From: Chakrabartia godavariana | GTDB lineage: Bacteria > Pseudomonadota > Alphaproteobacteria > Sphingomonadales > Sphingomonadaceae | Assembly: GCA_005518185.1 (NCBI GenBank) | Contig: RKSN01000002.1 | Location: 248,001 to 312,000, forward strand | Length of the DNA: 64,000 nucleotides | Direction of reading: 5' to 3' | Shown here: positions 1 through 64,000 of the stretch, piece by piece | Position numbering within the stretch: the first letter of the stretch is position 1 | Layout: each line of letters starts with the position of its first letter | Translations under genes and position numbers: made by a program | Notes under the pieces: model-generated | Told to the model about the DNA's origin: nothing | The model's input: only the letters and a program-made list of their open reading frames with translations | Database searches by the model: none

Positions 1-266
1 GTCAGATCGGGATGCTGGGTAAAGCCGCTGGAATAGACGCGCCGCCACATGCTTTCGATATCGTGCGGGTCCTGCCCGGCCATATAGCGGGCGAACACAT
101 CCTCGATCATCTTGGCGACGAGGTGCGGCTCAAAGGGGACACAGTAGGCCTCCCCCACGCCCGAGACGCCGCCATCGGTCGTCAGCTTGACGAACACGAA
201 GTAGCGCCCGCCGAAATGCGGCGGCGGGTTGCCGACGACGAAGGTTTCAATATCGACGAGCTTCAT
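1..266 (-). CDS. Enolase-superfamily enzyme (mandelate racemase/muconate lactonizing type), N-terminal fragment
   Basis: The gene runs off the left edge, so only about 88 N-terminal residues are visible. They begin [13 protein letters not shown] and continue with a GVSGVGEAY-like strand and a DPHDIESMW segment. This is the usual N-terminal capping domain of mandelate racemase/muconate lactonizing enzymes and sugar-acid dehydratases, in which the catalytic barrel follows. The barrel with its metal ligands lies outside the window, so the substrate cannot be named. The ATG at 264-266 overlaps the TGA of the upstream aldehyde dehydrogenase (ATGA), which indicates translational coupling. With the aldehyde dehydrogenase, MFS transporter and TonB receptor upstream it suggests catabolism of a sugar acid or related compound (inference). 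Confidence 0.8.
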   Translation of the reverse strand, partial: MKLVDIETFVVGNPPPHFGGRYFVFVKLTTDGGVSGVGEAYCVPFEPHLVAKMIEDVFARYMAGQDPHDIESMWRRVYSSGFTQHPDL

Positions 267-1702
267 TTGGGATGGAATCCGTTGATGACCTTGATTTCAA
301 GGAAGTCGTGAAGGCCGAAAGCGCCCCATTCGCGGCCATTGCCCGACTGCTTGTACCCGCCAAAGGGGGAGCAATAATCCTGCCCGGCACCGTTCAGATA
401 GATGCTGCCGGCCCGCAATTTGCGCGCCACGCGACGGGCACGCGCGAGATCACCCGACTGGATATAGCCGGCAAGGCCATAGGGCGTATCGTTGGCGATC
501 CGGATGGCCTCGCCCTCATCTGTGAAGGGAATCATGACGAGCACCGGGCCGAAGATTTCCTCACGCGCGATGGTCATGTCATTGTGCACATCGGCAAAGA
601 TCGTCGGCTTCACATAAAAGCCGCGTTCAAAACCGTCGGCGCGACCCACGCCGCCCGCGACCAGCCGAGCGCCTTCATCGATACCGATCTGGATCAGGCG
701 CTGGATCTTGTCGAACTGCGCCTTGCTGACCACCGGGCCAAGATGCGGCCCCTTTTCCATCGGATCGCCGAGCGTGACCGATTGGGCGGTCTTTGCGGCA
801 ATCGCGACAGCCTCCTCATAGACAGAGGATTCCACCAGCATCCGCGTCGGCGCATTGCAGGACTGGCCCGTATTGCCGAAGCAATGGAGCACGCCGCGCG
901 TGACGGCGGCCTCCAGCCCTGAATCCGCAAACACGATATTGGCGGATTTGCCGCCCAGTTCCTGCGAGACCCGCTTCACCGTCTCAGCGGCCGATTTGGC
1001 GATCTGGATGCCCGCGCGCGTGGATCCGGTGAACGACACCATGTCGACTTCCGGGTGCCCCGTCAGGGCGTCGCCGATCATGGCGCCTGTGCCATGGATC
1101 ATGTTGAACACACCGGGCGGAAAGCCCGCTTCATCGACGAACTCGGCAAAAAGCTGCGCCGAGAGCGGGGACGCCTCGCTCGGCTTCAGGATCATCGTGC
1201 AACCGGCGAGGAGCGCAGGGCCAACCTTCGCCGCGATCTGGTTCATCGGCCAGTTCCACGGCGTGATGAGAACGCAGACGCCGACCGCTTCATAGGTCAG
1301 ATTGCCCGTCGTTCCGATCGGGCTGTCCCAATCCATGGCGTTGGCAGCCCGGATCGTTTCCTTGATGTGTCCGGGGCCGCATTCGGCCTGCGCATTGTAC
1401 GACAGGTCATAGGGTGCGCCCATCTCTGTCGAGATCGCGGCGACCATCTCGTCATAGCGCCGCTCAAAAACCGCAACCAGCTTTTCGGCAAGCGCGATCC
1501 GGTCTGCCAGCGGCGTTGCGGAATAGGCGTCAAAGGCGGCTCGGGCGGCGGCGACCGCCCGGTCAACGTCATCCGGGCCGCACAAGGCGAGCGTGGCGCA
1601 GACTTCCTCCGTCGCCGGATTGACCGCATCGAGCGTCGCCGTTGAGGTCAGCGGCGCAACCCACTGCCCGCCGATATAGGACTTGAGCGAACCCTCAAAC
1701 AT
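263..1702 (-). CDS. NAD(P)-dependent aldehyde dehydrogenase
   Basis: This 479-residue protein has the full aldehyde dehydrogenase fold and oxidises an aldehyde to the acid. Visible key residues are the PWNW motif (Asn150), FTGSTRAG of the cofactor site, catalytic Glu248 in QELGGKS, and nucleophile Cys282 in [10 protein letters not shown]. The frame stays open for 54 codons upstream, but that stretch is Arg/Ser-rich and unlike the family. [14 protein letters not shown] at 1702 is the usual N-terminus, so I use that start. It overlaps the 3' end of the MFS gene by 8 bases and the next gene by 4, so the genes are coupled. It resembles the group acting on small or aromatic aldehydes; the actual substrate is unknown. 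Confidence 0.9.
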
Positions 1703-2993
1703 AACCGACCGCACGCTTCTGATCCTCGATGATATATTTGCCCGCGCGCCAATAATGCCAGGCGCACCACAGGCCGCTGGGGGCGAGAATGAGCTGCGCG
1801 AGGCGCAGCGACTCCGCATCAGCGCCCTGCGGTCCGGCGAAATAGTCGCTGAGACCGCCGACAATCGCGGGCGCGATGATCAGGTTGAGCACATTGGCGA
1901 TCAGCAGCGAAATGGCGATCGCCATCCCCCGCATCCGCGGTGCCGCAAGGTTCTGGCAAAGCGCCATTGCCGGGCCGATGTAGAAATAGATGGCGGGGAT
2001 GAAGAGCCACCACATCAGCTTCGCGACGGCCAGATCATAGGTGTAATAGGCGAGGAACGAAGGCACCGTGGCCACTGCCGTCACAACGGCGAGGAGCCGC
2101 GCAATGCGGCGCGGATTGGTGAAGCTGGGACGCGCGACGACATACGCCGTGACGAGCGAGGCCGCGATGCCGCCCACGAGGTAGATCTCCCCGAGCAGGC
2201 TGCCGGCCGCGCCCTCATCCATGCCGTAGGTGCGCTGGATGAAAAGCGGCGTGAACCACATCAGGCCCCAGCCCCAGAAGGCGGACAGGCCCGCCCCGAG
2301 CATCCCGTGGACCGCAGCCTTCTGCGACCAGAGGAAGCGCACGGTTTCCATCACGCTCGGCGCCTTTTCCTCGACGACGGCGTCAAGGCGACCGCGCTTT
2401 GGCTCCTTGATGGTGACCATGATGAGGATGGCGAGGAGAATGCCCGGAATTCCGAGAACGAAAAAGGCCGAGTGCCAGCCATAGAGGTTGGACACATAGC
2501 CTGCGATGTCCGAGCCAAGCCACGCGCCAATCGGTGCACCCAGCGCGAAAATAGTCATCGCCATCGATCGCCGGTCGGCCGGGAAGTAATCGGCGATGAT
2601 CGAATTGCAGGCGGGCGTACCGCCGGCCTCGCCAACCCCCACGCCAACGCGCGCGAGAAGCAGATCGATATACCCCCGCGTGAAGCCGGTCAGCGCCGTC
2701 ATCAGCGACCAGACCGCGACTGAGGCTGCCAGAAGATTGCGGCGGTTGGTCCGGTCACACAGCCAGGACAGCGGAATGCCCATGGTGACGTAGAACAGCG
2801 CGAGAGGGATGCCGAGCGAGGCGGCGCCCGTGTCACTGAGGTTCAGATCCTTGCTGATGGGCCCGAGCAGGGTCGACAGGACATATCGGTCCGCAATGCT
2901 GATCGTATAGACCAGCATCATGACGAACAGCACGTACCAACGTTGTCCTAAGGTCGCCACTTCATCGGCTACCACCGGTGCTTTCGTCGCCAT
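1695..2993 (-). CDS. MFS transporter
   Basis: This is an inner-membrane permease of about 432 residues with around 12 hydrophobic segments. The loop between helices 2 and 3 (LCDRTNRR) and the VGEAGGTPAC and FFPADRRS-like segment match the anion-symporter and Spinster-like branch of the major facilitator superfamily, which often carries organic acids. A GTG at 3006-3008 would overlap the upstream stop, but the ATG at 2993 lies five bases after a strong GAGGGGGAG ribosome-binding site, so I chose it. The gene sits between a sulfotransferase and an aldehyde dehydrogenase. It probably imports the compound that the downstream enzymes degrade, though this is inferred only from context. Confidence 0.88.
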   Translation of the reverse strand: MATKAPVVADEVATLGQRWYVLFVMMLVYTISIADRYVLSTLLGPISKDLNLSDTGAASLGIPLALFYVTMGIPLSWLCDRTNRRNLLAASVAVWSLMTALTGFTRGYIDLLLARVGVGVGEAGGTPACNSIIADYFPADRRSMAMTIFALGAPIGAWLGSDIAGYVSNLYGWHSAFFVLGIPGILLAILIMVTIKEPKRGRLDAVVEEKAPSVMETVRFLWSQKAAVHGMLGAGLSAFWGWGLMWFTPLFIQRTYGMDEGAAGSLLGEIYLVGGIAASLVTAYVVARPSFTNPRRIARLLAVVTAVATVPSFLAYYTYDLAVAKLMWWLFIPAIYFYIGPAMALCQNLAAPRMRGMAIAISLLIANVLNLIIAPAIVGGLSDYFAGPQGADAESLRLAQLILAPSGLWCAWHYWRAGKYIIEDQKRAVGYV

Positions 2994-3004
2994 CTCGCTC
3001 CCCC

Positions 3005-5011
3005 TCACAATTTGACCAGTTCAGGCCCCAAAACCTTCCGCAGCGGATCGAGATAGGGGGAGAAATTCTCCCACTGGTCCACCCCGCTTTTGAAAATCGG
3101 CTGACGCACCTGTTCCGAACTGGCCGTGCGCACGGCACGTTCGGTCTGGTGGAAATTGATGCACGCCTCCTCAAAGGGAAGGCCGCAGAAATCGAGCAGA
3201 CGACGGACCTGTGTCTCCAGATCCTCGACCACCTCTTCATAGCGGACGCGCAGAACCTTGCCCGGCAGGACGGCGTCCCAATGGTCCATCAGCGCGACAT
3301 AGTCGCGGTAATAGCGGCCCACCTCTTCCAGACCGTAGGTAAACTCCTGCCCTTCGGCAAAGAGCTGCTTGAAGCCGGAGAAGCAGCACCCCATCGCGCT
3401 GCGGCGGGCATCGATGATCTTGGCGTTGGGCAGGATCGCGTGGATCAGGCCGATATGCCGGAAATTGTTCGGCATTTTGTCGATGAAGAAAGGCGTGCCC
3501 TTCTTCCGGTAGATGCGCGTGTCACGGATATAGTCCTCGCCAAACCCGGTCAGCTCCTCATGCGTCAGCTCGCTGAGATTGGCGGGATATTCGGGTTCTT
3601 CATTGCGCATCCGGCGATGGTCGAGCCGGTGTGAGAGCGCAAGGATGTTGGGCAGTTCCATCGTGCCTTCGACCTGGGTGTGCGAGGCGAGGATCTGTTC
3701 GAGCAGCGTCGACCCCGCGCGGGGCAGCCCGACGATGAAGATCGGGTCAGGCGCCGTGCACCCGGCCCCTTCAAATCGCGCCAGCATGTCGGCTGTCACA
3801 TGATCGCGCTGCCGCTGCATTTCGTCTTCAAGGCGCTGGGGATCATATTTCAGCTCCTCGCGCTTCAGCCGGTTGCCGCGCTCATAATAGTCGAAGGACT
3901 CGCCATAGGATGTGCGGTCTTCCAGCGCTTTGCCGAGCGCGAAACAGAGGTGATAGCGGTCGGCCAGCGCGATGTTCGACATCGCCTCCTGCTCCCGCAT
4001 CTGGTGGAGTTCATCGTCGGTGAAGCGATAGGTCTTGAGGTTGGCAAGGCTCCAGAACGCATCGCCGCAATCGGGACGGACACGGTAGGCCTGCCGGTAG
4101 GCGGCGACCGCCTCGTCCTGACGGCCGACGGTCTTGAGCGCATGGCCATAGGTCAGGTTGATGCCCGGATTGTTCGGCATCGCCTCCAGCAGCGACTTGT
4201 AGGTGTCCATCGCCTCGTCGAAATTGCCCACCGCCAGATTTTCATTGGCGTAAAGCATCTCGAATTCGGGATTGCCCGGCTCCTTGGCGCGCAGCTCCTT
4301 GGCCTCGGCCAGGGCCTGTTCGAATTTCTGGCGCTTTCGCAGCACCTTGGCATAGTCATACTGGGCGCTGACATTGTCTGGCTCCAGAATTTTTGCGGAT
4401 TCCAAGAGAAACTCCGCATCGTCATAGGCGTTGAAGCGCAGGCCGATTTCCGCAAGCAGCCGCATCCCTTCGACATGGTGCCCCTCACGCTGCAGGAAGG
4501 CGCGGCAGATCGTCTCGGCCTTGGTGAGCTTGCCTTCCTGGATCAGGCTGGCGACGCTCTGAAGCGGCGCGGGCAGATTTGAGAGATAGACGAACTGCGC
4601 CTCGGCAAATTCGGCTTGTGCTGTGCGGCCCGCCCGACGGTGCAGCTCCGCGAGCATCCGCCAGCTTGCGGCCAAGGCGCCATTGTGGGTGACGGCCGCC
4701 TGATAGGCGCCAAACGCATCCTCGGGCCGCCCCAGATCGCGCAGGCAATGCCCCCGCTCCTGCCAGGCGCGTCCATAGCTGGGCGCCTGTGCGACGAGCT
4801 GGTCAAGCGTGCGGAGCGCCGCTTCGGCATCCTTGCCGAAACGCTGTGCGACCGCGAGTGTGTAAAGGGCTTCGCCATGCTGTGCATGGTCGCGAAGAAT
4901 GTCCTCACAGGCGGCAATCGCCTCTGCAAAACGCCCATTCTTCAGGAATTCACGTGCCGAGCGCAGTCCCTCTTCCGGACTTGCTACCTCAATCGGCATC
5001 TGCATTGCCAT
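3005..5011 (-). CDS. TPR-containing sulfotransferase
   Basis: This 668-residue protein has two parts. Residues about 17-325 are tetratricopeptide repeats. From about residue 423 a sulfotransferase domain begins with the PAPS-binding loop PIFIVGLPRAGSTLLEQIL, followed near residue 530 by a 3'-phosphate-binding segment (KIIDARRSAMGCC). The end carries a QPIFKSGVDQWENF motif typical of this TPR-sulfotransferase group. Such enzymes move sulfate from PAPS to hydroxyl or tyrosyl acceptors, but no acceptor is known for this group. The start at 5011 follows a GGAGGAAAG ribosome-binding site. The gene lies directly downstream of a TonB receptor and 11 bases before the MFS gene. I have seen this pairing with TonB receptors in sphingomonads, but its meaning is unclear. 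Confidence 0.88.
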   Translation of the reverse strand: MAMQMPIEVASPEEGLRSAREFLKNGRFAEAIAACEDILRDHAQHGEALYTLAVAQRFGKDAEAALRTLDQLVAQAPSYGRAWQERGHCLRDLGRPEDAFGAYQAAVTHNGALAASWRMLAELHRRAGRTAQAEFAEAQFVYLSNLPAPLQSVASLIQEGKLTKAETICRAFLQREGHHVEGMRLLAEIGLRFNAYDDAEFLLESAKILEPDNVSAQYDYAKVLRKRQKFEQALAEAKELRAKEPGNPEFEMLYANENLAVGNFDEAMDTYKSLLEAMPNNPGINLTYGHALKTVGRQDEAVAAYRQAYRVRPDCGDAFWSLANLKTYRFTDDELHQMREQEAMSNIALADRYHLCFALGKALEDRTSYGESFDYYERGNRLKREELKYDPQRLEDEMQRQRDHVTADMLARFEGAGCTAPDPIFIVGLPRAGSTLLEQILASHTQVEGTMELPNILALSHRLDHRRMRNEEPEYPANLSELTHEELTGFGEDYIRDTRIYRKKGTPFFIDKMPNNFRHIGLIHAILPNAKIIDARRSAMGCCFSGFKQLFAEGQEFTYGLEEVGRYYRDYVALMDHWDAVLPGKVLRVRYEEVVEDLETQVRRLLDFCGLPFEEACINFHQTERAVRTASSEQVRQPIFKSGVDQWENFSPYLDPLRKVLGPELVKL

Positions 5012-5091
5012 CTTTCCTCCACAGGACCATCAGCCGTTTTGCCGAACTTGGTCCAGAACAGGCATTGTCCGCAACGCAAATAAAGCGGCAC

Positions 5092-5119
5092 GGGCGCTCC
5101 GGTCTTCACCGGAGCGCCC
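5092..5119 (-). terminator. Strong hairpin after the TonB receptor gene
   Basis: There is an 11-bp perfect stem (GGGCGCTCCGG with its complement) and a 6-base loop. It lies 13 bases beyond the receptor stop codon and before the sulfotransferase ribosome-binding site. No uridine run follows in the minus direction. It may therefore act as a partial terminator or an RNA-stabilising element that uncouples receptor level from the downstream operon, rather than as a full terminator. Confidence 0.45.
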
Positions 5120-5132
5120 GCCCCTCATCAGG

Positions 5133-7838
5133 TCAGATCTTGTACGAGAAGCGCAGGCCCAGCGTGCGGGGACGCGAGGTGGTGACGCGAAGTTCACCAT
5201 CATTGCCGCTCTTGTACAGTTCCGGACGCTCGTCGGTCAGGTTGTCACCGAACACTTCGATCCGCCATTCGTCACGCGAGACGCCGAAGGACGCACCGAC
5301 CGTGTTGTAGGCGGCGAGCTTCTGCGCACCCGGGATCGGCGCAATCACGTCGCCCGGACGAACCAGAACGCCGTTATACGTCACCGGGATCGCCGGGGCA
5401 TAGCCGAGCGTCGGGTTCGATGACTGATAACGGATGTCGACGTTGTCGATCACGTCCGAGATGCTCTTGCCCACATGGTGGAAGGCCACCGAAGCGAACG
5501 GACGCAGACCCGACGACAGTTCCTTTTCCCAGTTCAGACGTGCGTTGAACTGGAACTTGGGGCTGAGCGCCAGCGGTCCGCCAAGCGGACGAAGCACGGT
5601 CGTGTTCTTCCGGTACTTCCGCATTTCCGAGTCATTGAAGGAGAACGCGCTGTTGAGCGTGAATTCCTGCGTGGCGCGCCACGTGATGTCGCCTTCAATG
5701 CCCTTGATGCGTGCATCAAGCAGGTTCGTCGTGAACGTCTGGTTGGAGATGTTCTGGTCGAACACGGTGATCTGGATGTTCTTCCAGTCAATCATGTAGG
5801 CTGCGAGGTTCAGCTGCACCCTGCGGTCAAACAGACCGAACTTGCCGCCGATTTCGTAGTTCTTGACCTTGTCAGGAACATACTGACCCAGACGGGCAAA
5901 GTCGGCTGCCGTCGGGCAGATCGCGCTGCCGATGCGGCACGGACGACGGTTGAAGCCGCCCGGACGGAAGCCGTCCGAATAGGTCGCATAAACGAGCGAC
6001 GTATCGTCGAGCTTGTAGGTCAGGTTCGCCTTCTTGAGCACACCGGTATATTTCGCGGGCGAAATGCCGGCATACAGCTGGTTCAGGTTGGCGCTGACAC
6101 CGTAGTACTGCGGCGGCGTTGCGGCCGGCGAGTAGGTGCCCGTGGCAGCGTTGTAGATACCACGCCCGCCGGTTGCGAAGCTGCCGTTCGAGGAGCCGTT
6201 GATCGACGCCTTTTCGTTATAATAACGAAGGCCGCCCGTGACCGTCAGCTTTTCCGGAACGATGTCGAACGATGCTTCACCATAAGCCGCGAACTGCTTG
6301 TCGCGACGCTGGATGTCGTTGAAGAAGCCGACCTGAAGGTCGCGCACGCTCGGATCATAGGGATTGGTGACCGGGTTGGCCGCACGGCGGTAGATGAAGC
6401 CGGCATTGGGCTGCAGGTACGACCAGTCGGTGTTATCCTTCAGCTTGTTGTCGTCATAGAACAGGCCAAACGTACCGCGGATGCGCTCATCCGCCGGCGT
6501 CGTGACGCGGAATTCCTGCGTCAGGCGATCGGTCTTGTTGCGGACCTTGTAGCTCTTGTTCGGCGTGTAGCAGGTGTTGCCGATGTTGCCGTTGTACGCT
6601 GCGGTGTAATACACGCCGCGATCGCACTCATAATACGGCAGATACAGGCCGATGTTCGAATAGCCTGCATAGTCGGCGACCTGCGTCGCACGGTGCTTCA
6701 GGAACGACCCGGTGTAGACGAGATCGAGGAAGCCGAGGCGGCCGTTGATCGTGAGGGTCGACAGATTGACCTTGTCACGCAGCGTGTTGTCACCAAACTT
6801 CGTGACCTTGAGGTCACCCACGTCGGGCTCATAGTCGAACACGCCGTCGGTATCCAGTTCCTGACGCAGATGCATCAGGTCCAGCGACCAGTCGTCGCTG
6901 ATGTTCCACGTCAGGGCAATACGACCGCCGCGATAGGTCGCGTCGTTGTAATTGTCCTGGACGTATTTGTCGTTGTTGATGATCTGACGCGTCGGCGCAC
7001 GATAGCCCGAACCCGTGCAGTTCGCGACAGCCGTCGTTGCCGTCGCCTGGCACGACTGGATCGCGCGCATCACCAAAAGCGGGTTGCCCGTGGGGAGCTT
7101 GCCCGCTTCGCCGACATGGCCGTTGAAAGGCATCTGGAAGGTGGCTGCGACGTTGTCGATATAGCCGCCCTGACGGTCGGAATAGACAACCGCGCGCACC
7201 GCCAGCTTGTCCTTGATGATCGGCACGTTGATGAACGCGTCACCCGCGACGCTTTCCTTGCCGCCCTTGGTGAAGGCGTAGCTGGCATTGAAGCCGGCAT
7301 GGAAGGCAGAGGGATCAGCCTTGTTGGTGATATAACGGACGGCACCGCCCATGGCGCTCGCGCCGAACAGCGTACCCTGCGGACCTGCGAGCACTTCTAC
7401 GCGCTGAAGGTCGACCGTGTACAGGTCAAGGTTGCGACCCACGAGCGAGGCCGGGGCATCGTTCACGTAGAGGGCGACGGTCGGCTGTGCACCAGCGGTG
7501 CCCGCAATCTGAAGGCCCGGAGAATCCGTCGACAGGCCGCGGATGAAGATCGACGAAGCACCCGGACCGCGCGACGCGGCACGCACGTTTGGCAGATACT
7601 CGATCAGCTTGTCGAACTTCGTGATGTTGAGGTCGGCGAGCGAGTCACCGCTCAGCGCCTGGATCGCAAGGGGGATCTTGTTGAGCGACTCTTCGCGCCG
7701 CGTTGCCGTGACGACGATGTCAGCGACGCTGCCGTCATCTCTCGAAGCTGAGCTTTCCTGCGCGATAGCGGGGGCACTTCCAGCCCCGAATGCTGCGAGC
7801 ACGAGCGCAGCAGACGACATCTTCAACGTTGTCTTCAA
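5133..7838 (-). CDS. TonB-dependent outer-membrane receptor
   Basis: This is an outer-membrane beta-barrel of about 901 residues for energised uptake of a large or scarce substrate. It has a signal peptide (KTTLKMSSAALVLAAFGAG, cleavage near PAIAQE). A TonB-box-like segment DIVVTATRREESLNKIP follows, then a plug domain over about 150 residues. The C-terminus ends in an aromatic pattern, LGLRFSYKI. I prefer a TTG start at 7836-7838 because a GGGGAG ribosome-binding site lies just upstream and it gives a normal signal peptide; a longer frame from 7877 has an atypical N-terminus. Its 901 residues and Tyr/Asn-rich loops fit the sphingomonad receptors for plant or aromatic compounds. The substrate is unknown. 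Confidence 0.93.
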   Translation of the reverse strand: MKTTLKMSSAALVLAAFGAGSAPAIAQESSASRDDGSVADIVVTATRREESLNKIPLAIQALSGDSLADLNITKFDKLIEYLPNVRAASRGPGASSIFIRGLSTDSPGLQIAGTAGAQPTVALYVNDAPASLVGRNLDLYTVDLQRVEVLAGPQGTLFGASAMGGAVRYITNKADPSAFHAGFNASYAFTKGGKESVAGDAFINVPIIKDKLAVRAVVYSDRQGGYIDNVAATFQMPFNGHVGEAGKLPTGNPLLVMRAIQSCQATATTAVANCTGSGYRAPTRQIINNDKYVQDNYNDATYRGGRIALTWNISDDWSLDLMHLRQELDTDGVFDYEPDVGDLKVTKFGDNTLRDKVNLSTLTINGRLGFLDLVYTGSFLKHRATQVADYAGYSNIGLYLPYYECDRGVYYTAAYNGNIGNTCYTPNKSYKVRNKTDRLTQEFRVTTPADERIRGTFGLFYDDNKLKDNTDWSYLQPNAGFIYRRAANPVTNPYDPSVRDLQVGFFNDIQRRDKQFAAYGEASFDIVPEKLTVTGGLRYYNEKASINGSSNGSFATGGRGIYNAATGTYSPAATPPQYYGVSANLNQLYAGISPAKYTGVLKKANLTYKLDDTSLVYATYSDGFRPGGFNRRPCRIGSAICPTAADFARLGQYVPDKVKNYEIGGKFGLFDRRVQLNLAAYMIDWKNIQITVFDQNISNQTFTTNLLDARIKGIEGDITWRATQEFTLNSAFSFNDSEMRKYRKNTTVLRPLGGPLALSPKFQFNARLNWEKELSSGLRPFASVAFHHVGKSISDVIDNVDIRYQSSNPTLGYAPAIPVTYNGVLVRPGDVIAPIPGAQKLAAYNTVGASFGVSRDEWRIEVFGDNLTDERPELYKSGNDGELRVTTSRPRTLGLRFSYKI

Positions 7839-7913
7839 AGTTTTTCTCCCCAATCGTTTTTCGTGATCCCCCGCCAAACTGGCAGAAATCCATTTTTCAA
7901 ATTTATGTCACAC

Positions 7914-7926
7914 GGTGGATTCCACC
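7914..7926. promoter_or_regulatory. Perfect 13-base palindrome upstream of the TonB receptor
   Basis: GGTGGATTCCACC is a perfect dyad about 76 bases upstream of the receptor start. It lies in the 258-base divergent region between the receptor and purU, and the surrounding sequence is AT-rich and promoter-like. Its placement suggests an operator for a local repressor or activator of the catabolic unit. No regulator in the window can be assigned to it, and a palindrome this short can arise by chance. Confidence 0.3.
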
Positions 7927-8096
7927 CATGCAAGCCACAAATGAGAAATTTTTTTGCTCCGGTAAATTAAAATACGCAGCAAATCACAACTTCTACATCC
8001 CCCGATTAGAACGGCTTATGCAGGCCCGCGCCAATTGGAAAACCCTCTTTCTCGCGGCAAGGCGCAAAAAAATAGCACATTTGATGGGGGGATATC

Positions 8097-8954
8097 GTGA
8101 AACAAGCTGCCGACTACGCGCTGCTGATCGCCAGCGAGGACCGCAAGGGGATCGTCGCGGCCGTCGCAAACTCCATTGTGAGCCAGGACTGCAACATCGT
8201 TGAAAGCGCGCAATTCCGAGATTGCGACAGCAACCGCTTCTTCATGCGCGTTGCCATATCCTGTCCGGATGCCATGACTGTGGAACGCTTCACAGAGGCG
8301 TTCACGCCGGTCGCGACCGCATTCCAGCTCGACTGGAGCATCCAGAATCTCCGGCGCAAAATCCGCGCGATGATCATGATGAGCCAGGGTGGCCATTGCC
8401 TCAACGACCTGCTCTACCGGACCTCGACCAAACGGCTGCCCATCGATGTGACGAGCGTGGTGTCCAATCACACGACGTGGCAGCGCCGCGTAGAGCATGA
8501 GGGGCTCCCCTTCCACCACCTGCCCGTCACGCCCGAAAACAAGGACGAACAGGAAAAACGGCTGCTGCAACTGGTGGAGGACGAACAGGTCGATCTCATC
8601 ATCCTAGCCCGATACATGCAGATCCTGTCCGACAAGCTCTGCCAGAAGCTGGATGGCCGTGTGATCAACATCCACCACAGCTTCCTGCCCGGGTTCAAGG
8701 GCGCCAAGCCCTATCACCGCGCCCATGAGCGCGGCGTCAAAATGGTCGGCGCCACCGCGCATTATGTGACGGCAGACCTGGATGAGGGGCCGATCATCAC
8801 GCAGGACGTATCGATCGTCGACCATTCGGACAGTGTGGAAGACCTGATCGCACAGGGGCAGGACACCGAAAGCCGCGTCCTTGCCCGCGCCGTAAAGCTC
8901 CACAGCGAACATCGCGTGATGCTGAACGGCAACCGGACCGTCATCTTCAAATAG
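8097..8954 (+). CDS. purU: Formyltetrahydrofolate deformylase
   Basis: The product (285 residues) hydrolyses 10-formyltetrahydrofolate to tetrahydrofolate and formate, balancing the one-carbon pool and supplying formate. Residues about 5-85 form an ACT regulatory domain (LLIASEDRKGIVAAV). The formyltransferase fold follows from about residue 88. Its catalytic signature is visible as NIHHSFLPGFKGAKPYHRA and ATAHYVTADLDEGPII, which carry the conserved Asn, His and Asp. Translation starts at a GTG (8097) behind a GGGGGGA ribosome-binding site. The gene stands alone, divergent from the TonB receptor and convergent with the LysR gene. Confidence 0.95.
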   Translation: MKQAADYALLIASEDRKGIVAAVANSIVSQDCNIVESAQFRDCDSNRFFMRVAISCPDAMTVERFTEAFTPVATAFQLDWSIQNLRRKIRAMIMMSQGGHCLNDLLYRTSTKRLPIDVTSVVSNHTTWQRRVEHEGLPFHHLPVTPENKDEQEKRLLQLVEDEQVDLIILARYMQILSDKLCQKLDGRVINIHHSFLPGFKGAKPYHRAHERGVKMVGATAHYVTADLDEGPIITQDVSIVDHSDSVEDLIAQGQDTESRVLARAVKLHSEHRVMLNGNRTVIFK

Positions 8955-9001
8955 GCGCGCGCGGGTGGCGATGCGCCACCCCGCCCTGCACCTGCCGTTG
9001 C

Positions 9002-9901
9002 TCAATCCGGCAGCAATGCAGCCCGGTGGCGGCTGACCATGGCGGCCAGCCACTCCTTGCCCGCGCGGATCCGGGCGAGCTGGTGTGTGTCCTTGTGCGT
9101 CACGAGCCAGAAGCTCCGTTCGATCCTCTGATCGGGAAGCAAGGGGATGAGCCCGGGGTCGGCATCCCCGATGAAGCAGGGCAGGACGCCGATGCCCGCC
9201 CCCGAGGCGATGAGCCGGTGCTGGGCATTGATGCTGGACGAGCGGATCTGCGGCGCGAGCCCGGGATGGATTTCATCGAGATAGCGCAGTTCCGGCGCAT
9301 AGACGAGGTCAGGGACATAGCCCACGAGCCGGTGCCCCTGCGCCAGGTCCGCGGCTTTGGCGGGCGCTCCGGACCGTTCCAGATAGGCGGGCGCCGCATA
9401 GAGCCGAAGGGCATAGTCAGACAGCTTGCGGGCAAGCATGGGACCGGCCTTGGGTCGCGACAGCAGCACGGCGATATCCGCCTCACGCTTCGACAGGCTC
9501 AAAAATCCGCTCGACGCGACCAGATCAATAGTGAGGCCGGGGTTCGCTGCGGCAAAATCGGGCAAATGCTGCGCCAGAAACCAGATCCCGAAGCCTTCGG
9601 CCACGCTGATGCGCAACGTGCCCGACAAACTGGCGGCACCGGCGCCGCGCTGATCCTCGATCTCGGCGGCCGCCTGCGCCATGCGTTCGGCGCGGGCGAG
9701 GAGCGCCTCCCCCGCTTCGGTCAGCACATTCCCTTCGCGCGTGTGTTCAAACAGCGTGGTGCCGAGACAGCCCTCAAGGCGGCGGAGCCGACGCCCGATC
9801 GTCGTCGCATCAACCCCGATCGCGGTCGCCGCCTTGGAAAGCTGTCCCTTTTGCGCAACGGCCAGGAAGAACTGAAGGTCGCGCCAATCCATATTCTGCA
9901 T
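9002..9901 (-). CDS. LysR-family transcriptional regulator
   Basis: This is a DNA-binding regulator of about 299 residues. The N-terminal winged helix-turn-helix is clear (DLQFFLAVAQKGQLSKAA, then TTIGRRLRRLE and FEHTREGNVLTEAGEALL). A periplasmic-binding-protein-like effector domain follows from about residue 90. The sequence is of the AmpR/GcvA-like subgroup that often controls a nearby or distant metabolic gene. Translation could start at 9901 or at the internal ATG at 9892 (MDWRDLQFF); neither has a clear ribosome-binding site. It is convergent with purU and its target is not evident. Its own promoter would lie in 9902-10057, where I see no other feature. Confidence 0.92.
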   Translation of the reverse strand: MQNMDWRDLQFFLAVAQKGQLSKAATAIGVDATTIGRRLRRLEGCLGTTLFEHTREGNVLTEAGEALLARAERMAQAAAEIEDQRGAGAASLSGTLRISVAEGFGIWFLAQHLPDFAAANPGLTIDLVASSGFLSLSKREADIAVLLSRPKAGPMLARKLSDYALRLYAAPAYLERSGAPAKAADLAQGHRLVGYVPDLVYAPELRYLDEIHPGLAPQIRSSSINAQHRLIASGAGIGVLPCFIGDADPGLIPLLPDQRIERSFWLVTHKDTHQLARIRAGKEWLAAMVSRHRAALLPD

Positions 9902-10057
9902 GAATGCAGGCGATAGTCAGAAATCGCCTGCAAGTCTGCAATAAATGCCGAGCCGTCAGCCGGTCGAATGGGGCAGTGACGGCATCACCATGCATGACCG
10001 AAACGGGGACCGCCTTGCCCTGCGGGCGGCAACATCAGATTGGGTATTGGAATGAGA

Positions 10058-10142
10058 TGGTGCCCCTGGCCGGACTCGAACCAGCACTCCTTGCGGAACT
10101 CGATTTTGAGTCGAGCGCGTCTACCAATTTCACCACAGGGGC
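10058..10142 (-). tRNA. tRNA-Leu (anticodon CAA)
   Basis: Reading the minus strand gives an 85-base class II tRNA. It has a 7-bp acceptor stem (GCCCCTG with CAGGGGC), the D-loop TGGTAGACGCG, an anticodon stem around the loop CTCAAAA, a long variable arm, the T-arm GGTTCGAGTCC, and an encoded CCA end. The anticodon CAA reads UUG leucine codons. The gene lies alone between the LysR gene and a DUF805 gene. Confidence 0.97.
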
Positions 10143-10186
10143 ACGTGCGGAACGCCGCCTAGCGCAGCGTCGCCGTGGGTGCAAGG

Positions 10187-10633
10187 TCAGCGCGGCATGC
10201 CGCCGACGCCGCGCGGGTTGGTGCCGTAGCGATTTTCCATTGGCGTACCGGGCAGGAGCAGCAGCACGACCAAAGCGATGAAGCCGACGAGGATTCCGCC
10301 CGACACGACGAGTTCCGCATCCGGGCGGTTCTGCGCGGCGACCCACCCGACATAGGGCAGATAGAGCAGCATCATCCACCAGCCGGACCGGCCACTGTCA
10401 TGCAGGCGCCGCGCGGTGGAAGACAGGAGCGGCAGGAGGAACAGGATCGAGACGGTCAGTTCCGCCGCCCCCATCCGGGCCGCCACGACCACGCGCGTCC
10501 CATCGAGTGCGTCGAAGAAATTCGCGGCCAGGACAGTCACAGAATAGAGCAGAAAGAAGAACCAGAATTCGCGGCGCGTCGCGCGTCCCGTGAAATCGGC
10601 ATATTTGCGGAAGGGCGACGTAATCCAGTCCAT
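10187..10633 (-). CDS. DUF805 family membrane protein
   Basis: This small inner-membrane protein of 148 residues begins MDWITSPFRKYADFTGRATR, the characteristic DUF805 opening, and contains the family motif ARRLHDSGRSGWWM. It has about four hydrophobic segments. The biochemical function of this family (E. coli YhaH type) is unknown. It sits just upstream of the tRNA-Leu gene and downstream of comM on the same strand, with a gap of about 70 bases to comM that shows no clear promoter. Confidence 0.88.
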   Translation of the reverse strand: MDWITSPFRKYADFTGRATRREFWFFFLLYSVTVLAANFFDALDGTRVVVAARMGAAELTVSILFLLPLLSSTARRLHDSGRSGWWMMLLYLPYVGWVAAQNRPDAELVVSGGILVGFIALVVLLLLPGTPMENRYGTNPRGVGGMPR

Positions 10634-10704
10634 CTGCGGCCATGACCTCTTAGTGTTCGGCGTCGTGCTACCCGTAAAAGCTGAGGAATTGCAAGCGCGT
10701 GCCC

Positions 10705-12213
10705 CTAGTTCTTGGGCGCCTGACGGCGATAGGAGAGCGCCTCGGCGATATGGATGCGTCCAACCGTCTCGCTCTGCGCGAGATCGGCAATCGTCCGCGC
10801 GACACGCAGGATGCGGGTATAGCCACGCGCCGACAGCCGCATCGCCTCAGCCGCCTGCGCGAGGAGCTTTCGTCCCGCCTCGTCCGGTGCGCAGACATCG
10901 GCCAGCAGGTCTCCATCGACCTCGGCATTGGTGCGAAAGGCGGTTCCGGCATATCTCCGGGTCTGGTGTTCACGTGCCACGTAGACGCGGGCACGAACCT
11001 CGGCTGAGCCCTCCGCTGGCGGCGGCAGGACAAGGTCTGCCGCGCTTACAGCCGCCACGTCGACGTGAAGGTCGATGCGGTCGAGCATCGGGCCGGACAC
11101 CTTGGCCTGATAGTCGGCGGCGCAGCGCGGCGCCCGCGCGCAGGCGAGCGACGCATCGCCCAGATGCCCGCAGCGACACGGGTTCATCGCGGCAATCAGC
11201 TGAACACGCGCGGGGAATGTCACATGCGCGTTCGCGCGCGCCACGCTGACGGTGCCTGTTTCCAGCGGTTGCCGCAGGGAATCGAGCACAGCCCGCTGGA
11301 ACTCCGGCAGTTCATCCAGAAACAACACCCCGAGATGGGCAAGGCTCACCTCTCCGGGGCGTACCCGCAGCCCGCCACCGACCAGCGCCGCCATCGACGC
11401 CGAATGGTGCGGCGCGCGAAAGGGACGTCGTCGAACAAGTCGGCCGCCCGGAAGCTCGCCTGCGACCGACGCCACCATCGACACTTCAAGCGCTTCGGCC
11501 GCCGTGAGTTCGGGCAGGATGCCGGGCAGGCACGCTGCCATCAGCGACTTGCCAGCGCCTGGCGGACCGCAAAAAAGGAGATTATGCCCCCCGGCAGCCG
11601 CGATTTCGAGCGCGCGCTTGGCGGTTTCCTGTCCCTTGACCTGCGCCAGATCCGGCCCCGTCGTAACCTCTTCCACTTCGCCTGGCGGCGGCGGCAGGAT
11701 CACGGTGCCCCCCTTGAAGTGATTGAGGAGGGTCAGCAGGTCGGGTGCGGCAATCACCTCCACCGTCCCCGCCCAGGCGGCCTCAGGGCCCTGTTCCGCC
11801 GGGCAGACGAGCCCGAGTTCAGCCTGCGAGGCATGGAGCGCGGCGAGGAGAACACCCGGCGACGCGGTAACCCGTCCGTCGAGCCCCAACTCCCCCACAA
11901 ACAGATAGGCGGCCAGCGTCTCGGCATCGACGATTCCCATCGCGCCGAGCAAGGCGAGCGCAATCGGGAGGTCATAATGCGATCCTTCCTTGGGCAAATC
12001 GGCCGGAGAAAGGTTCACTGTGATACGTTTGGGCGGGAGCGAGAGGCCAATCGCCGCAATCGCAGCGCGCACCCGTTCCCGGCTTTCAGCCACCGCCTTG
12101 TCCGGCAAACCGACCACGACGAAGGCGGGAACGCCAGCTGAAACCTGGCATTGTACCTCAATGCTTCGCGCCTCGAGGCCGAGATAGGCGACTGTGCGGA
12201 CAAGGGCGACCAT
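10705..12213 (-). CDS. comM: YifB/ComM family Mg-chelatase-like AAA+ ATPase
   Basis: The 502-residue protein matches ComM, a hexameric AAA+ helicase that promotes branch migration during natural transformation. An N-terminal ChlI/Lon-like domain (about 20-140) contains VNLSPADLPKEGSHYDLPIA. The ATPase domain has Walker A GPPGAGKSLMA, Walker B VLFLDELPEF and the sensor region PHHSASMAALVGGG. A Cys-rich insertion (CRCGHLGDASLACARAPRC) fits the zinc site of the family. The C-terminal helical domain includes SARGYTRILRVARTIADL. It is a housekeeping single gene, divergent from the ClpP-like gene. Its presence does not by itself show competence. Confidence 0.93.
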   Translation of the reverse strand: MVALVRTVAYLGLEARSIEVQCQVSAGVPAFVVVGLPDKAVAESRERVRAAIAAIGLSLPPKRITVNLSPADLPKEGSHYDLPIALALLGAMGIVDAETLAAYLFVGELGLDGRVTASPGVLLAALHASQAELGLVCPAEQGPEAAWAGTVEVIAAPDLLTLLNHFKGGTVILPPPPGEVEEVTTGPDLAQVKGQETAKRALEIAAAGGHNLLFCGPPGAGKSLMAACLPGILPELTAAEALEVSMVASVAGELPGGRLVRRRPFRAPHHSASMAALVGGGLRVRPGEVSLAHLGVLFLDELPEFQRAVLDSLRQPLETGTVSVARANAHVTFPARVQLIAAMNPCRCGHLGDASLACARAPRCAADYQAKVSGPMLDRIDLHVDVAAVSAADLVLPPPAEGSAEVRARVYVAREHQTRRYAGTAFRTNAEVDGDLLADVCAPDEAGRKLLAQAAEAMRLSARGYTRILRVARTIADLAQSETVGRIHIAEALSYRRQAPKN

Positions 12214-12305
12214 CAGCGTTTCACGATCCTAAAACATCCGTTAACCAGTCGCCCGAAAGTGTTGGAAAGCTTCGGTGGCGCATCTCCGGTTCTGGAGTTA
12301 CCGCC

Positions 12306-13028
12306 ATGCTAAACAAATCTTCGATCCCGACCTTCCGGACTATAACTGCCCTTATCGGCTTGTCGATACTTGCCATTTCCGCCCCTGCGCAAGCAGAAGG
12401 CGAAGATGCGCAAAGTTATACGACAATCGAATATGCGAATGTCATTGATTCGGGACGAAATATTGTCGGCTCCGGCATTCCCGCCCAGCGTCCGGCGCCT
12501 TCGGCGCGGCGCGCGCATCGCTACGGTCCCTTTTTCATCATTGATGAAAACACGGTCGGACTCGACAATGTCATCGACAGCATGTCGCCCAATCGCTTCC
12601 GCGCACTTCTCGCGGCATGGCCCAATGTGGACACGCTCAAGATCATCGAATGCCCCGGCACGGTCGATGATGAAGCCAACCTCGTCCTCGCCCGCATGAT
12701 CCGCAAGGTCGGGATGCGGACCATTGTTCCAAGCAACGGGTCCGCACGGTCCGGCGGGGTGGAGCTGTTTCTGGCCGGTGCCGAACACCGCGCAGAACCG
12801 GGCGCGGAACTGGGTGTCCATAGCTGGGTCGATGAATATGGCCGGGAAGCGCGGGATTACCCCGCCAATGATCCGGTCCATCAGGAATATATCCGCTATT
12901 ACATCGACATGGGGTTCACACCGCAAAAGGCGCGGGAATTCTATGCCTTCACCAATGCGGTCGCGCCGCATGACGGAATACATTTCATGACGCGGCAGGA
13001 ACTCGCCCACTTCAACATCGCCAATTGA
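12306..13028 (+). CDS. Exported ClpP-like (COG3904-type) protein
   Basis: This secreted protein of 240 residues has a signal peptide of about 30 residues (cleavage near AQAEG). The body resembles predicted periplasmic ClpP/crotonase-fold proteins. An SGG nucleophile-elbow-like motif occurs with Ser149 in GSARSGGVELFLAG, followed by EPGAELGVHSW, whose His172 fits the usual catalytic His. A possible acidic partner is among DDEAN (about 121-125) and VDEYGRE. No target is known; it could be a peptidase or an inactive scaffold. The ATG at 12306 gives a normal signal peptide. Residues 180-240 (DMGFTPQKAREF) form a helical tail not found in classical ClpP. Confidence 0.7.
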   Translation: MLNKSSIPTFRTITALIGLSILAISAPAQAEGEDAQSYTTIEYANVIDSGRNIVGSGIPAQRPAPSARRAHRYGPFFIIDENTVGLDNVIDSMSPNRFRALLAAWPNVDTLKIIECPGTVDDEANLVLARMIRKVGMRTIVPSNGSARSGGVELFLAGAEHRAEPGAELGVHSWVDEYGREARDYPANDPVHQEYIRYYIDMGFTPQKAREFYAFTNAVAPHDGIHFMTRQELAHFNIAN

Positions 13029-13089
13029 CGACATCGCCCGTCGCAAAGGCAGGACAGAGGCCCTTGCACCGGGCCAGCACGGCCACCAC

Positions 13090-13401
13090 ATGGCGCCCAT
13101 GTCGCTGCGTCTCCGCTGGAAAGCCCTGCTGCAAATTCCGCTTGTCCGGCTGGTCATGCTGCTGTTCGGCGTCCTGTGCATCCTGCTCGCGCCTCTGGTC
13201 TCCCCGCTGCCGGGGCCGGGGGGCATCGTTCTCTTTGCCATCGGGCTTGGCCTTGTGCTTCAGACCTCGGCCTGGGCACGGCGCCGCTATGTGAAGTTCA
13301 AGAAGCGCTATCCGCGCCAGGGCGGCTGGACAGACTGGGGTCTGCGCCGCAAAAGCCACTTTCGTCGGGAGCGGCTGAAGAAACAGGCACCGAGAGATTG
13401 A
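13090..13401 (+). CDS. Small PGPGG-type membrane protein
   Basis: This protein of about 103 residues has two closely spaced hydrophobic segments (about 15-55) joined by a PLPGPGG turn, then a basic tail rich in Arg and Lys (KFKKRYPRQGG, RRKSHFRRERLKKQ). The PGPG turn between helices is seen in small transmembrane proteins of unknown function in proteobacteria. An ATG at 13099 is an alternative start; neither ATG has a clear ribosome-binding site. It precedes rpmH on the same strand. Its stop codon overlaps a candidate -35 box (TTGACT, 13398-13403) for the rpmH transcript. Function unknown. Confidence 0.75.
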   Translation: MAPMSLRLRWKALLQIPLVRLVMLLFGVLCILLAPLVSPLPGPGGIVLFAIGLGLVLQTSAWARRRYVKFKKRYPRQGGWTDWGLRRKSHFRRERLKKQAPRD

Positions 13402-13439
13402 CTCTTGGTCATGATCCGCATAACGGAGCGTCCAACAAG

Positions 13440-13464
13440 GCCGCCGCATCTGGGGCGGCTTTTT
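13440..13464 (+). terminator. Hairpin with T-run in the rpmH leader
   Basis: GCCGCC, an 8-base loop, GGCGGC and five Ts form an intrinsic-terminator shape. It may end the transcript of the small membrane protein. A candidate promoter (TTGACT at 13398-13403, TAACGG 17 bases further) would start transcription just ahead of the hairpin. The structure may therefore instead sit in the rpmH leader and act as an attenuator. Confidence 0.6.
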
Positions 13465-13487
13465 CATTTAGATTTGTTTTTGAGGGC

Positions 13488-13952
13488 ATGAGCGATGAAG
13501 CGCACCTTCCAGCCGAGCAACTTGGTCCGCGCACGGCGTCACGGTTTCCGGGCTCGCATGGCAACCGTCGGCGGTCGCGCCGTGATCCGGGCACGCCGTG
13601 CCCGCGGCCGCAAGAAGCTGTCGGCCTGATCACCCTGAACAAGCGGTCGGATTTTCTGGCCGCCAATTCCGGAAAACGGGCTGCCTTTGGCGGCCTGGTT
13701 TTGCTTGTCCGGAAACGGGATGACGCAAACCCGCAGATCCGGGTTGGCTATACTGTCACAAAAAAGATCGGAAACGCTGTTACGCGCAATCGCGTGAAAC
13801 GGCGATTCAGGGAACTTGCGCGGGAAATCCTGCCCGATGCGGGAATCGCAGGCGCCGATCTTGTACTGATCGGCCGCAACAGCGCGGTGGACCGCGATTT
13901 CGACAAGCTTCGCAATGATCTGAACAGGGCGCTGGCAAAGGTCACCGAATGA
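13488..13952 (+). CDS. rnpA: Ribonuclease P protein component
   Basis: The product is the protein subunit of RNase P, which matures the 5' ends of tRNAs. The conserved body is clear: [15 protein letters not shown], then the RNR motif region [20 protein letters not shown], then ADLVLIGR. The only standard in-frame start upstream of the body is ATG 13488, seven bases before the rpmH start, so rpmH lies entirely inside this frame. That ATG has its ribosome-binding site one base away, which is too close. An alternative is a CTG at 13626-13628 overlapping the rpmH stop (CTGA), which would give a normal-length protein of about 108 residues by coupled translation. The end is firm; the start is uncertain. 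yidD overlaps its stop. Confidence 0.85.
13495..13629 (+). CDS. rpmH: 50S ribosomal protein L34
   Basis: This 44-residue, very basic protein ([19 protein letters not shown] ... RGRKKLSA) is the standard L34 of the large ribosomal subunit. GAGGG at 13482-13486 lies eight bases before the ATG, an ideal ribosome-binding site. The gene heads the conserved rpmH-rnpA-yidD-yidC-engB cluster. A hairpin with a T-run lies in its leader. The coding sequence is wholly contained within the longest possible rnpA frame, read in a different frame. Confidence 0.97.
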
Positions 13953-14161
13953 TGGCCCGCCTGCTCATCTGGCTCGCGCGCGCGTGGCAGTGGGGCCCGT
14001 CCGCTATTTTACCCCCGACTTGCAGGTATCAACCTTCCTGTTCGGCCTATGCAATCGAGGCCTTGGGGCGCTATGGCGCGCTCAAAGGCAGCTGGCTCGC
14101 TGTCCGTCGCATCCTGCGCTGCCACCCCTGGGGCGGTCAGGGATTCGATCCAGTGCCATGA
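13949..14161 (+). CDS. yidD: Membrane protein insertion efficiency factor YidD
   Basis: The 70-residue protein has the YidD signature: an N-terminal amphipathic segment ([12 protein letters not shown]), the Cys-containing core [21 protein letters not shown], and the end [17 protein letters not shown]. It helps YidC-dependent membrane insertion. The start overlaps the rnpA stop (ATGATG with TGA), so translation is coupled. Length and motif are typical. Confidence 0.96.
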
Positions 14162-14179
14162 GTTTAATGGGGAATTGAG

Positions 14180-15916
14180 TTGAACGAGAACCGCAACTTC
14201 GTGCTGGCGATCCTTTTGTCGGCGCTTGTCCTGTTCGGCTGGACCTATCTGGGCGAGAAATTCTTTCCGCAGCCCAAGACGCCGCCGGCTGCGACACAGG
14301 CCGCACCAGCTGGCACCCCCGGCGCGCCGGCAACCGCCGGCGTCGCTGCGGAGGCAAAGCCGCGTGATGTCGCCTCGGTCCTGATCGAAAGCGGACGCGT
14401 TCAGGTCGAAACGCCCAAGCTTCGGGGCTCGATCAGCCTCAAGGGCGCGCGGTTCGACGACCTCATCCTGCCGCTCCACACGGTGACGGTGAAGAAAGAT
14501 TCGCCGCCTGTCCGCATTCTCTCGCCGCTCGGCACCGAACATAGCCAGTTCGCTGGCTTTGGCTGGACAGGCAGCGGCGCGGCCTTCCCCGATGGCAACA
14601 CGATCTGGAAGGCCAGCGGACCGAAGCTGACGCCGACGACGCCCGTCACCCTCAGCTGGGACAATGGCCAGGGGCAGATGTTCCTCATCAAGCTGTCGGT
14701 CGACAAGGACTATATGTTCACGGTCGAGCAGACGGTTGAGAACAAGGGCGCAGGCCCCCTCGCCCTCCGGCCGTTCGGCTATATCAACCGTGGCTATGCA
14801 ACCGTCGGCAAGACAAGCGCGCTTGCCGGTCCGCGCCACGATGTGGACAGCTGGACGATCCACGTCGGCCCGATCGGCACGTTCGATAACGCCACCAACT
14901 ATGACGTGAACTATAAGGACCTCGACACGCAGGGCGATGCGGGGCAGCGGTTCAAGTCCACAGGCGGCTGGCTCGGCTTTGGCGATACGTACTGGCTGAC
15001 GGCCATGGCCCCGTCGCAAAAGGCCCACATGGACGCCGGCTTCCGCAAAGGTGGCGGCGCCTATCAGGCGGACTTCGCGCTCGACAACACCGTCGTTGCG
15101 CCGGGCCAGTCCAACTCGGTCACGACCCATTTCTTTGCCGGTGCCAAGGAAGTGCCGGTCCTCGACGGCTATATGGACAAGCTCGGCATCCAGCAGTTCG
15201 GCAACGCGATTGACTGGGGCTGGTTCAAGATGTTCGCAAAGCCGATCTTCTACCTGCTCGATACCCTGTTCAAGCTGGTGAAGAATTTCGGCGTGGCGAT
15301 CATCCTGCTCACGCTGACGATCAAGCTCCTCATGTTCCCCATCGCCCAGCGCCAGTTCGCCTCCATGGCCGCGATGCGCGTCGTTCAGCCTAAGGTGAAG
15401 GCGCTGCAGGAACGCTACAAGGACGACAAGCAGAAGCTGCAGCAGGCCATGATGGAGCTGTATCAGAAGGAAAAGATCAACCCGATGGCGGGGTGCCTTC
15501 CGATCTTCATCCAGATCCCGGTCTTCTACGCGCTGTACAAGGTGCTGCTGCTCACCATCGAAATGCGGCACCAGCCCTTTGCGCTCTGGATCAAGGACCT
15601 GTCGGCCCCCGATCCTCTGACGCCGGTCAACCTGTTCGGCCTGCTGGACTTCACCCCACCCGCGATGATCGCGCTCGGCGTGCTGCCGATCCTGCTGGGG
15701 ATCACGATGTACATGCAGTTCAAGCTGAACCCGGCACCGGTGGACCCTGTCCAGCAGCAGGTCTTCTCGATCATGCCGTGGATCATGATGTTCCTGATGG
15801 CACCGTTCGCCGCCGGTCTGCAGCTCTATTGGGTGGTCAACAACCTGCTGACCATCGCGCAGCAGAAGTTCCTCTACAGCCGGCACCCGGCGATGAAGGA
15901 AGCGCCCAAGACGTGA
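14180..15916 (+). CDS. yidC: Membrane protein insertase YidC
   Basis: This 578-residue insertase integrates and folds inner-membrane proteins with or without SecYEG. It has an N-terminal anchor ([15 protein letters not shown]), a low-complexity Ala/Pro linker, a large periplasmic P1 domain to about residue 340, and then the conserved five-helix core. The core includes the [15 protein letters not shown] coiled region and the [24 protein letters not shown] segment. Translation starts at a TTG (14180), 19 bases after yidD and behind AATGGGGAATTGAG. The next gene, engB, overlaps its stop. Length is normal for a Gram-negative YidC. Confidence 0.97.
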
Positions 15917-16551
15917 CCTTCACCGATGATCAGATCGAGACGGCCCGGAAGATCTTTTCCGGGCCCATCACATTCCTCAAATCCGCGCCGGACCTGAAGT
16001 TCCTGCCCGATGCGGAGGTGAACGAAGTCGCGTTCGCGGGGCGGTCAAACGTCGGCAAATCGTCGCTGATCAACGCCCTGACCAACCGGAATGCGCTCGC
16101 CCGCACGTCCAACACGCCGGGGCGGACGCAGGAGCTGAACTTCTTCGATGTCGGTGATCCGCTGCGGTTCCGGCTGGTCGACATGCCCGGCTATGGCTTT
16201 GCCGAAGCCCCCAAGGACATCGTCAAGAAATGGCGTTTCCTGGTGAATGACTATCTGCGCGGACGGCAGGTCCTGAAGCGCGCACTTGTCCTGATCGACA
16301 GTCGCCACGGCATCAAGGATGTCGACAAGGATGTCATGGACATGCTTGACGCTGCTGCCGTCAGCTACCGGCTCGTCCTGACCAAAGCCGACAAGATCAA
16401 GGCCTCCGCGCTGACCGAGGTCCTGCAGAAGACTGCAGAAGAAGCCCGCAAGCGCCCGGCCGCCCACCCCGACATCATCCCGACGTCGAGTGAAAAGGGC
16501 ATGGGCCTGCCCGAACTGCGCGCGGCGATCCTTGAGGCGGTAACGACCTAG
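15913..16551 (+). CDS. engB: Ribosome biogenesis GTPase EngB (YihA/YsxC)
   Basis: This 212-residue GTPase is needed for assembly of the 50S subunit. Visible GTPase motifs are G1 [11 protein letters not shown]2 with [10 protein letters not shown]3 DMPGYG, G4 TKADK and G5 SSEKG. The GTG start at 15913-15915 overlaps the yidC stop (GTGA). The frame is open further upstream but that stretch is the shadow of yidC. The protein closes the rpmH cluster. The start is also supported by the family's usual N-terminus, which has the [19 protein letters not shown] segment before G1. Confidence 0.96.
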
Positions 16552-16598
16552 CGCGTTGTCGCTCGACTTTGCCCCGCCCCGCCGTTTATGGAGCGGGG

Positions 16599-17267
16599 AT
16601 GCTCAAGCTTTTCATCGGCAACAAAACCTATTCCAGCTGGTCGCTGCGCGGCTGGCTCGCGGCCAAACAGTCCGGCCTTCCTTTTGAGGAGATCGTCGTT
16701 CCGCTCTACGACGCGGACTGGGATCGCCGGCGCGAAGGCGATGAATTCGCCCCCTCCTCCGGCAAGGTGCCGATCCTGTGGGATGGCGACATCGTGGTGT
16801 GGGACAGCCTCGCCATCGTCGAATATCTGAACGAGAAATCCGGCGGCGACAAATTCTGGCCGCAGGATGAGGCCGCGCGGGCCATGGCGCGCTCCATGTC
16901 CGCCGAAATGCATTCGGGCTTTGCCAATCTGCGCCGCGAGCATTCGATGAACATCCGACAGGTCTATGCCCCTGCCCCACTCGACCCCGATGTCGAGAAG
17001 GAAGTGGCGCGCCTGATGGAAGTCTGGGCGCAGGCCCGCGCGCGCTATGGCGGGACGGGAGACTTCCTGTTCGGGGAATTTGGCGCAACCGACATCATGT
17101 TCGCTCCCGTAGTGACCCGGCTTGTCACCTATTCCATCCCCGTCGCCCGGTTCGCGGTGCCCTATATGGAGGCGGTGCTCCAGCATCCGTTCCTGCAGGA
17201 CTGGATCGCTGCCGCGCAGGAAGAGGAATGGGTGATCGAAAAGTTCGAAGGCCCGACGCAGGCCTGA
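16599..17267 (+). CDS. Glutathione S-transferase family protein
   Basis: The 222-residue protein has a thioredoxin-fold N-terminal domain beginning MLKLFIGNKTYSSWSLRGW; the SSWS motif carries the likely catalytic Ser. The glutathione-binding cis-Pro motif (GKVPILWDG) and DSLAIVEYLNEK follow. Residues about 90-222 form the helical C-terminal domain with FGATDIMFAPVVTR. These features fit a glutathione transferase of the YfcF or Zeta-like type. The upstream frame to 16569 is less likely; ATG 16599 follows a GAGCGGGG ribosome-binding site. It lies 47 bases after engB and may be transcribed with it. The substrate is unknown. Confidence 0.88.
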   Translation: MLKLFIGNKTYSSWSLRGWLAAKQSGLPFEEIVVPLYDADWDRRREGDEFAPSSGKVPILWDGDIVVWDSLAIVEYLNEKSGGDKFWPQDEAARAMARSMSAEMHSGFANLRREHSMNIRQVYAPAPLDPDVEKEVARLMEVWAQARARYGGTGDFLFGEFGATDIMFAPVVTRLVTYSIPVARFAVPYMEAVLQHPFLQDWIAAAQEEEWVIEKFEGPTQA

Positions 17268-17304
17268 CCGGCCACTGCCGCGCATCGATCATCCATGCCG
17301 CGGA

Positions 17305-17318
17305 TTGATCCGCATCAA
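17305..17318. promoter_or_regulatory. FNR/Anr-type box
   Basis: TTGATCCGCATCAA is an exact match to the consensus TTGAT-N4-ATCAA bound by FNR, Anr and FixK regulators under low oxygen. Its centre is about 73 bases upstream of the start codon of the exported-protein gene at 17385, a distance suitable for activation. The gene downstream is the only one in position to be controlled by it. Confidence 0.6.
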
Positions 17319-17336
17319 GGACCCACGCGCTGCACT

Positions 17337-17363
17337 TGCTAATGAGATCACTTCGCATTAGCA
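17337..17363. promoter_or_regulatory. 8-bp inverted repeat, Fur-like operator candidate
   Basis: TGCTAATG, an 11-base spacer and CATTAGCA form a perfect inverted repeat ending 21 bases before the start codon at 17385. The half-sites and AATGAGA segment resemble Fur boxes, but the centre differs from the consensus at about four positions. It overlaps where the -10 region and transcript start would lie, so it may be a repressor site working with the FNR-type box just upstream. Confidence 0.4.
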
Positions 17364-17384
17364 TAAGAGGCGAAGGGAATTTCG

Positions 17385-18134
17385 ATGCGCGTGTCTTTCA
17401 AATGGCTCACCGGCACGGCGGGCGGGCTGCTCATGATGATGGCGACCTCTGCAATGGCAGCGCCCGGCGTGGGCGAAAAAGTCTATGGCGCAACCATCGA
17501 CCCCGGCCTGACCGAAATCGAGGCGCGCTATGGCCAGTTGCAGGGCGGCCCCGATGGCGGCGAAAATGGCCTCGTCCTCGAACTGGCACATGGATTTTCA
17601 AGGAAATTCTACGCGGCGGCCCTGGTCGAGCTGGAAAAGGAACCCGGCCATGCCCGGGAGGTCGAGGCCGTCAGCTTTGAGGCGATCACGCCGCTTGGCC
17701 GGATTGATGCCCTGAAACTCGATGTCGCCTTTTACGGCGAATATGAAATCGTGCGACACGGTGCCGATGCGTTTGAAACCAAATTGCTGCTGGAACACCG
17801 CGCCGGAGCCTTTGACAGCCGGCTCAACCTGAAAGCGGCGAAGACCATGGAAAGTGGCCAGCCCCTTGCCTTCGGTTATGCCGCATCGGCGGACTGGGCG
17901 ACCGTTGGCGAGTTCCGCCTCGGCCTTGCTGCCTTTGGCGATCTGGGAACGACTGGGCACTTCCTGCCCCATGCCGAACATTTCGCAGGGCCAATCGTCA
18001 AGACCGAGCTGGAGCACCTTCCGGGCAAGAGCGAGCTGGAGATCGAGGCCGGATATCTGCGCGCATTCGGCGCGGCGCGGAACGATGCCGACGGACAATG
18101 GCGCCTTCTGCTGGAATGGGAAAAGCACTTCTGA
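17385..18134 (+). CDS. Orphan exported protein, probable beta-strand-rich envelope protein
   Basis: I do not recognise this 249-residue protein. It has a clear signal peptide (about 25 residues, FKWLTGTAGGLLMMMATSAMA, cleavage after AMAA). The mature part alternates short hydrophobic and charged strands (FYAAALVELEKE, DVAFYGEYEIV, FRLGLAAFGDLG, WRLLLEWEKHF) and ends in a Phe. That pattern suggests a small outer-membrane barrel or a periplasmic beta-sandwich. An AAGGGA ribosome-binding site precedes the ATG. The promoter region carries a perfect FNR-type box and an 8-bp inverted repeat, so expression probably responds to oxygen and perhaps iron. No neighbour explains its role. Confidence 0.7.
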   Translation: MRVSFKWLTGTAGGLLMMMATSAMAAPGVGEKVYGATIDPGLTEIEARYGQLQGGPDGGENGLVLELAHGFSRKFYAAALVELEKEPGHAREVEAVSFEAITPLGRIDALKLDVAFYGEYEIVRHGADAFETKLLLEHRAGAFDSRLNLKAAKTMESGQPLAFGYAASADWATVGEFRLGLAAFGDLGTTGHFLPHAEHFAGPIVKTELEHLPGKSELEIEAGYLRAFGAARNDADGQWRLLLEWEKHF

Positions 18135-18150
18135 CCGGACGGCGCACCCG

Positions 18151-18624
18151 TCAGGGGAGCCGCTGCGTCGGATAGGGCGTGCCATCCTTGTGGAGATAGC
18201 CATCGGGCGTGAACAGCATGTCGATGTCGGAATAGCCGCCCCCGGTATCACGCGCCTTGCCGCCGCCCAGAGCGACAAAGACGCACGGGGTATCGCTCTC
18301 ATTGATCAAATGGTGGCCATTGGTCGATCCCTTCGGCCAGACCGCAATGTCGCCGGGCCGCATCGGGAACCGGCCGTCATCCTCAACCAGGACAGCCTCG
18401 CCAGAGATCATGACGACCATCTCATCCTCGCCATTGTGCCAGTGGCGCTGCGATGACCAAGCCCCCGGTGCCAGCACGACATGGCTCGCGGCAAAATCCG
18501 TAATGCCTGCGACCGGGGCCAAACGCCGATACCAGCGGCCCTGCACCGGCGCGTCATGAGGCGGCGGGTAGCCCGTGGCATTGGTCTGCGGGATGGCATC
18601 GAGATCAAGCTTCGGCACCGGCAT
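18151..18624 (-). CDS. Cupin domain-containing protein
   Basis: This 157-residue single-domain cupin shows motif 1 as HWHNGEDEMVVMISGEAVL (metal-binding His, His, Glu) and motif 2 as PGDIAVWPKGSTNGHHLIN. Cupins of this size are isomerases, dioxygenases or ligand-binding proteins; I cannot say which. The ATG at 18624 has AAGGAG immediately before it; a second ATG at 18636 is possible. It is divergent from dapE across only about 40 bases and convergent with the exported-protein gene. Confidence 0.85.
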   Translation of the reverse strand: MPVPKLDLDAIPQTNATGYPPPHDAPVQGRWYRRLAPVAGITDFAASHVVLAPGAWSSQRHWHNGEDEMVVMISGEAVLVEDDGRFPMRPGDIAVWPKGSTNGHHLINESDTPCVFVALGGGKARDTGGGYSDIDMLFTPDGYLHKDGTPYPTQRLP

Positions 18625-18665
18625 CTCCTTTTGCATTCGGCCGAGCACGAGGCTAGGCGGAGGCT

Positions 18666-19781
18666 GTGACCGACGCAATCGACCTTGCCATGCGGCTGAT
18701 GGCCGCGCCGTCCGTGACCCCGGCACGCGGCGCCGTCTTTGACGTTCTGGAAGGTGCGCTGCGCCCGCTCGGCTTTGAGGTTGACCGCTTCGTCTGTGGC
18801 GAGGCGCCCGACGGCCCCGTCGAAAACCTCTTCGCAACGCGCGCAGGCACGGGTGACAAGCCGCATTTCGCCTATGCCGGCCATCTGGATGTCGTGCCGC
18901 CCGGTGAGGGCTGGACGAGCGATCCGTTCCAGCCCGAAGTGCGCGGAGACCTGCTCTACGGGCGCGGTGCTGTCGATATGAAGGCGAGCATCGCGGCCTT
19001 TGTCGCGGCCATCCCTGAAGATCATCCCGGCCGCATCAGCCTGATCATTACAGGCGATGAGGAAGGACCGGCGGTCTATGGTACCGTTGCCCTCATCGAA
19101 CATATGCGCAAGCGCAACCTGTTGCCCGACCTCTGCCTTGTCGGGGAACCGACATCGGCCAACCGGCTGGGGGACATGATGAAGATCGGGCGGCGTGGCT
19201 CGGTCAACATCTGGATCACCGTTCCCGGCACGCAGGGCCATGTCGCCTACCCGCACCTCGCCGACAATCCGATCACCAAGCTGGTGCGGATGCTCGCGCG
19301 CATAGACGGCATCGTTCTGGACGAGGGCACGGACTGGTTCCAGCCCTCCAATATCGAGATCACCGAACTCGAAGTCGGCAACAAGGCGACCAATGTCATC
19401 CCGGCGGCGGCCAGGGCGCGGCTGTCCATCAGGTTCAATGACCTCCACAGTGGAGAGAGCCTGACCGCGATGATCCGCGCCATCGTCCATGATGTAGAAC
19501 CGGAGGCCGAGGTCGATGCCCGCATTTCCGGCGAGGCGTTTCTGACGCCGCCCGGCGCCTTCAGCGATCTCGTCGCGAACGCTGTTCAGGAGGTGACAGG
19601 CCTGACCCCGGAGCTGTCCACGACGGGCGGCACGTCGGACGCCCGCTTCCTGAGCCGGCTGTGCCCGGTCGTCGAATTCGGTCTGCACAATGCAACAATG
19701 CACAAGCTGGACGAGGCCGTGGCGCTCGACGATATTTCAGCTTTGGTGAAGATCTACGCGGGCGTGCTCGCCCGGATCTAG
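18666..19781 (+). CDS. dapE: Succinyl-diaminopimelate desuccinylase
   Basis: The 371-residue zinc peptidase-family enzyme hydrolyses N-succinyl-LL-diaminopimelate in the lysine and peptidoglycan pathway. Metal and catalytic motifs are visible: GHLDVVPPG, GRGAVDMKAS, the base Glu in TGDEEGPA, and ELSTTGGTSDARFL near the end. A dimerisation domain lies at about 180-295. It begins at a GTG (18666) with GGCGGAGG upstream. Its TAG stop overlaps the stop of the convergent GGDEF/EAL gene within the palindrome CTAG. Confidence 0.95.
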   Translation: MTDAIDLAMRLMAAPSVTPARGAVFDVLEGALRPLGFEVDRFVCGEAPDGPVENLFATRAGTGDKPHFAYAGHLDVVPPGEGWTSDPFQPEVRGDLLYGRGAVDMKASIAAFVAAIPEDHPGRISLIITGDEEGPAVYGTVALIEHMRKRNLLPDLCLVGEPTSANRLGDMMKIGRRGSVNIWITVPGTQGHVAYPHLADNPITKLVRMLARIDGIVLDEGTDWFQPSNIEITELEVGNKATNVIPAAARARLSIRFNDLHSGESLTAMIRAIVHDVEPEAEVDARISGEAFLTPPGAFSDLVANAVQEVTGLTPELSTTGGTSDARFLSRLCPVVEFGLHNATMHKLDEAVALDDISALVKIYAGVLARI

Positions 19782-21454
19782 GCCTTGCGGCGGACACGCT
19801 CCGGCTCGGCAGGCACCATGAAGCTGCGCAGGGCGGCTTCGGAACCCGGCCGCGCAATGGCATAGCCCTGCGCCGCCCGGCAGCCCATGACACGCAGCAT
19901 GTCGAACTGATCGGATGTTTCGACGCCTTCGGCCACAGTTTCCTTGCCAAGCGAATTGAGCACGGTGACCGACGACTGGAGGATGGCGCGGGACTCGTTG
20001 CAATGGATGATGTCCGAAATCATCGTCCGGTCGATCTTCACGCGGTCCACGGGCAGCAGACGAAGCCGACGCAGGTCGATCGGCGCGCTGCCGAAATTGT
20101 CGACCGAAATGGTCGCGCCCGCCTCACGCAGCGCCTGTACTTCGGCAAACACGCTGTCCCCTGTCGTATAGGCCAGTCGGTCCGAAATCTCGATCTCAAG
20201 CATGTCGATCGGCGCTTCATGGCGTGACAGTGCCTCTGTCGCGCGTTCGAACAGGCTGCCGCGTTCAAACTGCCTCTTGGAGATGTTGATGGCCAGACGC
20301 TGCCGGAACCCGCTGCGGTACCAGCGACCGATGACCGACGCGGCCTGATCAAGCGTCCAGTCCGACAGTTCCGCCATCAGGCCGGTTTCTTCGGCCACGC
20401 GAATGAACTGATCCGGCGTGCGGATCCCATCGACCGGGTGATACCAGCGCAGAAGTGCCTCCGCCGCGACCGCCGAACGATCCCCCAGCAGGACCTGCGG
20501 CTGAAACTCGAACCCGAACTGATTGAGCTTGAACGCATCACGCAGGTCGGAATCCAGCTTGGTGCGCGCGGCCAGATTTTCGGCCAGGCGGTCATTGTAG
20601 AACTGGACCTGCCCTTTCCCGTTTTCCTTTGAATAATACATGGCGACATCTGCCGCCCGCATCAGATCGGTCAGCGACTGGCCGTGAAGCGGGCGCAGCG
20701 CGATCCCGATCGAGGCTCCGACGCGGATCGACTGCCCGCACAGGGTGAACGGCTCGCTCAAGGCCCGCAGGATCGTTGCGCCAATGTCGCGCACACGCAT
20801 CTCGGACGTGGCGGCGGGAAGGAAGACAGTGAACTCGTCGCCCGCCAGGCGACCAATCACAGGTGAAGGCGCGCCGACGGACCCTGTCGGAAAGATTGCA
20901 CGCAACCGGTTGGCAATCATCACCAGCAGCTGATCCCCCGCCGCATGGCCCAGCGTGTCATTGACGGCCTTGAAATTGTCGAGATCGATGAAGAACAGCG
21001 CGTCAAGTCGGCTGCTGCTGGCCGAAGCGAGGAGTGACTCGGTTTCGTTGCGGAAGTGCATCCGGTTGGCGAGTGCCGTCACCGGATCGAACAGCGCCAT
21101 GCTGTTCACCTGCTCCATATTGGTGCGCACCTGCTGGAACAGCTCGCCCAGCGACTGCGACAAATCGGGCATCGTCGCCTCGACGGGTTCGGGCACAGGT
21201 GAATCCAGATCGCCGGCGGCGGCCTCTGCAAGACGACGGACCGCAGAATCGATCGACGCGGAAACGACCGCGATCAGGCGATCGGCAGCGCCCCAGGCAA
21301 GAACACCGCAGGCAATGGCAATGATCAGGGGATTGCTGAGCGACCATACATCGTTCGCGTCGGTCAGCTCCGAAAAGCTGGCAAGCAGAAACGCGACTGC
21401 GCCAATACTGAAGGCAAAGCCAAAGGCATGTATTTTCAAGGCATTGCCCTGCAT
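19778..21454 (-). CDS. Membrane GGDEF/EAL protein with altered catalytic motifs
   Basis: This 558-residue protein has two N-terminal transmembrane helices, a short linker, a GGDEF domain at about 120-285 and an EAL domain at about 300-545. The GGDEF signature reads RLAGDEF, so the first Gly is Ala. In the EAL domain the EALLRW motif, an NIS segment, VKIDR and VAEGVET are kept. The metal-binding DDFG motif reads DNFGS and the LEITE motif reads LEIEIS. The diguanylate cyclase and phosphodiesterase activities are therefore doubtful. The protein may bind c-di-GMP or signal through interaction (inference). It is monocistronic and convergent with dapE, with overlapping stops. Confidence 0.9.
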   Translation of the reverse strand: MQGNALKIHAFGFAFSIGAVAFLLASFSELTDANDVWSLSNPLIIAIACGVLAWGAADRLIAVVSASIDSAVRRLAEAAAGDLDSPVPEPVEATMPDLSQSLGELFQQVRTNMEQVNSMALFDPVTALANRMHFRNETESLLASASSSRLDALFFIDLDNFKAVNDTLGHAAGDQLLVMIANRLRAIFPTGSVGAPSPVIGRLAGDEFTVFLPAATSEMRVRDIGATILRALSEPFTLCGQSIRVGASIGIALRPLHGQSLTDLMRAADVAMYYSKENGKGQVQFYNDRLAENLAARTKLDSDLRDAFKLNQFGFEFQPQVLLGDRSAVAAEALLRWYHPVDGIRTPDQFIRVAEETGLMAELSDWTLDQAASVIGRWYRSGFRQRLAINISKRQFERGSLFERATEALSRHEAPIDMLEIEISDRLAYTTGDSVFAEVQALREAGATISVDNFGSAPIDLRRLRLLPVDRVKIDRTMISDIIHCNESRAILQSSVTVLNSLGKETVAEGVETSDQFDMLRVMGCRAAQGYAIARPGSEAALRSFMVPAEPERVRRKA

Positions 21455-21560
21455 TCTTATGACCCCCCGGCCAAATTACACGGCCGCTATCAACTTCCCC
21501 TCAAGTCGATATGTCCAAAAGGAATTAAAAATTGCCTTATTGGCGGGCGGTTTCTGCGGG

Positions 21561-22112
21561 TCAGCGGGGCTTGCGCAGAACGATGTAAAGAGCGCCCGCG
21601 CCCCCATGGCGAGGGTGTGCATTGCGGACGGCCGCGATCCGGTCCGCATAAGGCGATGCCGCCAGCCAGTCCCCAACCGAAGCCCGGATGACGCCACGGC
21701 TTGTCGGGGGCAGACGCGGATTGTCAGCCGCGGGCTTTCCGGTCACCAGCAGGATGACGCGGTCCCCATGCCGGATGGCTGCGTCCAGTCCGCGATTGAG
21801 GCGGGCATGGGCGCTGGCCAGCGTTTCGCCATGCAGATCGATGCTGACATCAGGGCGCAGATCGCCTTTCCCGATCCGCCGGTCCCAGCTGCCGTCGAGC
21901 GTATCGGCGGCAGATTGGGGGCGTCCGACCATCCGTGACGGTGCAGGTGGCTCAACCCGGGCGGGGATGGCCTTGGCGCGCTGAACCGTGCGGACGGGCT
22001 CGGCGACGTCCTGCGACAGAAAGGGGACGTCGCGCCCCGGCAAGGGCCGCGCACTGCGGGCGACACGCGCCCAGATGGCCTGCTCCTCAGCGCTGAGGTA
22101 ACGTCCCCGCAC
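21561..22112 (-). CDS. Smr domain protein
   Basis: This 183-residue protein has a disordered Pro- and Arg-rich N-terminal half. The C-terminal Smr (small MutS-related) domain runs from about residue 90: DLHGETLASAHARL (the DLHG motif), VILLVTGK, and HGGAGALYIVLRK. Smr domains act as endonucleases or RNA-binding domains. The GTG start at 22110-22112 overlaps the mltA gene by 26 bases, so the two are translationally coupled. The set timA-mltA-smr is conserved in sphingomonads. The cellular role is unknown. Confidence 0.88.
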   Translation of the reverse strand: MRGRYLSAEEQAIWARVARSARPLPGRDVPFLSQDVAEPVRTVQRAKAIPARVEPPAPSRMVGRPQSAADTLDGSWDRRIGKGDLRPDVSIDLHGETLASAHARLNRGLDAAIRHGDRVILLVTGKPAADNPRLPPTSRGVIRASVGDWLAASPYADRIAAVRNAHPRHGGAGALYIVLRKPR

Positions 22113-23370
22113 GGGGTGCCTCCGCCGTTATGCGCGCCAGAACGCCCTTGGGAAGAAGGACGAAGGCCGTCCCACGTGCCGACATGCCCCCTGCAATGAC
22201 GCGCGCGTCGTCGCCCGCGCCCCAGAAAGTGTCAAAGCGGTTTGACCCCTTGATGGCGCCACCTGTGTCCTGCGCCACCCACAGCCCATTGGCTTCGACT
22301 CGATCGGTCGAAAGCAGCACCGGCGCACCCAGCGGCACGAACATCGGGTCTGCTGCCACGGTGCCGCGCGGGGTCACGGGCAGACCTAGAGCGCCAAGCG
22401 GCCCCGGCCCGGTCAGCTCTTTGAAGAACACCCAGCTCTTGTTTTCGCGCATGATCGCGCGGCCTTCGTCCGGATTGGCGCGCAGATAGGCCATGATGCC
22501 CTGCATGGACGTCTGCCCGGGGCCAAGCAGCCCGCGATCCTTCATCAGCTTGCCGATGCCGGTATAGTCGCGGCCATTCTGCCCGTCATAACCGATCCGC
22601 ATGACGGACCCATCGGGAAGCCGGAGCCGACCGGAGCCCTGCACCTGCAGGAAAAAGAACTCGACGGGGTCCGCCGCCCAGGCAAGCTCCAGCCCCCGCC
22701 CTGCAAGCCAGCCCTCTTCGATCTCGGCACGGTCGGCATAGGGGATCAGCGCATTGCCCTTGATCCGCCCCCGGATACGCTTGCCCTTCAGATCGTCGGA
22801 GAAGAGACCAAGATCGACATCAATGATGTCCGCCGGACGACGATAGATCGGCACGTTGAAGTCCGCAGACTGCGTCCGCGATCCGGCAATTTCCGGCTCA
22901 TAATATCCGGTTGCCAAAGACTTTCCGTCCCCGACCTGAACGACGTCGAAATTGTCTGCAAAGAAGGCGAGCGCGTCACTGGAGGCCGCCGCCGCTGCAC
23001 AGGCGGGTGCCCAGTCACTGCCGCGCGTCAGGCCAGAGGCGTCGGTGCGCCGCTGCAGCGCGCCGCACGAGATCCGAAACGCGGCAAGCGCACGATCGGC
23101 GCTCTCTTTGCTGACACCCAGCGTCGCAAAGTCAGGCCCCGCCGCAACCCCCGTGCTGGCCGCGTTCGGCCCCTTGGGGGCTGTCGGCTCGACAGGTTTG
23201 GGTGCGATGACCGGGGCCGTCGGTCTTGGCGCCGGGGGCTTGGACGCCGGCTTTTGCGGCATCGGTCGCGGCGCCGTCGGCACGGTGGACGGCCCGGCCG
23301 GAATCAATCGCGGGCTGCAGGCCGAAAGCGCGAGCGCGATGGCAATAGATGTGACGAGAGACCGGCTCAT
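22087..23370 (-). CDS. mltA: Membrane-bound lytic murein transglycosylase A
   Basis: The 427-residue lipoprotein cleaves peptidoglycan glycan strands to 1,6-anhydro products. A signal sequence ends in the lipobox LALSAC. A Pro- and Ala-rich spacer follows to about residue 75. The MltA domain and the 3D domain then contain ATGYYEPEIAGS, AWAADPVEFFFLQVQGSGRL, IGYDGQNGRDY, and at the end WVAQDTGGAIKGSNRFDTFWGAG, which holds the catalytic Asp. It is the middle gene of the timA-mltA-smr group, 9 bases after timA. Confidence 0.94.
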   Translation of the reverse strand: MSRSLVTSIAIALALSACSPRLIPAGPSTVPTAPRPMPQKPASKPPAPRPTAPVIAPKPVEPTAPKGPNAASTGVAAGPDFATLGVSKESADRALAAFRISCGALQRRTDASGLTRGSDWAPACAAAAASSDALAFFADNFDVVQVGDGKSLATGYYEPEIAGSRTQSADFNVPIYRRPADIIDVDLGLFSDDLKGKRIRGRIKGNALIPYADRAEIEEGWLAGRGLELAWAADPVEFFFLQVQGSGRLRLPDGSVMRIGYDGQNGRDYTGIGKLMKDRGLLGPGQTSMQGIMAYLRANPDEGRAIMRENKSWVFFKELTGPGPLGALGLPVTPRGTVAADPMFVPLGAPVLLSTDRVEANGLWVAQDTGGAIKGSNRFDTFWGAGDDARVIAGGMSARGTAFVLLPKGVLARITAEAPRAGTLPQR

Positions 23371-23379
23371 CCGAGCCGG

Positions 23380-24033
23380 TTAGTCGGCTTCGTCGGTATC
23401 GACAAGAATCCAGTTCGGATCGGCTGCGCGCACGTCGCGCTCAAACGTCCAGACGTCATGCGTCTCAACCGCATCGCTGAGCGAGCCGGCGAGCACATTG
23501 CCGTCGGCATCGCGGGTAACTGCCGCGATATCGGCATCGAAACGCACCGAGATGCGGGCCACACGGCCCTCCAGCGAGGCGGCTGCAATGGCTGCACGGT
23601 CAATGCGGACCAGCCGGTTGTCGAGCACCTCGCCGGCCTCTGCCCGCGCCTTGATGGCATCGGCAAAGCTGTCGCGCACGGACTCGCTGACATAAGGCGC
23701 AACCGCATCGAGATCGCCCTTCCAGAAGCCATCAAGGATCATGCCATAGGCACCCTTGGCCCCTTCAATGAACTCGACCGGGTTGAACTTGCCGTCCGCT
23801 GCCGCAATCGCGCGGATTCCTGCGGCTGCAGTCTGGTCAAACGGGCTGGCACCAGCGACGCGGGCCGGGGTGGCATCGCGGACGTCGGGCGCAGTCGGAT
23901 TGGCGGTTGTCACCACGGGCTCCTCTGCGGGGGTGCGCAGCGTCTGTTCATGGCCCGTGCGTTTGCCGAGCACGGCGTACAGCCGGAGGCCCAGAAATAC
24001 GGTGACCATTGCGAAGAGAACTGTTTCTACCAC
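23380..24033 (-). CDS. Tim44/TimA family membrane-associated protein
   Basis: This 217-residue protein has an N-terminal membrane anchor (MVETVLFAMVTVFLGLRLY), a variable linker and a Tim44-like domain from about residue 75 (FIEGAKGAYGMILDGFWKGD, DVWTFERDVRAADPNWILVDT). Alphaproteobacterial TimA proteins of this type are related to the mitochondrial import factor Tim44 and bind the membrane. It precedes mltA and is divergent from secB. The divergent 180 bases (24034-24213) contain the promoters of both but no recognisable operator. Confidence 0.88.
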   Translation of the reverse strand: MVETVLFAMVTVFLGLRLYAVLGKRTGHEQTLRTPAEEPVVTTANPTAPDVRDATPARVAGASPFDQTAAAGIRAIAAADGKFNPVEFIEGAKGAYGMILDGFWKGDLDAVAPYVSESVRDSFADAIKARAEAGEVLDNRLVRIDRAAIAAASLEGRVARISVRFDADIAAVTRDADGNVLAGSLSDAVETHDVWTFERDVRAADPNWILVDTDEAD

Positions 24034-24213
24034 TGTGTTGACCTTTCAAGCGCAACATAGGGCGTCGCACCGCCGCTTTCAAATGCTCCTTTGGGCAATT
24101 GTCGCGAAAACTGCGCCATTGCCCTTGTCGCCGCCCCCTGCTACGCGCCGCCGCTGAACCCGGGCGAGGCGCCTGCCTGCCCTTAACCGACAAGAACAGG
24201 ACCGGCTCGACCC

Positions 24214-24708
24214 ATGGCTGACACCAACGAAACGCTCGCAAACGGTGAAGACAATCTGCCCGCCGTTGGCGTTATCTCTCAGTATGTGAAGGATCTTTCT
24301 TTCGAAAATCCGAACGCGCCGGCTGTTTTTCAGTGGCAGGGTCAGCCCCAGATCGACGTCAATTTCAACATCGGCAACACCCAGGTGGCCGACGACGTCC
24401 ATGAAGTGACGCTGAAGATCAACGTGGCCGCGATGAGCGCGGACAAGGCCGCCTTCGCGGTCGAACTGGTCTATGCCGGCCTTTTCGGCATCCGCAACAT
24501 TCCGGAAGACCAGATGGCCCCCATCCTGCTCGCACAGGCCCCTGCCATGCTGTTCCCCTTCGCCCGCCGCGTGCTGGCCGATGCCGTGCGTGACGGCGGC
24601 TTCCCCCCGCTGATGCTCGATCCGATCGACTTCGGCACGCTTTACCTGCAGCAGGCCGAACTGGCTGCACAGCAGGCTGATGGACAGGGCGCCGTCGGCA
24701 ACGCCTGA
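24214..24708 (+). CDS. secB: Protein-export chaperone SecB
   Basis: The 164-residue chaperone keeps preproteins unfolded and delivers them to SecA. The core is typical: QYVKDLSFENPNAP, VNFNIGN, VTLKINVAA, AGLFGI and the FPFARRVLADAVRDGGFPPL segment. Residues 140-164 are a variable Gln- and Ala-rich tail. It lies six bases before murJ and is probably transcribed with it. Confidence 0.96.
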   Translation: MADTNETLANGEDNLPAVGVISQYVKDLSFENPNAPAVFQWQGQPQIDVNFNIGNTQVADDVHEVTLKINVAAMSADKAAFAVELVYAGLFGIRNIPEDQMAPILLAQAPAMLFPFARRVLADAVRDGGFPPLMLDPIDFGTLYLQQAELAAQQADGQGAVGNA

Positions 24709-24713
24709 GCGAC

Positions 24714-26285
24714 GTGAAGCTCGGAAAAGCCATCGGAACAATCGGCGGGCTGACCATGGTCAGCCGTGTGCTGGGCTTTGCCCGCGAAATGGTCATGGCG
24801 CGCATCCTGGGCGCCACCATGTTTGCCGACGCGTTTCTGGTGGCCTTCCGGCTGCCCAACACCTTTCGCCGCTTCTTTGGCGAAGGCGCCTTTTCGGCGG
24901 GGTTCGTCCCCCTGTTCAGCCAGCGCTACCATGGCGAGGGCGGTCTTGAGGAGGCAAAGCGCTTCTCGGAAGAAGTGCTGGCCGTCTTCCTGCCCGTCCT
25001 TCTGATCTTCACGATCGTCGGACAGATCGCGATGCCGGGCATGGTCTGGCTGCTCGCCTCGGGCTATGCAGGCGACCCGGCCAAGTTTGAACTGACCAAC
25101 TGGCTGTCGCGCATCACCTTCCCTTATCTGATGCTGATCAGCCTGGTCTCGCTCTATTCGGGCGTGCTCAATTCCATGCAGAAGTTCGCCGCTGCGGCTT
25201 TTGCGCCTGCGCTGCTGAACCTTGGCATGCTGATCGCGCTCCTGCTGGTGCCAACCGGCGGTGTCGAAAGTGCCGAAGCGCTGTCTGTCGCGGTAGTCGC
25301 AGGCGGCGTGGTGCAGCTCGCATTGGTCTGGTGGGCGGCGCGCAAGGCCGATATCAGCCTGCGCCTGCGCCGCCCGCGTATCACGCCGGGCGTGCGGCAG
25401 TTCTTCCGCGTTGTCATCCCGGCGACCTTTGCGGCAGGCGTCTATCAGGTGAGCATCCTGATCGACACGCAGTTCGTCAGCTATCTGGCCGAAGGCTCGA
25501 TGGCGCATCTCAACTATGCCGACCGGCTGAACCAGCTGCCGCTGGGCATCATTGGAACGGCGCTCGGCACGGCCATTCTGCCGGCGATCAGCAAGTTCGT
25601 CGATCAGGGCAAGCCTGAGGAAGCGCAGAAGATCCAGAACCAGGCCGTCGAACTCGGCATGTTGCTGACCCTGCCTGCCGCCATCGCCTTTGCCGCCGCT
25701 GGCGTTCCGCTTGTCACCGCCTTGTTTCGCGGCGGCGAGTTCAGGCCGGAGGACGCCATCATCACCGGCAACACACTTGCCATCATCGCGCTCGGCCTGC
25801 CGGCCTATGTGCTGGTCAAGGTGCTGACCCCGGGCTTCTTCGCGCGCGAAGACACCAAGACCCCAATGCGCATCGCGATCTGGATCCTCGTGGCCAATGT
25901 CGCGCTCAACTTTGCACTCGTGCCGTTGCTTGGCCTTTATGGCCTCGCCCTCGCGCTGATGCTGACGGCGTGGCTCAACTGTGCGGCGCTCTATGTCACG
26001 CTGCACCGGCGCGGGCATTTCGCCATTTCGCGCCATGTGGCCGCGCGCATTGCCCGGCAGCTGATCGCTGGCGCAGCGATGGGCGGCACGCTTTACGCCG
26101 TCAATCTGCTGCTCGGCCCGATGTTCAACGGAACTGCGGTTGAACGTATGATCGCGCTGTCTGTTCTCGTTGGATCGGGCGGGGTCGTCTATTTCGGTCT
26201 GGGCTGGGTCATCGGCGCAATCGACCGAGAGGACGTCATGCTCCTTCTTCGCCGCCGCAAGGCAGGCGCCGGGGACGCCGCCTAG
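24714..26285 (+). CDS. murJ: Lipid II flippase MurJ
   Basis: The 523-residue inner-membrane protein of about 14 helices flips lipid II across the membrane for peptidoglycan synthesis. The N-terminus is typical (GKAIGTIGGLTMVSRVLGFAR), as are NTFRRFFGEGAFSAGFVPLF and the IDTQFVSYLAEGSMAHLNYADRL segment. A GTG start at 24714 follows the secB stop by six bases and has only a weak ribosome-binding site, so coupling to secB is likely. Length is normal. Confidence 0.96.
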   Translation: MKLGKAIGTIGGLTMVSRVLGFAREMVMARILGATMFADAFLVAFRLPNTFRRFFGEGAFSAGFVPLFSQRYHGEGGLEEAKRFSEEVLAVFLPVLLIFTIVGQIAMPGMVWLLASGYAGDPAKFELTNWLSRITFPYLMLISLVSLYSGVLNSMQKFAAAAFAPALLNLGMLIALLLVPTGGVESAEALSVAVVAGGVVQLALVWWAARKADISLRLRRPRITPGVRQFFRVVIPATFAAGVYQVSILIDTQFVSYLAEGSMAHLNYADRLNQLPLGIIGTALGTAILPAISKFVDQGKPEEAQKIQNQAVELGMLLTLPAAIAFAAAGVPLVTALFRGGEFRPEDAIITGNTLAIIALGLPAYVLVKVLTPGFFAREDTKTPMRIAIWILVANVALNFALVPLLGLYGLALALMLTAWLNCAALYVTLHRRGHFAISRHVAARIARQLIAGAAMGGTLYAVNLLLGPMFNGTAVERMIALSVLVGSGGVVYFGLGWVIGAIDREDVMLLLRRRKAGAGDAA

Positions 26286-26347
26286 CCCCCAATTTCTCGC
26301 TGGTTGCAGGCGACAGGACGTGCAATCTCACGCGTTGGGGAGAGGCC

Positions 26348-26746
26348 ATGACCGACGCCGAACTGATGGAACAGAACCTGCTCGCCATTGCGGACAATGG
26401 CACCGATTTGCGCGACGCGATCTTTACCCGCTTTTTCACGGTCTATCCGGAACGGCGCGCGCTCTTCTACAGCGAAGATGCGGCCCAGCCACGCATGATG
26501 AACGAAACGCTCGACATGCTGTACGGGCTGGCGACCGACGAGACATGGGTCTGGTTCCAGATCGCCGCCCTCGTCTACAATCATCGCAACTATGGCGACT
26601 TCCCGCAGGCGGAATATGATCGGTTTGTGGAACTGACCGTGGAGGCCATTGGCGCGGCATCCGGTGAAAGCTGGACGGCCTTGCACGGCGAAGCCTGGGC
26701 ACGGCAGGCCACCAAGCTGAAGGCGTTGATCCAGAAAGCCCTTTAG
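26348..26746 (+). CDS. Single-domain globin
   Basis: This 132-residue protein has a globin-like pattern. A Phe at about position 40 (CD1) follows the helix AIFTRFFTVYPERR. The proximal His79 lies in ALVYNHRNYG, matching the F8 His of bacterial globins. The last helix includes SWTALHGEAWARQ. A haem-based role such as nitric oxide or oxygen handling is plausible but not shown. The start follows a GGGAGAGGCC ribosome-binding site. It lies between murJ and trpS with gaps of about 60 and 105 bases. The E-helix distal residue is not clear, so it is a divergent member. Confidence 0.65.
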   Translation: MTDAELMEQNLLAIADNGTDLRDAIFTRFFTVYPERRALFYSEDAAQPRMMNETLDMLYGLATDETWVWFQIAALVYNHRNYGDFPQAEYDRFVELTVEAIGAASGESWTALHGEAWARQATKLKALIQKAL

Positions 26747-26850
26747 CACCACCCCTTGCGCATTTCTGACCGAGCGGGCATCCGGCGCACTTCGTTCGAA
26801 AGCAACACCGGCAGGCGAGTCCAACCGCCTGCCCAATCGGGAAGTTCAGC

Positions 26851-27849
26851 ATGCGCGTCGTTTCCGGCATCCAGCCGACAGGCAATCTTCATCTCGGCAA
26901 TTATCTGGGCGCGATCCGCAACTGGGTGCGGATGCAGGATGAGCAGCAGGGCGACAAGCTCTACTTCCTGGCCGATCTTCATGCGATCACCGTCTACAAC
27001 AAGCCCGATGATCTCGCCGCGAACACGCGCGAAATGGCGGCCGCGCTGATCGCCAGCGGGATCGATCCGGACCGGTCGATCCTGTTCAATCAGGCGCGTG
27101 TGCCTGCCCATGCCGAGCTGGCCTGGCTGCTGTTCTGCACCGCGCGGATCGGCTGGCTCAACCGGATGACGCAGTTCAAGGACAAGGCGGGCAAGAACCG
27201 CGAAGGCGTGAGCGTCGGCCTTTTTGCCTATCCTGTGCTGCAGGCGGCAGACGTCCTCCTCTATCAGGCGACGCATGTGCCCGTGGGCGAGGATCAGAAA
27301 CAGCATCTGGAGCTGGCGCGTGATATTGCGCAAAAGTTCAACACCGACTTCGAAGCCGACGTCTTCACCCTGCCCGACCCGATCATCCCGCCGGCGGCTG
27401 CCCGGATCATGAGCCTGCGCGACGGATCGGCCAAGATGTCCAAGTCGGACCCGAGCGACATGAGCCGCATCAACCTGACCGACGACGCGGACACCATCAT
27501 GCAGAAGGTGAAGAAGGCCAAGACCGATCCCGAACCCTTGCCGTCGGACAAGGACGGGCTGGAAGGCCGGGCCGAAGCGCAGAATCTGGTTGGCATCTAT
27601 GCCGCCCTGTCGGACGAAAGCGTCGAGTCGGTCCTGGCGCGCTTTGGCGGTCAGGGCTTTGGCAGCTTCAAGCCCGCGCTCGGCGAACTGCTGATCGAGA
27701 AGCTGGGGCCGATCACCGCCCGCTTCAATGAACTGCGTCAGGATACAGCCGCGCTCGACGCCATCCTGATACGTGGCGCGGACAAGGCGTCGGCCCTAGC
27801 CGCCCCGACGCTGGCCGCGACCTATGCCGCGCTTGGCTTGCAGCGCTAA
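26851..27849 (+). CDS. trpS: Tryptophanyl-tRNA synthetase
   Basis: The 332-residue class I synthetase charges tRNA-Trp. The HIGH-equivalent motif appears as [13 protein letters not shown] near the N-terminus and the KMSKS loop as [11 protein letters not shown] near residue 200. The protein contains [13 protein letters not shown], typical of TrpS. No fusion or truncation is seen. The spacing from the globin gene (104 bases) suggests its own promoter. Confidence 0.97.
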
Positions 27850-27938
27850 TCCATTCAACCTCTATTCAGCGCGGTCGGCCGATCCTAGGTTCCACACCAG
27901 CCGACATGACGGCTGAGTCGCAGCAACGGGATAAGTCT

Positions 27939-28622
27939 ATGTCGCGTATGGGTTCACTTCTTCGCATGGTCGCACCGGTCGCCCTTCTGGCGGTGGGCGG
28001 TTGCGCCCAGAATTTCGATGCCAAGGTCAGCCGCTTTCAGCAGATGCCGGCCGCCCAAGGCCAGACGTTCGCGATCAAGGCCGGTGACCCCAAACTCGAT
28101 GGCGGTCTGGAGTTCCAGACCTACGCACAGCAGATCGCTGCGAAGCTGACGGGCGTCGGTTACCGTCAGGCCGCGACCGGTGAGGCGCCCAACCTACTCG
28201 TCAGCGTCAATTATGAGGTCGACAAGGGCCGCGAACGCCTGCGCAGCGCACCGCGCAGCGGGCTTGACCGGTGTTTTGGCTATTATGACCCCTGGTGCGG
28301 CGGCTTTGGCTATTGGGGCCGCCCCTATGGGCGCTACTCCGGCTATTATCCCGGCTTCTACGACCCCTTCCTCTTCGGGCCGGGCGGATATGACGATGTG
28401 GAGAGTTACACGGTCTACACCAGCGAACTTGATATGAAGATCGAGCGCGCAGGCTCCGGCGAGCGCGTGTTCGAGGGCAAGGCGCAGGCACAGTCGCTCA
28501 ACGACAATCTGACTTACCTCGTCCCGAACCTGATCGAAGCCATGTTTACAGGCTTTCCGGGAAGCTCGGGCGAGACCGTGAAGATCACCGTCCCACCGCC
28601 GCCCAAGAAGCAGGGCCGCTGA
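27939..28622 (+). CDS. DUF4136 family lipoprotein
   Basis: This 227-residue lipoprotein has a signal sequence ending in AVGGC (Cys about residue 21). The DUF4136 body follows (FDAKVSRFQQMP, ADPKLDGGLEF-like segment, AAKLTGVGYRQA). In the middle is a Tyr-, Gly- and Pro-rich stretch (YWGRPYGRYSGYYPGFYDP) and at the end VPNLIEAMFTGFPG. The function of the family is unknown; it is anchored in the envelope. I prefer ATG 27939 to an upstream frame from 27906 because it gives a compact basic N-region (MSRMGSLLRM). It is probably monocistronic. Confidence 0.85.
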   Translation: MSRMGSLLRMVAPVALLAVGGCAQNFDAKVSRFQQMPAAQGQTFAIKAGDPKLDGGLEFQTYAQQIAAKLTGVGYRQAATGEAPNLLVSVNYEVDKGRERLRSAPRSGLDRCFGYYDPWCGGFGYWGRPYGRYSGYYPGFYDPFLFGPGGYDDVESYTVYTSELDMKIERAGSGERVFEGKAQAQSLNDNLTYLVPNLIEAMFTGFPGSSGETVKITVPPPPKKQGR

Positions 28623-28682
28623 ACCACCTGCAATGTCGTAAAACGGGATACCCCGCGCGCGTTTCCCGCTTGCCGAATTCAG

Positions 28683-28716
28683 ACCATTATGGTTACTTGT
28701 TCGTAACCATAATGGT
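28683..28716. promoter_or_regulatory. Perfect 14-bp inverted repeat upstream of PEP-CTERM genes
   Basis: ACCATTATGGTTAC and its exact complement GTAACCATAATGGT flank a 6-base spacer (TTGTTC). The element lies 61 bases after the lipoprotein stop and 81 bases before the PEP-CTERM start at 28797. It lacks a T-run and is AT-rich, so it is more likely an operator or promoter element than a terminator. Part of it recurs upstream of another PEP-CTERM gene (63023-63036, 13 of 14 bases identical to the left arm). Confidence 0.55.
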
Positions 28717-28796
28717 GCCGAGTCGAACGACACCCTCTGTCTAACGGTCGCAAACTTTCACCCGCCAGCCTCGACTGGCGCATTTTGAGGTGTGCG

Positions 28797-29516
28797 ATGC
28801 GAAAGATTTTGATCTCGGCTCTTCTGGTTTCTGCGGCAATGCCTGCTCACGCGGCTGTGGTTTATCACTATGATTTTGACGCCCCGGCCGTTTTTGGCGC
28901 TGGGATTTCGCTGAGCAACGTGACGGGTGACACGGGCGACGTGCGCACGGCCGATGTCGGCCCTTGGAATGCGGCTGGCTGGAGCGGGAGATACTACCGC
29001 AATGCGACGGCGGGCAACCCCGCGACGAAGACCGAACTCACCTTCACCGGCCTCGGCGCGCACAATGTCGTTTCGATGTCCTTCATCGTCGGTCTGCTCG
29101 ACAGTTGGGATAGCCGGAACGGCAATCCTTCTCCAGACAATCTCGACATCTTCATCGATGGCGCCCTTGTCGCCTCGCTGACGGCCGCGAACGCGAGCGG
29201 TAGCATTTTTGATTATGGCGGCGGCACCGAAGTCGCACGCTGCGTGCAGGCCGATGGCCACCAATTCTACTGCGATACGCTTGTCGACTGGTCGAAGACA
29301 TTCGCCCACAGCGGCTCAACGCTGAAGCTCGGCTGGCAGGCCTCCGGCGCGGGCTGGCAGGCGGGCGATGACGAGTCCTGGGGCGTCGACAACATCAAAA
29401 TCGACTATTTCACGCGCGGCGGCGTGCCCGAACCGGCAGCTTGGGCGATGATGCTCACCGGCTTTGGAATCACGGGCGCTGCCATGCGCAAACGTAAAAA
29501 GGTCGCAATCGCATAA
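28797..29516 (+). CDS. PEPxxWA-CTERM sorting domain-containing protein
   Basis: This 239-residue exported protein has a 20-residue signal peptide (RKILISALLVSAAMPAHA). The body shows alternating strands and an Asp- and Gly-rich composition like a carbohydrate-binding jelly-roll. It ends in VPEPAAWAMMLTGFG, a short hydrophobic stretch and MRKRKK, the tripartite signal of exosortase substrates in sphingomonads. An exosortase would cleave and anchor it, perhaps with exopolysaccharide. No exosortase gene is in the window. ATG 28797 follows a TTGAGGTGTGCG ribosome-binding site. A perfect inverted repeat precedes it and a second PEP-CTERM gene follows 30 bases later, probably cotranscribed. Function unknown. 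Confidence 0.88.
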   Translation: MRKILISALLVSAAMPAHAAVVYHYDFDAPAVFGAGISLSNVTGDTGDVRTADVGPWNAAGWSGRYYRNATAGNPATKTELTFTGLGAHNVVSMSFIVGLLDSWDSRNGNPSPDNLDIFIDGALVASLTAANASGSIFDYGGGTEVARCVQADGHQFYCDTLVDWSKTFAHSGSTLKLGWQASGAGWQAGDDESWGVDNIKIDYFTRGGVPEPAAWAMMLTGFGITGAAMRKRKKVAIA

Positions 29517-29545
29517 TCCCAATTCCCTGTTTATCGGAGACCGTC

Positions 29546-30199
29546 ATGAAGACATTTCTGAGCTTTTCCCTGGCCGCATGCGCCCTGAGCCTGTCGGTCA
29601 GCGCGCAGGCGTCCACGGTCAATATCGACCTGAGCGGCGCATCGACAGGTACCCTCATTACGGCGCCGGGAGGCAGCTTTTCCCAAACCTTTGCCGGACA
29701 AACTGTTGCAGGCGCGGGCATAACTGGCTCGCCAACCGGTCCGCTGTCGCTTGCGGCGGCAGGGACTATTTCGGTCGCTTTCTGGAATCCGGTCGTTTCG
29801 CCCGCAGGCAATTCCCTGCTCTCCCAACCGGGCAATTCGGCGCCGCTTTCCATCCTGTTTGACACCTTGGCGGACAGCCTGACGTTTACCATGGGCTCCT
29901 CAGATGCGGGGAGCACCATCAAGGTTCATGCCTTCGGCGCGAACGGCGCACTTCTGGGATCAACCCAGGTCACGATGCTCAATGGCTACAACGTCTATAA
30001 CCTGAGCGGCCTTGGCAACTTCAAGGGTCTGACGTTCTTTGACAACAATGACCCTGCAGGCGTCCGGTTCATGAACTTTGCCTATAACTCAGTCGCTGGC
30101 GGCGGCGTGCCCGAACCGGCAGCTTGGGCGATGATGCTCGCCGGCTTCGGCATTGCGGGCGCGGCCATGCGTCGGCGCACCAGACTTCAGGCGGCCTGA
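29546..30199 (+). CDS. PEPxxWA-CTERM sorting domain-containing protein
   Basis: This 217-residue exported protein has a signal peptide (FLSFSLAACALSLSVSAQA) and a body of short strands rich in Gly, Ser and Asn. It ends in the sorting signal VPEPAAWAMMLAGFG with a MRRRTR tail. It is the second gene of a pair, 29 bases after the first, with a GGAGACC ribosome-binding site. The bases encoding the start of its sorting signal (30099-30139) are identical for 41 bases to those of its neighbour (29416-29456), although the bodies look unrelated. A terminator follows. Confidence 0.88.
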   Translation: MKTFLSFSLAACALSLSVSAQASTVNIDLSGASTGTLITAPGGSFSQTFAGQTVAGAGITGSPTGPLSLAAAGTISVAFWNPVVSPAGNSLLSQPGNSAPLSILFDTLADSLTFTMGSSDAGSTIKVHAFGANGALLGSTQVTMLNGYNVYNLSGLGNFKGLTFFDNNDPAGVRFMNFAYNSVAGGGVPEPAAWAMMLAGFGIAGAAMRRRTRLQAA

Positions 30200-30224
30200 G
30201 ACCAGTCCCGTCCACACGGAGGGA

Positions 30225-30257
30225 GGCCCGTCCGGTTCGCCGGGCGGGCCTTTTCTT
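30225..30257 (+). terminator. Intrinsic terminator after the PEP-CTERM pair
   Basis: GGCCCGTCCGG, a TTCG tetraloop and CCGGGCGGGCC form a stem with one G-T pair, followed by TTTTCTTT. It ends the PEP-CTERM transcript just before the convergent metH stop. Confidence 0.85.
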
Positions 30258-30262
30258 TCGCC

Positions 30263-32866
30263 CTAGTCGAGGTTCGGGCGAAGCCAGCGGGTCGCCGTGT
30301 CGAGATCAACCCCGCGCCGCGCGGCATAATCCGTCAGCTGATCTTGGCCCACGCGAGCAACGCCGAAATACTCGCTCTGCGGGTGACCGAAGTAGAATCC
30401 GGAAACGGCCGCCGTCGGCAGCATGGCAAAGCTTTCGGTGAGCACCAGGCCCGCCGTGTCGCCTGCCTGCAGCAGATCGAACAGGATCGGCTTCAGGCTG
30501 TGGTCCGGGCAGGCCGGATAGCCTGGTGCCGGGCGGATGCCGCGATATTGTTCCTTGATCAGCGCCTCATTGGTCAACTGCTCTCCCGGCGCATAGCCCC
30601 ACAGGGTCGTGCGAACATGCTGATGCAGGCGCTCGGCAAAGGCCTCGGCAAAGCGATCGGCCAGCGCCTTCAGCAGGATGTCCTGATAATCGTCATGCGC
30701 TGCCTTGAACCGGGCAATGTGCGGATCAATGCCGTGAATGCCGACCGCAAAGCCGCCCAGCCAGTCGCCGTCCGGGCTGATGAAGTCCGCAAGGCACATG
30801 TTCGCCCGATCGCGGCTCTTGCGGATCTGCTGGCGCAGGAAGCTGAAGGTGACGTGGCGTTCTTCCTCAGCGAGGTGGACCACAACGTCGTCCCCTTCCC
30901 GCGCGCACGGCCACAGACCGACCACACCCTTCGCCGTAAGCCATTTCTCCGCGATGATCTGGTCGAGCATCTTGTTCGCGTCGGCAAAAAGGTTGCGCGC
31001 GCTTTCGCCCACAATCTCATCGTCAAGGATGGCGGGGTACGTGCCGTGGAGTTCCCACGCCCGGAAGAAGGGCGTCCAGTCAATCACATCGCGCAGATCG
31101 GCCAGATCCCAGTCGTCAAAGACATGCAGGCCGGGCTGTTCGGGCGGCGGCGGACGATGGCTCATGTCGGCGACAAACGCGTTGGCCCGTGCATCCTCAA
31201 GGCTCAAGAGGATGCTGGCTTCCTTGCCGGCGCGCACATCACGGACGTGCTGATAATCGTCCGCCGTTGTCTGCACAAAGCCGTCGCGCTGCGTGTCTGA
31301 CAGAAGCTGCGAGGCGACGCCGACTGCGCGGCTCGCGTCGAGCACATGGATCACCGGCCCGTCATAGGCCGGGTCGATCTTGAGCGCGGTGTGCACCTTT
31401 GAGGTGGTTGCGCCACCGATGAGCAACGGAATGGTGAAGCCTGCGCGCTGCATTTCCTCGGCCACGGTCACCATCTCATCGAGCGACGGCGTAATGAGGC
31501 CAGACAGGCCGATCATGTCGGCGTCATTGTCCTTCGCGGCCTGCAGGATCGTGCTCCACGGGACCATCACGCCAAGGTCGATGACCTCATAGCCATTGCA
31601 CTGAAGGACCACGCCGACGATATTCTTGCCAATATCGTGCACATCGCCTTTGACGGTTGCCATGATGATGCGGCCCTTGGCCTTGGCGCCCTCTTCCTTC
31701 GCCGCTTCGATGAAGGGGATGAGGTGCGCGACCGCCTTCTTCATGACGCGCGCCGACTTCACGACCTGCGGCAGGAACATCTTGCCGGACCCGAACAGGT
31801 CGCCCACGACGTTCATGCCATCCATCAGCGGGCCTTCGATCACCTCGATCGGACGGGCGGCTGAAAGGCGCGCTTCTTCGGTATCCTCGACGATATAGGC
31901 GTCGATGCCTTTGACCAGCGCGTGTTCCAGCCGCTTGACAACGGGCCAGCTGCGCCATTCCTCGGCCTGCTTTTCGGCCTCGGGCGATGTCCCCCGGAAC
32001 TTGTCTGCCAGCGTGACCAGCCGGTCAGTCGCATCCGGGCGGCGGTTGAGAACAACGTCCTCGCACAGTTCGCGCAGTTCCGGGTCGATCGTGTCATAGA
32101 CGTCGAGCTGCCCGGCATTGACGATGCCCATGTCCATGCCCGCCGGAATGGCGTGGTAAAGGAAGACCGAGTGCATCGCGCGGCGCACCGGCTCATTGCC
32201 GCGGAAGCTGAACGACAGGTTGGACAGGCCGCCCGAGATATGGACGTGCGGGCACCGCGCCTTGATCTCCCGCGCGGCCTCGATGAAGTCCACGCCGTAA
32301 TTATTGTGCTCCTCAATCCCCGTCGCGACGGCGAAGATGTTTGGATCAAAGATGATGTCTTCCGGCGGAAAGCCGATGCCGGTCAGCAGGTCATAGGCGC
32401 GGCAGCATATCTCGACCTTGCGGTCCTTGGTGTCGGCCTGCCCCTTCTCGTCAAACGCCATGACGACGACGGCGGCGCCATAATTCATGCACTTGCGCGC
32501 GTGATCAAGGAAAGCCTCTTCGCCTTCTTTCATGCTGATCGAGTTCACGATGGGCTTGCCCGACACGCACTTCAGGCCCGCTTCAATGACCTCCCATTTG
32601 GAGCTGTCGATCATGACGGGCACGCGGGCGATATCGGGTTCGGCGGCGATCAGCTTCAGATAGGTCGTCATCGCCTCAACGGCGTCGAGCAGCCCCTCGT
32701 CCATGTTGACGTCGATGATCTGCGCCCCGTTTTCGACCTGCTGGCGCGCGACCTCCACGGCCTTGGTGTAGTCGCCCGCAAGGATCAGCTTCTTGAAGGC
32801 AGCTGAGCCGGTGACATTGGTACGCTCGCCGACGTTGACGAAGATAGCGGTCTGGGTGGTGGTCAC
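30263..32866 (-). CDS. metH: Methionine synthase, cobalamin- and pterin-binding half
   Basis: This 867-residue protein carries the methyltetrahydrofolate-binding domain ([28 protein letters not shown]), the cobalamin cap and cobalamin domain with [11 protein letters not shown] (axial His about residue 410), and the reactivation domain ending [15 protein letters not shown]. It transfers methyl from methyltetrahydrofolate to homocysteine held by the partner half at 32993-34039. Many sphingomonads have this split form. A frame open to GTG 32926 would read through a REP repeat, so I prefer GTG 32866 ([11 protein letters not shown]), although its ribosome-binding site is weak. It is the last gene of a methionine operon. 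Confidence 0.94.
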
Positions 32867-32883
32867 TGGTCTAATCCCGAATT

Positions 32884-32975
32884 CCGTTTGTGCTGAGCTT
32901 TTCCAAGCACTGTTCTTGCTGTTCACCGTTTCGGTCGGAAGAAGGACGGTCCTTCGACAGGCTCAGGACAAACGG
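32884..32975. repeat. REP-like inverted doublet between the two metH halves
   Basis: Two copies of a sphingomonad-type REP element face each other: CCGTTTGTGCTGAGC... (32884-32914) and the reverse of CCGTTTGTCCTGAGC... (32946-32975). Each copy has its own small stem: GTGCT with AGCAC in the first, GTCCT with AGGAC in the second. The paired changes preserve the stem. The doublet fills the whole gap between the genes and may affect RNA stability or processing. Such elements are mobilised in trans by RAYT transposases, none of which is in the window. Confidence 0.7.
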
Positions 32976-32992
32976 TGAGATTTTTCTCGCCT

Positions 32993-34039
32993 TCACGCCG
33001 CAATCGTCATCGGCTCAAGACCGGCAAGCCGGGTCTTGATCGCGGGCGTCGGGATGCCCCGTGGGGGCAGCCCGGCCACCGCCTTCGCCATGGCCGCGAT
33101 ATGCGCAGGGCTGGAGCCGCAGCATCCGCCCAGAATGTTCACCTGCCCCGCATCCGCCCATTCGCGCACGAAGGCGGCGGTCTCGTCGGGCAGCTCGTCG
33201 TACTGGCCGAGTTCGTTCGGAAGCCCCGCATTGGGATAGACCATGATGAGTGTCTCAGCGATGCCAGAGAGCAGCTTCACATGCGGGCGCAGCTGCTCCG
33301 CGCCGAACGAGCAATTGAGGCCGATGGTGACTGGCCGCGCGTGCTTGACCGCGTACCAGAAGGCCTCAACCGTGTGGCCCGACAGGTTGCGGCCCGACAG
33401 GTCGGTCAGCGTCATGGAGATCATGATCGGAACGTCCCGGCCGAGCGCGGCCTGCGCCTCCAGCACCGCCATGATCGCGGCCTTAGCATTGAGCGTGTCG
33501 AACACCGTTTCGATCAGGATGAAGTCCACGCCACCTTCCACGAGCGCGTCGACCTGCTCCCGATAGACGTCCTTCAGATAGTCAAAATCGATCTCGCGAT
33601 AGCCGGGATCATTGACGTCGGGCGACAGCGACAGCGTCTTGTTGGTGGGACCGATGGCACCGGCGACAAAGCGTGGCCGGTTGTCCTTTGCGGCATAGTC
33701 GTCCGCTACCTTGCGCGCGATGCGGGCATTGGCAACATTCAGATCATGCACCAGCGCCTCGGCGCCATAGTCGGCCTGACTGATGCGCGTGGAGCTAAAG
33801 GTGTTGGTCGAAATAATGTCCGACCCCGCCTCGAAGTAGGCGCGCGCAATCGCTTCCACGATATCGGGCCGCGTCAGCGCCAGAATGTCGTTATTGCCCT
33901 TCTGGTCGTGCGACAGACCGAGCGTCCCGGCATAGTCGGCCTCCTGCAGGCCGTAATTCTGGATCTGGGTGCCCCACGCTCCGTCGGTCAGGAGGATGCG
34001 GGTCGCCGCTTCGGCGAGAAGGCGTTCACGGGCGGACAT
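32993..34039 (-). CDS. metH: Methionine synthase, homocysteine-binding half
   Basis: This 348-residue protein is the homocysteine S-methyltransferase domain. It begins MSARERLLAEAATRILLTDGAWGTQ. The zinc-binding Cys residues lie in GLNCSFG and LGGCCGSSP near the end. It activates homocysteine for methyl transfer from the cobalamin half encoded downstream. A longer frame to 34156 overlaps metF and is rejected. The start at 34037-34039 shares a base with the metF stop (TAATG), so the two are coupled. Confidence 0.95.
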   Translation of the reverse strand: MSARERLLAEAATRILLTDGAWGTQIQNYGLQEADYAGTLGLSHDQKGNNDILALTRPDIVEAIARAYFEAGSDIISTNTFSSTRISQADYGAEALVHDLNVANARIARKVADDYAAKDNRPRFVAGAIGPTNKTLSLSPDVNDPGYREIDFDYLKDVYREQVDALVEGGVDFILIETVFDTLNAKAAIMAVLEAQAALGRDVPIMISMTLTDLSGRNLSGHTVEAFWYAVKHARPVTIGLNCSFGAEQLRPHVKLLSGIAETLIMVYPNAGLPNELGQYDELPDETAAFVREWADAGQVNILGGCCGSSPAHIAAMAKAVAGLPPRGIPTPAIKTRLAGLEPMTIAA

Positions 34040-34965
34040 TATCGGGCTCCTTGCGCACGCAGGCCGAGCAGATGGCAGATCGCAAAGCTCAGCTCGGCGC
34101 GGTTCAACGTGTAGAAATGGAAACTGCGGACGCCGCCCGCATAGAGACGGCGGCACATTTCCGCCGAGATGGTCGCCGCGACAAGCTGGCGGGCGGCGGG
34201 ATGATCGTCCAGCCCTTCGAACAACCGGTCCATCCAGTCGGGGATCGTGGCACCACAGGCCTGCGCGAACTTGCGTGCCTGGCCGACATTGGAGACGGGA
34301 AGGATGCCCGGCACAATCTCCGCACTGATCCCGGCCGCAGCCGCATCGTCGCAGAAACGGAAGAAGACTTCGGGCGAGAAGAAGAACTGTGTGATCGCGC
34401 GGGTCGCCCCGGCATCAAGCTTGCGCTTCAGATTGTCGATGTCGGACGCAGGCGACAGCGCCTCGGGGTGCATTTCGGGATAGGCGGCCACCGAAATCTC
34501 GAACGGAGCGACCGCCTTGAGCCCGGCGACAAGGTCTGCCGCTGACGCATAGCCATCGGGGTGCGGCTGGAACTTCTGTCCGAGTTCCGGCGGATCACCG
34601 CGCAGCGCGACGATATGGCGCACGCCTGCATCCCAATAGCTTTTGGCGACCTCGGCGATCTCCGCCTTGCTGGCCGCGACACAAGTGAGATGCGCAGCCG
34701 CCGGGACGTTCGATTCCCGGGCGATGCGCGCGACCGTGCCGTGCGTGCGTTCCCGCGTCGAACCACCGGCCCCATAGGTCACAGACACGAAGCGCGGGTT
34801 GAACGGCTCCAGCGTGGTGAACGTCTCCCACAGCTGCTCTTCCATCCGCTCGGTCTTGGGCGGGAAAAATTCGAACGAGACCTGCGCATCGCCGGCAAGA
34901 TCGGCGAAGAGCGGGGTATCGAGCGCGCGACGGGCCTCGCGCAGGCTGGCAAGCGAGATGTTCAT
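34039..34965 (-). CDS. metF: Methylenetetrahydrofolate reductase
   Basis: The 308-residue flavoenzyme reduces methylene-tetrahydrofolate to methyltetrahydrofolate, the methyl donor of the split methionine synthase encoded next. FAD-barrel motifs include VSFEFFPPKT, FVSVTYGAGGSTRERT, HLTCVAASKAE, ALRGDPPE and TRAITQFFF. It begins four bases inside the end of the regulator gene (ATGA overlap) and shares a base with the next gene, so the regulator, metF and metH are one coupled unit. Confidence 0.96.
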   Translation of the reverse strand: MNISLASLREARRALDTPLFADLAGDAQVSFEFFPPKTERMEEQLWETFTTLEPFNPRFVSVTYGAGGSTRERTHGTVARIARESNVPAAAHLTCVAASKAEIAEVAKSYWDAGVRHIVALRGDPPELGQKFQPHPDGYASAADLVAGLKAVAPFEISVAAYPEMHPEALSPASDIDNLKRKLDAGATRAITQFFFSPEVFFRFCDDAAAAGISAEIVPGILPVSNVGQARKFAQACGATIPDWMDRLFEGLDDHPAARQLVAATISAEMCRRLYAGGVRSFHFYTLNRAELSFAICHLLGLRAQGAR

Positions 34966-35924
34966 GCGGAAACAACCCGCAATCCGGACCCGGCCGGACG
35001 CGCGCCCATCCAGAGCTTCACCGTCAGCGCATGACCGGAAAGCTCACGCACTTCTGCAAGCTCCAGTCCCGCCGCGCCGAACCACTGCGCCATCTGTTCA
35101 TCGGAAAAGCCGAGGCGCGCATGGGCATCCTGCGTGCGCAGCTCTTCATGGCTGTGCGGCGCAAAGTCGACGATCAGCAGACGGCCGCCGGGCTTCACCA
35201 GCCGCGCGACCTCGGCAATCGCCGGTTCGGGTGCGGGCAGATAGTGGAGCACCTGATGCAGGACGACGGTGTCCCCTGCCCCATCCTCAAGCGGGAGGGC
35301 CATGATGTCGCCCTGACGCAGCTCCCAGCCACCGGCCATGGCCGCCGTCAGCTTGCCACGGGCGACGCGCAGCATTTCAGGGCTCCGGTCGATCCCGATC
35401 GCATGGTCTGCATGGCCGGACAGAAGCTCGATGATTCGCCCCGTCCCCGTGCCGATATCGACCAAAGTGCCAAGCGAGCCCTCGCCCAGCAGCGCGCGCA
35501 TCGCGGATTCGACCTCGCTTTCGGGTACGTGGAGCGACCGCAGCGAGTCCCAATGTTCGGCATGGCCGGCAAAATAGCGCTCGGCTGCCGCCGCACGGTC
35601 GGCGCGCACCGCCGCCAGACGCGCCGCATCGGCCACGTGCCAATGGTCTTCGCCCAGCGTTTCGAACCACCCGTCAATCGCCTCAAAGAGCGGACCCGTC
35701 GCATGCTTCGGGCCGGGCCCGATGAACACCCAGCTGCCCTCCTTGCGGCGTTCGGCGACGCCCGCGTCGCACAAGATCTTGATATGGCGCGAAACACGCG
35801 GTTGGCTCTGGGCCAGCACCTGGGCGAGCTCGCCCACGGAAAGCTCCATCGTGCGGAGCAGCTGGACGATGCGCAGACGCGTGGGGTCTGCCAGAGCGCG
35901 GAAGATGTCGAGCATTTTCGTCAT
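34962..35924 (-). CDS. sahR: ArsR-family regulator fused to a SAM-dependent methyltransferase domain (SahR-like)
   Basis: The 320-residue protein joins an ArsR winged helix (about 1-85: ALADPTRLRIVQLLR, AQSQPRVSRHIKILCDAGV) to a Rossmann methyltransferase domain (about 125-310: LVDIGTGTGRIIELL, DMALPLEDGAG-like segment, VLHQVLHYLPAPE). This architecture is that of SahR, which in proteobacteria senses S-adenosylhomocysteine and represses methionine-cycle genes. It heads the operon with metF and both metH halves and overlaps metF by four bases. An ATAAAGA palindrome lies immediately upstream of its start, so it probably represses its own operon. The symbol is given by architecture and context. 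Confidence 0.85.
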   Translation of the reverse strand: MTKMLDIFRALADPTRLRIVQLLRTMELSVGELAQVLAQSQPRVSRHIKILCDAGVAERRKEGSWVFIGPGPKHATGPLFEAIDGWFETLGEDHWHVADAARLAAVRADRAAAAERYFAGHAEHWDSLRSLHVPESEVESAMRALLGEGSLGTLVDIGTGTGRIIELLSGHADHAIGIDRSPEMLRVARGKLTAAMAGGWELRQGDIMALPLEDGAGDTVVLHQVLHYLPAPEPAIAEVARLVKPGGRLLIVDFAPHSHEELRTQDAHARLGFSDEQMAQWFGAAGLELAEVRELSGHALTVKLWMGARPAGSGLRVVSA

Positions 35925-35954
35925 GATATAAAGACATAAAGAATTCTTTATATC
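35925..35954. promoter_or_regulatory. Operator of the methionine operon (SahR-type)
   Basis: The perfect 16-base palindrome ATAAAGAATTCTTTAT (35936-35951) starts 12 bases upstream of the regulator start codon. A third half-site ATAAAGA lies at 35928-35934. Outer arms GATATAAAG and CTTTATATC are also inverted. The placement over the promoter fits autoregulation by the ArsR-type product, and the sequence agrees with the ATAAAGA-type sites described for SahR. Confidence 0.75.
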
Positions 35955-36129
35955 AGGTCAAGCGGCAAGATAGCGAAGCCTGCCCTACGATAGGACGTCC
36001 AAGATCAGGCCAACAAGAAAGCGATTGCCAACCCGAAATCGAGCGATTACCCCAAGTCCGCCGGACTGAAAGGGCGTTGCGCCCAAGATGCCGGAGACTG
36101 TTTTTCCGTCCTGATGGGAGGGGTTACCG

Positions 36130-36411
36130 ATGAAAAAGTCGATCGTTCTTTCGTTTGTTCTCGCGGCCTCGATGGGCCTTGCCGCTTGCGGTGAAAAGGC
36201 TGCCGACGAAGCGGCCAATGCAGAAGCCATGGCCGACAACACCATGGAAGCCGTTTCCAACGACGCCATGGGTGCCGTTGACGAAGCCACCAACGCGGCG
36301 AGCAACGCTGCCGACGCCGCCACCAACGCTGCTGATGCTGCGTCGACGGCTGCGGATGCGGCCAAGGATGCTGCTGGCGCTGCTGCAGAAGCTGCTGCCA
36401 ACAAGATGTAA
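36130..36411 (+). CDS. Small alanine-rich lipoprotein, predicted alanine zipper
   Basis: This 93-residue lipoprotein has a signal ending in the lipobox MGLAAC (Cys about residue 20). After a short acidic spacer come heptads such as NAADAAT, NAADAAS, TAADAAK and DAAGAAA, with Ala at the core positions. This is the pattern of an alanine zipper coiled coil as in Braun lipoprotein. It ends ANKM without the C-terminal Lys-Tyr-Arg-Lys of Lpp, so covalent attachment to peptidoglycan is not indicated. The ATG follows a GGGAGGGG ribosome-binding site. It is probably monocistronic with a terminator at 36442. Function inferred only as structural or envelope-related. Confidence 0.78.
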   Translation: MKKSIVLSFVLAASMGLAACGEKAADEAANAEAMADNTMEAVSNDAMGAVDEATNAASNAADAATNAADAASTAADAAKDAAGAAAEAAANKM

Positions 36412-36441
36412 TCCGGGCCTTCGGGCTTGAGCATATCTTGA

Positions 36442-36475
36442 AAGGGCTGCATTCCCGGGGGAGTGCAGCCCTTTT
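36442..36475 (+). terminator. Intrinsic terminator after the alanine-rich lipoprotein gene
   Basis: AAGGGCTGCA and TGCAGCCCTT form a 10-bp perfect stem with a 12-base loop, followed by a T-run. It lies 31 bases after the stop and before a second small lipoprotein gene, which therefore probably has its own promoter or depends on read-through. Confidence 0.88.
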
Positions 36476-36494
36476 TCGTGAGAGACGCATCCGA

Positions 36495-36704
36495 ATGACA
36501 CGTCCCAACGCTTTCCCGGCGCTTCTGGTGCCGGCCCTGCTTCTGCTGGCGGCGTGCGGCGGTGGAGAGGAACCCGCGCCGGGCGGCCTGACGCAAAGCG
36601 AGCAGCAGGCGCTCGATGACGCGGCCGCGATGCTCGACAAGGCGAACAATGCGGCGGACTTGCCGCGCGATCCGGAACCCGCGCCGGACGCCCCTCACCC
36701 ATAG
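36495..36704 (+). CDS. Small lipoprotein
   Basis: This 69-residue lipoprotein begins MTRPNAFPALLVPALLLLAACGGG with a clear lipobox (LAAC). The mature part is short, Pro- and Ala-rich (LTQSEQQALDDAAAMLDKANNAADLP) and ends in an acidic Pro tail. The upstream frame to 36438 crosses the terminator and is rejected. Function unknown. It is convergent with groEL and shares the hairpin at 36702-36734. Confidence 0.7.
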   Translation: MTRPNAFPALLVPALLLLAACGGGEEPAPGGLTQSEQQALDDAAAMLDKANNAADLPRDPEPAPDAPHP

Positions 36705-36734
36705 AAAAAGGCCGGAGCTTGCGCCCCGGCCTTT
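36702..36734 (-). terminator. Terminator of groEL, shared with the convergent lipoprotein gene
   Basis: AAAGGCCGG and CCGGCCTTT form a 9-bp stem. Reading the minus strand, the stem is followed by TTTTTCTAT, so it ends the groES-groEL transcript. In the plus direction the T-run is only three bases. Confidence 0.8.
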
Positions 36735-36794
36735 CCCAATATTTTTGAGCGGACTGGCACGACATGACGCCGTGCCAGCGCTGCGGCGTGTGAC

Positions 36795-38507
<1,713 letters not shown>

Positions 38508-38537
38508 TCAAGCCCCAGTCATCCGTCCTTCGGTTCC

Positions 38538-38825
38538 TCAGGCGATGACGCCGAGGATGTCCGATTCCTTCATGATAAGCAGGTCTTCGCCATCGACCTT
38601 GACTTCGGTGCCCGACCACTTGCCGAACAGAACGCGGTCGCCAGCCTTGACGTCGAGCGGCGTCACCTTGCCGTCGTCAGCCTTGGCACCCGAGCCCACG
38701 GAGACGATTTCGCCTTCCTGCGGCTTTTCCTTGGCGGTGTCGGGGATGATGATGCCGCCAGCCGTCTTTTCTTCGGCTTCGATGCGGCGAACGAGCACGC
38801 GATCGTGCAACGGACGAAATGCCAT
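38538..38825 (-). CDS. groES: Co-chaperonin GroES
   Basis: This 95-residue heptameric lid of GroEL begins [20 protein letters not shown] and contains the mobile loop [16 protein letters not shown] and [19 protein letters not shown] place the start at 38825 behind a GAGAGGGTC ribosome-binding site, since the longer frame to 38864 runs through the CIRCE element. Gene order groES-groEL under CIRCE is standard. Confidence 0.98.
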
Positions 38826-38857
38826 GTGTATGACCCTCTCTTCGAGTTGAATGTCGA

Positions 38858-38884
38858 TTAGCACTCAACCTGTAGGAGTGCTAA
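38858..38884. promoter_or_regulatory. CIRCE operator (HrcA site)
   Basis: TTAGCACTC, nine bases and GAGTGCTAA match the CIRCE consensus exactly. It lies 33 bases upstream of the groES start, so the HrcA repressor should control groES-groEL. hrcA is not in the window. Confidence 0.97.
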
Positions 38885-38943
38885 CGAAGAGGCATATGGG
38901 TAGCGGTTCATCCACCGTCAAGGATTCGGACCACGAAAAATTT

Positions 38944-40329
38944 TCAGTCTGTCGGCACCAGCCCCAGCTGCGCCCGCCGCGACCAGCGCCAAAGCATGAG
39001 GACACTGACAACGGCGAGGCCTGTTGCAAGGCCAATCCAGATACCGAGGCCTTCCAGACCCATCGGGAAGGCGAGCCCGGCGCCCACGCCGATCCCGATC
39101 ACCCAATAGCCGAACAGCGCAAAGAGCATCGGCACGCGCGTGTCATGGAGGCCGCGCAGCATGGCCGCGCCCATCACCTGTGCGCCGTCCACCACCTGAA
39201 AGATGGCGGCGACCGCAAGGAAGGTAACCGCCAATTGCGTGACGGTCATGCCCGCAGGCGTCCCGGCATCGACGAACAGGCCGATCAACGGACGGGGGAA
39301 GAGCCACATCAGCACCGCCGTCAGGCACATGAAACCGACGCCCAGCGCAAAGCCGGCCCAGCCGGCGCGGGCGATCTCTGAGGGATCGCGCCGACCAAAG
39401 CCCATGCCGACGCGCACCGTCGTCGCCTGGGCGAGGCCAAGCGGCACCATGAAGGTCAGTGACGCGATCTGGAGCGCAACCGCATGCGCCGCCACCGAAG
39501 CCGTACTGATCAGCCCCATCAGGAAGACGGCGGCGCTAAACACCGAGGCCTCAAACCCCATGGTGAAGCCGATCGGCAAACCCAGCCGGAAGATCGTCCG
39601 GTAGCGCGGCCAATCCGCGCGCCAGAAGCGCCCGAACAGGCGGTAGCGGCGAAAATCGGGATGCAGCACGACAATGCTCGCCATGATGACGAACATGACG
39701 AGGTTGATGAGGCTGCTGCCAATCCCTGCCCCGACAAGGCCCAGCTGCGGGAAGCCCCATTTGCCAAGGATCAGCCCGTAATTGAGCAGCGCGTTCGCGA
39801 TCACGCCGAAGAGCGACACGTAGAGCGTCCAGATCGTCTTTTCCTTGCCCGAAAGGAACGATCGCATCACCGTCATCCCGAGAAAGGGCGCCATGCTCCA
39901 CATCAATGCGTGGACCATCCGCGCCGCATCATGTGCGAGATCCGGATGCTGGCCAAGCGCGCGGAAAATGCCTTCCGCGAACCAGAGCAGCGCCCAGATG
40001 GGCACACAGAAGCTGACGACCATCCAGAGCCCCTGCCGCACCGTGCGGCGGACATCGCGCACCGAGTTGCGCTTGCGGCCGATTTCCGACGCGATCATCG
40101 GCGCAGTCGCGATCATCAGCCCCATGCCGAAGATCGAGATCGACATCACGAGGTTGGTCGCAAGGGCACCCGCCGCCAGTGTCTGCGGCCCGAGCTTGCC
40201 GAGCAGGAACACGTCGGTCGCATGGATCAGCGAGCCTGAGAGATTGGCGAGGATCAGCGGCCATGCAAGCGTCAGCGTCGCGCGAAATTCATCGCGCCAC
40301 GCGCCTGTGCTCATCATGTTCCCGGCCAT
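38944..40329 (-). CDS. MATE family efflux transporter
   Basis: This is a 461-residue inner-membrane exporter with about 12 helices in two MatE repeats (LAWPLILANLSGSLIHATDVFLLGKLG and LGLPIGFTMGFEASVFSAAV). Such pumps use sodium or proton gradients to export drugs and metabolites. Met6 (MSTGAWRDEF) is an alternative start; both starts are close. It is divergent from the groES promoter in orientation terms (both minus strand, separate units), and a REP doublet lies upstream. Substrate unknown. Confidence 0.92.
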   Translation of the reverse strand: MAGNMMSTGAWRDEFRATLTLAWPLILANLSGSLIHATDVFLLGKLGPQTLAAGALATNLVMSISIFGMGLMIATAPMIASEIGRKRNSVRDVRRTVRQGLWMVVSFCVPIWALLWFAEGIFRALGQHPDLAHDAARMVHALMWSMAPFLGMTVMRSFLSGKEKTIWTLYVSLFGVIANALLNYGLILGKWGFPQLGLVGAGIGSSLINLVMFVIMASIVVLHPDFRRYRLFGRFWRADWPRYRTIFRLGLPIGFTMGFEASVFSAAVFLMGLISTASVAAHAVALQIASLTFMVPLGLAQATTVRVGMGFGRRDPSEIARAGWAGFALGVGFMCLTAVLMWLFPRPLIGLFVDAGTPAGMTVTQLAVTFLAVAAIFQVVDGAQVMGAAMLRGLHDTRVPMLFALFGYWVIGIGVGAGLAFPMGLEGLGIWIGLATGLAVVSVLMLWRWSRRAQLGLVPTD

Positions 40330-40362
40330 AAGGGGCGGCTTCTAGCCATCTGAGCCCCAACC

Positions 40363-40478
40363 GTCATCCTGAACTTGTTTCAGGATCCCTGGACATCCAA
40401 TGGCACGGAAACAGTTCTCCTTTGGAGACCTCATTTCAGCCAACATGACAGTGGATGCTGAAACACGTTCAGCATGAC
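40363..40478. repeat. REP-like inverted doublet
   Basis: Two related 26-base elements face each other: GTCATCCTGAACTTGTTTCA... (40363-40388) and, inverted, GTCATGCTGAACGTGTTTCA... (40453-40478). Each forms a hairpin (ATCCTGAA with TTCAGGAT; ATGCTGAA with TTCAGCAT). The C-to-G change on one side of the stem is matched on the other, so the structure is preserved. The 64-base spacer shows no gene. It lies between the HupE-PPIase pair and the MATE gene. Confidence 0.75.
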
Positions 40479-40488
40479 GATCTGACGA

Positions 40489-41466
40489 TTACACAAACGT
40501 CCGTTCGATAAACCAATAGCTGGCCGTGATCCCGATGACGTATGTGGCGCCCAATATGACGGGCCGCAGCTGCTGCGGCAGCCAGCGCCGGATCACCGCG
40601 AGCACGGCGAGTGCCACGACGACGATGAACAGCTGACCGGCCTCCACGCCGAGATTGAAGGTCAGCAGCGCCATCGGAACCTCGCCTTGCGGCAGGCCGA
40701 TTTCCTTGAGCGCCCCTGCAAAGCCGAACCCATGCAGCAGACCGAACATGAAGGCGACGAGCCAGGGCACGCGCTGGGACAGGCGCGTCGTCCCCTGCCC
40801 CGACTTCACGATCTCCACCGCCAGAAACATGATCGAGAGCGCGATGACGCTTTCCACCGGCCGCTGCGGCAGGCCCAGAAAGCCGAGCGTGGTGCCGATC
40901 AGCGTGATCGAATGCGAAACTGTGAAGGCCGTCACTGCTCGCGCGACAACCCAGCCGCGCTGCAGCAGGAGGACGAGCGCCAGCACGAAGAAGAGATGGT
41001 CAAAGCCGAACAGGATGTGTTCGATCCCGATGACGAAATAGGTGCGCGCGACCTCCCAGCGGTCGGCCTCCCGGTGGATCGTCGCCTTTGCGCTGCCGGG
41101 CGTCAGGCGGGCGGTCTGCACCGGGCCATCCTTCGGGGCGACGCGCAGCAGGACATCGGTGATCGTCGCATCGAGGCCCGACACCGCGACGGTCTGGCCC
41201 GATATGGGTCCGCGGCAGGTCAGCGTGCGGACAACGAGCAGCGCCGTGGCGGTGAGGTCGCGCGTGCCCATGTCCGCCGTGCAATTGCCGGGCGGCACCG
41301 GCGCGGCGCGGCTGACCAGCCCGGTGCGCAGCGGCGCTTTCCATGTCATGCGCCACTGGCTGGCCGACAGCTGCGTCAGTTCCAGATAGCCAGGGCGCAG
41401 CTCATCCGCACGGGCTGGCCCGGCAAGAAGGACCAAAGCCAGCAAAAGAAGCCGCACCACGCTCAC
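40489..41466 (-). CDS. HupE/UreJ family membrane protein
   Basis: This 325-residue protein has a signal sequence (LLLLALVLLAGPARA), an extracytoplasmic domain of about 110 residues, and then a 6-7 helix membrane domain. The membrane domain contains the HupE/UreJ motifs GIEHILFGFDHLFFVLAL, AFTVSHSITL and GLLHGFGFAGAL, with His residues suited to metal binding. Family members are linked to nickel or other metal transport, but no nickel enzyme is near here. The GTG start overlaps the stop of the PPIase gene (GTGA), so they are coupled. This pairing suggests a link of the membrane protein to periplasmic folding (inference). Confidence 0.88.
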   Translation of the reverse strand: MSVVRLLLLALVLLAGPARADELRPGYLELTQLSASQWRMTWKAPLRTGLVSRAAPVPPGNCTADMGTRDLTATALLVVRTLTCRGPISGQTVAVSGLDATITDVLLRVAPKDGPVQTARLTPGSAKATIHREADRWEVARTYFVIGIEHILFGFDHLFFVLALVLLLQRGWVVARAVTAFTVSHSITLIGTTLGFLGLPQRPVESVIALSIMFLAVEIVKSGQGTTRLSQRVPWLVAFMFGLLHGFGFAGALKEIGLPQGEVPMALLTFNLGVEAGQLFIVVVALAVLAVIRRWLPQQLRPVILGATYVIGITASYWFIERTFV

Positions 41467-42302
41467 GGCTTGGCGATCTTCACCGTATAGGCGTCGAGCA
41501 GCGTCTGATAGGCCTGCGCCTGACGCTCGGCGAGCGTCTCGGCGCGCCAGTCATTCTCGACCTGCTGGCGCACATCGGCGAGTTTGGGTCGCGCATCGAC
41601 CTTGGCGGCGCGGATGCGCACAAGGTGCAGGCCATAGCCCGAGGTGACGGGCCCGACCCATGCGCCGGGCCTCGCCTTGATCAGGGCGGCGGCGAAATCA
41701 TCGCCAAACTGCCGGGCAATGTCGCCTTTGTCGGCATCCTCAAGCGACGCGGGCAGCGAGATCGCCTTGCCGACCGACGCGGGGCTCACGCCCTTGCGCA
41801 GGCGCGCCAGTGCGGCCGGAACAGTCGCGGCGACCTTGTCATCCGTCGCGCTGCCCAGCCAGAGCTGATCAAAGCTGAACCGGGCCGTGCCGGCATAGCG
41901 CGCGGGATGATCGTCGAGCCATTTCTGCAGCGTCGCCGTATCGGGCACCATGCTCTCGACCTGGGACGCGGCCAGAAATTCCATCTTGGACCGCAGGCGG
42001 CGGCGTATGACCAGATCGTCCTGATCGAGGCCGAGGCGCATCGCCTCCCGATAATAGACCTCTTCCATCACATAGTCGCGGATCAGGGCGTCGACCTCGG
42101 CCGGACCGGGCGGGCGCTGCCAGGTCTGCTGGAACTGGCCGGCAAGCCAGTTCACCTTTGCTTCGTCGATGGTGATGGTCCGGTCGGCCGGATCGACTGG
42201 CGTTGCGCGCCAGCTGGCCACCAGAAACACCAGAAACCCCGCCACCAGAAAGTGGACAAGGGGTTCGTTCTTAAGGCTTTTCAGCCGCTCCCCCATGCTC
42301 AT
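41463..42302 (-). CDS. Parvulin-like peptidyl-prolyl isomerase (PpiC-type), membrane-anchored
   Basis: This 279-residue protein has one N-terminal membrane helix (PLVHFLVAGFLVFLVA), a SurA-like helical region (VDALIRDYVMEEVYYREAMRLGL) and a parvulin-like domain at about 120-240 (FSFDQLWLG, GPVTSGYGLHLVRI). It probably isomerises prolyl bonds in exported proteins. Key parvulin residues are only partly recognisable. It is coupled to the HupE-like gene downstream. Its start at 42302 could also be Met3. Confidence 0.82.
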   Translation of the reverse strand: MSMGERLKSLKNEPLVHFLVAGFLVFLVASWRATPVDPADRTITIDEAKVNWLAGQFQQTWQRPPGPAEVDALIRDYVMEEVYYREAMRLGLDQDDLVIRRRLRSKMEFLAASQVESMVPDTATLQKWLDDHPARYAGTARFSFDQLWLGSATDDKVAATVPAALARLRKGVSPASVGKAISLPASLEDADKGDIARQFGDDFAAALIKARPGAWVGPVTSGYGLHLVRIRAAKVDARPKLADVRQQVENDWRAETLAERQAQAYQTLLDAYTVKIAKP

Positions 42303-42413
42303 GGCCCGCTTTTAGCGCGCGGGGGTACGATTGCCATCGCTTATTGCCGTCAGGGCCGCGCCGGGGCGGGTCGCAAGACCCCGGCGCTGCCGACCTTGAC
42401 CGGAGGGGGTTGG

Positions 42414-43022
42414 TCAGGCCGTCACGAAACTCATGCGCCCACGGCGACGCCGCACCGCCGCACCGACAAGGCTGAAGCCGCCAAGCATCAGCGCCCAGGC
42501 GGCCGGTTCCGGAACGCCGACCGGCACGCCGACCTGCCCGATGCTGTAAACGCGCGTCCCGACCTCATTGCCGCCGACCTTTACGGTCAGCGCGCTGAAC
42601 CCGTCATGCGCGACGCCGCCGAGGATGGACCGTGCGCTCAGGCCGCCAAAGTCGATGTTGGACAGATTGACTGTGGTCGCGCCCGTATAGGTGAAGCGCA
42701 GATTGAACAGGCCGGGATCATCGTTGAACTCGGGGCTTGTCGGCAGGTCGCTCGTGACGAGCTCGGTCGTCGCGAGAATGTCTGAATAAGGCGAGAAAAT
42801 CGACCCGGGCACGTACCCCGCAAAGTCGAAGATCACGAGCGTCGAGCCCGTCTGTATGCCTTCATTGTTCGAAAAATTGCCCTGATAGCTGAATTCAAAT
42901 CCCCCGGGCACGGCAGTCGGCGGGCCGGACAGGAAGATGACGAGGGCCGACGCAGGCGTGGCAGCCGAGGCCGCGGCAACGCCCAGCGCCGCGAGGACCG
43001 CTTTGCGGAAAGGCAGTTTCAT
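42414..43022 (-). CDS. PEPxxWA-CTERM sorting domain-containing protein
   Basis: This 202-residue exported protein starts at MKLPFRKAVLAALG (43022), with a signal peptide ending ATPASA, and a GGAG ribosome-binding site eight bases upstream. The longer frame to 43097 is rejected. The body is beta-rich with Asn and Gly. It ends VPEPAAWALMLGGFS and then RRRRGR, a variant of the sorting signal (AL instead of AM). It stands alone between a PPIase gene and a small membrane protein. A GGTTAACGAC motif lies 83 bases upstream, as for other PEP-CTERM genes here. Function unknown. Confidence 0.85.
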   Translation of the reverse strand: MKLPFRKAVLAALGVAAASAATPASALVIFLSGPPTAVPGGFEFSYQGNFSNNEGIQTGSTLVIFDFAGYVPGSIFSPYSDILATTELVTSDLPTSPEFNDDPGLFNLRFTYTGATTVNLSNIDFGGLSARSILGGVAHDGFSALTVKVGGNEVGTRVYSIGQVGVPVGVPEPAAWALMLGGFSLVGAAVRRRRGRMSFVTA

Positions 43023-43104
43023 AGAAGGTACTCCAACGTGACGATGGAGAGACAAAGTGTTGGAGATGGACGATGTTCCGAGCATGTGCGCACCCATAAA
43101 ACCA

Positions 43105-43114
43105 GGTTAACGAC
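43105..43114 (-). promoter_or_regulatory. GTTAACC-type motif upstream of a PEP-CTERM gene
   Basis: Read in the gene's direction it is GTCGTTAACC, ending 83 bases before the start codon. Related motifs lie 76 to about 89 bases before three other PEP-CTERM genes. It may be a shared regulator or promoter element. Too few and too short to be certain. Confidence 0.35.
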
Positions 43115-43237
43115 AGATGAACGGGCGCTTGCCTTTTCAGCAAATGACAGTCGCACTGCGCCCATGGTTGGGCTAAGAGCACGGCGACAGGGTTGGAGAG
43201 CCTCAAACGGACGGCAAAGGCCGCCACGGGGGAGAAG

Positions 43238-43471
43238 ATGACTGAAATGCAGTTTTCGCAGGCACTGATCATCGTGCTTCTGGTGGCGCTCTTCGCGCTG
43301 ATCTGCTGGCTCGCGGTGCTCGTCAATGAGCTCATCCGCACGGTCCGCGTGGCGGGCGAAGCCATGCAGAGCAAGCTGTCCGCCAATTACGAGATTTTCC
43401 AGACGCTCGCCCGCGAGCTGGAGGAAGTCCGCACCGCCATCAACACGCGCGGCCTTCCCGGCGACGACTGA
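43238..43471 (+). CDS. Small single-pass membrane protein
   Basis: This 77-residue protein begins MTEMQFSQALIIVLLVALFALICWLAVLVNE in meaning, that is, one membrane helix right at the N-terminus. A helical, charged cytoplasmic tail (VRVAGEAMQSKLS, FQTLARELEEVRTAI) follows, with coiled-coil character. The start follows a GGGGGAGA ribosome-binding site; the frame to 43193 is rejected. It lies 38 bases before the tRNA-Glu on the opposite strand. I do not recognise the family. It may be a small membrane adaptor. Confidence 0.65.
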   Translation: MTEMQFSQALIIVLLVALFALICWLAVLVNELIRTVRVAGEAMQSKLSANYEIFQTLARELEEVRTAINTRGLPGDD

Positions 43472-43509
43472 CCAGGCGACGCCACAACTGCTCTAGATGT
43501 CCGGAAGAG

Positions 43510-43584
43510 TGGTGACCCCTACGGGAATCGAACCCGTGTTTCAGCCGTGAAAGGGCCGCGTCCTAACCGCTAGACGAAGGGGCC
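43510..43584 (-). tRNA. tRNA-Glu (anticodon TTC)
   Basis: The minus strand gives a 75-base tRNA. It has the acceptor stem GGCCCCT with AGGGGTC, a D-loop with AGCGGTTAGGA, the anticodon loop CTTTCAC (anticodon TTC), the T-arm GGGTTCGATTCCC, and an encoded CCA. It reads GAA and GAG glutamate codons. It lies 52 bases downstream of recJ, on the same strand. Confidence 0.97.
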
Positions 43585-43635
43585 ATCAGTGATGGAGCCG
43601 CGCCATTAGGGATTCGCGCGGCGGGCGTCAACACC

Positions 43636-45378
43636 TCAATCGCACCATGTCGCATCATCGATGTGGAGCTCTGCACTTTGGCGTCCGCCCCAGTCATCCA
43701 CCTTGGCGCGCCCGGCGACCCAGAGGCGCCGTCCGCGCGCGCCGTGGAGGATCGCCTGCCCCAATTCGGTCTCGGCCTGACGGAAGGCGACGGTCTTGAG
43801 CGAGCGGCCATCATCGCCCGCCATGATCGCGCGGACATGATCCTTGCCGACGACATCCGCCTTGATGACGCGCATGGGCCCGGCGGCAATGCGCGGCGCG
43901 GGCCAGCCCATGCCATAGGGCCCGGCTTCCTCCAGCGCGTCGGCGAGCGCAGGCGTCACACCGCCCGGTGCGATCACCGCATCGATCAGCAGGGCGCGGC
44001 TCTCGCTGGCGCGTGCGACATCGGCCGACAGGCGATCATCGAGGAATTCGGCAAAGGCATCGATCCGTGCCGCTTCAATGGTCAGCCCTGCAGCCATGGC
44101 ATGCCCGCCCCCTGCCACCAGAAGCCCGCTGTCCTTGGCCGCGAGCACGGCGGCGCCCAGATCGACGCCAGAAATCGAGCGGCCCGACCCCTTGCCGGTG
44201 CCATCGCCGTCGACCGCGATGACGATGGCGGGGCGACCGAGCTTTTCCTTGAGGCGCCCTGCGACGATGCCGATCACGCCGGGGTGCCAGCCTTCGCCCG
44301 AGACGACGGCCACGGCGCGATTGCCCTGCCCCGCGATCAGCGCGTCGGCGGCATCCTGCACGGCCGCCTCAATGGCGCGGCGTTCGGTATTGAGCGCGTC
44401 GAGCTCGGCGGCAATCTCCTGCGCCTCAATCGGATCCTCGGTGGTGAGCAGGCGCACGCCAAGGTCGGACTTGCCGACGCGCCCGCCCGCATTGATGCGC
44501 GGCCCCAAAGCAAAGCCGAGATCGGAGCAGACGGGCGCCCGCGTCAGCCGCGAGGCGATCATCAGCGCATCCAGCCCGACATTGCGCCGGTTGCGCATCA
44601 CCTTCAGCCCCTGCGCCACGAAGGCCCGGTTGAGACCACGCAGCTGCGCCACATCCGCCACGGTGCCGAGTGCCACGATATCGAGCAGGTCGAGCAGCTT
44701 TGGCTCCTCACGCGTCTGGAACCAGCCGCGCCCGCGCAGCGTCCGTATGAGCGCTGCGCCGAGAAGCCAGGCAACACCCACCGCCGCCAGATGGCCGTGT
44801 GCAGCACCTTCTTCCTCATCGAGCCGGTTCGGATTGACGAGCGCGTGCGCGACCGGAAGGGCGGCGGCGCATTTGTGGTGGTCAACGACGATGACGTCGA
44901 GGCCGGCCGCGCGCGCCATGTCGAGCGCCTCAAATGCCTGTGCGCCGCAATCGACCGTGACGACCAGCGTCGATCCGCCCTCGGCCAGCCGGACGAGCGC
45001 ATCGCCCGACGGGCCATAGCCTTCCAGCAACCGGTCCGGGATGTAATAGCCTGCCGCCAGCCCCAATTGTCGCAGCAGACGGATGAGAAGCGCAGCCGAT
45101 GTCGCCCCGTCCACGTCATAGTCGCCAAAGATGGTGACGGTCTCGCCCGCCATCACGGCATCCGCAAGTCGGTCCGCCGCCGCCTCCATATCGCGGAAGA
45201 TGGACGGATCGGGCATGAAGGCGCGGATCGTCGGGTTGCGGTGCGCCTCCAGATCCTCAAAGGGACAGCCGCGTGCGAGCAGGAGCTGCGTGACTAGATC
45301 GTCCGCGTCTCCTCCGGCGCCGCGCCAGCGCCAGGCCTGACCGGTGATCGATCGTTCAAATGCGGCGGGAAGTGTCAT
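43636..45378 (-). CDS. recJ: Single-stranded-DNA-specific exonuclease RecJ
   Basis: The 580-residue 5'-3' exonuclease acts in recombination and mismatch repair. It has the DHH family motifs GDYDVDGATSAALL, VDCG and VVDHHK, then SDLGFALGPRINAGGRVG and the DHHA1 motif GGGHAMAAGL near residue 420. Length is typical. The start follows the upstream PBP gene by 48 bases on the same strand. tRNA-Glu lies downstream. Confidence 0.96.
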   Translation of the reverse strand: MTLPAAFERSITGQAWRWRGAGGDADDLVTQLLLARGCPFEDLEAHRNPTIRAFMPDPSIFRDMEAAADRLADAVMAGETVTIFGDYDVDGATSAALLIRLLRQLGLAAGYYIPDRLLEGYGPSGDALVRLAEGGSTLVVTVDCGAQAFEALDMARAAGLDVIVVDHHKCAAALPVAHALVNPNRLDEEEGAAHGHLAAVGVAWLLGAALIRTLRGRGWFQTREEPKLLDLLDIVALGTVADVAQLRGLNRAFVAQGLKVMRNRRNVGLDALMIASRLTRAPVCSDLGFALGPRINAGGRVGKSDLGVRLLTTEDPIEAQEIAAELDALNTERRAIEAAVQDAADALIAGQGNRAVAVVSGEGWHPGVIGIVAGRLKEKLGRPAIVIAVDGDGTGKGSGRSISGVDLGAAVLAAKDSGLLVAGGGHAMAAGLTIEAARIDAFAEFLDDRLSADVARASESRALLIDAVIAPGGVTPALADALEEAGPYGMGWPAPRIAAGPMRVIKADVVGKDHVRAIMAGDDGRSLKTVAFRQAETELGQAILHGARGRRLWVAGRAKVDDWGGRQSAELHIDDATWCD

Positions 45379-45426
45379 CGCTGCCCCGCATAGCGCGTGC
45401 GGTCCGCCCGCAGCAAGCGCTGCGGC

Positions 45427-47502
45427 TTAGCGCGGGGGCGGCGGCGGTGGATCATTCGCGGCAGGCGCGGGCTGCGGCTGGACCGAGATGCCCCCCTTGT
45501 CGATGCTGACGTCCACGCCGACGCCGCCAATGTCCGTGCTGATCCGCGCCGAAGGGTCGGCACCCAGATCAACGCCTGCGTCCTTGATCTCGACCGGCGG
45601 CAGCGCCTCGATGATGTCATTGCCCAGCGGCAGATCAGGCAATTCCTCTTCCTTGGGCGCGGCCTGCACACGGGCACCAGCCACGGCCTGAGACATGAAA
45701 TCGCGCCAGATGCGCGCCGGAAGCCCGCCACCATGCACGCCGCGCAGGGGCTGGTTGTCATCGCGGCCAATCCAGACCCCGACCACGAGATCCCCGGCAA
45801 AGCCGACGAACAGCGCGTCCCGATTGTCCTGCGTCGTGCCGGTCTTGCCATAAGCGGGCACGGCGAGGTTGGCGGCACGCCCTGTTCCGCTGACAACGGT
45901 CGCGGCAAGCAGGTCGAGCATCTGCTGGTGTACCTTTGCGCCCAGGCTGCGCTGCGGGCTCCACAGGCGGGCGAGGATGCCCGGTTGGTCCTTGGGCAGG
46001 GCATGGGGGTCCACCGGATAGGAATTGGCGGCAATGGCCGCATAGGCCGAGGTCAGTTCAAGCAATGTGACGCCCGAAGTGCCGAGGGCCAGGCTGGGGT
46101 CGGCGGCGAGCGGGCTGCGAATGCCAAGGTCGCGCGCGGCCTGAAGCACCGCCTTGTCACCCAGCTGGCGATAAAGGCGGACAGCGGCAACGTTGCTCGA
46201 CTTGGCGAAGGCCTGCTTCAGGGTGATTTCGCCCCGATAGCTGCCATCGGCATTTTGCGGACGGTAGGCGCCTTCGGTGAAGGGGGCATCCAGCACAGTC
46301 GAGGACGGCGTCATCCCTGCGCGCATCGCGGCGAGATAGACGAACAGTTTGAAGGTGGACCCCGGCTGGCGACGCGCCTGTGTGGCGCGGTTGAAGGGCG
46401 AGTCCTTGTAACTCTTGCCGCCGATCATCGCGACGACCTCCCCATTGGGGCGCATGGCGACAAGGGCGACCTGGGCCTGTCCCAGCGGCGCGCGGGCGAC
46501 GACGGTCCGTGCAATGCGTTGCAGCCGCGCATCCAGCGTCGTCTTGATCTCGCCCTGGCCATAGGCGTCCTCGGCCTGGGCACGGGCCTGCGGGATGGCC
46601 CAGTCTGCGAAATAGGTACCCGTGGGCGGGCCGGCTTCAGGACGGATATCGAGGCGCGCGGGCGGCGCGGCGCGCGCTTCGGCCTCAGTGATGAAGCCGG
46701 CTGCGACCATCGCTTGCAGCACGCGGGCGGCACGGGCCTGCGCGCCCTTCAGGTTCCGGGTCGGGTTCAGGCGGCTCGGCGCCTGCACAAGGCCCGCAAG
46801 CATCGCGGCCTGTGACAGGGTCAGCCGTTCCGGCTTGCGGTGGAAAAAGTGCATGGAGGCCGCACGCAGGCCATAGGCATTGTCGCCGAAATAGACGTTG
46901 GACAGGTACCGTTCGAGGATCTCGTCCTTTGAGAGCCAGGCCTCCAGCCAGAAGGCGATCAGCATCTCGCGCGCCTTGCGGCTGAGGCTGCGCTCGGGCG
47001 TCAGGAAGGTGATCTTGGCCAGCTGCTGGGTGATCGTGCTGCCGCCCTGCGTGCCGCCTTCGCCGAGATTGTTGACGAAAGCCCGGGCGACGCCGCGCGG
47101 GTCCACGCCCCAATGCGAATAGAAGCGCCGGTCCTCAATGGCGATGAAGGCCTGCTTCACATGATCGGGCAGCTCGGCCGCCTTGACCGGCGCATCGATG
47201 TTGGCGCCGTTGCGCGCAATCGGCTGGCCATCCGAGGCAAGCAGCGTCAGTTCCGGCGGGGCGATCGGTTCCAGCGATTTGGAAAGCGGCGCTGTAAAAG
47301 CCAGCCAGACGAACATGGCGAGGAAGAGCAGCAGCGCCCCCCACAAGCCCCGCTTGATCCAGACTATTCGCGTCCGCCAGCGCGACGTGTCGGCAGCCGC
47401 GCTCTCGCCTGTCGGCGGCACGGGCTGCGCCGGCGCCGCAGGTGCGTCGACCTCTCCGTCCCAAGCTTCGAAGGGCGACATGCCCGGAGTACGTTCTGCC
47501 AT
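45427..47502 (-). CDS. Bifunctional penicillin-binding protein 1A-type (transglycosylase/transpeptidase)
   Basis: The 691-residue class A PBP polymerises and cross-links peptidoglycan. A Pro-rich cytoplasmic N-terminus precedes one membrane helix (GLWGALLLFLAMFVW). The GT51 domain has EDRRFYSHWGVDPRGVARA and GGSTITQQLAK. The transpeptidase has the Ser motif PGSTFKLF, an AKSSNVA motif and KTGTTQDNRDALFVG. The C-terminus is a Pro-rich tail. It is transcribed ahead of recJ on the same strand. Its short transpeptidase domain and unusual tail leave open whether it is PBP1a or a paralogue such as PbpC. Confidence 0.93.
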   Translation of the reverse strand: MAERTPGMSPFEAWDGEVDAPAAPAQPVPPTGESAAADTSRWRTRIVWIKRGLWGALLLFLAMFVWLAFTAPLSKSLEPIAPPELTLLASDGQPIARNGANIDAPVKAAELPDHVKQAFIAIEDRRFYSHWGVDPRGVARAFVNNLGEGGTQGGSTITQQLAKITFLTPERSLSRKAREMLIAFWLEAWLSKDEILERYLSNVYFGDNAYGLRAASMHFFHRKPERLTLSQAAMLAGLVQAPSRLNPTRNLKGAQARAARVLQAMVAAGFITEAEARAAPPARLDIRPEAGPPTGTYFADWAIPQARAQAEDAYGQGEIKTTLDARLQRIARTVVARAPLGQAQVALVAMRPNGEVVAMIGGKSYKDSPFNRATQARRQPGSTFKLFVYLAAMRAGMTPSSTVLDAPFTEGAYRPQNADGSYRGEITLKQAFAKSSNVAAVRLYRQLGDKAVLQAARDLGIRSPLAADPSLALGTSGVTLLELTSAYAAIAANSYPVDPHALPKDQPGILARLWSPQRSLGAKVHQQMLDLLAATVVSGTGRAANLAVPAYGKTGTTQDNRDALFVGFAGDLVVGVWIGRDDNQPLRGVHGGGLPARIWRDFMSQAVAGARVQAAPKEEELPDLPLGNDIIEALPPVEIKDAGVDLGADPSARISTDIGGVGVDVSIDKGGISVQPQPAPAANDPPPPPPR

Positions 47503-47580
47503 GACTTCCTGTGTTAGGCGAATAAGACGGCAAGTGCGAGCGGCGTTTCGACCAAGGCGGATGAAGCGTCGCTGAATGCC

Positions 47581-49038
47581 TTAGCGGAGGAAGCGATAGA
47601 GCCGGAAATGGCGGGTCTGTGCCACGGGTTCGACGCCCCTAGGTCGTGCTTTCAGTATGGCTTCAACCCGCGCCTGCGTCGCATCCAGCGGCGGATATTG
47701 CAGCAGGACATATTGCGCGCCCATGCGCCGTGCCGGGATCCAGATGTCCTCGGCACGCGGATGTTCCGGCCAGATGGAGGTCCGGTCGCGCGTGTAGAGT
47801 GCCACCACCCGTGGATTGGGAGCGAGGACCACAGCGCGATTCGGGATCTGCGCACCCATGCGCACCAGCTCGTTCGCGACCGCTGCCGTAAAGGCGGGCA
47901 TCGGCAAGGGCGCAAAGGGATTGCGTTCCAGATAGCGTCCCCCAAAGCCGATGAGGAGCGCCGCCGCCGCAACAGGCGGACCGAAGCGCCAGCCCCGGGC
48001 AAGGAGCGCGGCCCCGTCCACGGCATAGAGCACCAGCAGCGGGAGGAGCGGCACGAGATAGCGCGCCGTTTCCAGCCGGACCGGAAAGGCGAGAAGCAGG
48101 GCCGCCGACGCGGGCAGAAACAGGAGATCGGCCGAAAGGCCACGCGAGAGCGTGCGGCCCCACCCCAGAAGTGCCAGCATGCCGAAGAGACCGAGTGCGG
48201 CAAGATTGCCCGCCTTCCCGAAGCTCAAGCCGAGCGCATGGCTGAGCCCCACGAGATAATCCTCAACGGCGTGGAGGACGAACGCGCCGGGCGCTTCGCG
48301 GACGCGGTCGAGATAGGACATATAGGTTCCGGCCGCATCCGCGCCCAGCAGGTGGTTGACGAGGATCGCCGCCGCCGTGCCACCCGCGGTCATCGCCATC
48401 CGGACCTGCCAGCCGCGGCGGCGCGCCAAAAGGTCGGTCGCGATGAGCGCTGCGGCCAGCGCAATGCCCGCCGATCGCGTCGCCTCTGCCATGAACACCG
48501 CAAGGAATAGTGCCAGCAGTGCTGGCGCCTTTTCCGCGCGCGCATGAAGGCACAGCGCCAGCATGACCCAGGCCGTGAACGCCAGATCGGACGAGATGGT
48601 GTCCCGCAGGTCGAGCAGTTGCGGCACGCACCCGGCCCCAAGGGCCGCGACGAGCCCCCAGCCGCCGTCCAGCCGCCGCCGCGCCATGACCCACAGCGCG
48701 GCCACGATCGCGATGAGTGACAGGCAGCCGACCAGTTCCAGCGCAGGCATCGACAGTCCGCGCGAGGCAAAAGGCAGGCTCAGCAGCAGCGGATAGCCGA
48801 ACGGATAGGCCGCCGGGGAGATGATGCTGTTGTGCGGATTGGGAATATAGGCGGTCGCCGCATAAGGCACGCCATCCACCAGATTGCGCGCATGCATGAC
48901 GTAAAGCCCGAAGTCCGCCGACGTCCAGGTCTCGGCGCCACGCCGCGTCAGCGTGATGAGAAGCGCAAAAAGGACAAGCAGGCACCAGAAGGCCAGATCG
49001 ACCCGCCACGCCTGCGCGGCCTTTGCCTGATGACGCAT
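47581..49038 (-). CDS. GT-C-fold membrane protein, glycosyltransferase-like
   Basis: This polytopic membrane protein of 485 residues has about 11 helices and a C-terminal soluble part (ALYTRDRTSIWPEHP, YVLLQYPPLD). The first loop carries SADFGLYVMHARNLVDG, whose Asp matches the catalytic Asp of GT39/PMT-like glycosyltransferases. It would use a lipid-linked sugar, but donor and acceptor are unknown. I place the start at 49038 behind GGGGGAG; the longer frame to 49158 overlaps glpX. It sits downstream of glpX and upstream of the PBP gene, all on the minus strand. Confidence 0.78.
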   Translation of the reverse strand: MRHQAKAAQAWRVDLAFWCLLVLFALLITLTRRGAETWTSADFGLYVMHARNLVDGVPYAATAYIPNPHNSIISPAAYPFGYPLLLSLPFASRGLSMPALELVGCLSLIAIVAALWVMARRRLDGGWGLVAALGAGCVPQLLDLRDTISSDLAFTAWVMLALCLHARAEKAPALLALFLAVFMAEATRSAGIALAAALIATDLLARRRGWQVRMAMTAGGTAAAILVNHLLGADAAGTYMSYLDRVREAPGAFVLHAVEDYLVGLSHALGLSFGKAGNLAALGLFGMLALLGWGRTLSRGLSADLLFLPASAALLLAFPVRLETARYLVPLLPLLVLYAVDGAALLARGWRFGPPVAAAALLIGFGGRYLERNPFAPLPMPAFTAAVANELVRMGAQIPNRAVVLAPNPRVVALYTRDRTSIWPEHPRAEDIWIPARRMGAQYVLLQYPPLDATQARVEAILKARPRGVEPVAQTRHFRLYRFLR

Positions 49039-49090
49039 GTACACTCCCCCCGGACACCGGACCATAGCGCCCGGAAGAGGGGCTGCAAGA

Positions 49091-50065
49091 TCAGCCGTGC
49101 TTGCGGTGCTCGCCGCGCACCCAGCGGACCGTGCCGGAACTGGCGCGCATGACGACACTCTCGGTCGTCATCTTGCCGCCCGGCAGACGCTTTACGCCGC
49201 TGAGGAGCGATCCGTCGGTCACGCCGGTCGCCGCAAAGATGCAGTCGCCCTTCGCGAGTTCGGACAGATCATAGATATAGTCGAGGTCGGTGATGCCCCA
49301 TTTGCGGGCACGGGCCTTTTCATCGTCGTTGCGGAACAGCAGCCGCCCCTTGAACTGCCCGCCGACGCAGCGCAGCGCGGCTGCGGCCAGAACGCCTTCG
49401 GGAGCACCGCCGGAACCCATGTACATGTCGATGGTCGTTTCCGGGTTGGTGACGGCAATAACGCCTGCCACGTCGCCATCGGGGATGAGCATGATGCCGC
49501 ATCCGATGCCGCGCAGTTCCGCAATCAGCTTTTCATGGCGCGGGCGATCAAGCACGCAGACGATGATCTCGCCGGGTTCGACACCCTTGGCCTTGGCCAC
49601 GGCCTGCACGTTTTCGGTCGGCGACTTGGCAAGGTCGATAATGCCTTCGGGATAGCCGGGGCCAACGGCCAGCTTGTCCATATAGACGTCGGGGGCGTTG
49701 AGGAGGTTGCCTTCTTCGGCCACCGCCAGCACGGCCAGCGCATTCGGCCCGGCTTTGGCGGTGATCGTCGTGCCTTCAAGCGGATCAAGCGCGATATCGA
49801 TGCGCGGCCCGGTGCCGATGGCGGAGCCCACCTTTTCCCCGATGTAGAGCATCGGCGCCTCGTCCCGTTCACCTTCGCCGATGACAACCGTGCCATCCAT
49901 CGCCAGTTCGTTGAGCGCAGCGCGCATCGCTTCGACGGCGGCAGCGTCGGCGGCCTTTTCATCGCCGCGTCCGATCAGGTTTGACGCGTTGATCGCGGCC
50001 GCTTCGGTCACGCGTACCATTTCAAGAACGAGAACGCGGTCAAGAACCTTGCTGGCCGTTACCAT
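49091..50065 (-). CDS. glpX: Class II fructose-1,6-bisphosphatase
   Basis: The 324-residue metal-dependent phosphatase converts fructose 1,6-bisphosphate to fructose 6-phosphate in gluconeogenesis. GlpX motifs are clear: IGRGDEKAADAAAVEAMR, VIGEGERDEAPMLYIGE, IALDPLEGTT and DMYMGSGGAPEGVLAAAALR. In many alphaproteobacteria glpX follows hom directly. Here a small gene on the opposite strand lies between them. The start at 50065 is divergent from that gene across 57 bases. Confidence 0.96.
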   Translation of the reverse strand: MVTASKVLDRVLVLEMVRVTEAAAINASNLIGRGDEKAADAAAVEAMRAALNELAMDGTVVIGEGERDEAPMLYIGEKVGSAIGTGPRIDIALDPLEGTTITAKAGPNALAVLAVAEEGNLLNAPDVYMDKLAVGPGYPEGIIDLAKSPTENVQAVAKAKGVEPGEIIVCVLDRPRHEKLIAELRGIGCGIMLIPDGDVAGVIAVTNPETTIDMYMGSGGAPEGVLAAAALRCVGGQFKGRLLFRNDDEKARARKWGITDLDYIYDLSELAKGDCIFAATGVTDGSLLSGVKRLPGGKMTTESVVMRASSGTVRWVRGEHRKHG

Positions 50066-50122
50066 TGGACAATCATCCCCTGATGTTTCAATTTGGCCTG
50101 CCCGTAGGACAGGACTTGCGCG

Positions 50123-50518
50123 ATGTCGAGACGATGGAGGGTCTTTAATGTAGCGGTCATGCTCGTGACCGCGGCCCCGGCCCCCGCCGCCCTTCCCTCA
50201 GCCGACGTCCAGACGCTTTCCCTGCTTGAAAAGCACCGCCGCATGACGCGGGTCGAACCGGAATGTCGCGCGGCGCACGGCGACGAAATCGTGATCTGCG
50301 GCAGGCGCGATGCTGACCGGTACCGCGTGCCCCTGATCGAGCATGATGCGGGCGATCCACGCACCGAAACCGTGATGGATCAGCGCGAGCGGCTGCAGAA
50401 CAAGACGACGCCCTGTCAGGCGCGCGGCCCCTACCTGGTGGGCTGCGGCATGGTGGGCGTCACGGTCTCGTCAACGATTGGCCGCGACGGCATCAAATAC
50501 CGCCCGCTCGCCAAATAG
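50123..50518 (+). CDS. Small exported protein with paired cysteines
   Basis: This 131-residue protein has a signal peptide (VFNVAVMLVTAAPAPA) and then a Cys pattern: ECRAAHGDEIVICGRRDADRYR with two Cys and later a third and fourth Cys (TTPCQARGPYLVGCG). The EIVICGRR-type segment with DRYR recurs in sphingomonad exported proteins of unknown function. Disulfide bonds are likely (inference). It lies on the plus strand between hom and glpX, which are both on the minus strand, and ends four bases before the hom stop. Function unknown. Confidence 0.7.
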   Translation: MSRRWRVFNVAVMLVTAAPAPAALPSADVQTLSLLEKHRRMTRVEPECRAAHGDEIVICGRRDADRYRVPLIEHDAGDPRTETVMDQRERLQNKTTPCQARGPYLVGCGMVGVTVSSTIGRDGIKYRPLAK

Positions 50519-50522
50519 CGCC

Positions 50523-51815
50523 TCAGACCTCGAGGATCGGCATCACCATCGGCGCCGCCTTCAGGCTGTCCGATCCTTCGAGCAGCGCCAGCGCCTTCGT
50601 CACATTGGCCTCGCGGCATTCATGCGTGACCATGGCAACGACGGCGGCCCCTTCGGCCGTGACACCGCGCTGGCTCAGCGACTCGATGGAGACGTCGGCA
50701 TCGCGCATGGCGGCCGTGATTTCGGCCAGCACACCGGCCCGGTCGGCGACGATGAAGCGCAGATAGGTCCGTGCCGTCCGCGTGCCGGACGGGGCCCGGC
50801 TCGTGCGGGCGAGGCTCGCCACGGGCATGGCAAAGGCCGGGCCGGTCTCGCCGCGGGCAATGTCGATCAGGTCGGCAACCACAGCCGAGGCCGTCGGCCC
50901 TTCGCCCGCGCCACGCCCCTGCAGGAACAGGCGGCCCACGAAGTTTCCTTCGGCGACGACAGCATTGAGCGACCCGGTGACATGCGCCAGCGGATGGGCA
51001 AGTGGAACGAGGCAGGGCTGCACGCGCTGGAACAGGCCGTCACCATCGGCCGACGCCATGCCGACGAGGCGGATGCGATGGCCGAGCGAGTCGGCTTCGA
51101 CAATGTCGGCCGCAATCACATGACGGATGCCGCGAATGTCGACACCGTCGAAATCGATCGCGGTTCCGAAAGCGAGGCTCGCCAGAATGGACAGCTTGTG
51201 CGCGGCATCAACGCCGTCAATGTCGAAGCTCGGGTCGGCCTCGGCATATCCCAGCGCCTGTGCCTCGGCGAGTACCTCGGCAAAGTCGCGGCCTTCGCTC
51301 TCCATCGTCGACAGGATGTAGTTGCAGGTGCCGTTCAAGATGCCGAAGACACCCGAAATCTCGTTCGCGGCCGCGCCTTCGCGCAGCCCCTTGATCACAG
51401 GAATGCCACCGGCAACCGCCGCTTCATATTTGAACGCAACGCCGCGTGCTTCAGCCTGTTCGGCGAGTTCGAGGCCATGATGCGCAATCATCGCCTTGTT
51501 GGCGGTCACAAAGGCACGGTCCGCAGCGATCGTGTTGCGTGCAAGGACGAGCGCCGGGCCGTCTGACCCGCCGATGAGTTCGACAACCACATCGACGTCC
51601 GGATGACTCGCGAGCGACGTCGTGTCATCGACCCACGCAAAGCTGGACAGATCAACGCCGCGATCCCGGTTCCGGTCGCGCGCGGAGATGGCGACAATCT
51701 CGATCGGGCGCCCCGCGCGCCGTTCAATGAGATCGCGGTTCGCGTCGATCAGCTTGATGACGCCTGCGCCCACGGTGCCGAGACCGGCCAGCGCCACCCG
51801 CAATGCCTTTGCCAT
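50523..51815 (-). CDS. hom: Homoserine dehydrogenase
   Basis: The 430-residue enzyme reduces aspartate semialdehyde to homoserine for threonine and methionine synthesis. The Rossmann motif is VALAGLGTVGAGV. The catalytic core contains NGTCNYILSTME and AEADPSFDIDGVDAAHKLSILA. The C-terminal ACT domain (about 350-430, LRFIVADRAGVLAEI) allows feedback inhibition. It supplies homoserine upstream of the methionine genes elsewhere in the window. Its promoter would lie in 51816-52023, shared with the divergent hydrolase gene; I see no clear operator there. Confidence 0.96.
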   Translation of the reverse strand: MAKALRVALAGLGTVGAGVIKLIDANRDLIERRAGRPIEIVAISARDRNRDRGVDLSSFAWVDDTTSLASHPDVDVVVELIGGSDGPALVLARNTIAADRAFVTANKAMIAHHGLELAEQAEARGVAFKYEAAVAGGIPVIKGLREGAAANEISGVFGILNGTCNYILSTMESEGRDFAEVLAEAQALGYAEADPSFDIDGVDAAHKLSILASLAFGTAIDFDGVDIRGIRHVIAADIVEADSLGHRIRLVGMASADGDGLFQRVQPCLVPLAHPLAHVTGSLNAVVAEGNFVGRLFLQGRGAGEGPTASAVVADLIDIARGETGPAFAMPVASLARTSRAPSGTRTARTYLRFIVADRAGVLAEITAAMRDADVSIESLSQRGVTAEGAAVVAMVTHECREANVTKALALLEGSDSLKAAPMVMPILEV

Positions 51816-52023
51816 TCCATTCGCTCCACAAAATCTGCTGCGCCGCCTTTAGGGTCCGGCGTCCCGATTGGGAATTGCCAATTTGCGGACCTGCGCCCCG
51901 ACCGTTCACAATCATCGGACCCTTTGTGCCAAGGCGGGACAGGGGCAAATCAGCGCGAGATTTGGCCGTTCTTCTGTGCATAGGCTGACCTTCGTCACCT
52001 GCTGTACCGAGTAATTCGACACC

Positions 52024-53118
52024 ATGTTCGCCCGGCCCGCGCGCCCTGTTCTGACACTCCGCAAGAGGACATGGCCTCTCTGGAGCCTGGGCGCACTGAC
52101 GGCATTAACCATGTCTTTCGTTGGATTGCAGGCGGCTAACTTCTCACCCATCCCTGGTGTGCGTGGACATGAGCTGACCATCCCGCTCGATGAGCCGCTG
52201 CCCATGTATGCGCCGCAGGCCAATGCCGCTGCCACCGAATCGGTCGGGCTGGGCGACGACATCCCGATGCCCGCGCCGGTCGATGCCGCCGGAAATGCCA
52301 TTCCCGCCCCGGCCCCGGCGCAACAAATGCCGGTCACGCCCTTCTCGCTGCCCGGCCGTTTTGACACCGGCCCGGCCGCCACACCCTATGTGTTCAAGGG
52401 CAAGACGGCCGCCGATACGCTGCGTGCGGCGATCTGCCTGACCTCTGCCATCTATTATGAGGCGGCGTCTGAAAGCGATGACGGGCAGCGTGCGGTCGCG
52501 CAGGTCATCTTGAACCGCGTCCGCCACCCGGCCTGGCCCGCCACGGTCTGCGGCGTGGTCTATCAGGGATCCGATATGCCGGGCTGCCAGTTCAGCTATG
52601 CCTGCGACGGATCGATGGCGCGCGTGCCGAGCCGCGACGGCTGGGCCCGCGCCAGCCGGATCGCACGTGCGGCGCTTGCCGGATATGTCTACGCGCCGGT
52701 CGGCCTTGCGACCTATTACCACACGCCGCAGGTCAACCCGCTCTGGAACCGGCCGCTCGTCATCACGGCGGTGATCGGCAATCACATCTTCTACCGGATG
52801 CCCGGCGCCAAGGGCGCGGCCCCGGCCTTCTTTGAACGCTATGCCGGGGGCGAACCCTATCCGGGGCCACTGCCACGCCGCGCGCCTTGGCCGGTGCCCG
52901 CCACGCCGGGCGGAGCGGCGACGCCCCTGCCCGCCACTGTCGCCGCGATCCCGGCGGCGCCCTACCCGATGTCTCAGCCGACGGCACCTATGCCCGCCAT
53001 CTATGCGGCGGCCCCGACACGCCGCGTGAGCGAGGATGGCCGCTATGTGAAGAACGCGCTGCCGGAAAGCGATGTCCTGCCGCAATACCGCAATTCCGGG
53101 CAGTGGATCGGCAACTGA
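52024..53118 (+). CDS. SleB-like cell wall hydrolase
   Basis: This 364-residue protein has a signal anchor (PLWSLGALTALTMSFVGLQA). A spacer rich in Pro and Ala follows to about residue 130. The hydrolase domain (about 135-275) contains ICLTSAIYYEAASESDDGQRAVAQVILNR in part, with the Glu of YYEA likely catalytic, then PGCQFSYACDGS. The C-terminus is a long Pro-rich low-complexity tail. SleB-type enzymes cleave peptidoglycan. In non-sporulating alphaproteobacteria they act in cell-wall remodelling. The start at 52024 is firm. It is divergent from hom and upstream of uvrA. Confidence 0.86.
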   Translation: MFARPARPVLTLRKRTWPLWSLGALTALTMSFVGLQAANFSPIPGVRGHELTIPLDEPLPMYAPQANAAATESVGLGDDIPMPAPVDAAGNAIPAPAPAQQMPVTPFSLPGRFDTGPAATPYVFKGKTAADTLRAAICLTSAIYYEAASESDDGQRAVAQVILNRVRHPAWPATVCGVVYQGSDMPGCQFSYACDGSMARVPSRDGWARASRIARAALAGYVYAPVGLATYYHTPQVNPLWNRPLVITAVIGNHIFYRMPGAKGAAPAFFERYAGGEPYPGPLPRRAPWPVPATPGGAATPLPATVAAIPAAPYPMSQPTAPMPAIYAAAPTRRVSEDGRYVKNALPESDVLPQYRNSGQWIGN

Positions 53119-53275
53119 CCGCACGGGCCGGTGCCCATTCGTGCAGGTTTCCATCGCCGCTCTTGCGTCGCTTGGTCTCCATCCCATATCGCGGAACCTG
53201 ACCCCGTCCCCGACGGATTAAATCCCCGGACGTCCGGCACTTGCCTGTGACGAACAAATATGGAACAGACTATCC

Positions 53276-56200
53276 ATGCTGACTCACATTCAGGTGCGGG
53301 GTGCCCGCGAGCACAACCTCAAGGGCGTGGATGTCGACATCCCGCGCGACACGCTGACGGTGATCACCGGCCTGTCGGGATCAGGCAAGTCCAGCCTTGC
53401 CTTCGACACGATCTATGCCGAAGGACAGCGTCGCTACGTGGAATCTCTGTCCGCTTATGCGCGCCAGTTTCTGGAAATGATGCAGAAGCCCGATGTCGAT
53501 CACATCGAAGGCCTGTCGCCCGCGATCAGCATCGAGCAGAAGACGACAAGCCGCAACCCGCGGTCCACGGTCGCGACCGTCACCGAGATTTACGATTATA
53601 TGCGCCTGCTCTGGGCGCGCATCGGCATCCCCTATTCGCCTGCAACCGGGCTCCCCATTTCAGCGCAGACCGTCAGCCAGATGGTCGACCGCGTCATGGC
53701 GCTGCCCGAAGGCACGCGCCTCTATCTGCTCGCCCCCGTCGTCCGGGGCCGCAAGGGCGAGTACCGCAAGGAACTCGCCGAATGGCAGAAAGCGGGCTTC
53801 ACGCGCGTCCGCATCGACGGCCAGTTTTATGAGATCGATGAGGCTCCGGCGCTCGACAAGAAGTACAAGCATGACCTTGAGGTCGTCGTGGACCGCATCG
53901 TCGTGCGCGACGGGATCGAAACGCGGCTGGCCGACAGCTTTGAAACCGCGCTGAAGCTCGCCGACGGGCTCGCCTTTGTCGATCCGGCAGATGCACCGGC
54001 CGAGGACGACAAGTCCGACAAGCAGGTGCTGGGCAGCAACGCGCCCGCCGGCCGCATCGTCTTTTCCGAAAAGTTCGCCTGCCCCGTCTCGGGCTTCACC
54101 ATCTCCGAGATCGAACCGCGCCTCTTCTCGTTCAACGCGCCGCAGGGCGCCTGCCCTGTCTGCGACGGGCTGGGTGAGAAGCTGTACTTTGATCCCGAAC
54201 TGATCGTCCCCAATGAGGCGCTGTCGATCAAGGACGGGGCGATCGTCCCCTGGGCCAAGTCGAACCCGCCCAGCCCCTATTACATGCAGGTGCTGTCCTC
54301 GGTTGCCCGCCACTTCGAATTCAGCCTGACGACGCCGTGGAAAGATCTGTCGGACGAAATCAAGGACATCCTCCTCAATGGCTCGCTCGAAATCATCCGT
54401 CTGACCTTTCAGGACGGGCGCAAGAGCTATGACGTGCACAAGCAGTTCAATGGCGTGGTCGGCAATCTCAACCGCCGCCTGCTCCAGACCGACAGCGCCT
54501 GGATGCGCGAGGAACTCTCCAAATATCAGAGCGCCGCACCCTGCGAGACCTGTCATGGGGATCGCCTGAAGACCGAAGCGCTCTGCGTGAAGATCGCCGG
54601 GTCGACGATCAGCGACGCCACCCGTCTGTCGGTGGTCGATGCCGTCGCCTGGTTCGGGTCGCTCGAGGAGAAGCTGTCGCCGCAGCATCAGCAGATCGCC
54701 CGCGCGATCCTGAAGGAAATCAATGAGCGACTGGGCTTCCTCAACAATGTCGGGCTCGACTATCTGAACCTCAACCGCACCTCGGGCACGCTGTCGGGCG
54801 GCGAGAGCCAGCGCATCCGCCTCGCCTCGCAGATCGGGTCGGGCCTGTCGGGCGTGCTCTATGTCCTCGACGAACCGTCGATCGGCCTGCACCAGCGCGA
54901 CAATGACATGCTGCTCGCAACGCTGCAGCGGCTGCGCGACCTTGGCAACACGGTGATCGTGGTCGAACATGACGAGGATGCGATCCGCCATGCCGACCAT
55001 ATCATCGACATGGGCCCCGGCGCCGGCGTGCATGGCGGCGTGATCGTCGCGCAGGGCACGCTCGCCGATATCGAAGCGACCGAAGGCAGCCTGACGGCCG
55101 ACTATCTGACCGGGCGGCGGGAAATCGCCGTCCCTGCCAAGCGCCGCAAGGGCACCGGCAAGAAGCTGACCGTCAAAGGCGCGCGGGAAAACAATCTGCG
55201 CAATGTGTCGGCCGCGATCCCGCTTGGCACCTTCACCTGCATCACCGGCGTCTCCGGCTCCGGCAAGTCGAGCTTCACGATCGACACGCTCTACGCCAGC
55301 GCCGCGCGCCAGCTGAACGGCGCGCGCATTGTTGCGGGCAAGCACGACAAGATCGAAGGCCTGCAATATCTCGACAAGGTCATCGACATTGACCAGTCAC
55401 CCATCGGGCGCACCCCGCGGTCCAACCCGGCGACCTATACGGGCGCCTTCACCAACATCCGGGACTGGTTTGCGGGCCTGCCCGAAGCGCAGGCGCGCGG
55501 TTACAAGCCGGGGCGCTTTTCCTTCAACGTCAAGGGCGGCCGCTGCGAAGCGTGCCAGGGCGACGGCGTCATCAAGATCGAGATGCACTTCCTGCCCGAC
55601 GTCTATGTGACGTGCGAGGAGTGCAAGGGCGCGCGCTACAACCGCGAAACGCTGGAGGTGAAGTTCAAGGGCAAGTCGATTGCCGACGTGCTCGACATGA
55701 CCGTCGAGGACGCAGTCGAGTTCTTCAAGGCCGTCCCGCCGATCCGCGACAAGATGGCGATGCTCGCCGAGGTCGGCCTTGGCTATGTCAAGGTCGGGCA
55801 GCAGGCAACCACCCTGTCGGGCGGCGAGGCGCAGCGCGTGAAGCTCGCCAAGGAACTCAGCCGCCGGGCGACGGGCAATACGCTCTACATTCTGGATGAG
55901 CCGACCACGGGTCTCCATTTCGAGGACGTCCGCAAGCTCCTGGAGGTGCTCCACGCGCTTGTGGAACAGGGCAACAGCGTTGTCGTGATCGAGCATAATC
56001 TGGACGTCATCAAGACCGCCGACTGGATCATCGATCTGGGCCCCGAAGGCGGGGTGAAGGGCGGCATGATCGTGGCCGAAGGCACGCCGGAAAAGGTCGC
56101 CGGTGTCGAGGGCAGCTATACCGGGGCCTATTTGAAGCCCCTCCTGACGCGGTCGAAAAAGGCAACTCCCACCGAACTGGCACTTGATCCGGCGGAGTGA
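53276..56200 (+). CDS. uvrA: Excinuclease ABC subunit A
   Basis: The 974-residue ATPase recognises DNA damage in nucleotide excision repair. There are two ABC modules with Walker [11 protein letters not shown] and GVSGSGKSS, signature [16 protein letters not shown] and [15 protein letters not shown], and the zinc module [16 protein letters not shown] with [10 protein letters not shown]. The first zinc module reads CPVSGF, so its second Cys is Ser, as in other alphaproteobacteria. A weak UAA-free hairpin follows at the 3' end. It has its own promoter within 53119-53275, where I cannot pick out a LexA box with confidence. Confidence 0.98.
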
Positions 56201-56343
56201 TTTTCTGGATGAAAAGGTGAAATAGCCTCTTCATCTTGCTTAAGACGGGACGGATCCGGCGCATCCAAATTGGTTGCGTAGGATTACGGAAGTCCCGAAG
56301 AACAAAGCATTTCCGCGCCTCAGTATTAACCGCAAACGCCGCG

Positions 56344-56369
56344 TTTACGCGGGTTTACGCGAAATTAAC
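56344..56369. promoter_or_regulatory. Tandem CtrA-like half-sites upstream of ctrA
   Basis: TTTA-N7-TTAC (56344-56358) and TTTA-N7-TTAAC (56354-56369) resemble the CtrA consensus TTAA-N7-TTAA, each with changes. They lie about 95 bases upstream of the ctrA start and suggest autoregulation, as known for ctrA in Caulobacter. Another TTAA (56326) and GGTTAATG (56392) are nearby. Confidence 0.5.
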
Positions 56370-56461
56370 CTTTCAACTTCATATGTTTTTTGGTTAATGG
56401 ATCACGTCGCGCTTCGGACCAATCCGGCGGGACATCAAAGGTTGCAAAAGGGGGCGTGCCA

Positions 56462-57157
56462 ATGCGCGTGTTGCTGATCGAAGACGAGCCGACAACGGCC
56501 AAAGCTATTGAGTTGATGCTGACCAATGAAGGCTTCAACGTTTACTCGACCGACCTGGGCGAGGAAGGCTTGGACCTCGGCAAGCTCTATGACTACGACA
56601 TCATCTGTCTCGACCTGAACCTGCCTGACATGCACGGCTATGACGTGCTGAAGAAGCTGCGCAGCGCCAAAGTGCAGACGCCGGTTCTCATCCTGTCCGG
56701 CATCAGCGAGATGGACTCCAAGATCCGCAGCTTTGGCATTGGCGCTGACGATTACGTCACCAAGCCGTTCCACCGCGAAGAGCTGGTCGCCCGCATCCAT
56801 GCCGTCGTCCGTCGTTCCAAGGGCCATTCGCAGTCGGTCATCCGCACCGGCAAGCTCTCGGTGAACCTGGATGCCAAGACCGTGGAAGTCGATGGCGCCC
56901 GCGTCCACCTGACCGGCAAGGAATATGCGATGCTGGAGCTCCTGTCGCTCCGCAAGGGCACCACCCTGACCAAGGAAATGTTCCTGAACCACCTTTATGG
57001 CGGCATGGACGAACCCGAACTCAAGATCATCGACGTCTTCATCTGCAAGCTGCGCAAGAAGCTGGCGCTGGCATGTGGGGGCGAAAACTATATCGAGACC
57101 GTCTGGGGCCGCGGCTACGTGCTGCGCGACCCGGAAGATCAGGCGGTTGCCGCCTGA
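56462..57157 (+). CDS. ctrA: Cell cycle response regulator CtrA
   Basis: This 231-residue OmpR-type regulator controls cell cycle and flagellar or envelope genes in alphaproteobacteria. The receiver domain shows the acidic pair in LIEDEP and the phosphorylated Asp51 in [13 protein letters not shown], with Lys in [11 protein letters not shown]. The winged-helix domain has [17 protein letters not shown] and [24 protein letters not shown], identical in type to CtrA. The C-terminus ends DQAVAA, like the degradation tail of CtrA. The start at 56462 follows AAGGGGGC. CtrA-like half-sites lie upstream and a terminator follows. Confidence 0.95.
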
Positions 57158-57184
57158 GTTTTTCAGTCACCTCAAAGCACATTG

Positions 57185-57217
57185 GGCCGGGCTGGCGACA
57201 GCCTGGCCTCTTTTTTT
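57185..57217 (+). terminator. Intrinsic terminator after ctrA
   Basis: GGCCGGGCTG, a GCGA loop and CAGCCTGGCC make a stem with one mismatch, followed by TC and seven Ts. It separates ctrA from the downstream Anbu cluster, so that cluster needs its own promoter within 57218-57274. Confidence 0.9.
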
Positions 57218-57274
57218 GCCCGCGGCGAAAGAGTCTATTGTGCAATGCAGCAATCCGTTGCAGCATGATGACGG

Positions 57275-58720
57275 ATGGGACTCAAACGCGCTTTTGACGA
57301 AATATACGGGGCTTCGGACGGCAAGGCGCCGCGCCAGGGGTTTGAGACACTCGCAAAATGGCTGAACAGCACCGACCTTGAGGATCTGCGCGGGCGGCAG
57401 GGCGCTGCCGAAGCCGCCTTCCGGCAGCTGGGCATCACCTTTGCCGTCTATGGCGACGATGAAGCGGCAGAGCGCATCATTCCGTTCGACATCGTCCCGC
57501 GCCTCTTCACAGCCAGAGAATGGAGCCGTCTCGCCGTCGGGCTGGAACAGCGCGTGAAGGCGCTCAACGCCTTTGTTGCTGACATCTATGGCGAACGCGC
57601 CATCCTGAAAGACGGGATCATCCCGGAAGAGCTGGTGCTGGCCAACAGCCAGTTCTGCATCCCCATGAATGGCTTCACGCCGCCGCATGGCCTCTACACG
57701 CACATTTGCGGGATCGATCTTGTGCGGACCGGGCCGGACGACTTCTACATCCTGGAAGACAATGCCCGCACGCCGTCCGGCGTGTCGTACATGCTCGAAA
57801 ACCGGGAGGCGATGCTGCGGCTCTGCCCCGACCTGTTCGAAAACCTGCCGGTCCAGCCGGTCGACTGCTATCCGGACAGTCTGCGTGCGATGCTGGCCTC
57901 AGTCGCACCGCATACGGCCGCGGCGGACCCGACCTGCGTTCTTCTGACGCCGGGGCGCTACAACAGCGCCTATTATGAACACAGCTTCCTCGCCGATAAT
58001 GCGGGCATCGAACTCGTTGAAGCGCCCGATCTGATCGTTGATGACGACGTCGTCTGGATGATGACCATTCAGGGCCGCAAGCGCGTCGATGTCATTTACC
58101 GGCGGATCGATGACGCCTTTCTGGACCCCCTCGTCTTCCGTCCGGATTCCTATCTGGGCGTTCCCGGGCTGATGGCGGCGTATCTGGCGGGCAACGTCAC
58201 GATTGTGAACGCGCCAGGCACAGGCATCGCCGATGACAAGGCGATCTATTCCTACATGCCCGAAATCGTCCGCTATTATTCGGGCGAGGAGGCCAAGCTG
58301 CCGATCGTCGACACATGGCGCTGCCGGGAGCCCGAGGCCCTCAAATATGTGCTCGCGCATCTGGACGAGCTGGTCGTGAAGCTGGTCGATGGATCGGGCG
58401 GCTATGGCATGCTCGTCGGCCCCACGGCGACGAAGCAGCAGATCGAGGACTTTCGAAAGGCACTGATGGCGGAACCGCACCGCTATATCGCGCAGCCCAC
58501 CCTCGCCCTGTCAACCGTGCCCACCCTCGTCGAAAGCGGCATCGCGCCGCGCCATGTCGATTTCCGCCCCTTCGTCCTCTCCGGCTCCAATGGCGTGACG
58601 ATCACGCCCGGCGGGCTGACACGCGTCGCGCTGGCCGAAGGGTCGCTCGTCGTGAACTCAAGCCAGGGCGGCGGGACAAAGGACAGTCTGGTCCTCTACG
58701 ACACGGGGGATGAGGCGTGA
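57275..58720 (+). CDS. Circularly permuted ATP-grasp family protein (Anbu cluster)
   Basis: This 481-residue protein matches the circularly permuted ATP-grasp family (DUF404/DUF407). Such proteins are predicted amidoligases that join an amino group to a carboxyl group with ATP. Motifs seen are FAVYGDDEAAERIIPFDIVPR, GIDLVRTGPDDFYILEDNARTPSGVSYM, LLTPGRYNSAYYEH and the nucleotide region VVKLVDGSGGYGM. It is the first gene of the four-gene set with alpha-E, transglutaminase-like and Anbu proteins, and overlaps the next gene. The natural substrate is unknown. The start at 57275 lacks a strong ribosome-binding site. Confidence 0.92.
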   Translation: MGLKRAFDEIYGASDGKAPRQGFETLAKWLNSTDLEDLRGRQGAAEAAFRQLGITFAVYGDDEAAERIIPFDIVPRLFTAREWSRLAVGLEQRVKALNAFVADIYGERAILKDGIIPEELVLANSQFCIPMNGFTPPHGLYTHICGIDLVRTGPDDFYILEDNARTPSGVSYMLENREAMLRLCPDLFENLPVQPVDCYPDSLRAMLASVAPHTAAADPTCVLLTPGRYNSAYYEHSFLADNAGIELVEAPDLIVDDDVVWMMTIQGRKRVDVIYRRIDDAFLDPLVFRPDSYLGVPGLMAAYLAGNVTIVNAPGTGIADDKAIYSYMPEIVRYYSGEEAKLPIVDTWRCREPEALKYVLAHLDELVVKLVDGSGGYGMLVGPTATKQQIEDFRKALMAEPHRYIAQPTLALSTVPTLVESGIAPRHVDFRPFVLSGSNGVTITPGGLTRVALAEGSLVVNSSQGGGTKDSLVLYDTGDEA

Positions 58721-59655
58721 TGCTCAGCAGGGTCGCCGCCTCGCTCTACTGGCTCGGACGCTACATGGAACGCGCCGAGTTTACGGCAAGGCTGGTGGAA
58801 GCGACCATCCGGCTTGACCATATGTCCGCCCGCCCCGCCGGTACCGGCGCCTGGGCGAGCGCGCTCGCTGTAGTGCAGGGCGATTCCCGCTTTTCGGCCA
58901 CCGGCCAGCCAATCACACAGAAGACGGTCAGCCAGTTCCTGACGCTAGATCCGACCAACCCCGGCTCGATCCGCAGCTGCATCGATGCCGCGCGCGACAA
59001 TGGGCGGGCCGTGCGCACTGCCCTCACCCGTGAGGCTTGGGAGACCGTCAACAGCTCCTGGCTGTCGCTGAGCAAGCGCAGCAAGACCTGGAGCCTGGAG
59101 AGCACGCTTGCCCTCGTGGAGAGCGTGACAGCGCAGGCGCGCGGCTTTGAAGGGGCGCTGCACCGCATGCTGCGATCCGAAGCCTATTGGTTCATCCGTC
59201 TTGGCATGGCGGTGGAGCGCGGCGACAACAGCGCGCGGCTCGTCGATGTCAAATATCACCTGCTCCTGCCCGAAGGCGAACCCGTGGGCGGCGTGATCGA
59301 CCGTGACCAGTGGACGACGATCCTGCACACCGTCTCTGCGGTCACCGCCTTCCGCTGGCTCTACAAGAGCGGCCTGACCCCCTCGGCGGTTGCCGACCTG
59401 CTCATCCTGCGGCCGGAAATGCCGCGTTCGCTCGTCGCCTCGGCCGAAGAGGTCGAGAAATATCTGACCGCGCTCGGCCGTCTGACCGGGCTTCAGGGCG
59501 AGGCCGACCGGATCGCCCGCCGCCGCCATATCGACATGGGTCGGCTGGACATCGACCAGATCATCATCAGCGGCCTGCACGAATTTCTGACGGGCTATAT
59601 CGCCAACAATGCGCAGCTCGACCTTGCCATCGCCAAGCAGTTCCGGTTTCCCTGA
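58720..59655 (+). CDS. Alpha-E domain-containing protein (Anbu cluster)
   Basis: This 311-residue all-helical protein begins MLSRVAASLYWLGRYMERAE, the hallmark of the alpha-E (DUF403) family. It continues with the repeated charged helices (YWFIRLGMAVERGDNSARLVDVKY) of that family. Its biochemical activity is unknown; it always accompanies the permuted ATP-grasp protein. ATG 58720 shares bases with the previous stop (TGATG); a GTG at 58717 is an alternative. A GAGG ribosome-binding site lies eight bases upstream. It overlaps the transglutaminase-like gene by one base. Confidence 0.93.
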   Translation: MLSRVAASLYWLGRYMERAEFTARLVEATIRLDHMSARPAGTGAWASALAVVQGDSRFSATGQPITQKTVSQFLTLDPTNPGSIRSCIDAARDNGRAVRTALTREAWETVNSSWLSLSKRSKTWSLESTLALVESVTAQARGFEGALHRMLRSEAYWFIRLGMAVERGDNSARLVDVKYHLLLPEGEPVGGVIDRDQWTTILHTVSAVTAFRWLYKSGLTPSAVADLLILRPEMPRSLVASAEEVEKYLTALGRLTGLQGEADRIARRRHIDMGRLDIDQIIISGLHEFLTGYIANNAQLDLAIAKQFRFP

Positions 59656-60467
59656 TGCAGATCCACGTCCATCATTCCACCGTCTATGAATTTTCGCAGC
59701 CGCAGACGCGGTTGATCCAGCTGCTGCGCGTCACGCCGCCGAGCTTTTCGGGACAGAATGTGCTCGATTGGTCGATCGATATCGATCGCGATGCCCGGAT
59801 GCGGACATCGACCGACGGCTATGGCAACGTCATCACGATGCTCTACGTCGACGGGCCGGTCGACCGGATCGAGATCGTCAAGCGCGGCACCGTGTTCACG
59901 CAGGACCGCTTTGGCGTCGTGACCGGGACCAATGAAGTCCTGCCGCCCAAGGCCTATCTGGCATCGACGTCGCTGACCGAAGCCGATGATGCCATTTGCG
60001 CGCTCGCAAAGATGATCGAACGGCGGCAGCCGGGCCGCCTCATGCTGCTGCATGACCTGATGACGACCATCAAATCCAAGATGCGCTTCCTGACTGGTGA
60101 AGGCGACCCCTATCGCATGGCGCAGGTCGCCTTTGCCGAAGGGCATGGCGTGTGTCAGGACTTTGCCCACATCTTCTGCGCGGCCGCCCGCCATCTGGGC
60201 ATTCCAGCGCGCTATGTCTCGGGCCACCTCTATCAGCATCATGGCCCGGCGATGCAGGAGGCGAGCCACGCCTGGGCCGAAGCCTGGGTCGATGATCTCG
60301 GCTGGACCGGCTTTGACATCGCCAATGGCGTCTGCCCCGACGATGCCTATGTCCGGGTTGCAATCGGGCTGGACTATCGCGCGGCTGCACCGCTATCGGG
60401 GTCCCGCCATGGTGCAGGGGAGGAGAAGATGGGCGTGCGCGTCCTCGTCAGCCAGCCCGGCCAATAG
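59655..60467 (+). CDS. Transglutaminase-like protease (Anbu cluster)
   Basis: This 270-residue protein has an N-terminal beta domain (HVHHSTVYEFSQPQTRLIQLLR) and a transglutaminase-fold core. The triad is visible: Cys in GHGVCQDFAHIF, His in ASHAWAEAWV, Asp in WTGFDIANG. Family members in these clusters are expected to act as peptidases or transamidases. The gene begins at the overlap TGATG with the alpha-E gene. The C-terminal tail (SGSRHGAGEEKM) is variable. Together with Anbu it could remove what the ATP-grasp enzyme adds (inference). Confidence 0.93.
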   Translation: MQIHVHHSTVYEFSQPQTRLIQLLRVTPPSFSGQNVLDWSIDIDRDARMRTSTDGYGNVITMLYVDGPVDRIEIVKRGTVFTQDRFGVVTGTNEVLPPKAYLASTSLTEADDAICALAKMIERRQPGRLMLLHDLMTTIKSKMRFLTGEGDPYRMAQVAFAEGHGVCQDFAHIFCAAARHLGIPARYVSGHLYQHHGPAMQEASHAWAEAWVDDLGWTGFDIANGVCPDDAYVRVAIGLDYRAAAPLSGSRHGAGEEKMGVRVLVSQPGQ

Positions 60468-60488
60468 GCTGAACAGGCGGGACAATTC

Positions 60489-61256
60489 ATGACCTATTGT
60501 GTGGGTATTCTGGTGCGCGACGGCTTGGTGATGATCGCCGACACGCGCACGAATGCCGGCGTCGACAACATCTCCACCTATCGCAAGCTCCACATGATCG
60601 AAGAAACCGGCGACCGGCTCGTCTATGCGGCGAGCGCCGGGAACCTCTCGGTCACGCAACATGCGCTGTCGCTGCTGAAGGAAGGGCTGGAGCCTTTGGA
60701 AGAAGGCGGCGAACGTCGCTTCACGACCGCAGCGCCGACCATGTTTGCCGTCGCGCAGCTCTTTGCCGAAGCCGTGCGCCTCGCCAGCGAGCAGTTGTCC
60801 GAAACGCTGGAGGCACGCAGCATCCCGGCGACGGTCTCCTTCCTGCTTGGTGGCCGCATCGGCGGCGGGCCGCTGGTCCTTTATTATGTCTATGACGCGG
60901 GCAATTTCATCGAATGCCGCCCGGACTCGCCCTTCCTGCAGATCGGTGAGAGCAAATATGGCAAGCCGATCCTGGACCGCGCCCTGAACTTTGAAACGCC
61001 TCTGGAAGAGGCGGTGAAGGTAGCGCTCATCTCGTTCGACTCCACGATGCGCTCCAACCTCGCCGTCGGTCGGCCGCTCGACATGATCGTCGTCCCGCGG
61101 GACAAGGTCCACGCCGTCGTCAAACGGCGGATCGGCAGCGATGACCGCTATTTCAACGATCTGTCCGCGCGCTGGGGGATGCTCCTCACCGAAGCGCGCG
61201 CCGCCATTCCCGACCCGCCATTCATGGCCGACTTTGTGAAGGTCAACGGGAAGTAG
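60489..61256 (+). CDS. Anbu (ancestral beta-subunit) proteasome-like peptidase
   Basis: This 255-residue protein is a proteasome-fold N-terminal nucleophile protein. It begins MTYCVGILVRDGLVMIADTR, so removal of Met exposes Thr2 as the predicted nucleophile. The Asp of ADTRTNAG and the Lys of YRKLHMIE fit the other catalytic residues. LLGGRIGGGPLVLYYVYDAGN follows. There is no propeptide, as in other Anbu proteins. The gene ends the four-gene set, 21 bases after the transglutaminase-like gene, with GGCGGGA as ribosome-binding site. No partner alpha subunit or ATPase is near. Anbu rings are known, but the physiological substrate is not. Confidence 0.94.
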   Translation: MTYCVGILVRDGLVMIADTRTNAGVDNISTYRKLHMIEETGDRLVYAASAGNLSVTQHALSLLKEGLEPLEEGGERRFTTAAPTMFAVAQLFAEAVRLASEQLSETLEARSIPATVSFLLGGRIGGGPLVLYYVYDAGNFIECRPDSPFLQIGESKYGKPILDRALNFETPLEEAVKVALISFDSTMRSNLAVGRPLDMIVVPRDKVHAVVKRRIGSDDRYFNDLSARWGMLLTEARAAIPDPPFMADFVKVNGK

Positions 61257-61261
61257 GCCAG

Positions 61262-61300
61262 AAAAAACCCCGCCGGATCGCTCCGACGGGGTCTTTCTTT
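61262..61300. terminator. Bidirectional terminator between Anbu and a PEP-CTERM gene
   Basis: ACCCCGCCGGA, a TCGC loop and TCCGACGGGGT (one mismatch) form the stem. A T-run follows on the plus strand (CTTTCTTT) and another in the minus direction. It ends both convergent transcripts. The same terminator shape recurs at 62172 and 63109. Confidence 0.88.
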
Positions 61301-61314
61301 AGCCGATCAACCGA

Positions 61315-62010
61315 TCAGGCGAAGGTCACGGCAACCTTCGAGCGGCGACGCATGGCCGAGCCGACAAGGCCGAAGCCTGCGAGCATCATCGCCCAGGCGG
61401 CCGGTTCGGGCACGCCCGGATTGGGGATACCATTCTTCGTACCGGTCAACAGAATGTAGTTTCCTCCGAACCGCAGGCCATAAATGTCCGTCTGGTCGGA
61501 GCGGATGCCACGGAATTCAAAAGCGTTGAACCCGCCGGGCGTGGAGATCGGGGCCAGCTGCGTCAGGTCATACGACGCAAAGGTATTCCCGTTGATGTCG
61601 AGTGCAGAAATCGTCGCATTGTCTCCGACCCGCGGCGCGTAATTCATGAAGAAGCCGATTTCCTTGACCGGCCCTGCCTTGCGCACCAGTTGTGCGTAAC
61701 CGGTGCCGGAATCGACGCCGATATAGACGGCGCTTCCGCCGAAGCTGCCATTGCTCGAAAGACCGTAGCCACCCTGGCCGACAACCGACCCTCGGCCCGA
61801 ATTCCCGCCGCCACCGGGTGCCGCCGTGAAGGTATAGCCATCAACGGTAATGGGACCGAACGTGAAGTTATACTGGCCGTTGGCAAAGGCGGAGAGATTC
61901 AGCCCGGGACCGGCATAGCCCGCATCCGTCGTGATAAGCGTGGTGGCAGCGAACGCCGGACCGGACAAAAAGCCGATCGAGGCGACTGCCGCGATGAACA
62001 TCTTTTTCAT
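61315..62010 (-). CDS. PEPxxWA-CTERM sorting domain-containing protein
   Basis: This 231-residue exported protein begins MKKMFIAAVASIGFLSG, with cleavage near PAFAA. The body is Gly- and Asn-rich and beta-like (NFTFGPITVDGYTF, IGFFMNYAPRVGDNATISALD, YGLRFGGNYILL). It ends VPEPAAWAMMLAGFG, a hydrophobic stretch and MRRRSK. The start at 62010 follows CTGGAGC; the frame to 62067 is rejected. It is the last of three tandem PEP-CTERM genes on the minus strand. A TGTTAACGAT motif lies 76 bases upstream. Function unknown. Confidence 0.88.
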   Translation of the reverse strand: MKKMFIAAVASIGFLSGPAFAATTLITTDAGYAGPGLNLSAFANGQYNFTFGPITVDGYTFTAAPGGGGNSGRGSVVGQGGYGLSSNGSFGGSAVYIGVDSGTGYAQLVRKAGPVKEIGFFMNYAPRVGDNATISALDINGNTFASYDLTQLAPISTPGGFNAFEFRGIRSDQTDIYGLRFGGNYILLTGTKNGIPNPGVPEPAAWAMMLAGFGLVGSAMRRRSKVAVTFA

Positions 62011-62085
62011 GATTAGCTCCAGTTGCAAACTAGGTTTCGCGCGCCGCAGAAATTTCTGCTGACACAAAGGAGCGACCGAGATTGA

Positions 62086-62095
62086 TGTTAACGAT
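62086..62095 (-). promoter_or_regulatory. GTTAACA-type motif upstream of a PEP-CTERM gene
   Basis: In the gene direction it reads ATCGTTAACA, 76 bases from the start codon. It is related to the motifs at 43105, 63023 and 28703. Confidence 0.3.
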
Positions 62096-62170
62096 CAGTA
62101 ATGAGTCGGGCAACGGACAAAAGCGCCGCAAATTCCCGTTTTGGGACACGAGCCTCCAACGGCCCAATGA

Positions 62171-62308
62171 CGAAAAACCCCGCCGGATCGCTCCGGCGGG
62201 GTCCATCGATTCAGACTGATCCTCAGATCAGGCGAAGGTCACCGCAACCTTGGTGCGGCGACGCATGGCCGAGCCGACAAGGCCGAAGCCTGCGAGCATC
62301 ATTGCCCA
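62171..62308 (-). repeat. Copy 1 of a 138-base tail-and-terminator repeat
   Basis: This block is 136 of 138 identical to 63107-63244 (936 bases away; differences in CAGACT/CAGGCT and CCTCAG/CCCCAG). It includes the terminator (stem 62177-62202, with TTTTT in the minus direction) and the last 27 or so codons of the PEP-CTERM gene with the sorting signal. A related, more diverged version lies at 61262-61392. The gene bodies upstream are unrelated. Confidence 0.9.
62172..62202 (-). terminator. Terminator of the middle PEP-CTERM gene
   Basis: TCCGGCGGGGT and ACCCCGCCGGA form an 11-bp perfect stem with a 4-base loop. The T-run follows on the minus strand. Confidence 0.85.
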
Positions 62309-62950
62309 AGCGGCTGGTTCGGGGACGCCGCGCACCTGCTTGATGTCACCCACCGTCATATCGTCAAAGCCGAAGCGGTCGCCACCTGACTGTGCGAACG
62401 TCACCGTCGTGAACGGGTTGGCTTTGTCTGTGACACCCCAGAACAGCAGGCTCGCATTGGGCGCCCCGATGGTGTTCGCAACAGTGAACACCCGCTCGCT
62501 TGCCAGGCCCTTGTCCAACGTCACCTGCAGGGCCTGCTGGACGTCGCCAATGTCAGTACCGTAAAAGCCGAAGGCGGCAATCTGGCTGGCAAAGGAGATC
62601 GTGAACGCGTTGAACTGATTGTCGTAGAACTGCGTTCCCGATGTGGCGTACGTGCCCGTGACCGGAGAGTTTCGCACGGCACCGCCGCCCGACAATGTGC
62701 CATTGATCATGCCGAGCCCGCCCACGAAGGTCAGCGGAACCGACGCCGCACCTACGGTTTCGGATTCGAAATCTTCGGTGCTGACGCCTGCCGTGAGGGC
62801 CGCAAGGAAGGCCGTCCGCGCCGTGACCGGATCTCCGGACACACCGCCGGCCGGGTTCAGATTTTCGCCAAAGTAGATCGTCGGCGCCGCCTGTGCGGCT
62901 ACCGGAAGGATTGCCACCGCAGCAACTGCGGCGAATAGGGTATTTTTCAT
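62228..62950 (-). CDS. PEPxxWA-CTERM sorting domain-containing protein
   Basis: This 240-residue exported protein starts MKNTLFAAVAAVAILPVAAQA. The body carries VSTEDFESETVGAASVPLTF and FGFYGTDIGDV segments, which occur in the PEP-CTERM jelly-roll proteins, and ends KQVRGVPEPAAWAMMLAGFG with MRRRTK. The start follows AGGATATTCTC. Its 3' end and terminator are almost identical to those of the next gene, but the bodies are not alike. A GGTTACCGAT motif lies 81 bases upstream. Function unknown; a surface or matrix protein is likely. Confidence 0.88.
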   Translation of the reverse strand: MKNTLFAAVAAVAILPVAAQAAPTIYFGENLNPAGGVSGDPVTARTAFLAALTAGVSTEDFESETVGAASVPLTFVGGLGMINGTLSGGGAVRNSPVTGTYATSGTQFYDNQFNAFTISFASQIAAFGFYGTDIGDVQQALQVTLDKGLASERVFTVANTIGAPNASLLFWGVTDKANPFTTVTFAQSGGDRFGFDDMTVGDIKQVRGVPEPAAWAMMLAGFGLVGSAMRRRTKVAVTFA

Positions 62951-63022
62951 GAGAATATCCTGTCAGTTGTTTCAAGACAGGACCGGTCTGAATTCAGACT
63001 CAAGTCCGAGATGCGACCTCGG

Positions 63023-63040
63023 ACCTTTATGGTTACCGAT
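63023..63040 (-). promoter_or_regulatory. ACCTTTATGGTTAC motif upstream of a PEP-CTERM gene
   Basis: The plus strand reads ACCTTTATGGTTAC at 63023-63036, matching 13 of 14 bases of the left arm of the inverted repeat at 28683. It ends about 73 to 81 bases from the start codon at 62950. Confidence 0.4.
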
Positions 63041-63106
63041 CCTCAAGGGTCTGGCAAGGCCAATTCTGAGGCGAGCTATCCCATTGCGGGACCGGTTCGT
63101 CGGCCA

Positions 63107-63244
63107 CGAAAAACCCCGCCGGATCGCTCCGGCGGGGTCCATCGATTCAGGCTGATCCCCAGATCAGGCGAAGGTCACCGCAACCTTGGTGCGGCGACGC
63201 ATGGCCGAGCCGACAAGGCCGAAGCCTGCGAGCATCATTGCCCA
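63107..63244 (-). repeat. Copy 2 of a 138-base tail-and-terminator repeat
   Basis: See the block at 62171-62308, from which it differs at two positions. It covers the terminator and the last coding stretch of the rightmost PEP-CTERM gene. Confidence 0.9.
63109..63138 (-). terminator. Terminator of the rightmost PEP-CTERM gene
   Basis: An 11-bp perfect stem (ACCCCGCCGGA with TCCGGCGGGGT) and a T-run in the minus direction, the same as for the middle gene. Confidence 0.85.
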
Positions 63245-63949
63245 GGCTGCCGGTTCAGGAACGCCACCATTCATGCCCTTGGCAGCGAGCTTGAGCTCGT
63301 TCACGCGCAGCTTGAAGGAGTCGCCCGTCGCGCCTGCGCCACCGGGCTGGTGGAAGTTCACCGTGGTTTCACCACCGATCATGTAGGATCCGGAGCCGAA
63401 TGCGCCCATCGCGAGGATGCCGCCAGCCTGGCCCGTGATGAGCGTGGTGAAGCCCGCACCCGTCACGCTGTTGTGCGAGAAGAAATTGCCCGTGAAGCTG
63501 GTCGTGCCGAGACCCGCATCGAGGCCGGCGGTGATACCGGCGGCCGTGAGCTGGGCCGAGTTGCTGAACGCGGTGTAGGTCGACGTCGCACCAAAGCCGA
63601 GGTTGGTGCTCGAAGCGCCGCCATTATAGGCCGCATTCACGAACAGACGACCACCGCCCGTGACATAGGACTGTGCCGCGGCCGCGCCGGTGCTGTTGAA
63701 ATAGGAGCTGAAGGCGTTGCCGTTGCTGTCGCCGCCATCCATGAAGATGAAGCTGTGACCGGCCGTGAACACGGAGTCACTGAAACCGGTGACCTTGGTC
63801 CAGTTGCCTGCACCAAAGGCCGCGTCCATCGCCGCATCATTGGTCGTGTTGCCCCAAGGATTGTTGCCCGTGACGTAGACGATACCGGCGGCATTCGCAG
63901 AAGCGGTAAGAGCCATCGTGGCGACGGCTGCGAGAAGAAACTTTTTCAT
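63164..63949 (-). CDS. PEPxxWA-CTERM sorting domain-containing protein
   Basis: This 261-residue exported protein starts MKKFLLAAVATMALTASANA. The body is Asn-, Gly- and Ser-rich (VYVTGNNPWGNTTNDAAMD, SFIFMDGGDSNGNAFSSYF, FNSTGAAAAQSYVTGGG) and resembles a glycan- or ice-binding-like beta structure, without a clear family. It ends GGVPEPAAWAMMLAGFG and MRRRTK. The frame to 63970 is rejected in favour of ATG 63949 behind AGGGTGATC. Only 51 bases of its upstream region are inside the window, so its promoter cannot be judged. The sorting signal is encoded by the 138-base repeat. Confidence 0.88.
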   Translation of the reverse strand: MKKFLLAAVATMALTASANAAGIVYVTGNNPWGNTTNDAAMDAAFGAGNWTKVTGFSDSVFTAGHSFIFMDGGDSNGNAFSSYFNSTGAAAAQSYVTGGGRLFVNAAYNGGASSTNLGFGATSTYTAFSNSAQLTAAGITAGLDAGLGTTSFTGNFFSHNSVTGAGFTTLITGQAGGILAMGAFGSGSYMIGGETTVNFHQPGGAGATGDSFKLRVNELKLAAKGMNGGVPEPAAWAMMLAGFGLVGSAMRRRTKVAVTFA

Positions 63950-64000
63950 CAAGATCACCCTGTTTCCCAAGAAATTGCCTTCGGATGATCCTTCATCTCG

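Follow-up and report, generated by a model that had tools for sequence, protein, structure and literature searches.

A predicted outer-membrane barrel behind FNR- and Fur-type boxes in Chakrabartia godavariana belongs to a family partly linked to FTR1 iron permeases

In the 3.17-Mb genome of Chakrabartia godavariana (five contigs), an exact FNR-type box and an inverted repeat precede the gene of a 249-residue exported protein. We consider it reasonably probable that this protein is an outer-membrane channel for iron entry, repressed by Fur and activated by FNR, and a member of a family that partners cupredoxins and FTR1 permeases. The barrel would widen the path by which iron, most likely as Fe2+ or in weakly bound form, reaches the periplasm, and in other proteobacteria the family would act as the outer-membrane partner of the cupredoxin and FTR1 permease module. 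Iron transport, the cargo, and the direction of transport are what we infer from the evidence presented below. The gene lies in a 64-kb stretch (contig 2, 248001-312000), referred to here as the window. The box, the repeat, and the exported ORF described in the initial annotation were all confirmed at their positions (Table 1).

Table 1. Features of the promoter and gene; positions are those of the window.
Feature	Positions	Strand	Basis or remark
FNR/FnrL-type box TTGATCCGCATCAA	17305..17318	.	sequence; one of 9 TTGAYN4RTCAA genome sites
Fur-type box TGCTAATG-N11-CATTAGCA	17337..17363	.	recurs in relatives and before own iron genes
Putative ribosome-binding site AAGGGA	17373..17378	+	sequence inspection
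Gene of the 249-aa exported protein, predicted 12-stranded beta-barrel	17385..18134	+	ORF and structure model
Signal peptide, residues 1-25 (AMA before A26)	17385..17459	+	sequence inspection
12 predicted beta strands, residues 42-248	17508..18128	+	structure model, fold matches

The inverted repeat (27 bp, centre 17350; footprint motif at 17336-17360) is, by its sequence, a Fur-type box, and Fur is predicted to bind it. The same motif is found shortly before the start codon in the promoters of three relatives (L001, L025, and L026), and these promoters, together with that of the window gene, were the source of the pattern TTGCNANTGANANNNNTTCGCANTA, which was composed by eye. With up to three mismatches, the pattern occurs at four sites in the whole genome and its reversed control at none. 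These sites belong to the window gene, hemA, a PepSY_TM gene (57 bp upstream), and the gene of a TonB siderophore receptor (46 bp upstream). The hemA site falls within the longest mechanical ORF, ahead of the 5-aminolevulinate synthase domain that starts at residue 76. In the partial receptor sequence, the Plug and barrel domains pass the Pfam cut-offs and TIGR01783 stays below its own. The strict 27-bp repeat pattern, at up to three mismatches, returned only its own site and was replaced by the looser, relatives-based one.

Promoters of relatives were scored on both strands of the 250 bases that precede the profile match, with 200 dinucleotide shuffles per locus. The four loci used for drawing the pattern were excluded from the count, and at up to three mismatches the pattern was present at 8 of the 16 other loci (L002, the promoter of which was already known when the pattern was drawn, L024, L139, L140, L142, L143, L145, and L146), with 0/200 hits in shuffles at every locus. 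The match lies on the reverse strand in L002 and L024. Weaker matches were found in L141 and L068 (four mismatches) and L144 (five), and the pattern was clearly missing from the 250 upstream bases, on either strand, of L147, L149, L150, and L151. The box of L148, which has three mismatches, was overlooked in this scoring because the gene is split over two frames. Such division, seen at L148:7085-7832 and in a second barrel gene at L160:5851-6681, may reflect decay or sequence errors. Fur-family proteins are encoded in the genome (PF01475 at 130 bits, a second at 38 bits). The iron half of the dual control proposed in the initial annotation holds up, the repeat being a recurring box common to relatives and iron genes, and iron control of the gene is well supported at the sequence level.

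The FNR-type box is the sole exact TTGATN4ATCAA in the window. Two sites with no more than one mismatch were found in the window against 1.17 expected from shuffles; therefore, the one-mismatch motif is not significant over this length. The genome-wide search suggested earlier gave two exact sites (reversed control 0), 62 sites at one mismatch (reversed control 3), and nine sites of the wider FNR/FnrL form TTGAYN4RTCAA (reversed control 1). Since the one-mismatch sites are also in excess, the ratio of 9:1 alone proves no function, and part of the excess may reflect word composition. Boxes of the wider form were located before ccoN, adjoining a Crp/Fnr gene, between hemN and a usp-ompW gene pair (L105 around 1501; contig 3, 323825), and ahead of a response regulator gene; judged by eye, the remaining sites had no evident low-oxygen role. 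The Crp/Fnr protein encoded beside ccoN carries the motif CDTCLVRNRAIC, a CxxC-x7-C arrangement that we take to be the Cys-cluster motif of FNR/FnrL, and its best NCBIfam match is FnrL at 241.5 bits, below the cut-off of 300. OmpW, near the hemN box, is another small outer-membrane barrel. A gene resembling, by eye, the small subunit of protocatechuate 4,5-dioxygenase has one of the boxes close upstream of it (L102 around 1501; contig 1, 667738); it would be strange for such a box to govern a pathway that uses oxygen.

Among the relatives, an exact FNR-type box was found at only 1 of the 19 other loci compared (2 of 20 with the window). In that locus, L025 of genome G081, the box begins 32 bp ahead of the Fur-type box, as compared with 31 bp in the window. 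A box with two mismatches lies 33 bp from the Fur-type box in L139 and one at 36 bp in L141; an exact box at matching spacing was absent from the other 18 loci. The closest homologue, from G056 (L024, 59-61% identical), has the Fur-type box (three mismatches, reverse strand) and no FNR box in its upstream region. Absence of the box from close relatives had been named beforehand as evidence against the annotation, and the outcome counts partly against it: the homologue in G056 lacks the box, and the gene itself was not found by single-sequence search in the 12 same-genus genomes listed, some of which are 76-84% complete. The box is probably real but lineage-limited. Oxygen control of the gene, as previously suggested, is plausible given the exact box, the FnrL-like protein, and the boxes at ccoN and hemN; the single exact box among 19 other loci weighs on the other side.

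At promoters activated by FNR in the class II manner, the box is centred at -41.5. If this applies here, transcription starts near 17353, inside the repeat, and the Fur-type box spans about -16 to +11. The placement of the repeat at the -10 region and transcript start in the initial annotation fits this inferred geometry, but the scan for sigma-70-like promoters around the inferred start scored none. Iron-loaded Fur (Fur-Fe2+) would sit over the -10/+1 region and keep the gene repressed, and low iron would release the promoter from Fur. Oxygen-free FNR would bind upstream at about -41.5, recruit polymerase, and activate the gene. Repression by Fur together with activation by FNR would make expression peak when iron is scarce and oxygen low. 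Binding of both regulators at the predicted boxes and activation by FNR are read here from the promoter sequence.

Control by iron only, in which Fur represses an outer-membrane protein and the FNR-type box is a chance or inactive motif, seems to us rather unlikely. It would account for the rarity of the exact box among the loci compared and for the purely Fur-type promoter of G056, and it agrees with the near-match expected by chance in 64 kb and the abundance of one-mismatch sites in the genome. Against it speak the excess of the wider form over its control, the targets of known type among those nine sites, and the near-identical spacing of the two boxes in L025.

The N-terminus of the window protein (MRVSFKWLTGTAGGLLMMMATSAMA) is export-type by inspection, and the protein matched no Pfam or NCBIfam family at E <= 1; FTR1 (PF03239), OprB/FeoP, CopB/PcoB, and Phenol_MetA_deg were among the Pfam families without a match. 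A structure model built with an 11-row alignment (A1) comprises 12 strands with a mean pLDDT of 86.5 and a pTM of 0.81. Its best fold matches are closed barrels, namely FapF (Z 20.5), the COG4313 channel 4RL8 (19.9), KdgM (19.1), and NanC (18.4); autotransporter domains follow closely, and PcoB reaches 13.4. Foldseek also matches the model to outer-membrane barrels. The beta-barrel guessed at in the initial annotation is borne out by this prediction. The likeness to 4RL8 (COG4313/Phenol_MetA_deg), FapF, and PcoB lies in the fold, whereas identity to the window protein is 9-10%, and a sequence search of the PDB with the family profile returned no matches. Residues invariant in the 11 rows include E44, E46, E66, E84, E99, D113, E119, and K133. 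Seven of these eight charged residues are on the less hydrophobic, polar strand face; the exception, E99, is on a strand without clear alternation, and the invariant Y165 and G185 are on the opposite face. The polar face with its invariant acids can be read in the model as an acidic lumen. A terminal aromatic residue is a signal of outer-membrane beta-barrels, and the window protein ends in F, as do 8 of the 11 rows in all, the other three ending in L. We predict with good confidence that the protein is a 12-stranded outer-membrane barrel, and an outer-membrane location would follow.

The protein is not the orphan it was first taken for: it has relatives that together form a barrel family without a name, in part linked to FTR1 permeases and cupredoxins. 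Relatives were found by single-sequence search in 10 of 148 genomes, and by profile search in 32 of 385 genomes of a class sample and 28 of 397 of a family sample, the own genome being counted in each. We examined 66 loci: 42 from the initial and class-level searches, 20 newly taken from the family sample, and 4 from plasmids. The class-level matches comprised 31 genomes besides the own one, of which 30 were taken in (31 loci, G449 twice); the exclusions were a 38-aa piece in G263 and an additional piece in G469. The 28 family-level genomes comprised 20 new ones, 6 already included (the own genome among them), and G709 and the weak G678, which were left out. L031 is a fragment, L070 and L071 are short contigs, and L027 and L028 are near-copies. 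The plasmid search gave no match with the window protein and eight records with a fused-type barrel, four of which were examined. Both the profile and the query of the plasmid search included FTR1-linked members and so may favour finding more such loci; the plasmid loci, having been found with a fused-type query, are no independent sample.

An FTR1 iron permease was present at 20 of the 66 loci, 19 by profile and L161 by the annotation 'iron transporter' alone. By set, these are 15 of 42, 1 of the 20 family-level loci, and all 4 plasmid loci, in which FTR1 adjoins the barrel. FTR1 is fused in frame upstream of the barrel at eight loci (L027, L028, L029, L070, L071, L073, L076, and L082) and encoded separately nearby at seven (L026, L072, L075, L077, L079, L080, and L081), nearly 4 kb from the barrel in L072. 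In L141, a cytochrome c-FTR1 gene lies directly downstream of the barrel gene. A cupredoxin was found at 18 of the 20 FTR1-linked loci (the exceptions being L141 and L160) and as the only partner at four more (L030, L068, L069, and L097). Gene order varies among the FTR1-linked loci, and the gene set is constant. In Alteromonas and Pseudoalteromonas, the overlapping genes run cupredoxin, FTR1, barrel; at L159, L161, and L162, genes with the annotations response regulator and ATP-binding protein precede the set and may form a two-component system dedicated to it.

In the fused relatives, the FTR1 part (PF03239) is a domain separate from the barrel. It matches nearly the whole PF03239 model in L028 and L029, and in the other six fusions it was identified by a three-sequence FTR1 profile; FREVLEA- and LREGxE-like motifs are kept in all eight rows. 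Between FTR1 and the barrel runs an extra hydrophobic stretch, which by inspection ends A-x-A in six of the eight and G-N-A in the near-identical pair L027/L028. This stretch looks like an internal signal peptide, at which the chain may be cleaved. When a fused protein was modelled, helices came first and 12 strands after them (pLDDT 61, pTM 0.43); being of low confidence, the model was used only for this order.

In the tree, the bootstrap of which had not settled, the window protein falls in a group of 17 sphingomonad rows (96/89). The nearest rows outside it are L026, divergent beside an FTR1/cupredoxin pair, and L068, divergent beside a cupredoxin (joined at 99/100); the module link therefore comes close to the window protein. 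L141, with its FTR1 neighbour, falls inside the group. The labels for fused and nearby FTR1 were not clustered beyond shuffles, so a single origin of the fusion is not claimed. Neither FTR1 nor cupredoxin is encoded within the window, the newly added family-level loci include no cupredoxin (0/20), and no link to either was found at L074, L078, L083-L096, and L098. The branch of the window gene appears mostly to have lost, or never to have had, the FTR1 link. FTR1 was found elsewhere in 7 of 18 barrel-bearing family genomes and in 2 of 18 barrel-free ones, a weak test (one-sided Fisher p 0.06) with barrel-free genomes hand-picked from the negatives. In the 11 barrel-bearing genomes with no FTR1 found anywhere, the barrel therefore serves other permeases or does something else. 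The only FTR1 detected in the own genome is a cytochrome c-FTR1 protein (670-aa frame) on another contig. Its gene (L037:6457-8466) lies at about 71.5-73.5 kb of contig 4, a 183-kb contig that is perhaps a plasmid or second replicon.

These 11 genomes fit a barrel that carries another solute (copper, an aromatic acid, or an oligosaccharide) or is structural, its iron control reflecting the state of the cell, and so do the fold matches to channels of other cargo (KdgM, NanC, PcoB, and 4RL8), as fold shows no function. Moreover, a distant relative, L096, passes the Phenol_MetA_deg cut-off, so the barrel may share descent with that family. We nevertheless regard such a role as improbable in view of the repeated FTR1 linkage with cupredoxin, the in-frame fusions, and the Fur-type box. 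The linkage supports a role in iron, though not a direction of transport. Export of iron or iron-binding matter is very improbable: the barrel model gives no direction, and by their titles one article presents the copper barrel PcoB in uptake (PMC9210255) and another in outer-membrane copper efflux (PMC12509749), yet with a Fur-type box at the inferred -10/+1 the gene should be repressed in iron-rich cells, just where an exporter would be needed, and FTR1 is treated as an importer family in the accessible parts of PMC2631029 and PMC9174327.

For the channel as an iron-entry route, the FTR1- and cupredoxin-linked kin make an outer-membrane partner of iron uptake a better description than the 'envelope protein of low-oxygen life' of the initial annotation. 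A further-reaching reading, put forward tentatively and at less than even chances, is that the family is part of an undescribed envelope-spanning iron module of proteobacteria. The module would consist of a cupredoxin, an FTR1 permease, and a 12-strand channel dedicated to it in the outer membrane; in some cases, permease and channel would be made together as an FTR1-barrel polyprotein. The extra membrane helix of the fusion would double as a signal peptide, at which cleavage would release the barrel to the outer membrane. In this scheme, the window gene would be the free-standing, Fur- and FNR-controlled form of the module's barrel.

General porins are usually credited with letting ferrous iron across the outer membrane. 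E. coli feo is under FNR control. In the accessible part of PMC9174327, a summary of FTR1 uptake systems, no outer-membrane barrel is seen as part of the FTR1 modules (EfeUOB, FetMP, FtrABCD, and P19-cFtr1). Some barrel relatives resemble these modules in lying beside an FTR1/EfeU-type permease and Cupredoxin_1, but here a barrel recurs, sometimes fused, and the window gene, unlike the modules, stands alone. In acidithiobacilli, the porin-like FeoP occurs with feoABC and a predicted Fur box, and a cupredoxin goes with an EfeU gene in Leptospirillum (both from the available text of PMC2631029). FeoP is likewise a porin-like protein tied to an iron transporter and a Fur box; however, it is of the OprB family and acts with Feo (FeoPABC), whereas the window protein has no Pfam match and the linked relatives go with FTR1. 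As far as the available portion of PMC7315122 goes, OmpC/OmpF and FeoB of E. coli form one ferrous route of channel and inner-membrane permease; unlike the proposed barrel, OmpC/OmpF are general porins under OmpR. FnrL of Rhodobacter sphaeroides binds upstream of feoABC (PMC4263372, in the part accessible), likewise an FNR-type regulator over an iron importer, but feoABC encodes inner-membrane FeoB and no barrel. Titles and abstract openings of the open-access literature, with subscription papers outside the scope, contained no FTR1-linked or FTR1-fused barrel, and a search on a Fur box or FNR over feoAB in anaerobic Sphingomonas found no paper. If the proposal is true, a conserved barrel that goes with FTR1, at times as a fusion, would represent a dedicated iron entry route, and the tie suggests a function for 'hypothetical' proteins of Alteromonadales and Burkholderiales plasmids. 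The fused genes would offer a clear-cut example of proteins of the two membranes, inner and outer, being synthesised as a single chain.

A deep barrel group comes from small genomes of 0.9-1.4 Mb (L086, L087, L089, L090, and L093), and neither FTR1 nor a cupredoxin was found in the stretches examined there. In several sphingomonads (L002, L025, L139, L143, and L149), the barrel gene is divergent from a thioredoxin reductase-like gene, identified by Pfam match in L025 and by eye in the others. An alpha/beta hydrolase gene follows the barrel gene in L002 and L025 (Pfam match in L025 only).
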